Below are positions 1 to 38,268 of a DNA stretch of 38,268 bases, one piece after another; within the stretch, counting starts at the first letter, position 1, and each line of letters opens with the position of its first letter. Origin of the DNA: a virus; IMG/VR virus record IMGVR_UViG_3300046170_000172, positions 1 to 38,268 of that record; one strand, given 5' to 3'. The notes under the pieces were generated by a model. It made no database searches. It worked only from the letters and a program-made list of their open reading frames with translations, and had not been told where the DNA came from. Position numbers and translations under genes: made by a program.

Positions 1-103
1 AGCCAGGCCAAATCCAAAAAAAAGACCAGGTAGACATACAAAGTCTTTAAATAAAAATTCAAAGCTTTCTTTTAAAAAATATAACAGACAAGGAAGAGCA
101 TGA
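1..103 (+). CDS. Small basic phage protein, 3' part (begins at 38240)
   Basis: This is the C-terminal 34 codons of the 43-aa basic protein that begins at 38240. The codon GAA is split between bases 38267-38268 and base 1. The stop TGA (101-103) overlaps the next start (ATGA at 100-103), the same coupling seen between the following genes. No catalytic motif is visible. The product is probably made late, together with the lysis-type genes around it. Confidence 0.8.
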   Translation, partial: ARPNPKKRPGRHTKSLNKNSKLSFKKYNRQGRA

Positions 104-309
104 AGTTTATTTTAGCTTTTACAATATGTTCTTCAATTACAGGCTTCTGTAATAACACAGCAACATTACCAACAGAATTTAATAGTTGGTCTGAATGTGT
201 AGGAGCTGGTGGTAAATTTATTCAAACTTTTTCTACTGAAATGAAACAAAGTATTGATGAAAGAAAACTTTATATGAATTATTTTTGTAACGAAATTAAA
301 TATGATTGA
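100..309 (+). CDS. Small secreted or lipid-anchored Cys-containing protein
   Basis: This 69-aa protein has a short hydrophobic N-terminus (MKFILAFTICSSITGFC) that looks like an export signal, followed by a polar region with conserved-looking Trp and Cys residues (SWSEC, YFCNE). Similar short proteins sit between tail and terminase genes in other marine podoviruses. Position and export signal fit a lysis or spanin-like role, but nothing in the sequence proves it. It is coupled by ATGA overlap to the upstream basic protein and overlaps the next small gene by 8 bases. Confidence 0.6.
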   Translation: MKFILAFTICSSITGFCNNTATLPTEFNSWSECVGAGGKFIQTFSTEMKQSIDERKLYMNYFCNEIKYD

Positions 310-418
310 TAGATTTTTTTATAAATTATTTAGTAGCATAGACAAATTGTTTATGAAGGTGGAAGAAGTTTTAACTTTTGATTGGCCTAATTGTAAGAAA
401 AAGAAAAAGAAAAAATGA
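302..418 (+). CDS. 38-aa protein with Lys-only tail
   Basis: This short frame starts at ATG 302 inside the end of the preceding gene and ends with TGA at 416-418. It encodes MIDRFFYKLFSSIDKLFMKV, an amphipathic helix, and finishes in a run of seven lysines. Both ends overlap neighbours (ATGA with the next gene), as expected of a tightly packed late operon. Small FFYKLF-type proteins occur at this place in related phages. Function is unknown; membrane association through the amphipathic helix is an inference. Confidence 0.55.
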   Translation: MIDRFFYKLFSSIDKLFMKVEEVLTFDWPNCKKKKKKK

Positions 419-576
419 GAGACACTAAAGTTTTAGAAAGTTTCAAAAAACGAATAGAAAAAGAATTAAAAGAAAAAAACATATTTAAAAATTTAAGAAA
501 AGAAGTTGATACTGGTGCTAATGGCACACAAAAATATGTTGTTAAAAAAGGTATCAATAAAGGAAAAGTATTATGA
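415..576 (+). CDS. 53-aa Lys-rich protein
   Basis: The frame runs from ATG 415 to TGA 574-576, with ATGA overlaps at both ends. The product is highly charged (MRDTKVLESFKKRIEKELKE...) and contains VDTGANGTQKYVVKKG. No hydrophobic segment or known domain is visible. The evidence for being real is the perfect four-base coupling to both neighbours and the absence of any other frame in this stretch. Confidence 0.55.
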   Translation: MRDTKVLESFKKRIEKELKEKNIFKNLRKEVDTGANGTQKYVVKKGINKGKVL

Positions 577-935
577 AGATAAGTGAAAACACATCAGTAA
601 GTATGCCAATGAAAAATATGATTGGTATAGTTATAGCAGTTGCTATGGGTGTTTTTGCGTATACTGAAGTTACTGCTAGATTAACTTCATTAGAGACATC
701 AAGAGAATTATTCTCTGCTGATTTACTTAAAAAATCTGAACAAAAACCTGTAGACCAGGAGCAATTTATGTTGGTCGAAAGTTTATTTGGTGATGTAGAA
801 AAATTAACTTTAACTCAAGAGCAAAATATGACTAACAAAGTTAATATAGAATTTCTTAAATCACAGCTTGAGAAAGCCTTGAATGATATTGAACATTTAA
901 AAGATAAGGTTAGAGCAAATGGATACAGTAATTAA
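573..935 (+). CDS. Membrane-anchored coiled-coil protein, holin/spanin candidate
   Basis: This 120-aa protein has one N-terminal membrane helix (about residues 15-33, MIGIVIAVAMGVFAYTE), then a long polar, heptad-like region to the C-terminus (EFLKSQLEKALNDIEHLKDK). One membrane helix plus a periplasmic coiled coil is the layout of inner-membrane spanins, and the gene lies just before terminase, where T7 keeps its lysis genes (17.5 to 18.7). Related marine phages carry a similar protein with SMPMKN before the membrane helix. Function remains inferred from topology and position. Confidence 0.6.
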   Translation: MKISENTSVSMPMKNMIGIVIAVAMGVFAYTEVTARLTSLETSRELFSADLLKKSEQKPVDQEQFMLVESLFGDVEKLTLTQEQNMTNKVNIEFLKSQLEKALNDIEHLKDKVRANGYSN

Positions 936-1140
936 TACTGTGATTGCTTTGTGTATGTTTGTAGCTGGTGAACTTAAAGAGCACAGAATACAAGATGCTA
1001 TGAGTGATTGTCTTAAAGGTAAAAGAGAAGCCGAAAGAAATATAAATTCTAACATTGAATATAAATGTGGAAAAGTAGAAGCAGAATTAGAAGATAATAT
1101 AGATGGAAGTAAAAGTATTAAGAGGATTATAAATGACTAA
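919..1140 (+). CDS. Small membrane protein, possible outer spanin partner
   Basis: This 73-aa protein starts at ATG 919, inside the preceding gene (17-base overlap). It has a hydrophobic N-terminus (VINTVIALCMFVAGE) followed by a charged region with two Cys residues (DCLKGKREAERN and KCGKVEAEL). Nested or overlapping start and short length match outer-spanin genes, but no clear lipobox is present, so this is only suggestive. The stop overlaps the terminase small subunit start by 8 bases. Confidence 0.5.
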   Translation: MDTVINTVIALCMFVAGELKEHRIQDAMSDCLKGKREAERNINSNIEYKCGKVEAELEDNIDGSKSIKRIIND

Positions 1141-1360
1141 AACATTAAAAACATTACATGAAGTTCTTGCAGAAGAACTATTAAAGCGTGTTCAAGACCC
1201 AGAGGCAAAATCTTCGGATTTGAATGTCGCAAGACAATTTCTAAAAGATAATGGTATTGAAGCTATTCCTACAGATAATTCGCCACTTAAATCTTTAGTG
1301 GATGAACTTCCATTTAATAGTGATGAGGAAATAGTTCTACATGGAAAAGATACCAACTAA
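1133..1360 (+). CDS. terS: Terminase small subunit (T7 gp18-like)
   Basis: A 75-aa protein with the pattern of T7-group small terminases: TLHEVLAEELLKRV followed by ARQFLKDNGIEAIP and an acidic C-terminal tail. It would recognise phage DNA and load the large subunit for packaging. An AGAGGA Shine-Dalgarno precedes ATG 1133, and the gene overlaps terL by 20 bases, the usual order. T7 gp18 is 89 aa, so this is slightly short but complete. Confidence 0.85.
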   Translation: MTKTLKTLHEVLAEELLKRVQDPEAKSSDLNVARQFLKDNGIEAIPTDNSPLKSLVDELPFNSDEEIVLHGKDTN

Positions 1361-3005
1361 GCTTAAAGACTTTAGAAATTTTTTATATCTAGTTTGGAAA
1401 CATTTGGCTTTACCTAGGCCAACTGAAATTCAATATGATATTGCAAATTTTATACAATCTAAAGAAAACAGGATTGTAATTAATGCTTTTAGAGGAGTAG
1501 GTAAAAGTTGGATAACTTCAGCTTTTGTATGTCATCAACTTTTATTAAATCCTCAATTAAACATATTAGTTGTATCTGCATCTAAAAATAGAGCAGATGA
1601 CTTCTCAACATTCACATTAAGATTAATTAATGAGATTGAAGTTTTGGCTCACCTAAAACCAGGTGATGACCAAAGACAATCTAAAGTAAGTTTCGATGTA
1701 AAACCTGCAAGAGCTTCACACGCTCCATCAGTTAAGTCCCTAGGTATTTCTGGGCAGATGACAGGTGCTCGGAGCGACCTCATAATTTCTGATGATGTTG
1801 AAAGTGCGAACAATTCTGCAACAATGGGAATGAGGGATAAACTTTCAGAACAAGTCAAAGAGTTCGAAAGTATTATCAAACCTGGAGGTCGCATCATATT
1901 TCTAGGCACAATGCAGACAGAAATGTCTTTATATAACCAATTAACTACAAGAGGTTATAAGCAAAGAATATGGCCAGCAAGGTATCCTAATGAGAAACAA
2001 TTAAAAAACTTTGGAGATACACTAGCTCCTAAAATTAGAAATACATGGAATATAGACATCCAAGGGGAACCAACAGATGCTGAAAGATTTGATGATGAAG
2101 ATTTAAGAAAGAGACAATTAAGTTATGGAGCCTCTGGTTTTAACTTACAGTTCATGTTGGATACATCATTAAGTGATGAGAATAAATATCCATTAAAATT
2201 AAATGATTTAGTAGTTATGTCTTTAAATCCAAAGACAGCTCCAGAAAAAGTTATATGGGCTTCTAGTCCAGAATTAAAACATGAAGAGTTACCATGTGTT
2301 GGTATGCACGCAGATGCTTATTTTAGACCAATGCAAATACAAGGTGATTGGATGGATTACCAAGGTTCAGTTCTAGCAATTGACCCTTCTGGTAAAGGAG
2401 ATAACGAAACCAGTTATGTATGTGCGAAGATGTTAAATGGTAATGTCTACATTACAGATGCTGGTGGATTGATTGGTGGTTATACAGATAAGACACTTCA
2501 ATCAATTGCAACAATAGCAAAACAACAAGAAGCAAACTTAATCCTAGTAGAGGAAAACTATGGAGGAGGTATGTTTACAAAATTATTACTTCCATTTGTT
2601 ATGAAAACATATCCAGTAACAATAGAAGAGATTAGACATCAACAAGCCAAAGAAAAAAGAATAATAGATACTTTGGAACCATTGATGCAACAACACAGAT
2701 TAATCATAGATACAAATGTAGTGCACAAAGACTACAACTCTGCAAATGAAATGTATTCTTTAGATAAAGCCTTAAGATACCAATTGTTTTACCAGATGAG
2801 TAGAGTAAGCAGTATAAAAGGTTCACTTGCCTATGATGACCGATTAGATACGCTAGCGATGGCATGTAGGTATTGGGTAGACCAACTGGCTAGAGACCAG
2901 GACACTGCTCAAATACAGAGGCGTAGGGAGCTCCTAGAGGTAGAATTAGAGAGCTTTTTAGACACACAACAGTTTGGAAGGAAGACATCCAACAGATGGA
3001 TGTAA
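1341..3005 (+). CDS. terL: Terminase large subunit (T7 gp19-like)
   Basis: This 554-aa DNA-packaging motor has an ATPase Walker A-like loop NAFRGVGKSW (about residues 48-57), a Walker B SDLIISDDVESA (about 141-152), and a C-terminal RNase H-fold nuclease with LAIDPSGKGDNET and later acidic residues (VEENYGG, DDRLDTLA). It pumps concatemeric DNA into proheads through the portal at 19798. Length is close to T7 gp19 (586). The start is set by the small-subunit overlap; GAGG lies 13 bases upstream, rather far. A phage promoter-like element follows directly at 3015. Confidence 0.97.
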   Translation: MEKIPTKLKDFRNFLYLVWKHLALPRPTEIQYDIANFIQSKENRIVINAFRGVGKSWITSAFVCHQLLLNPQLNILVVSASKNRADDFSTFTLRLINEIEVLAHLKPGDDQRQSKVSFDVKPARASHAPSVKSLGISGQMTGARSDLIISDDVESANNSATMGMRDKLSEQVKEFESIIKPGGRIIFLGTMQTEMSLYNQLTTRGYKQRIWPARYPNEKQLKNFGDTLAPKIRNTWNIDIQGEPTDAERFDDEDLRKRQLSYGASGFNLQFMLDTSLSDENKYPLKLNDLVVMSLNPKTAPEKVIWASSPELKHEELPCVGMHADAYFRPMQIQGDWMDYQGSVLAIDPSGKGDNETSYVCAKMLNGNVYITDAGGLIGGYTDKTLQSIATIAKQQEANLILVEENYGGGMFTKLLLPFVMKTYPVTIEEIRHQQAKEKRIIDTLEPLMQQHRLIIDTNVVHKDYNSANEMYSLDKALRYQLFYQMSRVSSIKGSLAYDDRLDTLAMACRYWVDQLARDQDTAQIQRRRELLEVELESFLDTQQFGRKTSNRWM

Positions 3006-3014
3006 TTAACACAT

Positions 3015-3030
3015 GGACACATTAGATATA
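3015..3030 (+). promoter_or_regulatory. T7-type phage promoter-like element, copy 1
   Basis: GGACACATTAGATATA differs by one base from the copies at 19373 and 33151. It lies in the gap just after terL and before a small gene at 3119, comparable to T7 phiOR after gene 19. By alignment with T7 CACTATAG the start would be G3025. It is intergenic, and so are all other close copies. Confidence 0.6.
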
Positions 3031-3118
3031 GGGGTTGAACACTAGCTTACCCTATAGGTATACCAAAGGTTACCTTAAGAGTTCGTCAGTTATCCATAGC
3101 ATCTAATTAATAATAATA

Positions 3119-3346
3119 ATGAATATTAATAATATAATATACCTAGCTAAACTTATGGAGGAAGACATAGAGAGTTCTTTACATAAGCCTATGGAACCAG
3201 CTTATTTTAAATTAAATAAACCTAAACTAAAGTTGGTTGTAGATAATACTAAAAGAAAACATAAAGAGACTATTGGTTTCGATAGGTATTTAGATAAAAA
3301 CCTAGTTAGTTTCTTTGATTATTTGTTTGAAAAAGCAGATGTCTAA
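3119..3346 (+). CDS. Hypothetical 75-aa protein
   Basis: The frame starts MNINNIIYLAKLMEEDIESS and continues as a charged soluble protein ending FFDYLFEKADV. I do not recognise it. It follows the promoter-like element at 3015 and lacks a clear Shine-Dalgarno; a run of AATAAT lies before ATG 3119. Codon use is like that of the core phage genes. It is probably the first gene of the accessory region and may be expressed from the upstream element. Confidence 0.5.
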   Translation: MNINNIIYLAKLMEEDIESSLHKPMEPAYFKLNKPKLKLVVDNTKRKHKETIGFDRYLDKNLVSFFDYLFEKADV

Positions 3347-3685
3347 ATAATTTGGTATAAATTTCTGACAGGGTCACGCATATACCCCAGGAAATATTTC
3401 CCCCTTTAGCCTTTAAAAATGCACAAAATAGGCCAGGGGGTGCACATCTGCACAAAAAATAAAATTTATATGGCCTAGAAGTATTGATTTAATTAACTTT
3501 GTTAGTAGACTTTACATCCTTAACCACACAAAAAGCTCTATTTATTAGCCAAACAATCAGCATTTTTTATTCAGCCTTGCTTGTGCTCTTATCTGTTTTT
3601 AATTTATTTATTGGAGCCTATTGTAATCCAGATTGTAGACTCAATATAAGAGGCTCACAAACAACAACAAAAGGATTAAAACAAA
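3347..3685 (+). other. Gap with no convincing gene
   Basis: This 339-base stretch includes C- and G-runs unusual for this genome (ATACCCCAGG, TTTCCCCC, GGCCAGGGGG) and an inverted pair GTGCAC/TGCAC near 3440-3453. A TTG-started frame at 3499-3729 encodes a hydrophobic segment (SALLVLLSVFNLFIGAY), but it overlaps the next gene by 44 bases and has no ribosome site, so I do not call it. The stretch may hold host-type promoters for the next gene. Confidence 0.4.
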
Positions 3686-3916
3686 ATGAGCAATTACAGA
3701 TTAACACTACAAACAAGAGAATATTTTAACGAAACTAAAACAATCAATGAAGCTATAGTTGAAGCTGAAAGCCTGGCGAATGACTTAAAATCAATGTTGC
3801 AGGCAGGCGCAGAAATAACTGACAATGATGGGACTAACATTATATTGGAAGCATCATCAACAGACCCAAAAACAATTGCAAACCTTAAAAGCCTTAGATT
3901 TGAAATAGACGAATAA
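3686..3916 (+). CDS. Hypothetical 76-aa acidic protein
   Basis: The product starts MSNYRLTLQTREYFNETKTI and is a small acidic soluble protein (EAESLANDLKSML, DGTNIILEASS). AAAGGA about 10 bases before ATG 3686 serves as ribosome site. I recognise no domain. GCG and CTG codons are commoner here than in the core genes, like the ArdA gene nearby, which suggests an acquired accessory block. Confidence 0.6.
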   Translation: MSNYRLTLQTREYFNETKTINEAIVEAESLANDLKSMLQAGAEITDNDGTNIILEASSTDPKTIANLKSLRFEIDE

Positions 3917-3918
3917 TA

Positions 3919-3934
3919 GGACACTTTTGATAAA
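3919..3934 (+). promoter_or_regulatory. T7-type phage promoter-like element, copy 2
   Basis: GGACACTTTTGATAAA matches the 19373 copy in 14 of 16 bases and begins 3 bases after the stop of the 3686 gene. It would be the weakest of the five copies. It lies upstream of the ArdA gene but also upstream of a sigma70-like promoter at 4072. Confidence 0.45.
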
Positions 3935-4071
3935 TGGGTCAAAATCAAGCTTTTTCAGTAAAGTGCCCATATTAGACAGATAAACATTAAAACACTGTCG
4001 AAGCCTGGCTGTCTGCCTAGATTTACATAATGAGCGAACACCAGGCCACGAAATTAAATTAAAATAGTATA

Positions 4072-4101
4072 TTGACTACACCAGCGTAGCTGTAGTATAA
4101 C
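4072..4101 (+). promoter_or_regulatory. Sigma70-like promoter with embedded operator
   Basis: TTGACT (4072-4077) and TATAAC (4096-4101) are separated by 18 bases. The semi-palindrome CTACACCAGCGTAG (4076-4089) overlaps the -35 end and fills the spacer, and an identical second copy (4104-4117) covers the expected start of transcription. A protein binding there would block host polymerase. It would drive ardA at 4162. Confidence 0.6.
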
Positions 4102-4118
4102 AACTACACCAGCGTAGC
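4075..4118 (+). repeat. Two direct copies of a 16-bp operator-like repeat
   Basis: ACTACACCAGCGTAGC occurs at 4075-4090 and again, identical, at 4103-4118 (28-base period). Each copy has dyad symmetry CTAC-N6-GTAG. Related sites occur near 7300, 7322, 9144, 9213 and 11995, all in the early/lysogeny region. Confidence 0.75.
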
Positions 4119-4161
4119 AAATATATAAATTAACCAATTACACTGGTAGAAAGAGCACACA

Positions 4162-4674
4162 ATGACAAATAATGACAATCAAATATATGTTGCTTGTTTA
4201 GCTTCATATAATTCTGGAATACTACATGGCGAATGGATAACGCCGAAAGCAGACAAAGATGAACTGCAAGAGCAAATTAATAAAGTTCTTAAAAGTTCAT
4301 CAATTGAAGATGCTGAAGAGTGGGCTATTCATGACTATAATGATTTTCCAAACCTTGGAGAATATCCTGGACTTGATAAAATTATACAAGTTCAAGAAGC
4401 TATAGACGAACATGGCGCTGATGTTGTCCAGGCGTTTTTGGAGAACTGGAGCGTTGAAGATTTAGACCATGTTGGTGATGCTTACTATGGAAAATATGAC
4501 AATTTCACAGAGTTCGCAGAGCAACTAGCTCATGACATTATTGAAGGCTTAGACGATAACAGCACGCTGGCCAGGTACTTTAATTATGAAGCGTGGGAGC
4601 GTGATTTGTCTCATGATTATCACGAAGGCGAAGCGTCTGATGGTTCAAGCTTAATATTTAACGCTAACTGGTAA
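4162..4674 (+). CDS. ardA: ArdA-like anti-restriction protein
   Basis: This 170-aa strongly acidic protein matches the ArdA family: N-terminal IYVACLASYNSGILHGEW, central EWAIHDYNDFPNLGEYPG, then IIQVQEAIDEHG, DAYYGKY and C-terminal YFNYEAWERDLSHDY. ArdA proteins mimic B-form DNA by surface Asp and Glu and block type I restriction-modification enzymes. Length equals the family norm. It sits behind the operator-covered promoter at 4072 and would act just after DNA entry. Higher GC and GCG codons than in core genes suggest recent acquisition. Confidence 0.92.
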   Translation: MTNNDNQIYVACLASYNSGILHGEWITPKADKDELQEQINKVLKSSSIEDAEEWAIHDYNDFPNLGEYPGLDKIIQVQEAIDEHGADVVQAFLENWSVEDLDHVGDAYYGKYDNFTEFAEQLAHDIIEGLDDNSTLARYFNYEAWERDLSHDYHEGEASDGSSLIFNANW

Positions 4675-4681
4675 GGTAATT

Positions 4682-5014
4682 ATGAAAAATAAAAGAATGT
4701 CTATATATGCTGTCCAGGTTCCATTAACAAAAGTCAATTTATTTAAAAACAATAATTTGCCTAGTTGGAGCTTCGACACTGAAAACAATATAACAATTAA
4801 AAAATTGAGCACAGCCACAAGCTGGCCAGCGTGGTTTTCTGCGCTTGTTATGTGCTCAAGGGCTGGGAATGGGTTTAAAATTCAGACCTATAAAAGGCCA
4901 CACTGTGGAATTGTTAAAAAGATAATTCCTAACAAATACCCAAAGCGACCAATTTTGAACCCAGATTTAATAGCTGACAAATTAAAGCCAGCCTGGATAC
5001 AAAAAACGCTATAA
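4682..5014 (+). CDS. Hypothetical 110-aa basic protein after ardA
   Basis: The product (MKNKRMSIYAVQVPLTKVNL...) is basic, with several Trp residues (TSWPAWFSALVMCSRAGNG). It starts 7 bases after ardA with an AAGG ribosome site, so the two are co-transcribed, and it ends just before a strong terminator. I recognise no family. Its place next to ArdA makes an accessory anti-defence role conceivable, but nothing in the sequence shows one. Confidence 0.6.
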   Translation: MKNKRMSIYAVQVPLTKVNLFKNNNLPSWSFDTENNITIKKLSTATSWPAWFSALVMCSRAGNGFKIQTYKRPHCGIVKKIIPNKYPKRPILNPDLIADKLKPAWIQKTL

Positions 5015-5025
5015 GTTAAGATTTC

Positions 5026-5062
5026 AAAAGGCCTGCTGGTTAATCTCTTGCAGGCCTTTTTT
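5026..5062 (+). terminator. Rho-independent terminator after the ardA operon
   Basis: The stem GGCCTGC (5030-5036) pairs with GCAGGCC (5050-5056) over a 13-base loop and is followed by six T (5057-5062); four A precede it, so it could also work in the other direction. It closes the ardA transcription unit. Confidence 0.88.
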
Positions 5063-5102
5063 CTATTTGGCTGGTAGTCAAGGTAGATTTATTTATTTTA
5101 GC

Positions 5103-5145
5103 TATCTCTTACATTTTAATTATTAAATTGTTATATCTCTTACAT
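5103..5145 (+). promoter_or_regulatory. Promoter-like region with two 12-bp direct repeats
   Basis: TATCTCTTACAT occurs at 5103-5114 and 5134-5145, 31 bases apart (about three helical turns). TTACAT (5109-5114) and TATATC (5132-5137) with a 17-base spacer resemble a host promoter, which would place the transcript start near ATG 5144. The second repeat covers that start codon. Confidence 0.4.
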
Positions 5146-6073
5146 GGCTCGCACACAAAAAAAGAAAAAGTTACCTAAAAAAGTTTCCAATTTTATAGGA
5201 AAAAAATTTTATGATTTTAAGGATGAAACAGGAAAAACTTTTGAATTTAAAAAAAGTAAAAATCCTTTTTCAGATATTTTTGAAGACTTTTTTAAAGATT
5301 ACAAACCACCAAAAACACAACCTCTTAAAGATATATTTGAAGATTTTTTTACTGATGAAAATAAAGCATTAGATACAATTAAAAAATGGAAGCCAGTTAG
5401 TAATTCTGCACAAACTATAAAAAAAATTACAGAAAATACACAGCCTCTTTCAGATAAAGCTCACACAGACAAAGTTAATAAACTTACTGACATGGGTGGA
5501 GGGCGTAGAAGAAAACAAAGATTTATTAAAAGTAAATTAGTACCTCTTGTACCAAGATTTAAACCTAGAGAAAAAATAGGTAAAGATGGTTTTAAGCACA
5601 TGCTTGTTGGTGATAATCCAGTTTATAAATACATGTATGAGCACGAATTATTAACACACTTTGACATAATAAAATCACATGGAAAATTAAATAAAAAATT
5701 AACTTTTGATAATAATAGTTGGAAAGAAATGGGTCTCTTACTAAAGAGTTTAAACATGACACCACAAGAAGTTTTTGATTATGCAATTAATTCAGTTCAA
5801 ACAAAAAAAAGATTTTTAGAATTAAGATTATATCGTGAATATGAGAGCAACTCTAAATTAGCTATAAATAGTTTTATAGAAATATATAAAAAACATTTAA
5901 AAACTAAACAACCTCTTAAGGTTTTTGCTGTATCAAAACCATTTATTAACTGGTGTAAAGAAGAAGATTTATATTTTAAATCAGATGAAAACTTAAGACA
6001 AAATATAAAGTTAATGATTGTCTCTTATAATAAAGATAATCCAAAAGATAAAATTCCATTAAAAATTAAATAA
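5144..6073 (+). CDS. Unrecognised 309-aa lysine-rich protein
   Basis: I do not recognise this protein. Residues 1-30 are very basic (MARTQKKKKLPKK). An internal repeat of IFEDFF occurs about 24 residues apart (near residues 45-70), and a second basic patch GGGRRRKQRF lies near 119-128. The C-terminal half (about 150-309) looks like a compact helical domain with FKHMLVGDNPVYKYMYEHE and FINWCKEEDLYF. No membrane helix is present. It has no Shine-Dalgarno and may be leaderless. It is a single-gene unit between a terminator and structured repeats, typical of a phage moron. Confidence 0.7.
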   Translation: MARTQKKKKLPKKVSNFIGKKFYDFKDETGKTFEFKKSKNPFSDIFEDFFKDYKPPKTQPLKDIFEDFFTDENKALDTIKKWKPVSNSAQTIKKITENTQPLSDKAHTDKVNKLTDMGGGRRRKQRFIKSKLVPLVPRFKPREKIGKDGFKHMLVGDNPVYKYMYEHELLTHFDIIKSHGKLNKKLTFDNNSWKEMGLLLKSLNMTPQEVFDYAINSVQTKKRFLELRLYREYESNSKLAINSFIEIYKKHLKTKQPLKVFAVSKPFINWCKEEDLYFKSDENLRQNIKLMIVSYNKDNPKDKIPLKIK

Positions 6074-6076
6074 AAC

Positions 6077-6129
6077 TATTCCACCACAACGCAGTGGAAT
6101 AAACAGCCTTCCACCACAACGCTGTGGAA
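6077..6129 (+). repeat. Tandem pair of identical-loop hairpins
   Basis: TATTCCAC (6077-6084) pairs with GTGGAATA (6094-6101), and TTCCAC (6109-6114) pairs with GTGGAA (6124-6129). Both enclose the same 9-base loop CACAACGC plus A or T. The 21-base repeat TTCCACCACAACGC[A/T]GTGGAA has a 30-base period. No T-run follows, so these are not ordinary terminators; RNA-protein binding sites or an RNA stabiliser are possible. Confidence 0.7.
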
Positions 6130-6172
6130 CGCTTGGTATTTAAAAATAATAATTAGTTGATAATTATATCTT

Positions 6173-6240
6173 GCTCGGTTGGTGCTGGGTCTTTGATTGA
6201 CCTTCCTGGTTAATCACTTCTTTCTACCACGCCAACCAGC
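6173..6240 (+). ncRNA. Strongly folded candidate RNA element
   Basis: The outer helix pairs GGTTGGTG (6177-6184) with CGCCAACC (6230-6237). It continues past a bulged C6185 as TGG (6186-6188) with CCA (6227-6229), and outward as GCT (6173-6175) with AGC (6238-6240). Inside lies an 8-bp hairpin, GATTGACC (6195-6202) and GGTTAATC (6208-6215), with loop TTCCT. This amount of pairing is unlikely by chance in such AT-rich DNA. It ends 32 bases before the regulator gene at 6273 and could be its leader or a separate small RNA. The strand is unproven. Confidence 0.5.
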
Positions 6241-6272
6241 ATTTATTAACAAGTGAACAAAGTGAGGAACAA

Positions 6273-6494
6273 ATGGCAGACGCAAGTAAATACAAGAGTG
6301 TAAGTTTAAGACATGAGACTTACTTAAAGCTGAAAGACCTACAGCATCATAATGAAAACCTAACTATAAGTATTGCTAGTGCAATAACTTATTGTGTGAA
6401 TAAGGAACATAGAAAACTATTCGATAAAGTATGTCCTTATGCAGATTATGGTACTGTTGAAATACCAAGGTCTTCAAGCGAGGTGTCATCATAA
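6273..6494 (+). CDS. Ribbon-helix-helix type regulator
   Basis: This 73-aa protein begins with the strand-helix-helix pattern of RHH regulators: KYKSVSLRHETYLKLKDLQ (residues 6-24) then NLTISIASAITYCVNKEHRKL (helix 2). Alternating residues in the first strand (SVSLR) would contact DNA in a dimer. GAGG precedes ATG 6273 by 6 bases. It is the best candidate, with the 7487 protein, for binding the CTAC-N6-GTAG sites. The stop overlaps the next start (TAATG). Confidence 0.7.
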   Translation: MADASKYKSVSLRHETYLKLKDLQHHNENLTISIASAITYCVNKEHRKLFDKVCPYADYGTVEIPRSSSEVSS

Positions 6495-6703
6495 TGACAA
6501 TTGATAAAAAAGTAGTCCTAGTATCAGACAAGGGACTTAACAAAAGACAGTTATTCGTAGAGAGCCCACCAGTTGTTGCTGGGCACATACGAAGCTATAT
6601 CAGTTCATTCAAAAGAATTAGAGAAGCAGTTAAGGAAACATATCCTTCTGCTAAATTCTATTTCAAAAGCATAGATGAACTAGAAAATCCAATACTGGAA
6701 TAA
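6494..6703 (+). CDS. Hypothetical 69-aa protein
   Basis: The product (MTIDKKVVLVSDKGLNKRQL...) is basic and soluble, with VVAGHIRSYISSFKRIREAV suggesting a helix. It is translationally coupled to the RHH gene through a one-base TAATG overlap, so the two are probably functional partners. No known domain is visible. Confidence 0.6.
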   Translation: MTIDKKVVLVSDKGLNKRQLFVESPPVVAGHIRSYISSFKRIREAVKETYPSAKFYFKSIDELENPILE

Positions 6704-6715
6704 TAGCAATCTGTA

Positions 6716-7024
6716 ATGTCTGATTATTATAAAACTAATACACTGGGATTACCGAGAGGAAAAAAAATCAATCCTAGATTTAAACACGCAACACATGTGT
6801 ATGTGTCCACAGGTAAATCAATCTGTGAGCGTAAGTTTTTTTGTAAAATGAAACTTTTGTGTTTGACATGGTGGAGGCAAATCGACTATTTAATTAGTAC
6901 CTACTACCTACCAAACTTTAATCACAAACACAGCACATACAGAACATTTTTTGTTGATAATTTTTTTATCTGTTCAGTGAATGTTCTGTTGGAAAATAAA
7001 ATTAAATTGTTAAGGAGTATATAA
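6716..7024 (+). CDS. Doubtful 102-aa frame
   Basis: The frame starts MSDYYKTNTLGLPRGKKINP, which looks protein-like up to about residue 40 (RFKHATHVYVSTGK). It then changes to Cys- and Trp-rich text that coincides with promoter-like and LexA-box-like DNA (6863-6989). No ribosome site precedes it. Either only the first part is coding, or the real product is shorter and the rest is control region. Confidence 0.3.
   Translation: MSDYYKTNTLGLPRGKKINPRFKHATHVYVSTGKSICERKFFCKMKLLCLTWWRQIDYLISTYYLPNFNHKHSTYRTFFVDNFFICSVNVLLENKIKLLRSI
6972..6986 (+). promoter_or_regulatory. LexA-box-like site GTTC-N7-GTTC
   Basis: GTTCAGTGAATGTTC fits the SOS operator known from alphaproteobacteria (GTTC-N7-GTTC). 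It lies 40 bases before ATG 7027. AATGTTCTGT (6980-6989) is also the exact inverted copy of ACAGAACATT (6939-6948), giving a 10-bp inverted repeat with a 31-base gap. A TTGACA hexamer occurs upstream at 6863. Confidence 0.45.
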
Positions 7025-7026
7025 AT

Positions 7027-7299
7027 ATGAAATACAAAAACTTTAATATCTTTTTGGAAGATGTCTCATATTGTGTACCAACTAAAGAGCTCTTTAAGCA
7101 GACTTACAAGTCTCTTTTTGAGTTCAATAGATATAAGAATGAGTTTGAAAAAACCTGGATGATTAGGTTTTACAAATGGAGACTTGTTATATCTATGGAT
7201 AGACTTGTTGAGCTATCGAAAGCTGGGATTTATTCCCAGGAGTTGGATACAGAAATAAGACCTACTGGAACAGATACAAATATAACAAAACTGAACTAA
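7027..7299 (+). CDS. Hypothetical 90-aa protein behind an SOS-like site
   Basis: The product (MKYKNFNIFLEDVSYCVPTK...) is aromatic-rich and basic (EKTWMIRFYKWRLVISMDRL). An AAGGAG ribosome site at about 7012 supports the start. It lies between the LexA-box-like sequence and the operator repeats at 7300-7331, the position at which temperate phages often encode an antirepressor or induction factor. I see no domain that proves this. Confidence 0.6.
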   Translation: MKYKNFNIFLEDVSYCVPTKELFKQTYKSLFEFNRYKNEFEKTWMIRFYKWRLVISMDRLVELSKAGIYSQELDTEIRPTGTDTNITKLN

Positions 7300-7331
7300 T
7301 TACGCTAGTTATAACAACTTGACTAGCGTAG
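7300..7331 (+). promoter_or_regulatory. Operator-like inverted repeat
   Basis: TTACGCTAGT (7300-7309) and ACTAGCGTAG (7322-7331) are inverted copies (9 of 10 bases) separated by 12 bases that include TATAACAA. They belong to the same family as the 4076 repeats. The right half overlaps TTGACT (7319-7324), which with TATAAG (7343-7348, 18-base spacer) forms a host-type promoter for the regulator and integrase genes. Confidence 0.6.
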
Positions 7332-7486
7332 TCAAAATAGTTTATAAGGAATTTATGCAAGTGAATATGATAAATACTAGACATAGTATTGAGACAAATA
7401 CATTCGGCTTTTTTGGTGATAAAGCCATGATAAGAAAAACACCTATCAATAACTCTTGCTCACTAACTAACAAAAAGGGGGAGACA

Positions 7487-7837
7487 ATGTCATCATTTGG
7501 TGAGATTGCTTCAAAGTTTAGTAAGCTGGGCGATAATAAAAATATAGGGAATGGTCTATACTTACATACTTTGATGTTGTTCCATTCAATTTGTCATTTA
7601 AGAAATGATGAATTGACAGTTGAGAACGCAAACAAAAAACATGCAGAGTTGTATGGTGAATTTTTAAATTCAGCATCAATGAGCAGAAATAACCAGGTGT
7701 TGGTAAAATTGGGTTTAATTAAACTTCATGAAAGTAATGCAGATAGGAGAGCAAAAGAAATTATGTTCACCACTGTTGGTCATAAGTTTAAAAACCTTTT
7801 TACTGACTTACCCAAACGAGCAAAGGAGGCTATATAA
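7487..7837 (+). CDS. Winged-helix-like regulator upstream of integrase
   Basis: The chosen start is ATG 7487, after GGGGGAG; an upstream in-frame extension would run through the promoter/operator at 7300-7348. The 116-aa product has a helical N-terminus (NGLYLHTLMLFHSICHLRN), a helix-turn-helix-like part (SMSRNNQVLVKLGLIKLHES) and a wing (RRAKEIMFTTVGHKF), the layout of MarR/PadR-like proteins. It ends 2 bases before the integrase start, so the two are co-expressed. It is a good candidate for the lysogeny repressor or an integration regulator. The family call is by eye only. Confidence 0.55.
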   Translation: MSSFGEIASKFSKLGDNKNIGNGLYLHTLMLFHSICHLRNDELTVENANKKHAELYGEFLNSASMSRNNQVLVKLGLIKLHESNADRRAKEIMFTTVGHKFKNLFTDLPKRAKEAI

Positions 7838-7839
7838 AT

Positions 7840-8880
7840 ATGGGTATAAGTAGAACAGAGAATGGTAAGTTCAGAGTGTTCGTATCAGTTAAAGGTAGAG
7901 GAAGAAGTTCCAAAACTTGTGATACACATGATGAAGCACTTGCCACAGAAGAAAAACTACGAAAGGCTTTAATTGATGGTAAAGCAATACCAGCAGGTAG
8001 AGCAAGAGTAGAAGCAACATTAGAAGAAGCTTGTGAAGCTTGTTATAATGACCCAGAAACAGGATGGAAAAATACTGAACATGGTAAAAAACAAAGATAC
8101 TATTTTAGTAAGTTCTATTCTTTTTGGGGTAAGGATAAGTTGTTAAGAGAAATAAATAAAACTGAATGGTATAAATTTACTGAACAGTTTTCTGAAACAG
8201 CTACTAACAATAGAAGGGCTTGTTGCATCAACAAAGTATTTAGACATGCTTTGGAGCAAGGTACTATAACACCAGATTTTTTGTTAAAGATACCTAGAAA
8301 AAAAGAGAAGCTAACAAGACTTGCTACTTATACTTACGAGCAAGAAGAAGCTATATACCAACAATGTAAAATCCTTGGCTTTCATGACCTGGAGGACTTT
8401 GTAAAAGTTCTTATTGATACAGGTTGTCGAGCTGATGAGGCTATAAAGTTTGCACCAACTGATTTAAGAAAATCAAAAGATGGTTGGACAGCACATGTAT
8501 ATAGACAAAAGACAGACACTCATACTTCAATTGGTCTAGCGACTAGAACAAAAGAAATATTGATGCGTAGGTCTAACATGAAAACATTCTTTGAAACCAG
8601 TTACAGACAGATGTCCTACAAATGGCAAATGGTAAGACAGCAGTTAGGTCAAGCTGATAACAAAGACTTTGTATTCCATACATGCAGACATACTTGTGCT
8701 TCAAGACTAGCTGAAGCAGGAGCTACATTTATGGAAGTTTGTGATTGGATGGGTTGGAGTTTCAATTCACCTGTTGCAAGAAGATACATTCATTTCTTTC
8801 CAAAAGGTAAAATCAAAATGGCTAAGAAACTGGATGACTTGAGAGACGAATTGACAGTTGTCTCTGGAGGTAAAAGCTAG
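7840..8880 (+). CDS. int: Tyrosine integrase
   Basis: This 346-aa site-specific recombinase has the complete catalytic set of the tyrosine family: Arg197 (TGCRADE), Lys224 (QKTDTHT), His280 and Arg283 (FHTCRHTCASRL), Trp306 (DWMGWS) and the nucleophile Tyr316 (RRYIHFF). Residues 1-55 resemble an arm-binding domain (GKFRVFVSVKGRGRSS), and 60-150 the SAM-like core-binding domain. AAGGAGG precedes the start, inside the end of the previous gene. It would integrate the genome at a host attB; the gap downstream is the likely attP region. Confidence 0.95.
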   Translation: MGISRTENGKFRVFVSVKGRGRSSKTCDTHDEALATEEKLRKALIDGKAIPAGRARVEATLEEACEACYNDPETGWKNTEHGKKQRYYFSKFYSFWGKDKLLREINKTEWYKFTEQFSETATNNRRACCINKVFRHALEQGTITPDFLLKIPRKKEKLTRLATYTYEQEEAIYQQCKILGFHDLEDFVKVLIDTGCRADEAIKFAPTDLRKSKDGWTAHVYRQKTDTHTSIGLATRTKEILMRRSNMKTFFETSYRQMSYKWQMVRQQLGQADNKDFVFHTCRHTCASRLAEAGATFMEVCDWMGWSFNSPVARRYIHFFPKGKIKMAKKLDDLRDELTVVSGGKS

Positions 8881-9286
8881 TGAACAAAGTGCATCTATTA
8901 AACATTATTGTGCATAGATGCCAAGCTTGGATGGAGGCGTAGTCTCTAGGAGAAATGGTCTACTTACAAAATAAAATAAAACTTTTTAGTTTGTTTGTGA
9001 TTTTTATGTTAAAAACAATGCTCACAAAATGTGCATCAGTGTGCGTTGAAGTAAATATGAAAACTAAAAGACTTGATTTAACTGGAGATTTGTTGTGGAG
9101 GTAGACTTAAAAACTACGAACACAATTTACGCCTCCGACATATCTACTCTGGCGTAGTAGAATAACATATAATCCAAGCCTTTTAAACTGTTGCGTAGTC
9201 AATTCGTGATAGTTACGCTGTCGTAGTAGATGTGCACTTCAATGCACAAAGACTACGAACAAACTATAAACACACATGAGGTAAAT
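8881..9286 (+). other. Intergenic control region, possible attP
   Basis: No gene is visible in these 406 bases, but much symmetry is. An 8-bp inverted repeat GCATCTAT (8891-8898)/ATAGATGC (8914-8921) abuts the 10-bp palindrome CCAAGCTTGG (8921-8930). GGAGGCGTA (8933-8941) is inverted at TACGCCTCC (9128-9136). GTGCAT recurs at about 8890, 8911 and 9031. Operator-like sites lie at 9144-9157 and 9213-9226, and a perfect TATAAT lies at 9168-9173. Position next to int suggests attP with integrase arm sites, followed by the early promoter of the RNA polymerase operon. No tRNA-like core sequence was recognised here. Confidence 0.45.
9144..9226 (+). promoter_or_regulatory. Operator-like cluster before the RNA polymerase genes
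   Basis: CTACTCTGGCGTAG (9144-9157), a half site TTGCGTAGTC (9191-9200) and TTACGCTGTCGTAG (9213-9226) repeat the CTAC-N6-GTAG theme. TATAAT at 9168-9173 is a good -10 hexamer, but no good -35 is seen 16-18 bases upstream. Repression here would silence the phage polymerase and thereby most of the lytic genes. Confidence 0.5.
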
Positions 9287-10264
9287 ATGGATATAGACGC
9301 TAAAATACTTGAGAAATTTAACATTCTTAAAAGAGACAAGAGTGTGCCTTCAACTCAACATGAAAAAATAGAGGCTCAAAAGACGCTAGAAATAGCTATG
9401 GTTAAAAGTGGTATCAAAAGGTTCCACAAGAATATTAATAAATCCAGAGCTAAACTATCAGACAAAGGCAAAGCCAGGGAAAGTAGTGAGAGCACTACAA
9501 TTTATGGCCAAGTGCTAATACAGACAGGCTTGGAGCCTTTAAACAGTGCTTTAAACAAATACTTCATAGAAGCATTTGATGGGCATGCCAAAAGATATGC
9601 AACTGAAGCTACTTTGTTAGCTAAATGTATTCCTATCCAGGAAGTAGAAACAGAAAATCCAGAGAGGTGGTCTAGTATTAGTTTTATATGTTTAAAAGCT
9701 GTACTGGATAGCATCACTGTTTCATCAACCCAAACAAAAGCAGTATTGAAAATAGCTAGTGCTATTGAGGATGAAGCTAGGCTCTTATATTTTAAGGAAA
9801 GTGATAACAAGACCTACAGCCAGACTAAAGAATGGCTTAAAACTAAGAACAATTACAGGCATAAAAGGAAGGTATTCCAATATGCTATGAACAAACACCA
9901 GTTGGAATACACTGGTTGGTCTAAAGAAGAGAGGGTCAAACTAGGTAAATTGTTGCTGGAAATGTTAGCCAGCACCACTGGTTTTATCAAACTTACCAAG
10001 ACTTATGCTCAAAAGAACAAGTCAATTGTCTATGTCCAGGCCACTGAAAAAACAATGGAATGGATTGAGCAGAAAAAATTACATGCAGAAATTTTAAAAC
10101 CATTTAGGGAGCCCATGGTTATTGCACCTAAAAGGTGGGACAACAATCCTTATTCTGGTGGGTATGTAATTAAAGATTTGAGGCCAGCTCAATTAGGTTC
10201 CACTGTAGGAGAACTTACATCCAAAAATCAACAATCAACTGACGAGGTAAAACATGCACTATAA
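9287..10264 (+). CDS. T7-type RNA polymerase, N-terminal subunit (split gene)
   Basis: This 325-aa protein corresponds to the N-terminal domain and thumb region of T7 RNA polymerase: IYGQVLIQTGLEPLNSALNK, DGHAKRYATEATLLAK, STTGFIKLTKTYAQKNK, and finally PMVIAPKRWDNNPYSGGY, which aligns with T7 PMVVPPKPWTG near T7 residue 390. After that come about 30 residues unlike T7, then a stop. ATG 9287 is chosen because GAGG lies 5 bases upstream; ATGs at 9230 and 9242 lack this. The catalytic half is encoded separately from 10254. It should supply promoter and nascent-RNA contacts. Confidence 0.9.
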   Translation: MDIDAKILEKFNILKRDKSVPSTQHEKIEAQKTLEIAMVKSGIKRFHKNINKSRAKLSDKGKARESSESTTIYGQVLIQTGLEPLNSALNKYFIEAFDGHAKRYATEATLLAKCIPIQEVETENPERWSSISFICLKAVLDSITVSSTQTKAVLKIASAIEDEARLLYFKESDNKTYSQTKEWLKTKNNYRHKRKVFQYAMNKHQLEYTGWSKEERVKLGKLLLEMLASTTGFIKLTKTYAQKNKSIVYVQATEKTMEWIEQKKLHAEILKPFREPMVIAPKRWDNNPYSGGYVIKDLRPAQLGSTVGELTSKNQQSTDEVKHAL

Positions 10265-11990
10265 TATGGTGAAAAGAGCATCCAGAGCTTATCTGGAAGA
10301 AATAGCAAACAGAGCACATGAAATGCCAGAGGTTTATAAATGTATAAACACTCTACAGGAAACACCTTTTAAGGTTAATGTTTCTGTTTATCAGGTACTA
10401 AAAACAATCCATGAAAAAGGTTTACCACTTGCTGGTTTACCTAGTAGTAAAATACCACTACCACCAAAACCTTTTGATATTGGAACCAATGAAGAAGCTA
10501 GAAAAGATTATAGTAGGAAAGCTTTAGCTGTTCATAATTACAATGCAACAATTGATAGTAAGGCTTTACTTACTGAAAAAATATTTAGTGTTGCAGATAC
10601 CTATGAACAATTTGAAGAATTTTATTTTCCTCTTCAATATGATTTTCGTGGCAGAATTTATTGTGTGCCAGAAGGATTAAACTATCAGCAAAATGATTTA
10701 GCTAAAGGTTTATTACTTTTTAGAAATGGTAAAAAGATTGGAACCCAATTAGCTGTAGATAGATTAGCTGTGCATGGTGCCAATATGTATGGTCATGATA
10801 AAGATACTTTAGAGAACAGAATAAAATGGGTTAGAGAAAATGAAAAATTTATTTTGCAATCTGCTGAAGACCCACATAATAATTATGAGTTCTGGGCTGA
10901 AGCATCTGAACCAGTACAATTCTTATCATTTTGTTTTGAGTGGAATGACTTCTGTAAATCTGGAAAAAGTTTAGACTTTATAACTAATGTAATTTGTTAT
11001 TCTGATTGTACTAATTCTGGTCTACAAATTTTTTCAGCATTACTAAAAGATGAAAAAGGTGGTAATGCAGTAAACCTGGTACCATCTAATAAAGTTCAAG
11101 ATGTATATGGTGAAGTTGCAAATGCTACTATTGAGTTGCTTGAAGCAGAACCAGACAGCCAATTAAAAAAGATATGGTTGGACTATGGTATCAACAGGAA
11201 GACTACAAAAAAAGTTACCATGTGTATTGTATATGGACTAACTCAATTTTCTTGTAGGAAATATATTCAAGACCACCTGGAGGAACTTCAAGAAGATGGT
11301 ATTAAAGATATACCATTCTCTACTGACAGAAATCCTATGCCTGGTGTGCCTAATATATTTAAAGGTTCAGCATACTTATCTAGGTTTGTATGGAAGGCCT
11401 TGGATGAAGTAATTGTATCAGCTAAAGAAGCGATGAAATGGTTACAGGATACATCTAAATTAGTTTCAGAAAATGGATTGCCAGTTGTTTGGACTACACC
11501 TACAGGGTTTAAAGTTCAGCTAGTTTGTCCAGTATTAGAAACTAAGAGAATAAATACTTATATGGGAGAAAAAATATTTAGACCCAAAAGTAATACCTAT
11601 ACTCCAGACATCAAGAAAACTACAATAGCAGTGGAGACTAACAAGATAGACAAGCGTAAAGTATCTAATAGTATTTCACCTTGTTTTGTTCACGCACTCG
11701 ATGGCGCTGTCCTTCAAAAGGCTGTGAGTAAAGCTAAAGATTACAACATAGAAAACTTTGCTTGTGTCCATGATAGCTTTGGTGTCCTGGCAACAGATGT
11801 TCAATTGATGAACCAATCATTAAGAGAAGCGTTTGTTGAAATATTTGATGGGAAAAATTTACTTGAAGAATTTAAAGATGAAATGCTCCCACAAATTCAA
11901 AAAGAAAAACAACACAAAATAAAACCTACTCCAAAACAAGGCACTCTGGAATTGAAGAATGTATTGGGTAGTTATTATTTCTGTAGTTAA
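10254..11990 (+). CDS. T7-type RNA polymerase, C-terminal catalytic subunit (split gene)
   Basis: This 578-aa protein starts where T7 RNAP reads MPEVYKAIN (here EMPEVYKCIN, residues 23-32) and runs to the C-terminus. Catalytic residues are all present: Asp251 (SDCTNSGLQ, T7 D537), Arg315, Lys319 and Tyr327 (RKTTKKVTMCIVYG, T7 R627, K631, Y639), FVHALDG, and His506-Asp507 (CVHDSFG, T7 D812). The T7 end FAFA is YYFCS here. The gene overlaps the N-terminal gene by 11 bases in another frame and has its own GAGG six bases before ATG 10254. Together the parts total 903 aa (T7: 883). It would read the GACACTWTAGA-type promoters. Confidence 0.95.
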   Translation: MHYNMVKRASRAYLEEIANRAHEMPEVYKCINTLQETPFKVNVSVYQVLKTIHEKGLPLAGLPSSKIPLPPKPFDIGTNEEARKDYSRKALAVHNYNATIDSKALLTEKIFSVADTYEQFEEFYFPLQYDFRGRIYCVPEGLNYQQNDLAKGLLLFRNGKKIGTQLAVDRLAVHGANMYGHDKDTLENRIKWVRENEKFILQSAEDPHNNYEFWAEASEPVQFLSFCFEWNDFCKSGKSLDFITNVICYSDCTNSGLQIFSALLKDEKGGNAVNLVPSNKVQDVYGEVANATIELLEAEPDSQLKKIWLDYGINRKTTKKVTMCIVYGLTQFSCRKYIQDHLEELQEDGIKDIPFSTDRNPMPGVPNIFKGSAYLSRFVWKALDEVIVSAKEAMKWLQDTSKLVSENGLPVVWTTPTGFKVQLVCPVLETKRINTYMGEKIFRPKSNTYTPDIKKTTIAVETNKIDKRKVSNSISPCFVHALDGAVLQKAVSKAKDYNIENFACVHDSFGVLATDVQLMNQSLREAFVEIFDGKNLLEEFKDEMLPQIQKEKQHKIKPTPKQGTLELKNVLGSYYFCS

Positions 11991-11994
11991 ATGA

Positions 11995-12008
11995 CTACGC
12001 TAGCGTTT
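11995..12008 (+). promoter_or_regulatory. Operator-like site after the RNA polymerase genes
   Basis: CTACGCTAGCGTTT contains the core ACGCTAGCGT palindrome of the operator family and is followed by TATAACAA, as at 7310. It lies 5 bases after the polymerase stop and directly abuts the phage promoter-like element at 12015. Confidence 0.5.
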
Positions 12009-12014
12009 ATAACA

Positions 12015-12030
12015 AGACACTATAGATGAA
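12015..12030 (+). promoter_or_regulatory. T7-type phage promoter-like element, copy 3 (phi2.5 position)
   Basis: AGACACTATAGATGAA contains CACTATAG, identical to the T7 promoter core. The expected transcript start is G12025. The RNA would begin with a 6-bp hairpin, GATGAA (12025-12030) paired with TTCATC (12038-12043). It precedes the SSB gene, as T7 phi2.5 precedes gene 2.5. Confidence 0.72.
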
Positions 12031-12045
12031 CTGAAACTTCATCAG

Positions 12046-12100
12046 TGTTGGGCTGGGCAATTATTTGTTGTGTGCGAAAAATATTAACCACAGCCCAACA
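12046..12100 (+). promoter_or_regulatory. Leader hairpin before the SSB gene
   Basis: TGTTGGGCTG (12046-12055) is an exact inverted copy of CAGCCCAACA (12091-12100), enclosing 35 bases. No T-run follows, so it is not a typical terminator. It lies within the 5' leader of the transcript from the 12015 element, 35 bases before ATG 12136. RNase III processing or autoregulation by SSB are possible roles. Confidence 0.6.
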
Positions 12101-12135
12101 TTAAATTTAACTTACATACCTAGGAGGGTATAATT

Positions 12136-12738
12136 ATGCAAAAAGCAAAAACCTTTACTTCTCCTTTTGGCAAAGCCATCTATCCACATTTAACTAAATG
12201 TGATGTGAGGTTCAAACCAGAAGGTGAATACAAAGTAGACTTGGAACTTGGTGAAGCTCCAGCAAATAATCTTGTAAAAATTTTAAAAGAATATCAAGTT
12301 AAAGCTGTATCAGAAGCCAAAGACAAGACAGGTAAAAAAGAAATTAAAACAGCTCCTTTACCTTATAAAAAAGAAGATGATAAATATGTCTTCAAATTTA
12401 AAATGAAGGCCAGTGGTACCAATGGTAAAACTGGTGAGACTTTTAAACAAAGACCAGCTTTATTCGATAGTGAATTAAAACCAATTAGTCCAGAAGACAC
12501 AAGTATCTGGGGTGGTTCAATTTTAAGAGTAAGCTTTCAACCATTCCCTTGGTTTACTCCAGCACTTGGTGCAGGTGTATCCTTAAGACTTAAATCAGTT
12601 CAAGTAAAAGAATTAGTTGAAGGTGGTGGACAAACTGCTGAAGCCAGTGGTTTCGATAAAGTAGATGGTTACTCCAATAATACAGGGTCGGACAATGTGG
12701 AAGTACAAGAAGAAGTTTCCAGCGCAACCGACTTCTAA
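12136..12738 (+). CDS. Single-stranded DNA-binding protein (T7 gp2.5-like)
   Basis: This 200-aa protein fits the T7 gp2.5 family: FTSPFGKAIYPHLTKCDVRF at the N-terminus, an OB-fold core with GKTGETFKQRPALFD and WGGSILRVSFQPFPW, and an acidic tail ending in Phe (EVQEEVSSATDF). The acidic tail with terminal Phe recruits DNA polymerase and helicase in T7. AGGAGGG precedes ATG 12136. It is the first gene of the replication block and lies behind the phage promoter at 12015. Confidence 0.9.
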   Translation: MQKAKTFTSPFGKAIYPHLTKCDVRFKPEGEYKVDLELGEAPANNLVKILKEYQVKAVSEAKDKTGKKEIKTAPLPYKKEDDKYVFKFKMKASGTNGKTGETFKQRPALFDSELKPISPEDTSIWGGSILRVSFQPFPWFTPALGAGVSLRLKSVQVKELVEGGGQTAEASGFDKVDGYSNNTGSDNVEVQEEVSSATDF

Positions 12739-13147
12739 ATTCAAATCTAAACTTGAGGAAGATTTTAATAATTTTCTTGAGCAGAATAATATTTTATTTG
12801 GCTACGAAGATTATAAAGTAAACTTCCTCAAGCCAGAAAAACCTTCCAAATATACTCCAGATTTTAACTGTCCAGCTAAAGATAAATTTAAAATTATATT
12901 TGAAACTAAAGGACAGTTCTTAACTTCAGATAGGAAGAAACATTTATTAATCAAAGAACAACATCCAGATTTAGATATTAGATTTGTGTTTTCTAATTCA
13001 AGAACAAAAATTGGAAAGAAATCTAAAACAACTTATGGCAGATGGTGTGAACTTAAAGGGTTCAAATACCACTGCATTTATTCAACAAAAACTTTCTTAC
13101 CAGATGAGTGGGTAAAAGAAATTAAACAACAACAAAAAGGATTTTAA
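12695..13147 (+). CDS. Endonuclease I, Holliday junction resolvase (T7 gp3-like)
   Basis: From ATG 12695 the product is 150 aa (T7 gp3: 149). The active-site residues of the T7 enzyme are present: Glu in FKSKLEEDF, Asp in YTPDFNCP, and Glu and Lys in FETKGQF; the signature DRKKHLLIKEQHPDLDIRFVF follows. It resolves branched replication intermediates and helps degrade host DNA. An in-frame ATG at 12665 would add 10 residues unlike the family. The start overlaps the SSB gene by 44 bases. Confidence 0.92.
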   Translation: MWKYKKKFPAQPTSKFKSKLEEDFNNFLEQNNILFGYEDYKVNFLKPEKPSKYTPDFNCPAKDKFKIIFETKGQFLTSDRKKHLLIKEQHPDLDIRFVFSNSRTKIGKKSKTTYGRWCELKGFKYHCIYSTKTFLPDEWVKEIKQQQKGF

Positions 13148-13149
13148 TT

Positions 13150-13629
13150 ATGAGTAGAAAATCTACAGATTATTTTATTATACATTGTACAGCAACTAGA
13201 CCTTCAATGGATATTGGTTATGAAGAAATCAACCGATGGCATAGAGAGCGAGGTTGGTTATCTTGTGGGTACCATTTTATTATTAGAAGAAATGGTGTCA
13301 TTGAAGATGGTAGAACAACTGATGCAGTTGGAGCTCACTGTCGTGGAAAAAATCATAACAGCATAGGTATTGCTATGGTTGGTGGTGTTGCAGAAGATGA
13401 CATATCAATTGCAGATGCAAATTACACTGGTGAACAATGGACAAGCTTAAAGAATTTAATTGAGGAATTACACAAAACATATCCTCATGCAGAAGTAAAA
13501 GGCCACAATAATTTTTCAGATAAACACTGTCCTTCATTCGATGTTGATGACTATGCTAAGACAGAGTTTTTATGGGTAGAAGGAGACTTAATACCTGGTG
13601 ATGAGGGTTATGAAGAGCCAGGAGAATAA
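13150..13629 (+). CDS. N-acetylmuramoyl-L-alanine amidase (T7 lysozyme, gp3.5-like)
   Basis: This 159-aa zinc amidase has the T7 lysozyme signature. Zinc ligands are His in FIIHCTAT, His in VKGHNNFSD and Cys in DKHCPSFD; the catalytic Tyr and Lys are in SCGYHFIIRRNG and SDKHC. In T7 this enzyme both cleaves peptidoglycan and binds the phage RNA polymerase to lower transcription; a similar dual role is likely, and of interest here because the polymerase is split. It starts 2 bases after endonuclease I. Confidence 0.93.
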   Translation: MSRKSTDYFIIHCTATRPSMDIGYEEINRWHRERGWLSCGYHFIIRRNGVIEDGRTTDAVGAHCRGKNHNSIGIAMVGGVAEDDISIADANYTGEQWTSLKNLIEELHKTYPHAEVKGHNNFSDKHCPSFDVDDYAKTEFLWVEGDLIPGDEGYEEPGE

Positions 13630-15199
13630 TTCAGAATTTATTAGGCACGAGGCCTGTCCCAATTGTAACTCAAGAGATAACCTAGCCAGGTACTCTGATG
13701 GACACGCTTACTGTTTTGGTTGTGAGTATAGAGAAACAGCCAATGGCGAAGTAAACGAATTTATTAATACAAAGGAAAAATCAGATATGATTACAGGTGA
13801 AGTGCATGCGTTATCAAAACGACAAATAGATTTTGATACATGTAAATTTTTTAATTATCAAACTGGCACCTACAATGGTCAGCCAGTTCAAATAGCTCCA
13901 TACTATAATTCTAATTATAAGATGGTTGCTCAACACATTCGATTTCCAAACAAAGATTTTATTTGGTTAGGAGATATGAATGAAGTTGGATTGTTCGGAC
14001 AGCACAAATGGAAGGGCAATCAAAAAATGATTACAATTACAGAAGGCGAAATTGATTGTATGTCAGTTTCTAAAATTCAAGGTAATCGCTGGCCAACAGT
14101 AAGTGTACCATCTGGTGCAAAGTCAGCTAAAAAATATATTAAAAAGAATTTAGAATATTTAGAAAGTTTTGAAAATGTAGTTTTAATGTTCGATAATGAT
14201 GAAGCAGGTAATCAAGCTTCAATCGAATGTGCTCAATTGTTTAGTCCAAAAAAAGCTCTTATCTCAAAGTTACCTTTAAAGGATGCCAACGATATGTTGG
14301 TGTCCAATAGAGGTAAAGATATTATCAGCCATATATGGAACGCTAAAGCTTACACACCAGAAGGTATAGTTGCTGGTGCAGACACTTGGGATTTAGTTAT
14401 CAAAGATGATAGCAAAGAAAGTACACCTTATGTTTGGCAGGGACTTAATGATAAGTGCAAAGGTATTCGTAAGGGTGAAATAGTTTTACTTACTGCTGGC
14501 AGTGGTACAGGTAAATCACAAGTAGCTAGAGAATTAAGTTATGATTTAATATCTAAAGGTAAAACTGTTGGTTACATAGCATTAGAAGAGAGTGTAGCTA
14601 GAAGTGTTAGAGGTTTACTATCAATAGATTTAAACAAAAAAATTCATGAAGAAGAAGTTAGAAAAGATATTGATGAAGAAACTTTAAAAAAGTCTTGGGA
14701 AAAAATTCAGGACAAAACATTTTTTCATAAACATTTTGGTTCAACAGATAGTGAAAACCTAATGGCTAAAATTAGATTTTTAGTTAGAGGTTTAGATTGT
14801 GATTATATTGTATTAGACCATATCAATATGGTTGTCTCTGGCCTGGAAGGTGATGAGAGAAAACTAATAGACTATACTATGACCAAGTTAAGAACTTTGG
14901 TTGAAGAGTTAAACTTTGGTTTAATCTTAATTTGTCATTTAAAAAGAATTGAAAGTAAGTCTGGTCACGAAGAAGGTGCTATTACTTCCTTAAGTCATTT
15001 AAGAGGTAGCCATGCTTTGGCACAGCTTACAGATATTTGTATTGGTTTAGAACGAAACCAGCAATCAGAAGAAACCCAAGACATATTAACAGTTAGAGTT
15101 TTAAAGAACAGATACTGTGGAGATACAGGAGTTGCATGTGCATTACATTATAACAAAGAAACTGGAAGATTATCTGAAGGTGATTTCAGTAATGGCTAA
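13601..15199 (+). CDS. Primase-helicase (T7 gp4-like)
   Basis: This 532-aa bifunctional replication enzyme has a zinc-binding motif CPNC...CFGC (Cys19, 22, 38, 41), a TOPRIM primase core with EGEID (148-152) and FDNDEAG (197-203), and a RecA-type hexameric helicase with Walker A GSGTGKS (300-306), then YIVLDHINM and ICHLKR. The start is ambiguous: GTG 13598 and ATG 13601 follow AGGAG at 13581, and ATG 13610 is also possible. Met63 (13787) has AGGA 10 bases upstream and matches the place of the T7 gp4B internal start (Met64). Confidence 0.93.
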   Translation: MRVMKSQENNSEFIRHEACPNCNSRDNLARYSDGHAYCFGCEYRETANGEVNEFINTKEKSDMITGEVHALSKRQIDFDTCKFFNYQTGTYNGQPVQIAPYYNSNYKMVAQHIRFPNKDFIWLGDMNEVGLFGQHKWKGNQKMITITEGEIDCMSVSKIQGNRWPTVSVPSGAKSAKKYIKKNLEYLESFENVVLMFDNDEAGNQASIECAQLFSPKKALISKLPLKDANDMLVSNRGKDIISHIWNAKAYTPEGIVAGADTWDLVIKDDSKESTPYVWQGLNDKCKGIRKGEIVLLTAGSGTGKSQVARELSYDLISKGKTVGYIALEESVARSVRGLLSIDLNKKIHEEEVRKDIDEETLKKSWEKIQDKTFFHKHFGSTDSENLMAKIRFLVRGLDCDYIVLDHINMVVSGLEGDERKLIDYTMTKLRTLVEELNFGLILICHLKRIESKSGHEEGAITSLSHLRGSHALAQLTDICIGLERNQQSEETQDILTVRVLKNRYCGDTGVACALHYNKETGRLSEGDFSNG

Positions 15200-15464
15200 A
15201 GAAAAACAGATAGATGATATTCTTAAAGAATTTATAGAACAAGATAGAGATTTTGAGCACCTAGAAGAGGATGACAAAATCTATATGTATTCAACATTAA
15301 AAAAGATTTTAAAATTAATTCATTTAGTTTTGAAATATCCAAATGTATGTCCAATATTATTTGTTCATACACCATTAACCAAAAGAATTTTGGAAGACGC
15401 ATTTTATAATGTAGCTCCAACAATTCCAACAATCTTAAATATAAAGATAGAAGTGATGCAATAA
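15192..15464 (+). CDS. Hypothetical 90-aa protein between helicase and polymerase
   Basis: It starts at ATG 15192, overlapping the primase-helicase stop (ATGGCTAA), and ends 3 bases before the DNA polymerase start. The product is acidic at the N-terminus (AKEKQIDDILKEFIEQDRDF) and hydrophobic later (LIHLVLKYPNVCPILFVHTP). T7 has small genes 4.1 to 4.7 in the same place. I recognise no family; its packing suggests co-translation with the replication proteins. Confidence 0.65.
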   Translation: MAKEKQIDDILKEFIEQDRDFEHLEEDDKIYMYSTLKKILKLIHLVLKYPNVCPILFVHTPLTKRILEDAFYNVAPTIPTILNIKIEVMQ

Positions 15465-15467
15465 ATT

Positions 15468-17231
15468 ATGAGAGTAATATTTGATTTAGAAACAAATGGT
15501 TTCTTATCAGATGCAACCAAAATACATTCAATTGTAATTAAAGATATAGATACCAAACAAGTCTTCTCATATCATGGAGATAAAATTGGTAGAGGTTTAT
15601 ATATTTTAAGTGGCGCTAGCTTATTAGTTGGCCACAATATTTTAAAATTTGATTTACCTGTCATAGAAAAATTATATCCAGAATATAAAATTGAAGGTGA
15701 AGTGTTTGACACTTTACTGGTTAGCAGATTGATATGGACTAATAGAAAAGAACTAGACTTTCAAATGAAAGAACTGCCATTAAATTTAGCAGGAAGACAT
15801 TCATTAGAAAGCTGGGGTTATAGACTAGGTTTAAGAAAAGGTGACTATGCGAAAGAGAATGACTTCTCTGTATGGACACCAGCTATGCAAACATATTGTG
15901 AGAGGGATGTAGAAGTAACTTATGAATTTTTCAAATTAATTGAAAAACAAAATTACTCTACTGAAGCAATCAAGTTAGAGCACGACTTTGCCAGATGTAT
16001 ATATCTGCAAGAAGCACATGGATTTCATTTTGATGTGGCTTCTGCAAAGAAGCTGTATGCCTCACTTGCAAACAGGAGGTTGGAGCTAGAGAAATCTTTA
16101 GTTTCAACCTTCCCAAATTGGAAAAAATATATTGGTACCTTCATACCTAAAAGAGACAACAAAACTCTTGGTTATAAAAAAGGTGTGCCAATTAAAAGGT
16201 ATAAAGAATTAACTTTTAATCCTAATTCAAGAGACCACATATCTGATAGGTTAATGAACAAAGGATGGAAGCCTAGAGAATTTACACCAGATGGTAAACC
16301 AAAAGTGGATGAAAGTGTTTTATCAAAACTAATTTATCCAGAAGCTAAATTATTAGCTGAACATTTTTTAATACAAAAACGAATAGGACAACTAGCCGAA
16401 GGAAACAACGCCTGGTTAAAATTACAAAGGGATGGAATATTATATGGAAGCGTTATCACAAATGGTGCGAACACTGGTAGGTGCACTCACCAAAAACCTA
16501 ATGTTGCTCAAACACCTTCAGTTGGTGTTCCTTATGGTAAAGAATGTAGGTCTCTATTTACTGTTCCTAATGGTTTTCAGCTTATTGGTTGTGACGCTAG
16601 TGGTCTCGAACTTCGTTGTCTTGCTCATTATATCGGTGCGTTCGATGAAGGAAGTTTTACGAAGCAATTACTCCATGGGGATATTCACACCTACAATCAA
16701 AAACAGATTGGCTTACCAACAAGAGATTTGGCGAAGAGGGTCATCTATGGTTGCATCTATGGCATCGGAGATACAAGGCTTGGTGCAGTTGTTGGGAAAA
16801 GCTCCCAAGAAGGAAAAAGAATAAAAGCAAAATTATTTGAAGCATTACCAGCATTAAAACAATTGAGAGATAATGTTATTATTGCAACAAGAAATAAAAA
16901 ATATTTATTAGGTTTAGACAAAAGAAAATTAATTCCAAGGTCTGAACATTCAAGTTTAAATTTATTAATACAAAGCTGTGGCGCATTAATTATAAAAATG
17001 GCTACAGTTATTTTACATAAAAAATTAGAGGAAAAAAAATATGATAAGAATATCTGTACTATGGTTGCTCATGTTCATGATGAGTTACAACTTCAGTGTA
17101 AGTCTGATTACGCTGATGAAGTAGGAAAGATTGCTGTGCAATCAATTAAAGATGCAGGTACATATTTTAATTTAAGATGTCCTTTAGATGCTGAATATAA
17201 AATAGGAAACAATTGGGCTAGTACCCATTAG
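15468..17231 (+). CDS. Family A DNA polymerase with 3'-5' exonuclease (T7 gp5-like)
   Basis: The 587-aa protein has an exonuclease domain with Asp6 and Glu8 (IFDLETNGF), Asp62 (GHNILKFDLP) and Asp147 (YCERDVEV). The polymerase motifs are A with Asp376 (GCDASGLELRCLAHY), B at 418-430 (TRDLAKRVIYGCI) and C with Asp538 (VAHVHDELQ). T7 gp5 has 704 residues. The part between FPNW (215-218) and FNPNSRDH (250-257), where T7 carries its thioredoxin-binding loop, is about 30 residues here against nearly 70 in T7. Processivity may therefore not depend on thioredoxin in the T7 manner. Confidence 0.96.
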   Translation: MRVIFDLETNGFLSDATKIHSIVIKDIDTKQVFSYHGDKIGRGLYILSGASLLVGHNILKFDLPVIEKLYPEYKIEGEVFDTLLVSRLIWTNRKELDFQMKELPLNLAGRHSLESWGYRLGLRKGDYAKENDFSVWTPAMQTYCERDVEVTYEFFKLIEKQNYSTEAIKLEHDFARCIYLQEAHGFHFDVASAKKLYASLANRRLELEKSLVSTFPNWKKYIGTFIPKRDNKTLGYKKGVPIKRYKELTFNPNSRDHISDRLMNKGWKPREFTPDGKPKVDESVLSKLIYPEAKLLAEHFLIQKRIGQLAEGNNAWLKLQRDGILYGSVITNGANTGRCTHQKPNVAQTPSVGVPYGKECRSLFTVPNGFQLIGCDASGLELRCLAHYIGAFDEGSFTKQLLHGDIHTYNQKQIGLPTRDLAKRVIYGCIYGIGDTRLGAVVGKSSQEGKRIKAKLFEALPALKQLRDNVIIATRNKKYLLGLDKRKLIPRSEHSSLNLLIQSCGALIIKMATVILHKKLEEKKYDKNICTMVAHVHDELQLQCKSDYADEVGKIAVQSIKDAGTYFNLRCPLDAEYKIGNNWASTH

Positions 17232-17235
17232 TTGT

Positions 17236-17516
17236 TGGTGCCCTCAGACAGACTCGAACTGTCACTCCCAAAAGGGCAAGGATTTTCGTACCACTATAGC
17301 TTTCGCTACACTTTCGTTTTGTGGTCTGGACTATACCTTAAGCAGTTAAGCTTCCTAGTGTCTAGTCTCTACACCTCACATTCCTCAAAATGTTTTGGCT
17401 CGGTATTAGCATTTAAAAGCTTTCACCGAATTTACCAGGTTCTACTTCCGAGCTTTCGCTTGGAGCACTCAAATTAAATTTAAGTCCTTTGTGTCTACCA
17501 ATTTCACCATGAGGGC
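17236..17516 (-). tRNA. tRNA-Leu(UAA) interrupted by a group I intron
   Basis: Read on the minus strand, the 5' exon (17516-17482) starts GCCCTCATGGTGAAATTGG and the 3' exon (17286-17236) ends TGAGGGC-A-CCA. All stems are intact: acceptor GCCCTCA/TGAGGGC, D stem GTG/CAC, anticodon stem AAGGA/TCCTT, a class II variable arm CCC-TTTT-GGG and T stem GACAG/CTGTC with loop TTCGAGT. The joined anticodon loop is CTTAAAA, anticodon UAA. CCA is encoded. The mature tRNA would be 86 nt and read UUA, which by eye is a very common Leu codon in this genome. It is the only minus-strand gene; a TATATT hexamer about 25 bases upstream is its only promoter hint. Confidence 0.93.
17287..17481 (-). other. ORF-less group I intron (tRNA-Leu type, IC3-like)
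   Basis: The 195-nt intron lies between U34 and A35 of the anticodon, the site used by cyanobacterial and plastid tRNA-Leu introns. In intron numbering, P1 pairs exon CUU with GAG 12-14 (U.G at the splice site); P3 is ACCU 42-45 with AGGU 106-109; P4 is UCGGU 53-57 with ACCGA 78-82; P6 is ACAUU 89-93 with AAUGU 100-104; P7 is GACUA 115-119 with UAGUC 149-153. P9 is ACCAC 157-161 with GUGGU 188-192 and carries a GAAA-capped stem. The conserved core AAGGUAUAGUCC is present and the last base is G (omega-G). No reading frame for a homing nuclease fits inside it. Confidence 0.92.
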
Positions 17517-17550
17517 AATCAACAACAAAAAGGTTTTACAAAATATAATC

Positions 17551-17991
17551 ATGTTTAACAACAATAAAGATTTCGATTTTGATTTAGCGAGAGGAGTAAA
17601 ATCCGAACACTCGTTAGCTCAAATATTAGGATTAAGTAAGGATAAATTCGAGGTTAAATCAGAATTTGGTTTTTGGCAGAAGTCTGGAAACATTTGTATT
17701 GAGCTTGCATATAAAGGAAAACCTAGTGGATTAAGAACAACCAAAGCAAAATACTGGGTACACAGATTTATGTTTAATAAAGATGTGTGCGTAGGTCAGT
17801 GGCTTGTACCAGTTAAGAATTTAAAACAGATAGTTAAAATTTTTATTAAAGAAAATAAAAAAAGAAAATCACAAATCATAAGGATGCTTGGAGACAATTA
17901 TCAATCCAGGTGTGTCTTAATTCCAATGTCAGAATTTCTAAATTTATGGAGGAAAGTTGAAATTAAAACCAAAGATACCAAAACTAAATAG
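17551..17991 (+). CDS. PD-(D/E)XK-like nuclease
   Basis: From ATG 17551 the product is 146 aa: a helical N-terminus (FDLARGVKSEHSLAQILGLS), then FEVKSEFGFW and SGNICIELAYKGKPSG, then TTKAKYWVHRF. The E-V-K and I-E residues in successive strands, followed by a G-KPSG turn, fit a PD-(D/E)XK nuclease fold seen in many marine phage proteins. It would act in DNA recombination or host DNA breakdown. An earlier GTG at 17491 would lie inside the tRNA gene and is rejected. Being next to a group I intron, it could also be a free-standing homing nuclease. Confidence 0.6.
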   Translation: MFNNNKDFDFDLARGVKSEHSLAQILGLSKDKFEVKSEFGFWQKSGNICIELAYKGKPSGLRTTKAKYWVHRFMFNKDVCVGQWLVPVKNLKQIVKIFIKENKKRKSQIIRMLGDNYQSRCVLIPMSEFLNLWRKVEIKTKDTKTK

Positions 17992-18250
17992 AAAAAATTT
18001 TCCATACAATTTCTGTTTAGCTTATTGGATTGATACGAACTCCAGTTCTACTTGGGAAAATTTAGAGAGTATTAAAAAAAGCATACCAAGTATTTGTATT
18101 ACTACAGGTTGGTTAGTCTCTAAAGAAAACAACTCACATACATTTATAGGTGACTTAAGTTTTAATGACGATGGTTCCATAAGTGAATGTGGAAACACAA
18201 CCTGCATACCTACACAAAATATAATTAAATTGAAAAGGATAAAAATATAA
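17957..18250 (+). CDS. Hypothetical 97-aa protein
   Basis: The frame begins at TTG 17957 directly after GGAGG, overlapping the nuclease gene by 35 bases, and ends with a one-base overlap with the exonuclease start. The product has AYWIDTNSSSTWENLESIKK, CITTGWLVSKE and NTTCIPTQNIIKLKRIK, a pattern I know from small uncharacterised proteins of marine phages and bacteria. It looks like a small beta-rich domain. Function is unknown. Confidence 0.65.
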   Translation: MKLKPKIPKLNRKNFPYNFCLAYWIDTNSSSTWENLESIKKSIPSICITTGWLVSKENNSHTFIGDLSFNDDGSISECGNTTCIPTQNIIKLKRIKI

Positions 18251-19014
18251 TGATTAGAAGAATAGACCAAAGCAAAAGAACTTTAATAGTAGATGGTTCT
18301 TTATTTGTTTACAGGATAGCTTCAGCATTAGAAGAGGCCACACAATGGGAAGATGATATGTGGACTTTACATGCAGATGCTAAACTTGGAAAAAAAGTAG
18401 TTGATACAACATTAGGAAATTATAAATCAAAATTAAATTGTGATAAAATAATTATAGCTGAAGACCATAAGAAAAATTTTAGACACGACATTTATCCTAA
18501 ATATAAATCACATAGAAAAAAAGTTAGAAAACCAATTATAGTAAAACCTCTTAAGGAATACTTACAAAAAAATTATGAGTGTGTTTCGTTACCTAATTTA
18601 GAAGGTGATGATGTGTGTGGAATATTAGCAACTAAACCAGAGAATAAAGACAAGGTTGTCGTTTTATCTGGTGATAAAGATATGAGAACTATTCCAGGTA
18701 TTCATCATTTTATACATGATGACAGCACTGAAGTTGTTGATGAAAAAACAGCTAATTATAATTTTATGTATCAAACATTAGTTGGAGATTTAACTGATGG
18801 GTTTGGAGGCTGTCCAACAATTGGTGGTGTTAAAGCTTCAAGAGTTTTAGCAAACAAAAAAGACCTTCCAGAAATGTGGGAAGCTGTTGTTGGTGAATAT
18901 AAAAAACAAAAACTAGATTTAGATTATGCGCTTACTCAAGCAAGACTAGCTAGAATATTAAGAGCAACTGATTGGAATAACAAAACAAAGGAGCCAATAT
19001 TATGGAAACTATAA
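18250..19014 (+). CDS. 5'-3' exonuclease (T7 gp6-like, FEN family)
   Basis: This 254-aa FEN-type nuclease has the metal-binding motifs TLIVDGSLFVYR (N-terminal Asp), AEDHKKNFRHDIYPKYK, NLEGDDVCGILAT, VVLSGDKDMRTIPG and LVGDLTDGFGGCPTIGGVKA (helix-hairpin-helix-like). It removes RNA primers and degrades host DNA, working with endonuclease I. It ends the T7-like DNA metabolism block. Length is a little below T7 gp6 (300). Confidence 0.93.
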   Translation: MIRRIDQSKRTLIVDGSLFVYRIASALEEATQWEDDMWTLHADAKLGKKVVDTTLGNYKSKLNCDKIIIAEDHKKNFRHDIYPKYKSHRKKVRKPIIVKPLKEYLQKNYECVSLPNLEGDDVCGILATKPENKDKVVVLSGDKDMRTIPGIHHFIHDDSTEVVDEKTANYNFMYQTLVGDLTDGFGGCPTIGGVKASRVLANKKDLPEMWEAVVGEYKKQKLDLDYALTQARLARILRATDWNNKTKEPILWKL

Positions 19015-19142
19015 TTAGAGATGTATTGTTAATAGCAATAGGTTTTATTTCATGTGGTCTCATTAGCTTTTGGATTGACTTAAATAAAGATAAAGAAAAA
19101 AGACGATGGGAACAATGGTATCAAAACAGAAACAAAAGATGA
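19002..19142 (+). CDS. 46-aa single-span membrane protein
   Basis: The frame starts at ATG 19002 with AAGGAG eight bases upstream, overlaps the exonuclease end by 13 bases and ends in an ATGA overlap with the next gene. METIIRDVLLIAIGFISCGL forms one membrane helix, followed by a charged cytoplasmic tail (KDKEKRRWEQWYQNRNKR). It may be a small holin-like or membrane-targeting protein; T7 gene 6.5 lies near this place. The excellent ribosome site supports it despite its size. Confidence 0.65.
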   Translation: METIIRDVLLIAIGFISCGLISFWIDLNKDKEKRRWEQWYQNRNKR

Positions 19143-19363
19143 CTAATAAAGATATATTTGAAAGCTTAAAGTACCAAGAAGGTGGCAATCATTATTCTAA
19201 AATGAAGGTACAACCAGCATACTTTATTAATGAAAACAATCTTCCATTTGCTGAAGGTAATGCCATTAAATACATTTGCAGGCACAAACATAAAGGTAAA
19301 GAAGAAGACATTAAAAAAGCCATTCATTACTTAAATATGATTTTAGATAGAGACTATTCATAG
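19139..19363 (+). CDS. DUF3310 / T7 gp1.7-related protein
   Basis: From ATG 19139 (ATGA overlap) the 74-aa product carries the DUF3310 signature: YQEGGNHYSKMKVQPAYFI, then FAEGNAIKYICRHKHKGKEE and DIKKAIHYLNMIL. The domain is common in phages; T7 gp1.7, a nucleotide kinase, shares this region, but the kinase activity cannot be inferred for this short form. It lies just upstream of the promoter-like element at 19373. Confidence 0.85.
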   Translation: MTNKDIFESLKYQEGGNHYSKMKVQPAYFINENNLPFAEGNAIKYICRHKHKGKEEDIKKAIHYLNMILDRDYS

Positions 19364-19372
19364 TCGATAAAA

Positions 19373-19388
19373 GGACACTTTAGATATA
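19373..19388 (+). promoter_or_regulatory. T7-type phage promoter-like element, copy 4 (phi6.5 position)
   Basis: GGACACTTTAGATATA is identical over 16 bases (and the next T) to the copy at 33151. It precedes the head gene operon, as T7 phi6.5 does. The expected start G19383 would be only 5 bases before ATG 19388, so the first gene would be nearly leaderless. Confidence 0.7.
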
Positions 19389-19585
19389 TGCAACCAAAAC
19401 AACAAAAACTACCAGTTATAACTAATGAACTATTAGAAGCATTAGACGAATTATTTCCAGAAAGAACTCCAGAAATAAATATGGAACCAAAGGAAATGTA
19501 TTACAGAATTGGTCAAAGAAGCGTTGTTCGTTTCTTACATCAAAAACAAAAAGAGCAATCAGAAAACATTATGGAGAAAAAATAA
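19388..19585 (+). CDS. Small pre-portal protein
   Basis: This 65-aa protein (MQPKQQKLPVITNELLEALD) contains LFPERTP and YRIGQRSVVRFLHQKQKEQ, a pattern shared by small genes before the portal in marine T7-like phages. It has no ribosome site because the phage promoter ends at its ATG; reading from a leaderless or very short-leader mRNA is implied if that promoter is used. Function is unknown, possibly virion assembly. Confidence 0.7.
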   Translation: MQPKQQKLPVITNELLEALDELFPERTPEINMEPKEMYYRIGQRSVVRFLHQKQKEQSENIMEKK

Positions 19586-19586
19586 T

Positions 19587-19793
19587 ATGTGTTCATTCAA
19601 ACAACCTAGTCCTCCACCTATGCCAGAGCCAGCTCCAGTAGCTCCACCACCAGTAACGCAAAATACTCAAGGTAGTGCTAGACCAGCAGGTTATTCAGAT
19701 GGTAGTGGCAGAAGTAGAAATACTGCTACATCTGCTGACAGGAAGAGAACAGGGTCATCGAATTTAAGAATACCAATTATTGGTGGACTATAA
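19587..19793 (+). CDS. Proline-rich tail-assembly-like protein (T7 gp7.3 position)
   Basis: From ATG 19587 the 68-aa product has a Pro-rich N-terminus (MCSFKQPSPPPMPEPAPVAP) and a basic C-terminus ending TGSSNLRIPIIGGL. T7 gp7.3, just before the portal gene, also ends in a basic Ser/Gly-rich segment. Position and composition suggest the equivalent tail-adsorption or assembly protein, but the sequence match is weak. It starts right after the preceding gene ends. Confidence 0.6.
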   Translation: MCSFKQPSPPPMPEPAPVAPPPVTQNTQGSARPAGYSDGSGRSRNTATSADRKRTGSSNLRIPIIGGL

Positions 19794-19797
19794 ATTA

Positions 19798-21387
19798 ATG
19801 GAAAAATATCCAAGTGGTTCAATGAACCAAGCTGACACTTTAGAAAGTAGATACAATTCTAAATCACAAGAGCGAGAAATTTATCTTGAAAGAGCAAGAG
19901 ATTGCAGTGAATTAACTATACCTACACTTATACCAGAAAGTGGCTCAACATATTCAGAAGAATTTCAGACTACCTATCAAGGTATCGGAGCTAGAGGTGT
20001 CAATAATCTATCATCTAAATTATTATTATCATTATTACCACCCAATGCTCCATTCTTTAGATTAGGTATCGATACATTTGCAGTTAAAGAAATTGAAGAA
20101 GATGAGAATTTAAGAACACAAATAGATAGTGGATTAGTTCAAATTGAAAAAGCTGTCATGGATGATGTTGAAATGTCTAATGATAGAGTTGCTGTATTTG
20201 AAGCATTAAAACATCTTATTGTAGGTGGTAATGTTTTATTATTTGTAAGCAAAGAAGGTTTAAGAGTATTTCCATTATCTCATTATGTAATTCAAAGAGA
20301 CCCAATGGGTAATGTGTTAGAGATAATTACTAAAGAAAGTATTCATTATTCAGCATTACCAGAGCATATTAATGAATTACTACAATCCCAACACAAAGAT
20401 TATAAGACAGATGGTACTTGTGATTTATACACATGTGTCAAAAGAAAAGACAATAAGTTTGTAGTTCATCAAGAAGTAAAAGGAATTGATATTCCAGAAA
20501 GTCATGGTGAATATAAATTAGATAACTCTCCATACATTCCATTAAGAATGATTAGAGTTGATAGTGAAAGTTATGGAAGAAGTTATGTTGAAGAATATTT
20601 AGGAGACCTAATATCATTAGAAGGTCTTACAAAAGCTATTGTAGAAGGTTCATCAGCATCTGCAAAAACATTATTTATGGTGGCTCCCAATGGAACTACT
20701 AGAGCCAAAGCATTAGCTGAAAGTGAAAATGGTGGAATTATTGAAGGTAATGCTACAGATGTATCAGTATTACAAGTAGGTAAGTTTCCAGATTTTAGAG
20801 TTGCTCAAGAGACAATGGCTAAAATTGAACAAAGATTATCTTACGCATTTTTATTAAATGCTTCAGTTGTTAGAGATAGTGAAAGAACTACAGCAGAAGA
20901 AGTAAGAATGACAGCACAAGAATTACAAGATAGCCTTGGTGGCATCTATGGAATTTTATCACAAGAATTTCAATTACCATTTGTTAAAAGAAAATTATCA
21001 ATATTAAACAAAACTAAAAAATTACCTCAACTACCTAAAGGAATTGTATTTCCAAAAGTTATTACTGGAATAGAAGCTTTAGGTAGAACAACAGATAGAA
21101 ATAAATTAATTGCATTTTTACAAACATTAGCTGGCACATTAGGTGCTGAAGCTATTGGTAAATATGTAAATGTAACTGAAGCTATAAAAAGATTAGCAAC
21201 AGCCGATGGTATAGAAACTAAAGGCTTAATAAGAACTGAAGAAGATTTACAAGCTGAAGCACAAGCTCAACAACAAGCTATGATGGATGGGCAACAACAA
21301 TCAGCATTGTTAAACGCAGGTGAGAAAATTGCAGGTAACATACCTCCTCAAGCATTAGGAGAAGCATTAACTCAACAACCCGAATAA
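19798..21387 (+). CDS. Portal (head-tail connector) protein, T7 gp8-like
   Basis: From ATG 19798 the 529-aa product (T7 gp8: 536) aligns throughout: LTIPTLIPES, TYQGIGARGVNNLSSKLLLSL, FEALKHLIVGGNVLLFV, YVIQRDPMGNVLEI, RSYVEEYLGDLISLEGLTKA and ERTTAEEVRMTAQELQDSLG. It forms the dodecameric ring through which terminase packs DNA. An upstream in-frame GTG at 19780 lacks a ribosome site. The tail is Gln-rich (QAEAQAQQQAMMDG). Confidence 0.96.
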   Translation: MEKYPSGSMNQADTLESRYNSKSQEREIYLERARDCSELTIPTLIPESGSTYSEEFQTTYQGIGARGVNNLSSKLLLSLLPPNAPFFRLGIDTFAVKEIEEDENLRTQIDSGLVQIEKAVMDDVEMSNDRVAVFEALKHLIVGGNVLLFVSKEGLRVFPLSHYVIQRDPMGNVLEIITKESIHYSALPEHINELLQSQHKDYKTDGTCDLYTCVKRKDNKFVVHQEVKGIDIPESHGEYKLDNSPYIPLRMIRVDSESYGRSYVEEYLGDLISLEGLTKAIVEGSSASAKTLFMVAPNGTTRAKALAESENGGIIEGNATDVSVLQVGKFPDFRVAQETMAKIEQRLSYAFLLNASVVRDSERTTAEEVRMTAQELQDSLGGIYGILSQEFQLPFVKRKLSILNKTKKLPQLPKGIVFPKVITGIEALGRTTDRNKLIAFLQTLAGTLGAEAIGKYVNVTEAIKRLATADGIETKGLIRTEEDLQAEAQAQQQAMMDGQQQSALLNAGEKIAGNIPPQALGEALTQQPE

Positions 21388-21397
21388 GGAGAAATAA

Positions 21398-22156
21398 ATG
21401 GTTGATAAAGTAGAAATGACTACTGAAGAAAATAATCCTTCATTAGAACAACAAGCAGAACAACAAGAAACAAACTCACAAAGCACTCAAGAAGCTCAAA
21501 CTACAGAGACTTCTAGTGAGAGACCAGAATGGCTTCCAGAAAAATTTGGAAACGCTGAAGAATTAGCTAAAGCTTATGGTGAACTTGAAAAGAAATTCTC
21601 AAGTAATCCAGAGGAACCAGCTAAAGCAGAAGACTTAAACATAAAAGAAAACAAACCAGAAGAAACACAATCTGGCCAAATGGATAAATTTTATCAAGAG
21701 TTTGCTGACAAAGGTGAATTATCAGAAAACAGTTACACAGAATTATCAAAGATAGGATTGAGTAAAGAAGTAGTTGATACTTATATTTCTGGCCAACAAG
21801 CTTTAATAGACCAAAAAGCAAATAAGATAATGGCTACTGTTGGTGGTCAAGAGCAGTACAGTGAAATGGTAAACTGGGCATCAAAGAATTTAGAAGCTCA
21901 AGAAATAAAAGCATTTAACAACACATTAGATAATGGAACTATAGAACAAGCTCAATTAGCTATTGCTGGTGTTCAAGCAAAATATAATCAAAACAATGCA
22001 GAGCCTAATTTATTTACAGGTAATAAAGCTGAAGCAAATGTTGGTTATAGGTCTGTTGGTGAAATGCTTACTGACATCAACGACCCAAGATATTCTACAG
22101 ACAGTGCATTTAGACAAGATGTAGAAAACAAAGTTAAACAATCAAACACATTATAA
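21398..22156 (+). CDS. Capsid assembly scaffold (T7 gp9-like)
   Basis: A 252-aa acidic, Gln- and Glu-rich protein between portal and capsid, with a disordered N-terminus (EQQAEQQETNSQSTQEAQTT), a marine-phage motif RPEWLPEKFGNAEELAKAYG, and a C-terminal GYRSVGEMLTDINDPRYSTD that probably contacts the capsid protein. AAGGAG lies 7 bases before ATG 21398. It would shape the prohead and then leave it. T7 gp9 is 307 aa. Confidence 0.9.
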   Translation: MVDKVEMTTEENNPSLEQQAEQQETNSQSTQEAQTTETSSERPEWLPEKFGNAEELAKAYGELEKKFSSNPEEPAKAEDLNIKENKPEETQSGQMDKFYQEFADKGELSENSYTELSKIGLSKEVVDTYISGQQALIDQKANKIMATVGGQEQYSEMVNWASKNLEAQEIKAFNNTLDNGTIEQAQLAIAGVQAKYNQNNAEPNLFTGNKAEANVGYRSVGEMLTDINDPRYSTDSAFRQDVENKVKQSNTL

Positions 22157-22185
22157 TAACACCTACTTAGGTGGGAAGGAGAAAC

Positions 22186-22314
22186 ATGTCATTATATAGA
22201 AATATTAATGCTAGGAAAAAAGCTGGTACTTCAAGACCAAAATCTAAAAGTACAATATCAGCAAAATCTTATTCAAACATGAAAAAAGGTTTTCCTAAAA
22301 AGAAAAAGAAATAG
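22186..22314 (+). CDS. 42-aa basic protein between scaffold and capsid
   Basis: ATG 22186 follows GGAAGGAG, a very strong ribosome site. MSLYRNINARKKAGTSRPKS and a poly-Lys end make it extremely basic. Short MSLY-N-I-type proteins occupy this place in many marine podoviruses. Function is unknown; the charge suggests DNA or RNA contact during assembly. Confidence 0.75.
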   Translation: MSLYRNINARKKAGTSRPKSKSTISAKSYSNMKKGFPKKKKK

Positions 22315-22316
22315 TT

Positions 22317-22682
22317 ATGTTAAATTTTCTATTGCCTTTAATGAAAAATCCTCTGGCTAAATTAGTCGTAGATAGAAGCATTAACGCTATCAATCATTCA
22401 ATGGAGAAAAAGAAAATCATTAGGGCAAAAGAAATTGAAGCAGAACAAAATGTAAGTTTAGAACAAATTAAAAGTTCAAACTCTAGTATTAAAGATGAAG
22501 TATTAACTATAAAAATAACTTTAATCTTTATTGCTTTATTTATTCCATACACACAGCCATGGATGGAAAAAGGATTTGAAATCCTAAAAAATGCACCACA
22601 AGAATTTTGGTGGGCTGTTCTAATTGTCTACTCTGGAAGTTTTGGTTTATCCACTGTTAGCAAAATTAGAGGAAAAAAATAA
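22317..22682 (+). CDS. Holin-like protein (GTA/3-TM holin type)
   Basis: This 121-aa protein has a helical N-terminal part (MLNFLLPLMKNPLAKLVVDR), a charged middle (KIIRAKEIEAEQ) and two membrane helices near residues 62-80 (LTIKITLIFIALFIPYTQPW) and 97-114 (FWWAVLIVYSGSFGLS). This layout, with IP.TQPW between helices, resembles the 3-TM holin family found in gene transfer agents and marine phages. It would permeabilise the inner membrane for the amidase at 13150. A holin between scaffold and capsid is unlike T7. Confidence 0.65.
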   Translation: MLNFLLPLMKNPLAKLVVDRSINAINHSMEKKKIIRAKEIEAEQNVSLEQIKSSNSSIKDEVLTIKITLIFIALFIPYTQPWMEKGFEILKNAPQEFWWAVLIVYSGSFGLSTVSKIRGKK

Positions 22683-22776
22683 CTCACACACTCTTCTTTA
22701 AGAGGAGTGAGCCTTCACAAAGATAAAAATTGCCTCGAATGTTTACTTGCGAGTAAACAATAAGAGATAACTCTTT
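22683..22776 (+). promoter_or_regulatory. Multi-hairpin leader of the capsid gene
   Basis: Three stem-loops lie in series. CTCAC/GTGAG with inner CTCTT/AAGAG occupies 22683-22711. TGTTTACT (22740-22747) pairs exactly with AGTAAACA (22752-22759) over a 4-base loop. AAGAG (22762-22766) pairs with CTCTT (22771-22775). The CTCTT/AAGAG strands of the first and third hairpins could swap partners. RNase III processing or stability of capsid mRNA are likely uses. Confidence 0.6.
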
Positions 22777-22830
22777 GAAGTATGTGCAGGAACTAAAAAC
22801 AAACCAATCATAATTTAAAGGAGAATAATT

Positions 22831-23781
22831 ATGGCAAACGCAACAGTGTCCAGAATTGGACAAGTAAATGGTGCTAACGATGTCAATCAACTTTTCTTAA
22901 AAGTATGGTCAGGTGAAGTTTTAGCTACTTTCATGAGAGAAAACAAAATGCTTGGTATGACCCAAGTAAGAAGTATCTCTTCTGGTAAGTCAGCACAGTT
23001 CCCAGTAATTGGAACAACTTCAGCTAGTTACCATACTCCAGGAAATGAGATTGTTGGAACATCTGTTAAGCATAACGAAAAGACAATAAATATAGATGAC
23101 CTTTTGGTTTCATCTGCATTTATTGCAAACATAGATGAAGCTAAAAACCATTACGATGTAAGAAGTACATATACATCTGAAATGGGTAGAGCACTTGCTA
23201 ATACAGTAGACAAAAATCTACTTCAATTAGCTGTGTTATCTGCACAAGCTTCAGCTACAATAACAGGTGGTTCGGGTGGAACTCAAATCACAGACGCAGA
23301 TGCTAACACAAATGCTACTTCACTAATCGCATCAATTTTCGAATGTGCTCAAGCACTTGATGAAAAAGATGTACCTAGCGAAGATAGATTTTGTGTGGTC
23401 AAGCCAGATATTTATTATCAAATCGTACAAAACGATAAGATTTTAAATAGAGACTTCGGTGCAAATGGTAATGGTGTTTACTCTGATGGTACAGTAATTA
23501 AAGTTGCTGGTATCAACATTGTTAAATCAAACACTGCTGTCACTGCATACGCAGATAACTCGGCTTCAGTATCTGGAACTAATAACACTTATAATGTAGA
23601 TGCTTCAAATGTTGTAGCTACAGTTTTCCATAAGAGTGCCATCGGTACTGTTAAGCTAATGGATTTAGCTATGGAAAGTGAGTACGATATTAGACGCCAA
23701 GGCAGTCTAATGGTCGGAAAAATGGCATTAGGAAGTGGCATAATTAGACCAGAAAGTGCAACGCTAATTAAAACAGCATAA
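22831..23781 (+). CDS. Major capsid protein (T7 gp10A-like)
   Basis: The 316-aa product has the HK97-fold capsid pattern of T7-like phages: DVNQLFLKVWSGEVLATFMR, RSISSGKSAQFPVIGT, INIDDLLVSSAFIANIDEAK, SEMGRALANTVDKNLLQLAV and a C-terminal SEYDIRRQGSLMVGKMALGS. AAAGGAG before ATG 22831 is one of the strongest ribosome sites in the window, as expected for the most abundant protein. A hairpin follows at 23801 as in T7. Confidence 0.95.
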   Translation: MANATVSRIGQVNGANDVNQLFLKVWSGEVLATFMRENKMLGMTQVRSISSGKSAQFPVIGTTSASYHTPGNEIVGTSVKHNEKTINIDDLLVSSAFIANIDEAKNHYDVRSTYTSEMGRALANTVDKNLLQLAVLSAQASATITGGSGGTQITDADANTNATSLIASIFECAQALDEKDVPSEDRFCVVKPDIYYQIVQNDKILNRDFGANGNGVYSDGTVIKVAGINIVKSNTAVTAYADNSASVSGTNNTYNVDASNVVATVFHKSAIGTVKLMDLAMESEYDIRRQGSLMVGKMALGSGIIRPESATLIKTA

Positions 23782-23800
23782 TCACTTTAACGAATACATA

Positions 23801-23831
23801 GGCGCAGAGATTAACACAGACAATCTGCGCC
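23801..23831 (+). terminator. Hairpin after the capsid gene (Tphi position)
   Basis: GGCGCAGA (23801-23808) pairs exactly with TCTGCGCC (23824-23831) over 15 bases. It is GC-rich in AT-rich surroundings and lies just after the capsid gene, where T7 has its terminator Tphi. The following bases (TGTGTTATT) are only partly T-rich, so termination would be partial. Confidence 0.6.
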
Positions 23832-23849
23832 TGTGTTATTAAAAAATTT

Positions 23850-24467
23850 ATGGCAACAATCACAACAAGAACTACGCAGTTAGAAGCAATTAATACTATG
23901 CTTTCAACTATAGGAGAAGCTCCAGTAAATACATTGTCTGGTTCATTACCTACAGATGCAAGTATGGCTAAAAATATTTTAGATGAAGTAAATAGAGAAG
24001 TACAATCAAGTGGTTGGAAATTTAATACTTCATACAAAGCAACATTAAGCAGAAACACAGACAACAAAATAGTTGTAGCTAGTGATGTCATGTTAATAGA
24101 ATTTAATCCTTTAATAGAAAGTAAAAGTTCTTATGACCCAGTTATAAGAGGAAACTTTTTATTTAATTTAGCAAAAGAAAGTTATGTATTTGATAAAAAC
24201 TTTGACAATGTAACTATTGTATCTTTATTAGATTTTGAAAATATACCAGAACAAGCAAGAAGATATGTAACAATAAGAGCATCAAGAATATTTCACGACA
24301 GAACTTTAGGAGCAAATGCTCTACACAGATTTAGTCAGCAAGATGAATTAGTTGCTTTATCAATATTAAAACAAGCAGAAGCATCTGTAGCAGACCATAA
24401 TATATTTAATAGTTATGACCAGTACACAACAGTTGCAAGAAGCAGGTCTTACAAACTAATAGATTAA
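23850..24467 (+). CDS. Tail tubular protein A (T7 gp11-like)
   Basis: The 205-aa product matches gp11: TQLEAINTMLSTIGEAPVNT, EVQSSGWKFNT, and ARRYVTIRASRIFHDRTLG. It forms the adaptor ring between portal and nozzle. T7 gp11 is 196 aa. The start has no clear Shine-Dalgarno. Its stop overlaps the gp12-like start (TAATG), so the two are translated together. Confidence 0.92.
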   Translation: MATITTRTTQLEAINTMLSTIGEAPVNTLSGSLPTDASMAKNILDEVNREVQSSGWKFNTSYKATLSRNTDNKIVVASDVMLIEFNPLIESKSSYDPVIRGNFLFNLAKESYVFDKNFDNVTIVSLLDFENIPEQARRYVTIRASRIFHDRTLGANALHRFSQQDELVALSILKQAEASVADHNIFNSYDQYTTVARSRSYKLID

Positions 24468-26839
24468 TGCCTTTAATAACTAGAAGTATCCCTAATTTAA
24501 TTGGGGGAGTGTCTCAACAACCAGAAATTTTAAGATTAGAAAATCAAGCAACAGAACAAGTTAATGGTTTTTCTGGTGTAGTTGAAGGTCTAAAAAAAAG
24601 ACCTCCGACAGAGCATGTAGCAAAGATTTTTAATTCAACTTTAACAAACGCTTTTATTCATACAATTAATAGAGATACAAATGAACGATACATTGTGGTT
24701 ATTAGTAATGGCAGTGTTACTGTGCATACTGTTAATGGAGTTTCTAAAACAGTTGTAAGTCAAACAAATGCTTCTAATTATTTAACTTCTAGTAATCCTA
24801 GAACAGACTTTAAAGCACTCACAGTTAATGATTACACATACATATTAAATACAAGTAAAACAGTAGCTATGGACAGCTCAACAACAAGTCCAGCTAAAAT
24901 AGAACAAGCAGTTTATACAGTAAATCAAGGTATAAATGACACGCCTTATTCAATAACAGTTGATGGAACTACCTATTCATTTACTTCATCAAATTCAAAT
25001 ACTAAAGATATTAGAAATGGAGTTAAAGGTGCAGTAAGTGCATCTGGTGTAACTTTAGCTGATATTGGTGATAGTAGTTTTTCACTTATAAAAGCATCTG
25101 GTACCTTATCAGTATCAGCTTCAGATGGTTATGGTAATCAAGCTTCACAAGTAATTAAAGACACAGTACAAAATTTTACAGATTTACCAGCACAAGCAAT
25201 TAATAATATGGTTGTGGAAGTGCAGGGTGATGCTTCAAATAGTTTTGATAACTATTATGTAGTGTTTAAAACAAGCACTAATGTTTGGGAAGAAACAGTA
25301 GCTCCTGGCGTTGAGATTAAACTTGACCCAAATACAATGCCTCATGTTTTAATAAGAACTGCTGATGGTAATTTTAGATTTACACAAGTTGATGGTTCTA
25401 GTTATACAGTTAGTTCAACAAGTTATGATGTACCTTCATGGGGTGAAAGAATAGCAGGTGATTTAGACAGCTCACCAACACCAAGTTTTGTAGATACAAA
25501 AATTAATGATATTTATTTTCATAGAAATAGATTAGGTTTTCTTGCAGATGAAAATGTTATCTTGTCTAGGTCTGGAGAAAATTTTGAATTTTTTAATGAA
25601 ACAGTTACAGATGCTTTAGACACAGACCCTATTGATGTAAATGTATCTCACACTAAAGTTTCAATTTTAAAACATGCAGTTGCATTTGATGAAAAGCTTT
25701 TATTATTTAGTGACCAAACACAATTTATTTTAACTGGTGGTGCAAGTTTATCTCCAGGAAGTGTTTCAGTTAATGTCACTACTGAATATGAAACATTAGA
25801 TACAGTGTCACCAGTTGGTTCTGGTAACAATGTATTCTTTGCTTTTAACAAAGGACAGTTCACAGGTGTAAGAGAAATGTATGTTGAAAGTGATGGAGAA
25901 ACAAATCAAGGTGAAGATATAACAGCAAACATTCCTAAATATGTTCCTTCAGATGTTTTTAAATTTGCTATTGCATCTAATGAAAATATCTTAGTTTGTT
26001 TAAGTAGTAAGACAGGACAACTTAATAGTTTATATATTTATCAATGGTTCTTCTCTAATAGCAAAAGATTACAAAGTGCTTGGCATAAATGGACAATTGG
26101 TGATGATGATGACACTAAAATTTTAAATGTAGATTTTATAGGAACTACTTTATATTTAGTTATAGAGAGGTCTGATGGAGTTTATATTGAAACTGTTGAT
26201 TGTGCTCCAGCTTCAGTTGATGTTGGAGAAACTTATTTAACTCATTTAGATAGAAAATTAAGTAATGCAGATATTACTGAAAGTTATGATGCAGGAACAA
26301 ATTTAACTACAATAACTTTACCTTACACAATTGATGCTACTATGAAATTAGTAGGTAAAAGTGGAGCCTCAAATAAAGCTGGAAGAGATATATCTTTAGC
26401 TTCACAAACAGGAACTACTGTTACTGTAAGTGGTGATATAACAACCTTTAATTACTTTATTGGTGAACAATACCAATTTGATTATACATTTTCTCAACAA
26501 TATCTAGCACTTGGAACTAACACTCAAGGCTCAAGAACAAGAATTAGAGAAGGTAGATTACAGATAAGAAACTGGACAGTTTCATTTAATGATACAGGAT
26601 TTTTTCAATCTTCAGTAACACCAGTTGGTAGAGACGCTTCAGTTGCTACATTCACAGGTACCATTGTAGGTACAGGTTTAGCTGGTTCAGTTAATTTAGA
26701 AGATGGAGATTTTACTTTTGCAGTTCAAAGTAGAAATGAAAACTTAACTATTAGTCTTACTAATAATAGTCATCTACCATGTAACTTTGTTAATGCAGAG
26801 TGGGAAGGATATTATGTCTCCCAGGCATCAAATTCTTAA
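24467..26839 (+). CDS. Tail tubular protein B / nozzle (T7 gp12-like)
   Basis: This 790-aa protein (T7 gp12: 794) starts with the family signature RSIPNLIGGVSQQPEILRLE and contains GVVEGLKKRPPTEHV, FHRNRLGFLADENVILSRSG and DKLLLFSDQ-like text. It builds the nozzle to which the fibres attach. Its end overlaps the next gene by 26 bases. Confidence 0.95.
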   Translation: MPLITRSIPNLIGGVSQQPEILRLENQATEQVNGFSGVVEGLKKRPPTEHVAKIFNSTLTNAFIHTINRDTNERYIVVISNGSVTVHTVNGVSKTVVSQTNASNYLTSSNPRTDFKALTVNDYTYILNTSKTVAMDSSTTSPAKIEQAVYTVNQGINDTPYSITVDGTTYSFTSSNSNTKDIRNGVKGAVSASGVTLADIGDSSFSLIKASGTLSVSASDGYGNQASQVIKDTVQNFTDLPAQAINNMVVEVQGDASNSFDNYYVVFKTSTNVWEETVAPGVEIKLDPNTMPHVLIRTADGNFRFTQVDGSSYTVSSTSYDVPSWGERIAGDLDSSPTPSFVDTKINDIYFHRNRLGFLADENVILSRSGENFEFFNETVTDALDTDPIDVNVSHTKVSILKHAVAFDEKLLLFSDQTQFILTGGASLSPGSVSVNVTTEYETLDTVSPVGSGNNVFFAFNKGQFTGVREMYVESDGETNQGEDITANIPKYVPSDVFKFAIASNENILVCLSSKTGQLNSLYIYQWFFSNSKRLQSAWHKWTIGDDDDTKILNVDFIGTTLYLVIERSDGVYIETVDCAPASVDVGETYLTHLDRKLSNADITESYDAGTNLTTITLPYTIDATMKLVGKSGASNKAGRDISLASQTGTTVTVSGDITTFNYFIGEQYQFDYTFSQQYLALGTNTQGSRTRIREGRLQIRNWTVSFNDTGFFQSSVTPVGRDASVATFTGTIVGTGLAGSVNLEDGDFTFAVQSRNENLTISLTNNSHLPCNFVNAEWEGYYVSQASNS

Positions 26840-27284
26840 ACCACACTTAAGAGTAGCTACAGAAGAAGATTGTATTTATTTATCTAAAAATTTAAGAGAA
26901 GAAGATATTAGAGAAATAAAAGCAGTTACAGGTTTACCAACATTATTATCATTATTAATTGGACTTAAAATAAGTTCAGTACCTTTAGTTATATGTGATG
27001 AGAATAGTAAACCAGTTGCTATGCTTGGTGTTGTACCTACTGGAGTAATTGGTTTTATTTGGATGGTAGGAACAAAAGATTTAAAAAAAATAAGCTTGTC
27101 TTTTTTAAGACATTCTAAAAAAGTTTGTGATGTACTTAAAGGAAAACATCAAGTTCTACATAACTATGTAGATAAAAGAAATAAACTTCATATCACTTGG
27201 TTGAAATGGATGGGATTTACCATTTTAAAAGAAGTTGATTATGGAATTGAAAATAGAAAATTTTATGAATTTATTAAAATATAA
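26814..27284 (+). CDS. Internal virion protein A-like, GNAT-like fold (T7 gp13-like)
   Basis: ATG 26814 has AAGGA five bases upstream; an earlier ATG at 26787 lies deeper in gp12 without a ribosome site. The 156-aa product has LRVATEEDCIYLSKNLREED, a central beta region (PVAMLGVVPTGVIGFIWMVG) and a C-terminal LHITWLKWMGFTILKEVDYG, the acyltransferase-like layout of T7 gp13 (138 aa). In T7 gp13 aids virion maturation. Confidence 0.75.
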   Translation: MSPRHQILKPHLRVATEEDCIYLSKNLREEDIREIKAVTGLPTLLSLLIGLKISSVPLVICDENSKPVAMLGVVPTGVIGFIWMVGTKDLKKISLSFLRHSKKVCDVLKGKHQVLHNYVDKRNKLHITWLKWMGFTILKEVDYGIENRKFYEFIKI

Positions 27285-27856
27285 TGTGTAGCCCAACTTT
27301 AGTAGTCGCTGGTGCATCTGCTGTTTTGCAATATCAAGTTGCTAATGAACAACAGAAGTCAGCACAACAACAAGCACAAAGACAAAATGAATTAGCATTA
27401 AAAAATAGAGATGCTAAAATTACAACTTCACAAAGACAGTTAATAGAAAAAACAAAAGCAAGATTAACTAGAATTGGTGATGCTGAAAAGACTAGCAGAA
27501 AGAAAAGGTCTATCTTTAAAACTAATAGAGAAAATATTACTGGTAATTCTTATGATTTTTTATTAGCAAATTATTATAGCACTGAAGGTGATTATAAGAA
27601 TAGAGTTTTAGGAAATATTGAAAGAAGTAAATTTAATTATTTATATGGAACATTACCTGCAATAGATAATCAATATGAAGGTCAAAGCACTTATGTGCCT
27701 CAAGTAAACCGAGGCTACAATGCTTTAAATTCTGGATTAACTTTTGCTTCAACTTATTACGATTATAAATCTAAACAAAACAGATATGAAACTAATGTAG
27801 ACCCATACGATTATGGAAGTTCTGAAAGTCTGTCATACGATGGATGGGAGGACTAA
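27284..27856 (+). CDS. Internal virion protein B (T7 gp14-like)
   Basis: The 190-aa product starts MCSPTLVVAGASAVLQYQVA and then has a long Gln/Ala/Lys helical part (EQQKSAQQQAQRQNELALKN), as in T7 gp14 (196 aa). On infection gp14-type proteins insert in the outer membrane and form the DNA channel. It begins in a one-base overlap with the preceding stop and ends with the next start in TAATG. Confidence 0.82.
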   Translation: MCSPTLVVAGASAVLQYQVANEQQKSAQQQAQRQNELALKNRDAKITTSQRQLIEKTKARLTRIGDAEKTSRKKRSIFKTNRENITGNSYDFLLANYYSTEGDYKNRVLGNIERSKFNYLYGTLPAIDNQYEGQSTYVPQVNRGYNALNSGLTFASTYYDYKSKQNRYETNVDPYDYGSSESLSYDGWED

Positions 27857-29499
27857 TGGCTAAAAGAGACCCAAACGCAGAGTTTAATCAAATGCCAGAA
27901 ATGACTATAGAAACTGTTGATTACAACATGTTCTATAAGCCAGAGGCAAAACCAGTTAGTGCTGGTTTACAACAATTATCTAAATCATTAGCTGGATTAG
28001 TGCCTTCTTTAACTAACTACGCTATTACTGAAGAAATTAAAGCATCAGAAAAAGAGAAAAACAAAGCAATAGCTGATTACAATTCTAACAAAAATGCTTT
28101 TAAAGATTTAGTCAAGTCTGGAAAAATACCAGAAGGAGCTAACCCTCATTACTTTAATAAAATGATGGAGTTAGATTTAACAAACAAAGCTAGAAAATTT
28201 AAAAATGAATTTGATTTGTTTGCTTCAGAAAATAGCCTTGAAGAAAATTTAACACCAGATGCTTGGAATGAAGTTTATGAAACTCAATTAAAATCTTTTT
28301 TTGAAAGAGAAAACATTGGTAAGTATGACCAAATAGCTCAAGCTAAAGCATTTTTTAATAATACTTCTGCTTTTAGAAATGAAAGAGAACAACAGTTTAT
28401 GGCTAGTAGAATGTCTTTTATTAAAAAGAATACACAAAACAATGCCATTAAAAATTATGCTGGGATGTTTATTGAAGCTCAATCAGATGGATTAGATAAT
28501 AATACTTTGTTTGGTAAAATTAAAGATGAAACAAAATCTTTTATGGACACTGGAACAAGTGGTGAAAGAGCTAATGATTTATTCCTAGGTGGTTTTAAAA
28601 AATATTTAGATGTAATTAATGACCAAGATGGATTTGATTATGCAAGACAAGTTCTTAATGGGATGGGTGACTTAAAATTAGGTACAGGTTATTTTGCTGG
28701 TGAAAAAGGTAGAAGAAGAAATGAAACTGTAAGATTAGAATTAATAGATGAGCTTAATGCTAAAGAGTTAGAATTTTTAGATGGAGCGAAAAAACTTTCT
28801 AATGTTAGAGACGATAGACAAAAACAAAAGTTAGGTGAAGATTTCTTTAGAGCATTTAATGAAGAGGATTTTGATTTATCAACTTTTAATAATCAATTAA
28901 TTGAAAATGATAATGGTGAGTTAGTTTCTAAATATACTAAAAAAGACCAATTTTATATTAGAGGTTTAAATGAAGCTTTACAGAAAACAGTTACAATAAC
29001 CACAAGTGACATTGGTGCCTTACAAACTTTAATAGAATTAGAAGAAAACAATCCATATCTTGTAAAACAAAAAGCTTCAGAGTTTGCTAGAGATGGAAAG
29101 TTAAGTAATTCTGATTTTAAATATTATTATAATTCTACAAATAGAAAACAGATTACAGAGAAAAATAATTTCTTTATTTTAAGTTCACCATTTCAAGATT
29201 ACATGTCTTTGTTTAAAGATAAAAACATAGCAAGTGTTCCTGGATTTGCATTGGAGTTACCAATGTTAAAAAGTAAATTTAATACAGATATGGTTGCTTG
29301 GCATAGAGAAAATTCTACTAAAGAAGAATATAAAGACCAACCTTACAAATACCAAAACGCTTTTGATGCCCAAGTTAAATTCTTAATGGGGGATATATTA
29401 GCTGACAGTAAATTTATACAGGCTGTCTACGATACTTTTGGTATGGAAATATCTAAAAAATATAGCATCGTTATTGAACGAAGAGGAGACGCATTATAA
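27856..29499 (+). CDS. Internal virion protein C (T7 gp15-like)
   Basis: ATG 27856 (MAKRDPNAEF) has GGAGG five bases upstream and is preferred over ATG 27844. The 547-aa helical protein lies between gp14- and gp16-like genes, contains ISAGLQQLSKSL-like text (VSAGLQQLSKSLAGLVPSLT) and is predicted to join the internal core and ejection channel. T7 gp15 is 747 aa, so this form is about 200 residues shorter. The assignment rests mostly on order and composition. Confidence 0.75.
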   Translation: MAKRDPNAEFNQMPEMTIETVDYNMFYKPEAKPVSAGLQQLSKSLAGLVPSLTNYAITEEIKASEKEKNKAIADYNSNKNAFKDLVKSGKIPEGANPHYFNKMMELDLTNKARKFKNEFDLFASENSLEENLTPDAWNEVYETQLKSFFERENIGKYDQIAQAKAFFNNTSAFRNEREQQFMASRMSFIKKNTQNNAIKNYAGMFIEAQSDGLDNNTLFGKIKDETKSFMDTGTSGERANDLFLGGFKKYLDVINDQDGFDYARQVLNGMGDLKLGTGYFAGEKGRRRNETVRLELIDELNAKELEFLDGAKKLSNVRDDRQKQKLGEDFFRAFNEEDFDLSTFNNQLIENDNGELVSKYTKKDQFYIRGLNEALQKTVTITTSDIGALQTLIELEENNPYLVKQKASEFARDGKLSNSDFKYYYNSTNRKQITEKNNFFILSSPFQDYMSLFKDKNIASVPGFALELPMLKSKFNTDMVAWHRENSTKEEYKDQPYKYQNAFDAQVKFLMGDILADSKFIQAVYDTFGMEISKKYSIVIERRGDAL

Positions 29500-29501
29500 C
29501 A

Positions 29502-32500
29502 ATGGCACAAATAGTAAATAGAAATGGGCAAGAGTTTCCATTTCCAGACGATTATACTCAAGAGCAGATAGATGCTTACTTTGATAATTTAGAAAACAAT
29601 AATCAAAATACAGAGGAACCTAAAGAAGAAGAAGAGGGCAGAGGTATTTTAACTGATGTACCAGTTCAAGCTGTAGGTGGTGTTACTGATGCTAGTAAAT
29701 CTGCATTAAGATTAGTTGAAGGTGTAGGCCAAGATTTAAAAAGAAAATTCAATGTTGGTGGTTTTACCTTTGGTGATAATGCTAGTAATGGTTTTGCAGA
29801 ATATCATACTTATGACGATGTAATTAAAAACAATATTAAATTACCTGTATCTGGAGACCCAACAGTAGTTGGTGATAGTGCATTTGAAAATATTATTCCA
29901 GATATTGATGAAGCAGACACAACAACAGGTTCGGTTACTAGAAGTATTTCACAATTTTTATCTGGTTGGTATTTAACTAAACCAGCTAAAGGGCTTCAGT
30001 TTGTTTCTGGTGGAAGTAAAGTTGCAAACTTTGCTAAAGCTACAACAAGAGGAGCAGTTGCAGATTTTGTAGCATTTGATGAAGAGACAGGAAGATTTAT
30101 GGATATGTTAAATACACAGTTTCCATCATTACAAAATCCATTATTTGAATACTTATCTTCAGAAGGTAAAGACGAAGGTTTTTACGAAGCTAGATTTAAA
30201 AACGCATTAGAAGGCGCTTTACTTGGTGGAGTTATGGAAGGTGTTATTAGGTCACCAGGATTAATTAAAGACCAGTTATCTGGTTTTGCTAGATGGATTA
30301 AATTAAAAAGACAATCATTAGATGGAAAAACTAAGGATGTTTCTAAATTAGCAAAAGTTGAAAAAGAATTAATAAGACAAGCAGAAGAAAATTTTACTGC
30401 TACTGGTAAAAAGAGTACACAAAAATTAGTTGAAAGTATTATTAAAGATAGTGGTTCTGATAAAATAAGTGGAGTTGTTAAAGATATTCAAGAAACAGCT
30501 ACAGACGATATATTAAGCAAAAGAATTGTAGATAATTTTTCTTCTTATCAAGAAAGAGTTAGAAAAGGTGGCAAAGCCAATTGGAGAGACATTGATGAAG
30601 CATTAGATTTAGGATTATCACCTAGAGCATACGCTGACACAAACTTTGGAATTATAGCTTTAAACGCTATGAGAAAAATAATTAACACAGAGAAAAAGTT
30701 TGATGTGATGTCTACTGAAATAATTAAAAGACAAGCAACGAAATCTGGATATGACATTATCCAGACAACAAAAATGTTAGGACAGCTTGGAAATAAAATG
30801 GAAAGTGGTCTTAAGTTTATGTATGCTTCTCAAGCTATCCAACAAAACCTTGCAGATGCTTTATATAAAATGTCTGTAGGTTTATCCAAAGGTACTAAAG
30901 AATATACGCAAAAAGAGGCTATGATTACTACTGCCTTGTTAATGAGATTAATGAGGTTTGATGACAAAGTTGCATCTAATCTTGGTAGAGGTTTAAATTT
31001 AAGAGGTATTTTAAAAGACCAAAATGTTGATTTAGCTAATGACCAAATACTTAATTTAGTAAGAAACATGGATAGTTGGCCTGGAGATATTAAGGCTTTT
31101 TATCAAGGTGTTGCTCAAGTTAGAGACAAAAACATGCTTACAAGAATTATGGATTTCACTTTTAGAAATCAAGCTTGGAATAAAGCAAATGAAGTTTGGA
31201 TGTCTTTTGCATTATCAAATCCAAAAACTCAAATAATTAACATTGTATCAACAGCAAACAATTTATTTTTAAGACCAATACAAACTTGGACAGGAAGTAA
31301 ATTAACTTGGGGTTTAGATGATTACACTAAACAAGTAATGAAAGAACAAGGTGATGACATGGTTTCTACTATGGCAGGTTACAGAAGTTATTTATCAGAT
31401 GCACTAACATTTACTAAAAAAGCTTTTAATGATGAAGATAGTATACTATTTGCTGGTAGTACAAAGTTTGACACTAATACAAAAGCATTAGGAAATAGTA
31501 AGACAGCAAAAGCAATAAGAACACCTTTAAGAGGTCTTACTGCTATGGATGAATTTTTTAAACAAATTTCATATAGAGCAAGATTAAGCGCTATAGCTAC
31601 AAGAGAAGCAATAGAGAGTGGTGCTTCAAATACTAAAATAGTAATGACATTAAAAGATGGAACTAAAATTTCTGAATTTGATGCTTTAGTTGCTAAAAGA
31701 TTTAAAGCAGGTTTTGATGAAACAGGTGTAATAGCTGTAGATAAAGAAGCTTCAAGATTTGCAAAAGAAGTTACATTTACAAAAGAATTAGATGGAGTGC
31801 TTGGTTATATTCAAAGAATAACAAATGAAGTTCCATTTATAAAACAGATTTTACCTTTTGTAAAAACACCTGCTAACCTTGCAATACAAGCAATTGAAAT
31901 GACACCATTAGGATTAGTTGGTAAAAACTGGAAACATGCTACTGGTACATCAAGAGACGCTGTTAGGATAGCAGAAGTAAGAGGAAGAGTGGCAGTAGGA
32001 ACTACAATTCTTGGAACTATATCAATGTTAAATCTTACTGGTACTATTACTGGTGGTTATCATCCAGATAAAGAAATTAGAAGACAACAACAATCAGTTG
32101 GCTTTCAACCTTATTCAATAAAAATTCCTGGAACTAATATTTATATTGAATATGGAAGATTAGACCCAATAGGTATGTTAGTTGGTTTAGTTGCTGATTA
32201 TGGAAATATTTATAATGAGTTAAATGATAAAGACAGAGAGAAGATTGAAAATAATTTATTATCATTTATGGTTAATCAACAACAAGGTGCTGAAGAAGAT
32301 TTAGGATTAGACACAAAAATCTCTAATATGGCTATAGCAACTTATAAATCTGGATTTAAAAATATTGCATCTAAAACTTATCTTAAAGGTTTAGTTGATT
32401 TTGTAACTTCATTTGATGGAAATGCTGTAGATAAAAAAGGTCTTTGGTGGTTAGAAAATAAAGCAGGTTCTTATGTTCCTAATATTTTATCTAAAGTAAT

Positions 32501-33140
32501 GAATGACCCATTCTTAAGAGAAACAGATGGATTTATACAAGCATTTCAAAAAAGATTAGGTGGTGTTGGTTTACCTAAAACTTATAATTTACTTGGTGAA
32601 GCAATAGTTAATTCACAAAATGCTCCAGGAAGATTGTTTAACAGTATGTTTAATCCAGTGTCTATTAAAGGACAAAAGGATGACAAGGTTTTAAAATCAT
32701 TTATTGAAAATGATATTAACCTTCCAGCTTTAGAACCAAAAATTAAAGGTGTGGATTTATCTAAATTTCTAAACCCAAAAACAGGTAAAACTGCATTTGA
32801 AGAATATAATGAATTAATTGGTAACTCTGGATTAAGAAAAAGTTTAGAAAAATTAGTACAAAGTAAAAGATATAATGATGCACCTACTCGAGTTGTGCTA
32901 GATGAGAATAATAAATTTGGTGGTAAACAAGCTATTGTTTACGATAAGATTAAATTTTATAGAGATTTAGAATTTAATAAAATTCAATTTTCTAGCAAAT
33001 ATGTTTCTAAAATGAACCCAGATATTACATTGGGTCAAGCGTACATTAACAAAGGCATTATCACTACAATAGGTAAAGCCACTAATAAATACCCAAAAGT
33101 TAAAACAGGAATTTACGATTTTATAGACCAGAGCAAGTAA
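29502..33140 (+). CDS. Internal virion protein D (T7 gp16-like)
   Basis: This is the largest protein of the window, 1212 aa, in the gp16 position. The N-terminus (MAQIVNRNGQEFPFPDDYTQ, then an acidic linker) shows no soluble lytic transglycosylase motif such as begins T7 gp16 (1318 aa). Features include GALLGGVMEGVI and KTQIINIVSTANNLFLRPIQ and, further on, FIKQILPFVKTPANLAIQAI, typical of ejected core proteins with membrane-active helices. It is inferred to form the inner-membrane part of the ejection tunnel. Confidence 0.83.
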   Translation: MAQIVNRNGQEFPFPDDYTQEQIDAYFDNLENNNQNTEEPKEEEEGRGILTDVPVQAVGGVTDASKSALRLVEGVGQDLKRKFNVGGFTFGDNASNGFAEYHTYDDVIKNNIKLPVSGDPTVVGDSAFENIIPDIDEADTTTGSVTRSISQFLSGWYLTKPAKGLQFVSGGSKVANFAKATTRGAVADFVAFDEETGRFMDMLNTQFPSLQNPLFEYLSSEGKDEGFYEARFKNALEGALLGGVMEGVIRSPGLIKDQLSGFARWIKLKRQSLDGKTKDVSKLAKVEKELIRQAEENFTATGKKSTQKLVESIIKDSGSDKISGVVKDIQETATDDILSKRIVDNFSSYQERVRKGGKANWRDIDEALDLGLSPRAYADTNFGIIALNAMRKIINTEKKFDVMSTEIIKRQATKSGYDIIQTTKMLGQLGNKMESGLKFMYASQAIQQNLADALYKMSVGLSKGTKEYTQKEAMITTALLMRLMRFDDKVASNLGRGLNLRGILKDQNVDLANDQILNLVRNMDSWPGDIKAFYQGVAQVRDKNMLTRIMDFTFRNQAWNKANEVWMSFALSNPKTQIINIVSTANNLFLRPIQTWTGSKLTWGLDDYTKQVMKEQGDDMVSTMAGYRSYLSDALTFTKKAFNDEDSILFAGSTKFDTNTKALGNSKTAKAIRTPLRGLTAMDEFFKQISYRARLSAIATREAIESGASNTKIVMTLKDGTKISEFDALVAKRFKAGFDETGVIAVDKEASRFAKEVTFTKELDGVLGYIQRITNEVPFIKQILPFVKTPANLAIQAIEMTPLGLVGKNWKHATGTSRDAVRIAEVRGRVAVGTTILGTISMLNLTGTITGGYHPDKEIRRQQQSVGFQPYSIKIPGTNIYIEYGRLDPIGMLVGLVADYGNIYNELNDKDREKIENNLLSFMVNQQQGAEEDLGLDTKISNMAIATYKSGFKNIASKTYLKGLVDFVTSFDGNAVDKKGLWWLENKAGSYVPNILSKVMNDPFLRETDGFIQAFQKRLGGVGLPKTYNLLGEAIVNSQNAPGRLFNSMFNPVSIKGQKDDKVLKSFIENDINLPALEPKIKGVDLSKFLNPKTGKTAFEEYNELIGNSGLRKSLEKLVQSKRYNDAPTRVVLDENNKFGGKQAIVYDKIKFYRDLEFNKIQFSSKYVSKMNPDITLGQAYINKGIITTIGKATNKYPKVKTGIYDFIDQSK

Positions 33141-33150
33141 GGTCATAAGA

Positions 33151-33166
33151 GGACACTTTAGATATA
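33151..33166 (+). promoter_or_regulatory. T7-type phage promoter-like element, copy 5 (phi17 position)
   Basis: GGACACTTTAGATATA is identical to the copy at 19373. It sits in the 32-base gap before the tail fibre gene, where T7 has phi17. The expected start G33161 gives a 12-base leader with no Shine-Dalgarno before ATG 33173. Confidence 0.7.
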
Positions 33167-33172
33167 TAAACC

Positions 33173-34318
33173 ATGTCATTTTTAGCTCGTGTGTCGTACA
33201 CAGCAAATGGAAGTACCGACACATTTTCATTTTCGTTTCCTTATATTCTATCATCACATGTAAAAGTGTATGTTGGTGGAGTACAAGATACTGGCATTAC
33301 ATTTCCAACTACATCTACAGTTCAATTGTCATCAACGCCAGCTAATGGAGCTGTTGTTCTTATTCAAAGAACGACACCTTCAGATGCTAGGCTGACAGAC
33401 TTTCAAGATGGGTCGGTTTTAACTTCAGCAGATTTAGACCAGAGCGCAGACCAAAACTTTTATATTGCACAGGAGACAACAGATAATGTTGGTTCTAAAT
33501 TAGGTCTTGATGCTTCTGATAGATTTGATGCTTTAAGTAAAAGAATTATAAATGTTGCTAATCCAGTAGATAATAATGATGCTGTTAATAAAACTTATTT
33601 AGAAAACACTTGGTTATCTACAGCTAACAAAACAGCTTTAACTACACTAAATTCTAATATTTCAAACATTAATGCAGTAAACAGTAATGCTTCAAATATT
33701 AATTCAGCAGTATCCAACGCTACAAACATTAATACTGTTGCAACTAACATTGGTTCAGTAAACACAGTAGCCACAGATATAACTAAAGTAATTGCAGTAG
33801 CTAATGATTTAGCAGAAGCAGTTAGTGAAGTAGAAACTGTTGCAGATGATTTAAACGAAGCAACTTCAGAAATTGATACAGTTGCTACTAATATTGCAAA
33901 TGTAAATACAGTTGGATTAGCTATTGCAAATGTAAATACTGTAGCAGGATTAAGTTCTGCAATAGGAACAGTAAATTCTAATTCAGCAAATATTAATACA
34001 GTTGCAGGAAATAATACAAATATTAATACTGTAGCAACTGCAAATTCAAATATTACAACACTAGCAGGAATAAATGCTAATATTACTACAGTTGCAGGAA
34101 TTTCAGCGAATGTAACAACAGTAGCAGGATTATCTTCAGCTATTGGAACAGTAAATTCTAATTCTTCAAATATAAATACTGTAGCAGGTGCAATCACTAA
34201 TGTTAATAATGTTGGTGGTTCTATTGCAAATGTAAATACAGTTGCGACTAATCTTGCAGGAGTAAATAGCTTTTGGAGAAAGATACAGAGTTCAATCTGG
34301 TACACCTACTTCAAATAA
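33173..34318 (+). pseudogene. Tail fibre, N-terminal fragment (frameshifted)
   Basis: The first 150 residues match the T7 gp17 N-terminal domain that attaches to the tail: SYTANGSTDTFSFSFPYILS, VQDTGITFPTTSTVQLSSTP, TTPSDARLTDFQDGSVLTSA. They are followed by a long shaft of NINTVA/NVNTVA-type repeats (about residues 155-365). The frame then reads SFWRKIQSSIWYTYFK and stops. Dropping one T in the run 34271-34274 restores the expected ERYRVQSGTPTSNNDVGD in the next frame, so the true fibre is longer and this stop is due to an indel. Confidence 0.8.
33640..34265 (+). repeat. Degenerate tandem repeats in the fibre shaft
   Basis: AATGTAAATACAGTAGCA-like units recur many times, encoding NVNTVA, NINTVA and NITTVA motifs in a roughly 8-11 residue rhythm; AGGATTAAGTTCTGCAATAG and a near-identical copy lie about 185 bases apart (33947 and 34127). 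The repeats probably form a trimeric fibre shaft and offer sites for slippage or recombination. Confidence 0.7.
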
Positions 34319-34892
34319 TGATGTTGGAGATTTAGTATTTGATACAGCTTCCAATACCATGAAAGTGTTTTCGTCTGGTGGTTTTATCAATGCAGGTTCT
34401 TCAGTAAATGGAACAGCAAATAGATTTGAATATACTGCAACAGCAGGTCAGACAACATTTACTGGTTCAGACAGCAATTCAAATACAATGGCGTATGACG
34501 CAGGATTTATTGATTGTTATTTGAATGGAGTAAAATTAGCTAATGCAGATTTTACAGCAACAAATGGAACTTCAGTAGTTCTTGCAACTGGTGCTTCAGT
34601 AAACGATATTTTAATGGTCGTTGCTTTTGGTACTTTTAGTTTATCAAATTTTAGTATTACAAGTGCAAATGATGTACCTGCTTCTTTAGGTACAGCAGGT
34701 CAGGCTTTAGTAGTTAATCAAGCAGGAAATTCTTTAGAATTTTCTAATGCTTCTTCAGCAGAAGTTTATGGTTTCAATAAATATTACAATCCATCTACTT
34801 TAGTTAAAACAGTAACAGTTTCTTCAGTGGTGGTTCAAATAAATATTTATAGATGGTGTTCAACAAGATACTTTAGATTTATACGAAGGTAA
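34275..34892 (+). pseudogene. Tail fibre, middle fragment (frameshifted)
   Basis: In the frame starting GGA at 34275 the text continues the fibre: ERYRVQSGTPTSNNDVGD, LVFDTASNTMKVFSSGGF and EYTATAGQTTFTGSDSNS, then GTAGQALVVNQAGNSLEFSN. Up to about 34825 this is a good fibre sequence; after VSS the frame gives VVVQINIYRWCST, clearly out of frame, and stops at 34892. The first ATG in this frame (34359) has no ribosome site, so it is unlikely to be made as a separate protein. Confidence 0.7.
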
Positions 34893-35241
34893 TACTTATA
34901 TATTTAATCACCCTTCAGCACACCCATTTAGATTTTCTACAGATAGCAATAATTCAAATGCTTACACTACAGGTGTTACTGTAAATTCTTCAACACAAGT
35001 TACAATCGTTGTAGCTAGTGATACACCAACACTTTATTATTATTGTTCGTCTCACTCAGGAATGGGTGGACAAGCAAATACACCAACACCTGCAAATAAT
35101 GCAGTTCAATATATTACGACCAATCAAGGTCAAGATAACATCACCGAAAGTCAATATGCCAACTTTGATGATGTTTTATTTAGTGCTTCAGGCTTTGTCT
35201 TTAGCATTAATACAAATGGCAATTTAATATCAACAATATAA
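34846..35241 (+). pseudogene. Tail fibre, C-terminal fragment with cupredoxin-like domain (frameshifted)
   Basis: A third frame continues with FIDGVQQDTLDLYEGNTYIF, then HPSAHPFRFSTDSNNSN and TPTLYYYCSSHSGMGG, a plastocyanin-like domain common in marine phage fibres, ending VFSINTNGNLISTI. It lacks a start codon with a ribosome site. A short intermediate frame (34826-34849, SGGSNKYL) links it to the middle fragment, so two further one-base losses near 34825 and 34847 are needed to join all parts into a fibre of about 690 residues. Confidence 0.7.
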
Positions 35242-35251
35242 GGAAACAAAT

Positions 35252-36211
35252 ATGGCAACAATCAATCTGGGTGCTATCAAATTTAACTGGAAAGGTGCTT
35301 ACAATAGTTCGACATCTTACGCTGTTGATGACGTAGTTTCATCAGGTGGAAATAGTTATGTTTGTATTCAAGCACATTCAAATCAAGCAGTAGGCAACGC
35401 AACAGCTTACTGGAATATAATGAGTTCAGCAGGTACTAATGGTACTAATGGAACTGACTTAACATCAACATTAACAACACAAGGCGATATAGTTTATCGT
35501 GATGGTTCTGGTTTAGCAAGATTAGGATATGGAACAGCAGGTCAAGTTTTGAAAACTGGTGGCTCTGGTGCTAACCCAAGTTGGACAGACCAATCAGGTG
35601 GTGGATTACAATTTATTTCAAAACATAATTTAAGTGCTAATACTGGAGAATGGATTTTTGACCAAGTCTTTGCAAGTAATTCTTCTTTTAATATTTTTGA
35701 AATTTATTATTACAATTTTACTCACACAAATACTAGTAATGACGATTTATCTTTTGATTTTAGAAAAGGTGCATCTGGTTCAGAAAGTAGTTTTAGAGGT
35801 TCTCACGCACTTTTCTACCACAGAGACAGAAGACATGGAAACGAGGGTGCAACAGAATATATGCAAACTGATGCTTCTGGACATCAAGGTATGAGATTGC
35901 ATCATTCTGGTGTATTTGGTGGTGCAGACGAAAGAGGTACTTATGGAACAATAAGAGTTTTTAATCCTCATAAAAAAGATGGTAATGGAAACACACTTTC
36001 GGCAGGTAGAATATTTGCTCACCTTACAACAATGGGATTAGTAAATGGTAATAATCAAGGTAGTTATATGTACTCTGGTGAAACATGGGGTAGTTATGAT
36101 GATAATGGACTAGTAGCTACAGGATTTTCTTTAAAATCATCAAGTCATAATATTAGAGCGTCAGCTACTTGCCAACCAATGGTGTTAATATTTGGAGTAA
36201 AGGAGAGTTAA
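35252..36211 (+). CDS. Tail fibre-associated protein with carbohydrate-binding-like domain
   Basis: The 319-aa protein begins with a CBM5/12-like module (FNWKGAYNSSTSYAVDDVVS, NSYVCIQAHSN), then a short Gly-Thr-Asn linker (GTNGTNGTD), a fibre segment GDIVYRDGSGLARLGYGTAG and a beta-rich C-terminal domain with several His (FYHRDRRHGNEGATEYMQTD). AAGGA precedes ATG 35252. It is probably a second fibre or receptor-binding subunit. Confidence 0.75.
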   Translation: MATINLGAIKFNWKGAYNSSTSYAVDDVVSSGGNSYVCIQAHSNQAVGNATAYWNIMSSAGTNGTNGTDLTSTLTTQGDIVYRDGSGLARLGYGTAGQVLKTGGSGANPSWTDQSGGGLQFISKHNLSANTGEWIFDQVFASNSSFNIFEIYYYNFTHTNTSNDDLSFDFRKGASGSESSFRGSHALFYHRDRRHGNEGATEYMQTDASGHQGMRLHHSGVFGGADERGTYGTIRVFNPHKKDGNGNTLSAGRIFAHLTTMGLVNGNNQGSYMYSGETWGSYDDNGLVATGFSLKSSSHNIRASATCQPMVLIFGVKES

Positions 36212-36212
36212 T

Positions 36213-36452
36213 ATGAAAATAACATACGCAAAAGCAGATGGTACAAATGTTGAAGTGGAAGCTAGTGCAGAATATATTGCACAAAGAGAAGCTGAAATAG
36301 CAAGAGCCACTGAAAGAAAAACAGCAGAAGCTAATGAAGAAACAGCTAAAGCAACTGCTCAAGCAAATGGTAATACTAAACTTTTAGATTTAGGTTTAAC
36401 ACAAGCTGAAGCAACTGCATTAACTGGTTATACACCACCAGTAGCAGAGTAA
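36213..36452 (+). CDS. Small Ala/Glu-rich helical tail-region protein
   Basis: The 79-aa product starts MKITYAKADGTNVEVEASAE, has a helical charged middle (REAEIARATERKTAEANEET) and ends LLDLGLTQAEATALTGYTPP. AAAGGAG lies just before ATG 36213. Similar small proteins follow fibre genes in marine phages and may be fibre chaperones or assembly proteins; that role is not shown by sequence. Confidence 0.65.
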   Translation: MKITYAKADGTNVEVEASAEYIAQREAEIARATERKTAEANEETAKATAQANGNTKLLDLGLTQAEATALTGYTPPVAE

Positions 36453-36459
36453 TACTTAA

Positions 36460-36483
36460 AGGCTAGGTAGAAATATCTAGCCT
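36460..36483 (+). terminator. Intergenic hairpin before the last fibre gene
   Basis: AGGCTAG (36460-36466) pairs exactly with CTAGCCT (36477-36483) over 10 bases. The following ACAAAATTC has no T-run, so it is a weak terminator or processing site. Confidence 0.45.
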
Positions 36484-36520
36484 ACAAAATTCACAACAAC
36501 AAATTATAGGAAATAAATAA

Positions 36521-38005
36521 ATGACAAAAGCTAGAGACCTCTCTAAATTACTTTCTACATCTAATGGTAAGATAGCAGGAAGTAATCTTGATGTATCATT
36601 TGAAAACATAAGCGATACTGGTACTGAAGGTACTAAAGTTGCTTCAGGTACTACAGCACAACGAGGGTCTACTACAGGTCAAATTAGATTTAATACTACA
36701 CTTGGATTAGCAGAATATTATACTGGTACAGAATTTAAAGCTATTGATACACCACCAAGTATAACTTCACTTGATGTTACAAATATTGAAACTGATTTAG
36801 GTGGTACTCAAACTTTTGTAATTAGTGGCTCATTATTTAGTGGAAGTGCTACTGTAAAATTTAGAGATAATGGTGGAACATTAATTACACCAGATACAAC
36901 TACAGTAAATTCAGCTTCACAAATTACTGTTACTAAAACAAGGTCTAGTTTTTTAAATGCTAATGAACCTTATGATGTCATTGTAACTAATCCTTCTGGT
37001 TTAGAAGCTGTGCTTGATGACCAAATTAATGTAGATAACACGCCAACTTGGACAACAGCTAGTGGTAATGTTGCAAGTATTTTTGATACAGATACTGGTA
37101 CTCACGCAACTGTTTCTGCAACAGATGCAGATGGCGATACTATTGTATATTCAGAAACTACTTCAGTTTTATCTGGTGCAGGATTATCTTTAAATTCTTC
37201 TACAGGTGCAATTACAGGCGACCCAACAGATTTATCAAGTGGTTCAACAACATATAATTTTACTGCAAGAGCAACAGCAAATGGTAAAACAGCAGATAGA
37301 GCATTTAATATTATTGTTGCTAAACAAGATGGAACAACTGAAGCAGGTGCAGTTACAGACGCATCAACATTATTATCTTTAAATAAAGGAGATGGAAACT
37401 ATTGGTTTAAGAATGGAAGCGATAGTGCTTATCAAGCATATTACTTAGGTACAGTAGATGGTGGTGGTTGGACTTATCTTTGTTCAATGTCAAATGCTGT
37501 GAATGACCACGAATATTGGACTTCTTCAGGTACTCACATAAATACTGATACAAGAATTGGTCAAACAACTACAGTAGGTACATTAACAAGTTTAACTAAA
37601 AATTCTTCTAAAGCACCTGCATTTTGGAATTTAAATTTTAACAAGATTTTATTCTATGTAAATTTTGGTGGAACGATTGGTTGGGAAAGATACAATTTTA
37701 ATCACAACAATACCCTTCAACATTTTATGTTAAACAATACAAGTACACATACTGCACCTGCTTATTCAAATAGACAACAACCATTTACAGGAACAATTTA
37801 TATGAGAAATGCTTACAATAATGATGGTGGAATATTTGCTACTACTGGTATTGTTGGAGAAGCATCTGGTGGTCTTATTATGAATGTTGATGGTACTTAT
37901 AATAATAGTTGGGCAGGAGAAATTACTAGAAATGACAGTAATAGATTTTATGCAAATGATGGTACAACTACTGACCATACAGTTTGGGTATTTGGTAAAG
38001 CATAA
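36521..38005 (+). CDS. Receptor-binding-like protein with Ig-like and fibrinogen-like domains
   Basis: This 494-aa protein begins TKARDLSKLLSTSNGKIAGS, a phage tail N-terminal motif. It then has an IPT/Ig-like domain (about 80-170, SITSLDVTNIETDLGG, FVISGSLFSGSATVKF), a cadherin/He-PIG-like domain (about 172-268, TWTTASGNVASIFDTDTGTH, GLSLNSSTGAITGDP), and a C-terminal fibrinogen-related lectin-like domain (about 283-494, YWFKNGSDSAYQAYYLGTVD, GGGWTYLCSM). Such modules bind surface sugars, so this is the best candidate for host recognition. AGGA precedes ATG 36521. Confidence 0.8.
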   Translation: MTKARDLSKLLSTSNGKIAGSNLDVSFENISDTGTEGTKVASGTTAQRGSTTGQIRFNTTLGLAEYYTGTEFKAIDTPPSITSLDVTNIETDLGGTQTFVISGSLFSGSATVKFRDNGGTLITPDTTTVNSASQITVTKTRSSFLNANEPYDVIVTNPSGLEAVLDDQINVDNTPTWTTASGNVASIFDTDTGTHATVSATDADGDTIVYSETTSVLSGAGLSLNSSTGAITGDPTDLSSGSTTYNFTARATANGKTADRAFNIIVAKQDGTTEAGAVTDASTLLSLNKGDGNYWFKNGSDSAYQAYYLGTVDGGGWTYLCSMSNAVNDHEYWTSSGTHINTDTRIGQTTTVGTLTSLTKNSSKAPAFWNLNFNKILFYVNFGGTIGWERYNFNHNNTLQHFMLNNTSTHTAPAYSNRQQPFTGTIYMRNAYNNDGGIFATTGIVGEASGGLIMNVDGTYNNSWAGEITRNDSNRFYANDGTTTDHTVWVFGKA

Positions 38006-38247
38006 TGCCTAAAAAAAAGATAACACCAAGAGAATATAGCGAAGTCGCTACTGGTGTTAGACTTTCATCACATGAGAAACTTTGTGCTGAACGAATGAAG
38101 GTATTAAACGAAAGTATTAACGAATTAAAAAAAGAAGTTAAATTATTAAGAACAGATGTTTCAAAAGGTAAAGGCGCAATAAATGTGCTTGTATTTTTCG
38201 GAACTTTGTTAGCAGGTGTAATAGGTTTTTTCACCTGGGATGGCTAA
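38005..38247 (+). CDS. XhlA-like small membrane protein, lysis candidate
   Basis: The 80-aa product has a basic N-terminus, an amphipathic helix (SINELKKEVKLLRTDVSKG) and one C-terminal membrane helix (INVLVFFGTLLAGVIGFF). This is the layout of XhlA-type holin partners. It starts in TAATG with the fibre gene and overlaps the 43-aa basic gene by 8 bases. With the two-helix protein at 22317 the genome has two separate holin-like genes; which one sets lysis timing is unclear. Confidence 0.65.
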   Translation: MPKKKITPREYSEVATGVRLSSHEKLCAERMKVLNESINELKKEVKLLRTDVSKGKGAINVLVFFGTLLAGVIGFFTWDG

Positions 38248-38268
38248 ACAAAAGTTTGTTCATTTTGA
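38240..38268 (+). CDS. Small basic phage protein, 5' part (continues at base 1)
   Basis: The ATG at 38240 overlaps the stop of the preceding gene (ATGGCTAA). The reading frame runs off the window end at 38268 and continues in frame from base 1 to a TGA at 101-103. The joined product is 43 aa, starting MAKQKFVHFEARPNPKKRPG and very rich in Lys and Arg. I know short RPNPKKRP...KSLNK-type proteins from other marine T7-like phages; their function is unknown, and nucleic-acid binding is only a guess from charge. Its unbroken reading across the ends is the best evidence that this sequence is circular. Confidence 0.8.

Follow-up and report, generated by a model that had tools for sequence, protein, structure and literature searches.

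The window analysed here (the whole of IMG/VR virus record IMGVR_UViG_3300046170_000172, positions 1 to 38,268, 38,268 nucleotides) derives from a T7-like phage, in which Pfam identified an RNA polymerase, SSB, a primase-helicase, DNA polymerase A and a 5'-3' exonuclease (Table 1). Chosvirus KM23-C739 was the closest named relative found. The only tRNA gene of the window is a tRNA-Leu(UAA) gene, which lies head-on to the lytic genes. The initial annotation had placed it between the DNA polymerase and a nuclease, which held only in part: the polymerase is correct, but the adjacent ORF is the uncharacterised phrog_13596, and the recognisable 5'-3' exonuclease is two ORFs away from the tRNA rather than adjoining it. 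Searches of Pfam and PDB with the phrog_13596 ORF gave no match (its nuclease-like appearance was judged by eye only), and the ORF is conserved with or without the intron described below, even where the tRNA is missing. A promoter scan of the region upstream of the tRNA gene detected nothing resembling a sigma-70 promoter.

Table 1. Features of the integration module and the tRNA-Leu(UAA) locus in the window.
Feature	Position	Strand	Evidence or remark
Tyrosine integrase	7840..8880	+	Pfam PF00589, E 2e-11; 46.8% identity to KM23-C739 integrase
attP region, putative arm-type repeats	8937..9258	.	Repeats; function inferred
attP common core GACTTAAAA	9104..9112	+	Conserved downstream of integrase relatives; exact host/phage junctions
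T7-like single-subunit RNA polymerase	10254..11990	+	Pfam PF00940; adjoins attP
T7-like DNA polymerase	15468..17231	+	Pfam PF00476; convergent with tRNA gene
tRNA-Leu(UAA) gene with group I intron, encoded CCA included	17236..17516	-	ARAGORN with introns; 28-homologue alignment
3' exon, begins AAAATCC	17236..17286	-	ARAGORN
Group I intron, 195 nt, P1-P9, terminal G, no ORF	17287..17481	-	RF00028; covariation
P7 5' strand GACUA	17363..17367	-	Partner UAGUC 17333-17329
P3 5' strand CCUGGU	17434..17439	-	Partner ACUAGG 17359-17354
5' exon, U34 last, end ...AAAGGACTT	17482..17516	-	ARAGORN; split point identical in all homologues
Uncharacterised ORF phrog_13596	17491..17991	+	Likely start 17551
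5'-3' exonuclease	18250..19014	+	Pfam PF02739

With introns disallowed, ARAGORN detected no tRNA in the window; with introns allowed, it returned one tRNA-Leu(UAA), c[17236,17516], with a 195-nt intron between U34 and A35, and the joined exons were accepted as an ordinary tRNA-Leu(UAA) of 86 nt. The sole Rfam match across the whole window was to RF00028 (17491-17306 on the minus strand, full model 1-253, E 2.5e-10). This covariance check, which the initial annotation had proposed, was passed narrowly, at 51.3 bits where the gathering threshold is 50. The precursor has an MFE z-score of -3.74, and the intron ends in G and has a U.G pair at its 5' splice site, with one A.C mismatch in P2. Because the RF00028 score alone was only just sufficient, homologues were gathered, and it is the comparative evidence, not the marginal score, that proves the group I intron.

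The homologues collected comprised 33 distinct tRNA-Leu(UAA) introns, 28 of which were taken into an alignment with a hand-written structure (P1, P2 and P3-P9, including the P3/P7 pseudoknot). Across the 28 homologues 98.0% of the cells were paired (29-41% when the partners were slid), and 30 of the 52 pairs showed two-sided compensatory change (16.8 ± 2.0 in shuffles, 5-13 in slid structures), a level matched by none of 500 shuffles. P3 was 100% paired with all six pairs compensated, P7 was 99.3% paired with two pairs compensated, and in P8 three of the four pairs were compensated; all 28 sequences have both the U.G pair at the 5' splice site and the final G. RNAalifold, which is unable to draw P3 together with P7, recovered P1, P2, P3, P4, P5, P8 and P9, but no P7. 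The locus is a tRNA-Leu(UAA) gene with a group I intron, supported well above chance, while splicing itself is inferred. What the initial annotation had claimed from the sequence alone thus largely held: a group I intron in a minus-strand phage tRNA-Leu(UAA) (ARAGORN, RF00028, covariation), a class II tRNA with encoded CCA and a 195-nt insert after U34 (ARAGORN with introns), a P1-P9 fold with P7 GACUA/UAGUC and a terminal G (comparison of the 28 homologues) and, as far as position is concerned, the insertion site of the cyanobacterial and plastid introns. It had missed the link to the integrase and attP, the replacement role of the tRNA and the junctions in host DNA.

The attP region contains GCGTAGT/TCGTAGT repeats at 8937, 9152, 9193 and 9221 and the inverse ACTACGA at 9113 and 9252. 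The core is kept beside integrase relatives, KM23 included, and is identical to positions 31-39 of the SAR11 tRNA-Leu(UAA), i.e., the anticodon loop and one base pair. The intron splits GACTT^AAAA, i.e., it lies within the integrase core sequence.

Junctions with host DNA were found in one viral contig and in two genomes of the SAR11 order. In the contig (IMGVR_UViG_3300046167_000308), bases 1-164 are the upstream flank and 5' half of a SAR11 tRNA-Leu, after which the window follows from 9104 onward (99.97% over 3.7 kb); the polymerase and the intron-bearing tRNA, ~99% identical to those of the window, are present on the same contig. The host half reads GCCCTCGTGG versus GCCCTCATGG in the phage gene, and since the 5' half has GCCCTCG where the phage gene has GCCCTCA, it is not a copy of the latter. 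A left junction was sought in the viral contigs and none was found. In genome G286, host genes on contig C27 are followed by the 3' half of the host tRNA-Leu(UAA), joined to a prophage (GTAGACTTAAAA abutting TCCTTGCC) with a 79% identical integrase and terminase, capsid and tail genes; ARAGORN predicted no tRNA at this junction, and the second junction is absent from the assembly. In genome G224, both host junctions are preserved ~1.3 kb apart, with a phage remnant between the tRNA halves (host 5' half, phage right arm, intron-bearing tRNA, a 250-aa ORF, left arm, host 3' half). Taken across these data, integration into the anticodon loop of the host tRNA-Leu(UAA) is seen on both sides. The 250-aa ORF between the att junctions of G224 (L185 8254-9006) has a signal-peptide-like start and no Pfam match.

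A search of SAR11 genomes for the intron, also suggested by the initial annotation, showed that the tRNA-Leu(UAA) is normally intronless in the host genomes inspected, the exception being G224, where the intron copy lies inside the phage remnant. The RF00028 scan found the intron gene in one of 397 genomes of the order, and a DNA search of 250 genomes of the genus of G224 found it in G224 itself only. Weak, partial RF00028 matches in two other genomes (G291 and G362, 24.8 and 23.3 bits) lie outside tRNA and were taken as chance. In the intron tree, the G224 intron falls among the phage introns and is closest to that of the window, and G224 thereby offers a route for fixing a phage intron in a cellular chromosome, which bears on the spread of tRNA introns among bacteria. 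No second tRNA-Leu(UAA) was found in G224 besides the intron copy (the completeness of the G224 and G286 assemblies is unknown). Of the Leu codons, UUA accounts for 64% in the phage and for 62% in the genes around the G224 remnant, and as the commonest Leu codon in both it renders tRNA-Leu(UAA) hardly dispensable. Unless the assembly hides another copy, the G224 cell lives on a tRNA that needs intron removal, and this sole copy represents natural, if indirect, evidence that the intron splices, no splicing assay being at hand; guanosine-dependent splicing remains an inference with no other support. That the intron has decayed and the tRNA gene is dead might be suggested by the Rfam score barely above gathering and by the mismatch in P2, but this is all but excluded by the strong compensatory variation, by splice-site features invariant in 28 sequences, and by the role of the intron copy as the only tRNA-Leu(UAA) detected in G224.

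We propose that the integrase would recombine the attP core with the anticodon loop of the host tRNA-Leu(UAA) gene. Because attP and the host tRNA share only 9 bp, no functional tRNA is rebuilt; integration would break the host tRNA, and the lysogen would live on the phage-borne tRNA-Leu(UAA), from which the group I ribozyme is predicted to excise itself (P1 carrying the U.G pair, attack by guanosine, joining of the exons), restoring the tRNA. It is thus very likely that the phage gene replaces a host tRNA destroyed by integration and is made usable by self-removal of its intron, although in vivo splicing, expression of the tRNA in lysogens and stability of lysogeny are inferred. Four of the features that define tRNA-dependent lysogeny are present: a tyrosine integrase, an attB in a host tRNA with observed junctions, a 9-bp core, and a phage tRNA of the same isotype. 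The phage appears to be temperate, with stable lysogeny again an inference; T7-like cyanophages integrate without forming stable lysogens (PMC8776855), and in view of this precedent stable lysogeny may not hold for the SAR11 phage either. An alternative is that the tRNA serves only to boost translation during lytic growth, as has been proposed for the tRNAs of lytic phages. The prevalence of UUA among the Leu codons of the phage would agree with this, but UUA usage of the host is alike, the gene is the sole tRNA of the window and is directed against the lytic genes, and the isotype it encodes is precisely that of the gene broken by integration, so that we consider a purely lytic role very unlikely.

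The replacement reading finds a close counterpart in actinobacteriophages, in which the two-part design of tRNA-dependent lysogeny has been shown experimentally (Guerrero-Bustamante and Hatfull 2024, PMC10865867), its extent beyond actinophages being left open by the authors. The systems share a tyrosine integrase, an attB in a host tRNA, a core of ~10 bp that does not rebuild the tRNA, and a carried tRNA of the same isotype; they differ in that the window phage is T7-like, infects SAR11 and uses Leu(UAA), and in that its spare gene is split by an intron in the integrase core, an intron of a kind not reported in the relevant sections of PMC10865867. Among SAR11 phages, pelagiphages of the HTVC019P/HTVC105P type share the attB in the host tRNA-Leu(UAA) with the window phage. 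The attP of HTVC105P, however, includes a 43-bp stretch of the tRNA 5' half, and an HTVC019P-type prophage (L243) rebuilds the host gene with no spare tRNA seen; such a tRNA-restoring attP is not what the window has, its core being 9 bp. The prophage in question (L243 8363-9337: a MarR-like regulator, the integrase and the rebuilt tRNA-Leu(UAA)) is another type of phage in competition for this attachment site. Fonsiphage, HTVC011P and HTVC025P (PMC6811365) are likewise SAR11 phages reported to integrate at a tRNA-Leu, one of them bringing its own tRNA-Leu, but their site is tRNA-Leu(TAG) and the relevant sections of PMC6811365 mention no intron.

Position 34 is also where the tRNA-Leu(UAA) intron of cyanobacteria is inserted, immediately after U34. 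The intron of the window resembles the cyanobacterial and plastid ones in gene, insertion point, small size, group I type and lack of an ORF, but it belongs to a replacement gene carried by a phage, and its exons are of SAR11 type. A 2014 review stated that every phage intron then known sat in protein-coding genes (PMC3984707), which agrees with the claim of the initial annotation that no tRNA intron was known in this type of phage; yet similar, unannotated introns occur in the Agrobacterium jumbo phage Atu_ph07 (MF403008) and in LR756501, at the same site, homologous and 70-77% identical. In the open-access literature searched, each half of the system is known, whereas the combination, with an intron within the integrase core, was not found described. 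It joins group I introns of tRNA genes to lysogeny requiring a spare tRNA, and it extends the latter to T7-like phages of the commonest bacteria of the ocean.

Whether the position of the intron within the core matters was judged from the anticodon stems. The host stem around the core is AAGG..CCTT in 81 of the 82 genomes with a match (G012, with ACGG..CCGT, is exceptional). Intron-bearing pelagiphage copies keep the host stem in 20 of 20 distinct sequences, and the intronless copies in the same slot all have altered stems, TTGG..CCAA (L047, L048, L050, L056, L063) or TCGG..CCGT (KM23, L244, L245, L250). The intronless rows occupy three places in the polymerase tree, two of them within the intron clade, and the rows of this pattern are not independent. 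An unaltered, intronless host-type copy was met once in a scan of 2.9 million viral contigs; it belongs to a prophage of the HTVC019P type, in which the host gene is rebuilt. Such a pattern would be expected if the spare gene had to be hidden from integrase. In a bolder reading, the intron would hide the essential spare tRNA gene at the DNA level from the phage's own and rival integrases, the RNA being unchanged after splicing, and intronless sister phages would reach the same end through rewritten anticodon-stem pairs beside the core. Both parts together fall a little short of being favoured, and the reading is unproven; if true, it would give a ribozyme intron a role in protecting a gene from site-specific recombination. 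Against it stand unaltered intronless copies (host stem) beside such junctions in G079 and G033, in elements without a visible integrase, and the introns of large phages in which no such need is known. As further caveats, the host of KM23 is unknown, and G012 has ACGG..CCGT. Integration into an intronless replacement copy was considered for G079 and ruled out by the flanks: every 5' half is preceded by the same host-type upstream sequence, which indicates tandem insertions, and G079 was therefore not counted as evidence for the shield.

The stacked insertions at the SAR11 tRNA-Leu(UAA) in these two genomes (G079 contig C2, L239 4398-12880; G033 contig C2, L240 10921-12453) consist of a phage-like left arm, an intronless replacement tRNA and cargo, with no integrase seen; the cargo includes one protein with NOV_C and DUF3427 domains. 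They may be phage satellites or islands.

For the intron alone, a neutral or selfish passenger is an explanation that could equally well be right or wrong: the tRNA would still replace that of the host, intron and integrase would both favour the anticodon loop, and the overlap with the core would be coincidental. In its favour, large phages that carry tRNA arrays and are not known to integrate at a tRNA-Leu (Atu_ph07, LR756501, L202, L213, L232) have introns, all related, at the same site, and the G079 and G033 elements rely on replacement copies that lack an intron and keep the host stem. Against it, the pelagiphage exons equal those of the SAR11 host (spliced L049 is identical to the host gene), so a foreign gene was not simply imported, and this integrase type was never found with an intact intronless host-type site in the viral contigs, save for the single prophage mentioned above. 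Active homing, perhaps with a free-standing endonuclease encoded by the neighbouring ORF, is very unlikely. A related phage tRNA-Leu intron carries an HNH ORF, and intron presence switches at least twice within the polymerase clade, but homing requires an endonuclease in or linked to the intron, and none was identified: the 195-nt intron has no ORF, and the neighbouring ORF was rejected as a candidate, its presence being independent of the intron and even of the tRNA.

The nearest relatives found for the intron of the window are introns of other phages; the intron tree comprised phages, G224 and Bacteroidota only, with no cyanobacterial introns placed. Atu_ph07 and LR756501 differ from the window phage in having large tRNA sets or being very large, with no link to integration seen. 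The Atu_ph07 gene (L003 1494-1855, MF403008.1) partly overlaps an annotated hypothetical protein, and the paper on this phage says nothing of the tRNA-Leu intron; that of LR756501.1 (L002 1494-1784) lies in a 735-kb phage. The HNH-bearing intron (L221 2499-3195, ~600 nt; ORF 2505-3041, Pfam HNH_3) is possibly a mobile relative of the ORF-less introns. One phage contig (L010) contains three intron-bearing tRNA genes (1134-1418, 3811-4092 and 5493-5766) with similar group I-like introns within an array of 20 tRNAs. Most pattern matches in the viral contigs proved to be tRNA arrays without introns, and of the 18 pattern matches in genomes, 15, including AH-287-D11 (L111), were intronless tRNA genes matched through chance spacing. 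The remaining three are real: metagenome assemblies of Bacteroidota have tRNA-Leu(UAA) genes that look chromosomal (L114 2943-3268, L122 2649-2969 and L124 2404-2725), with group I introns homologous to that of the window and inserted at the same site.
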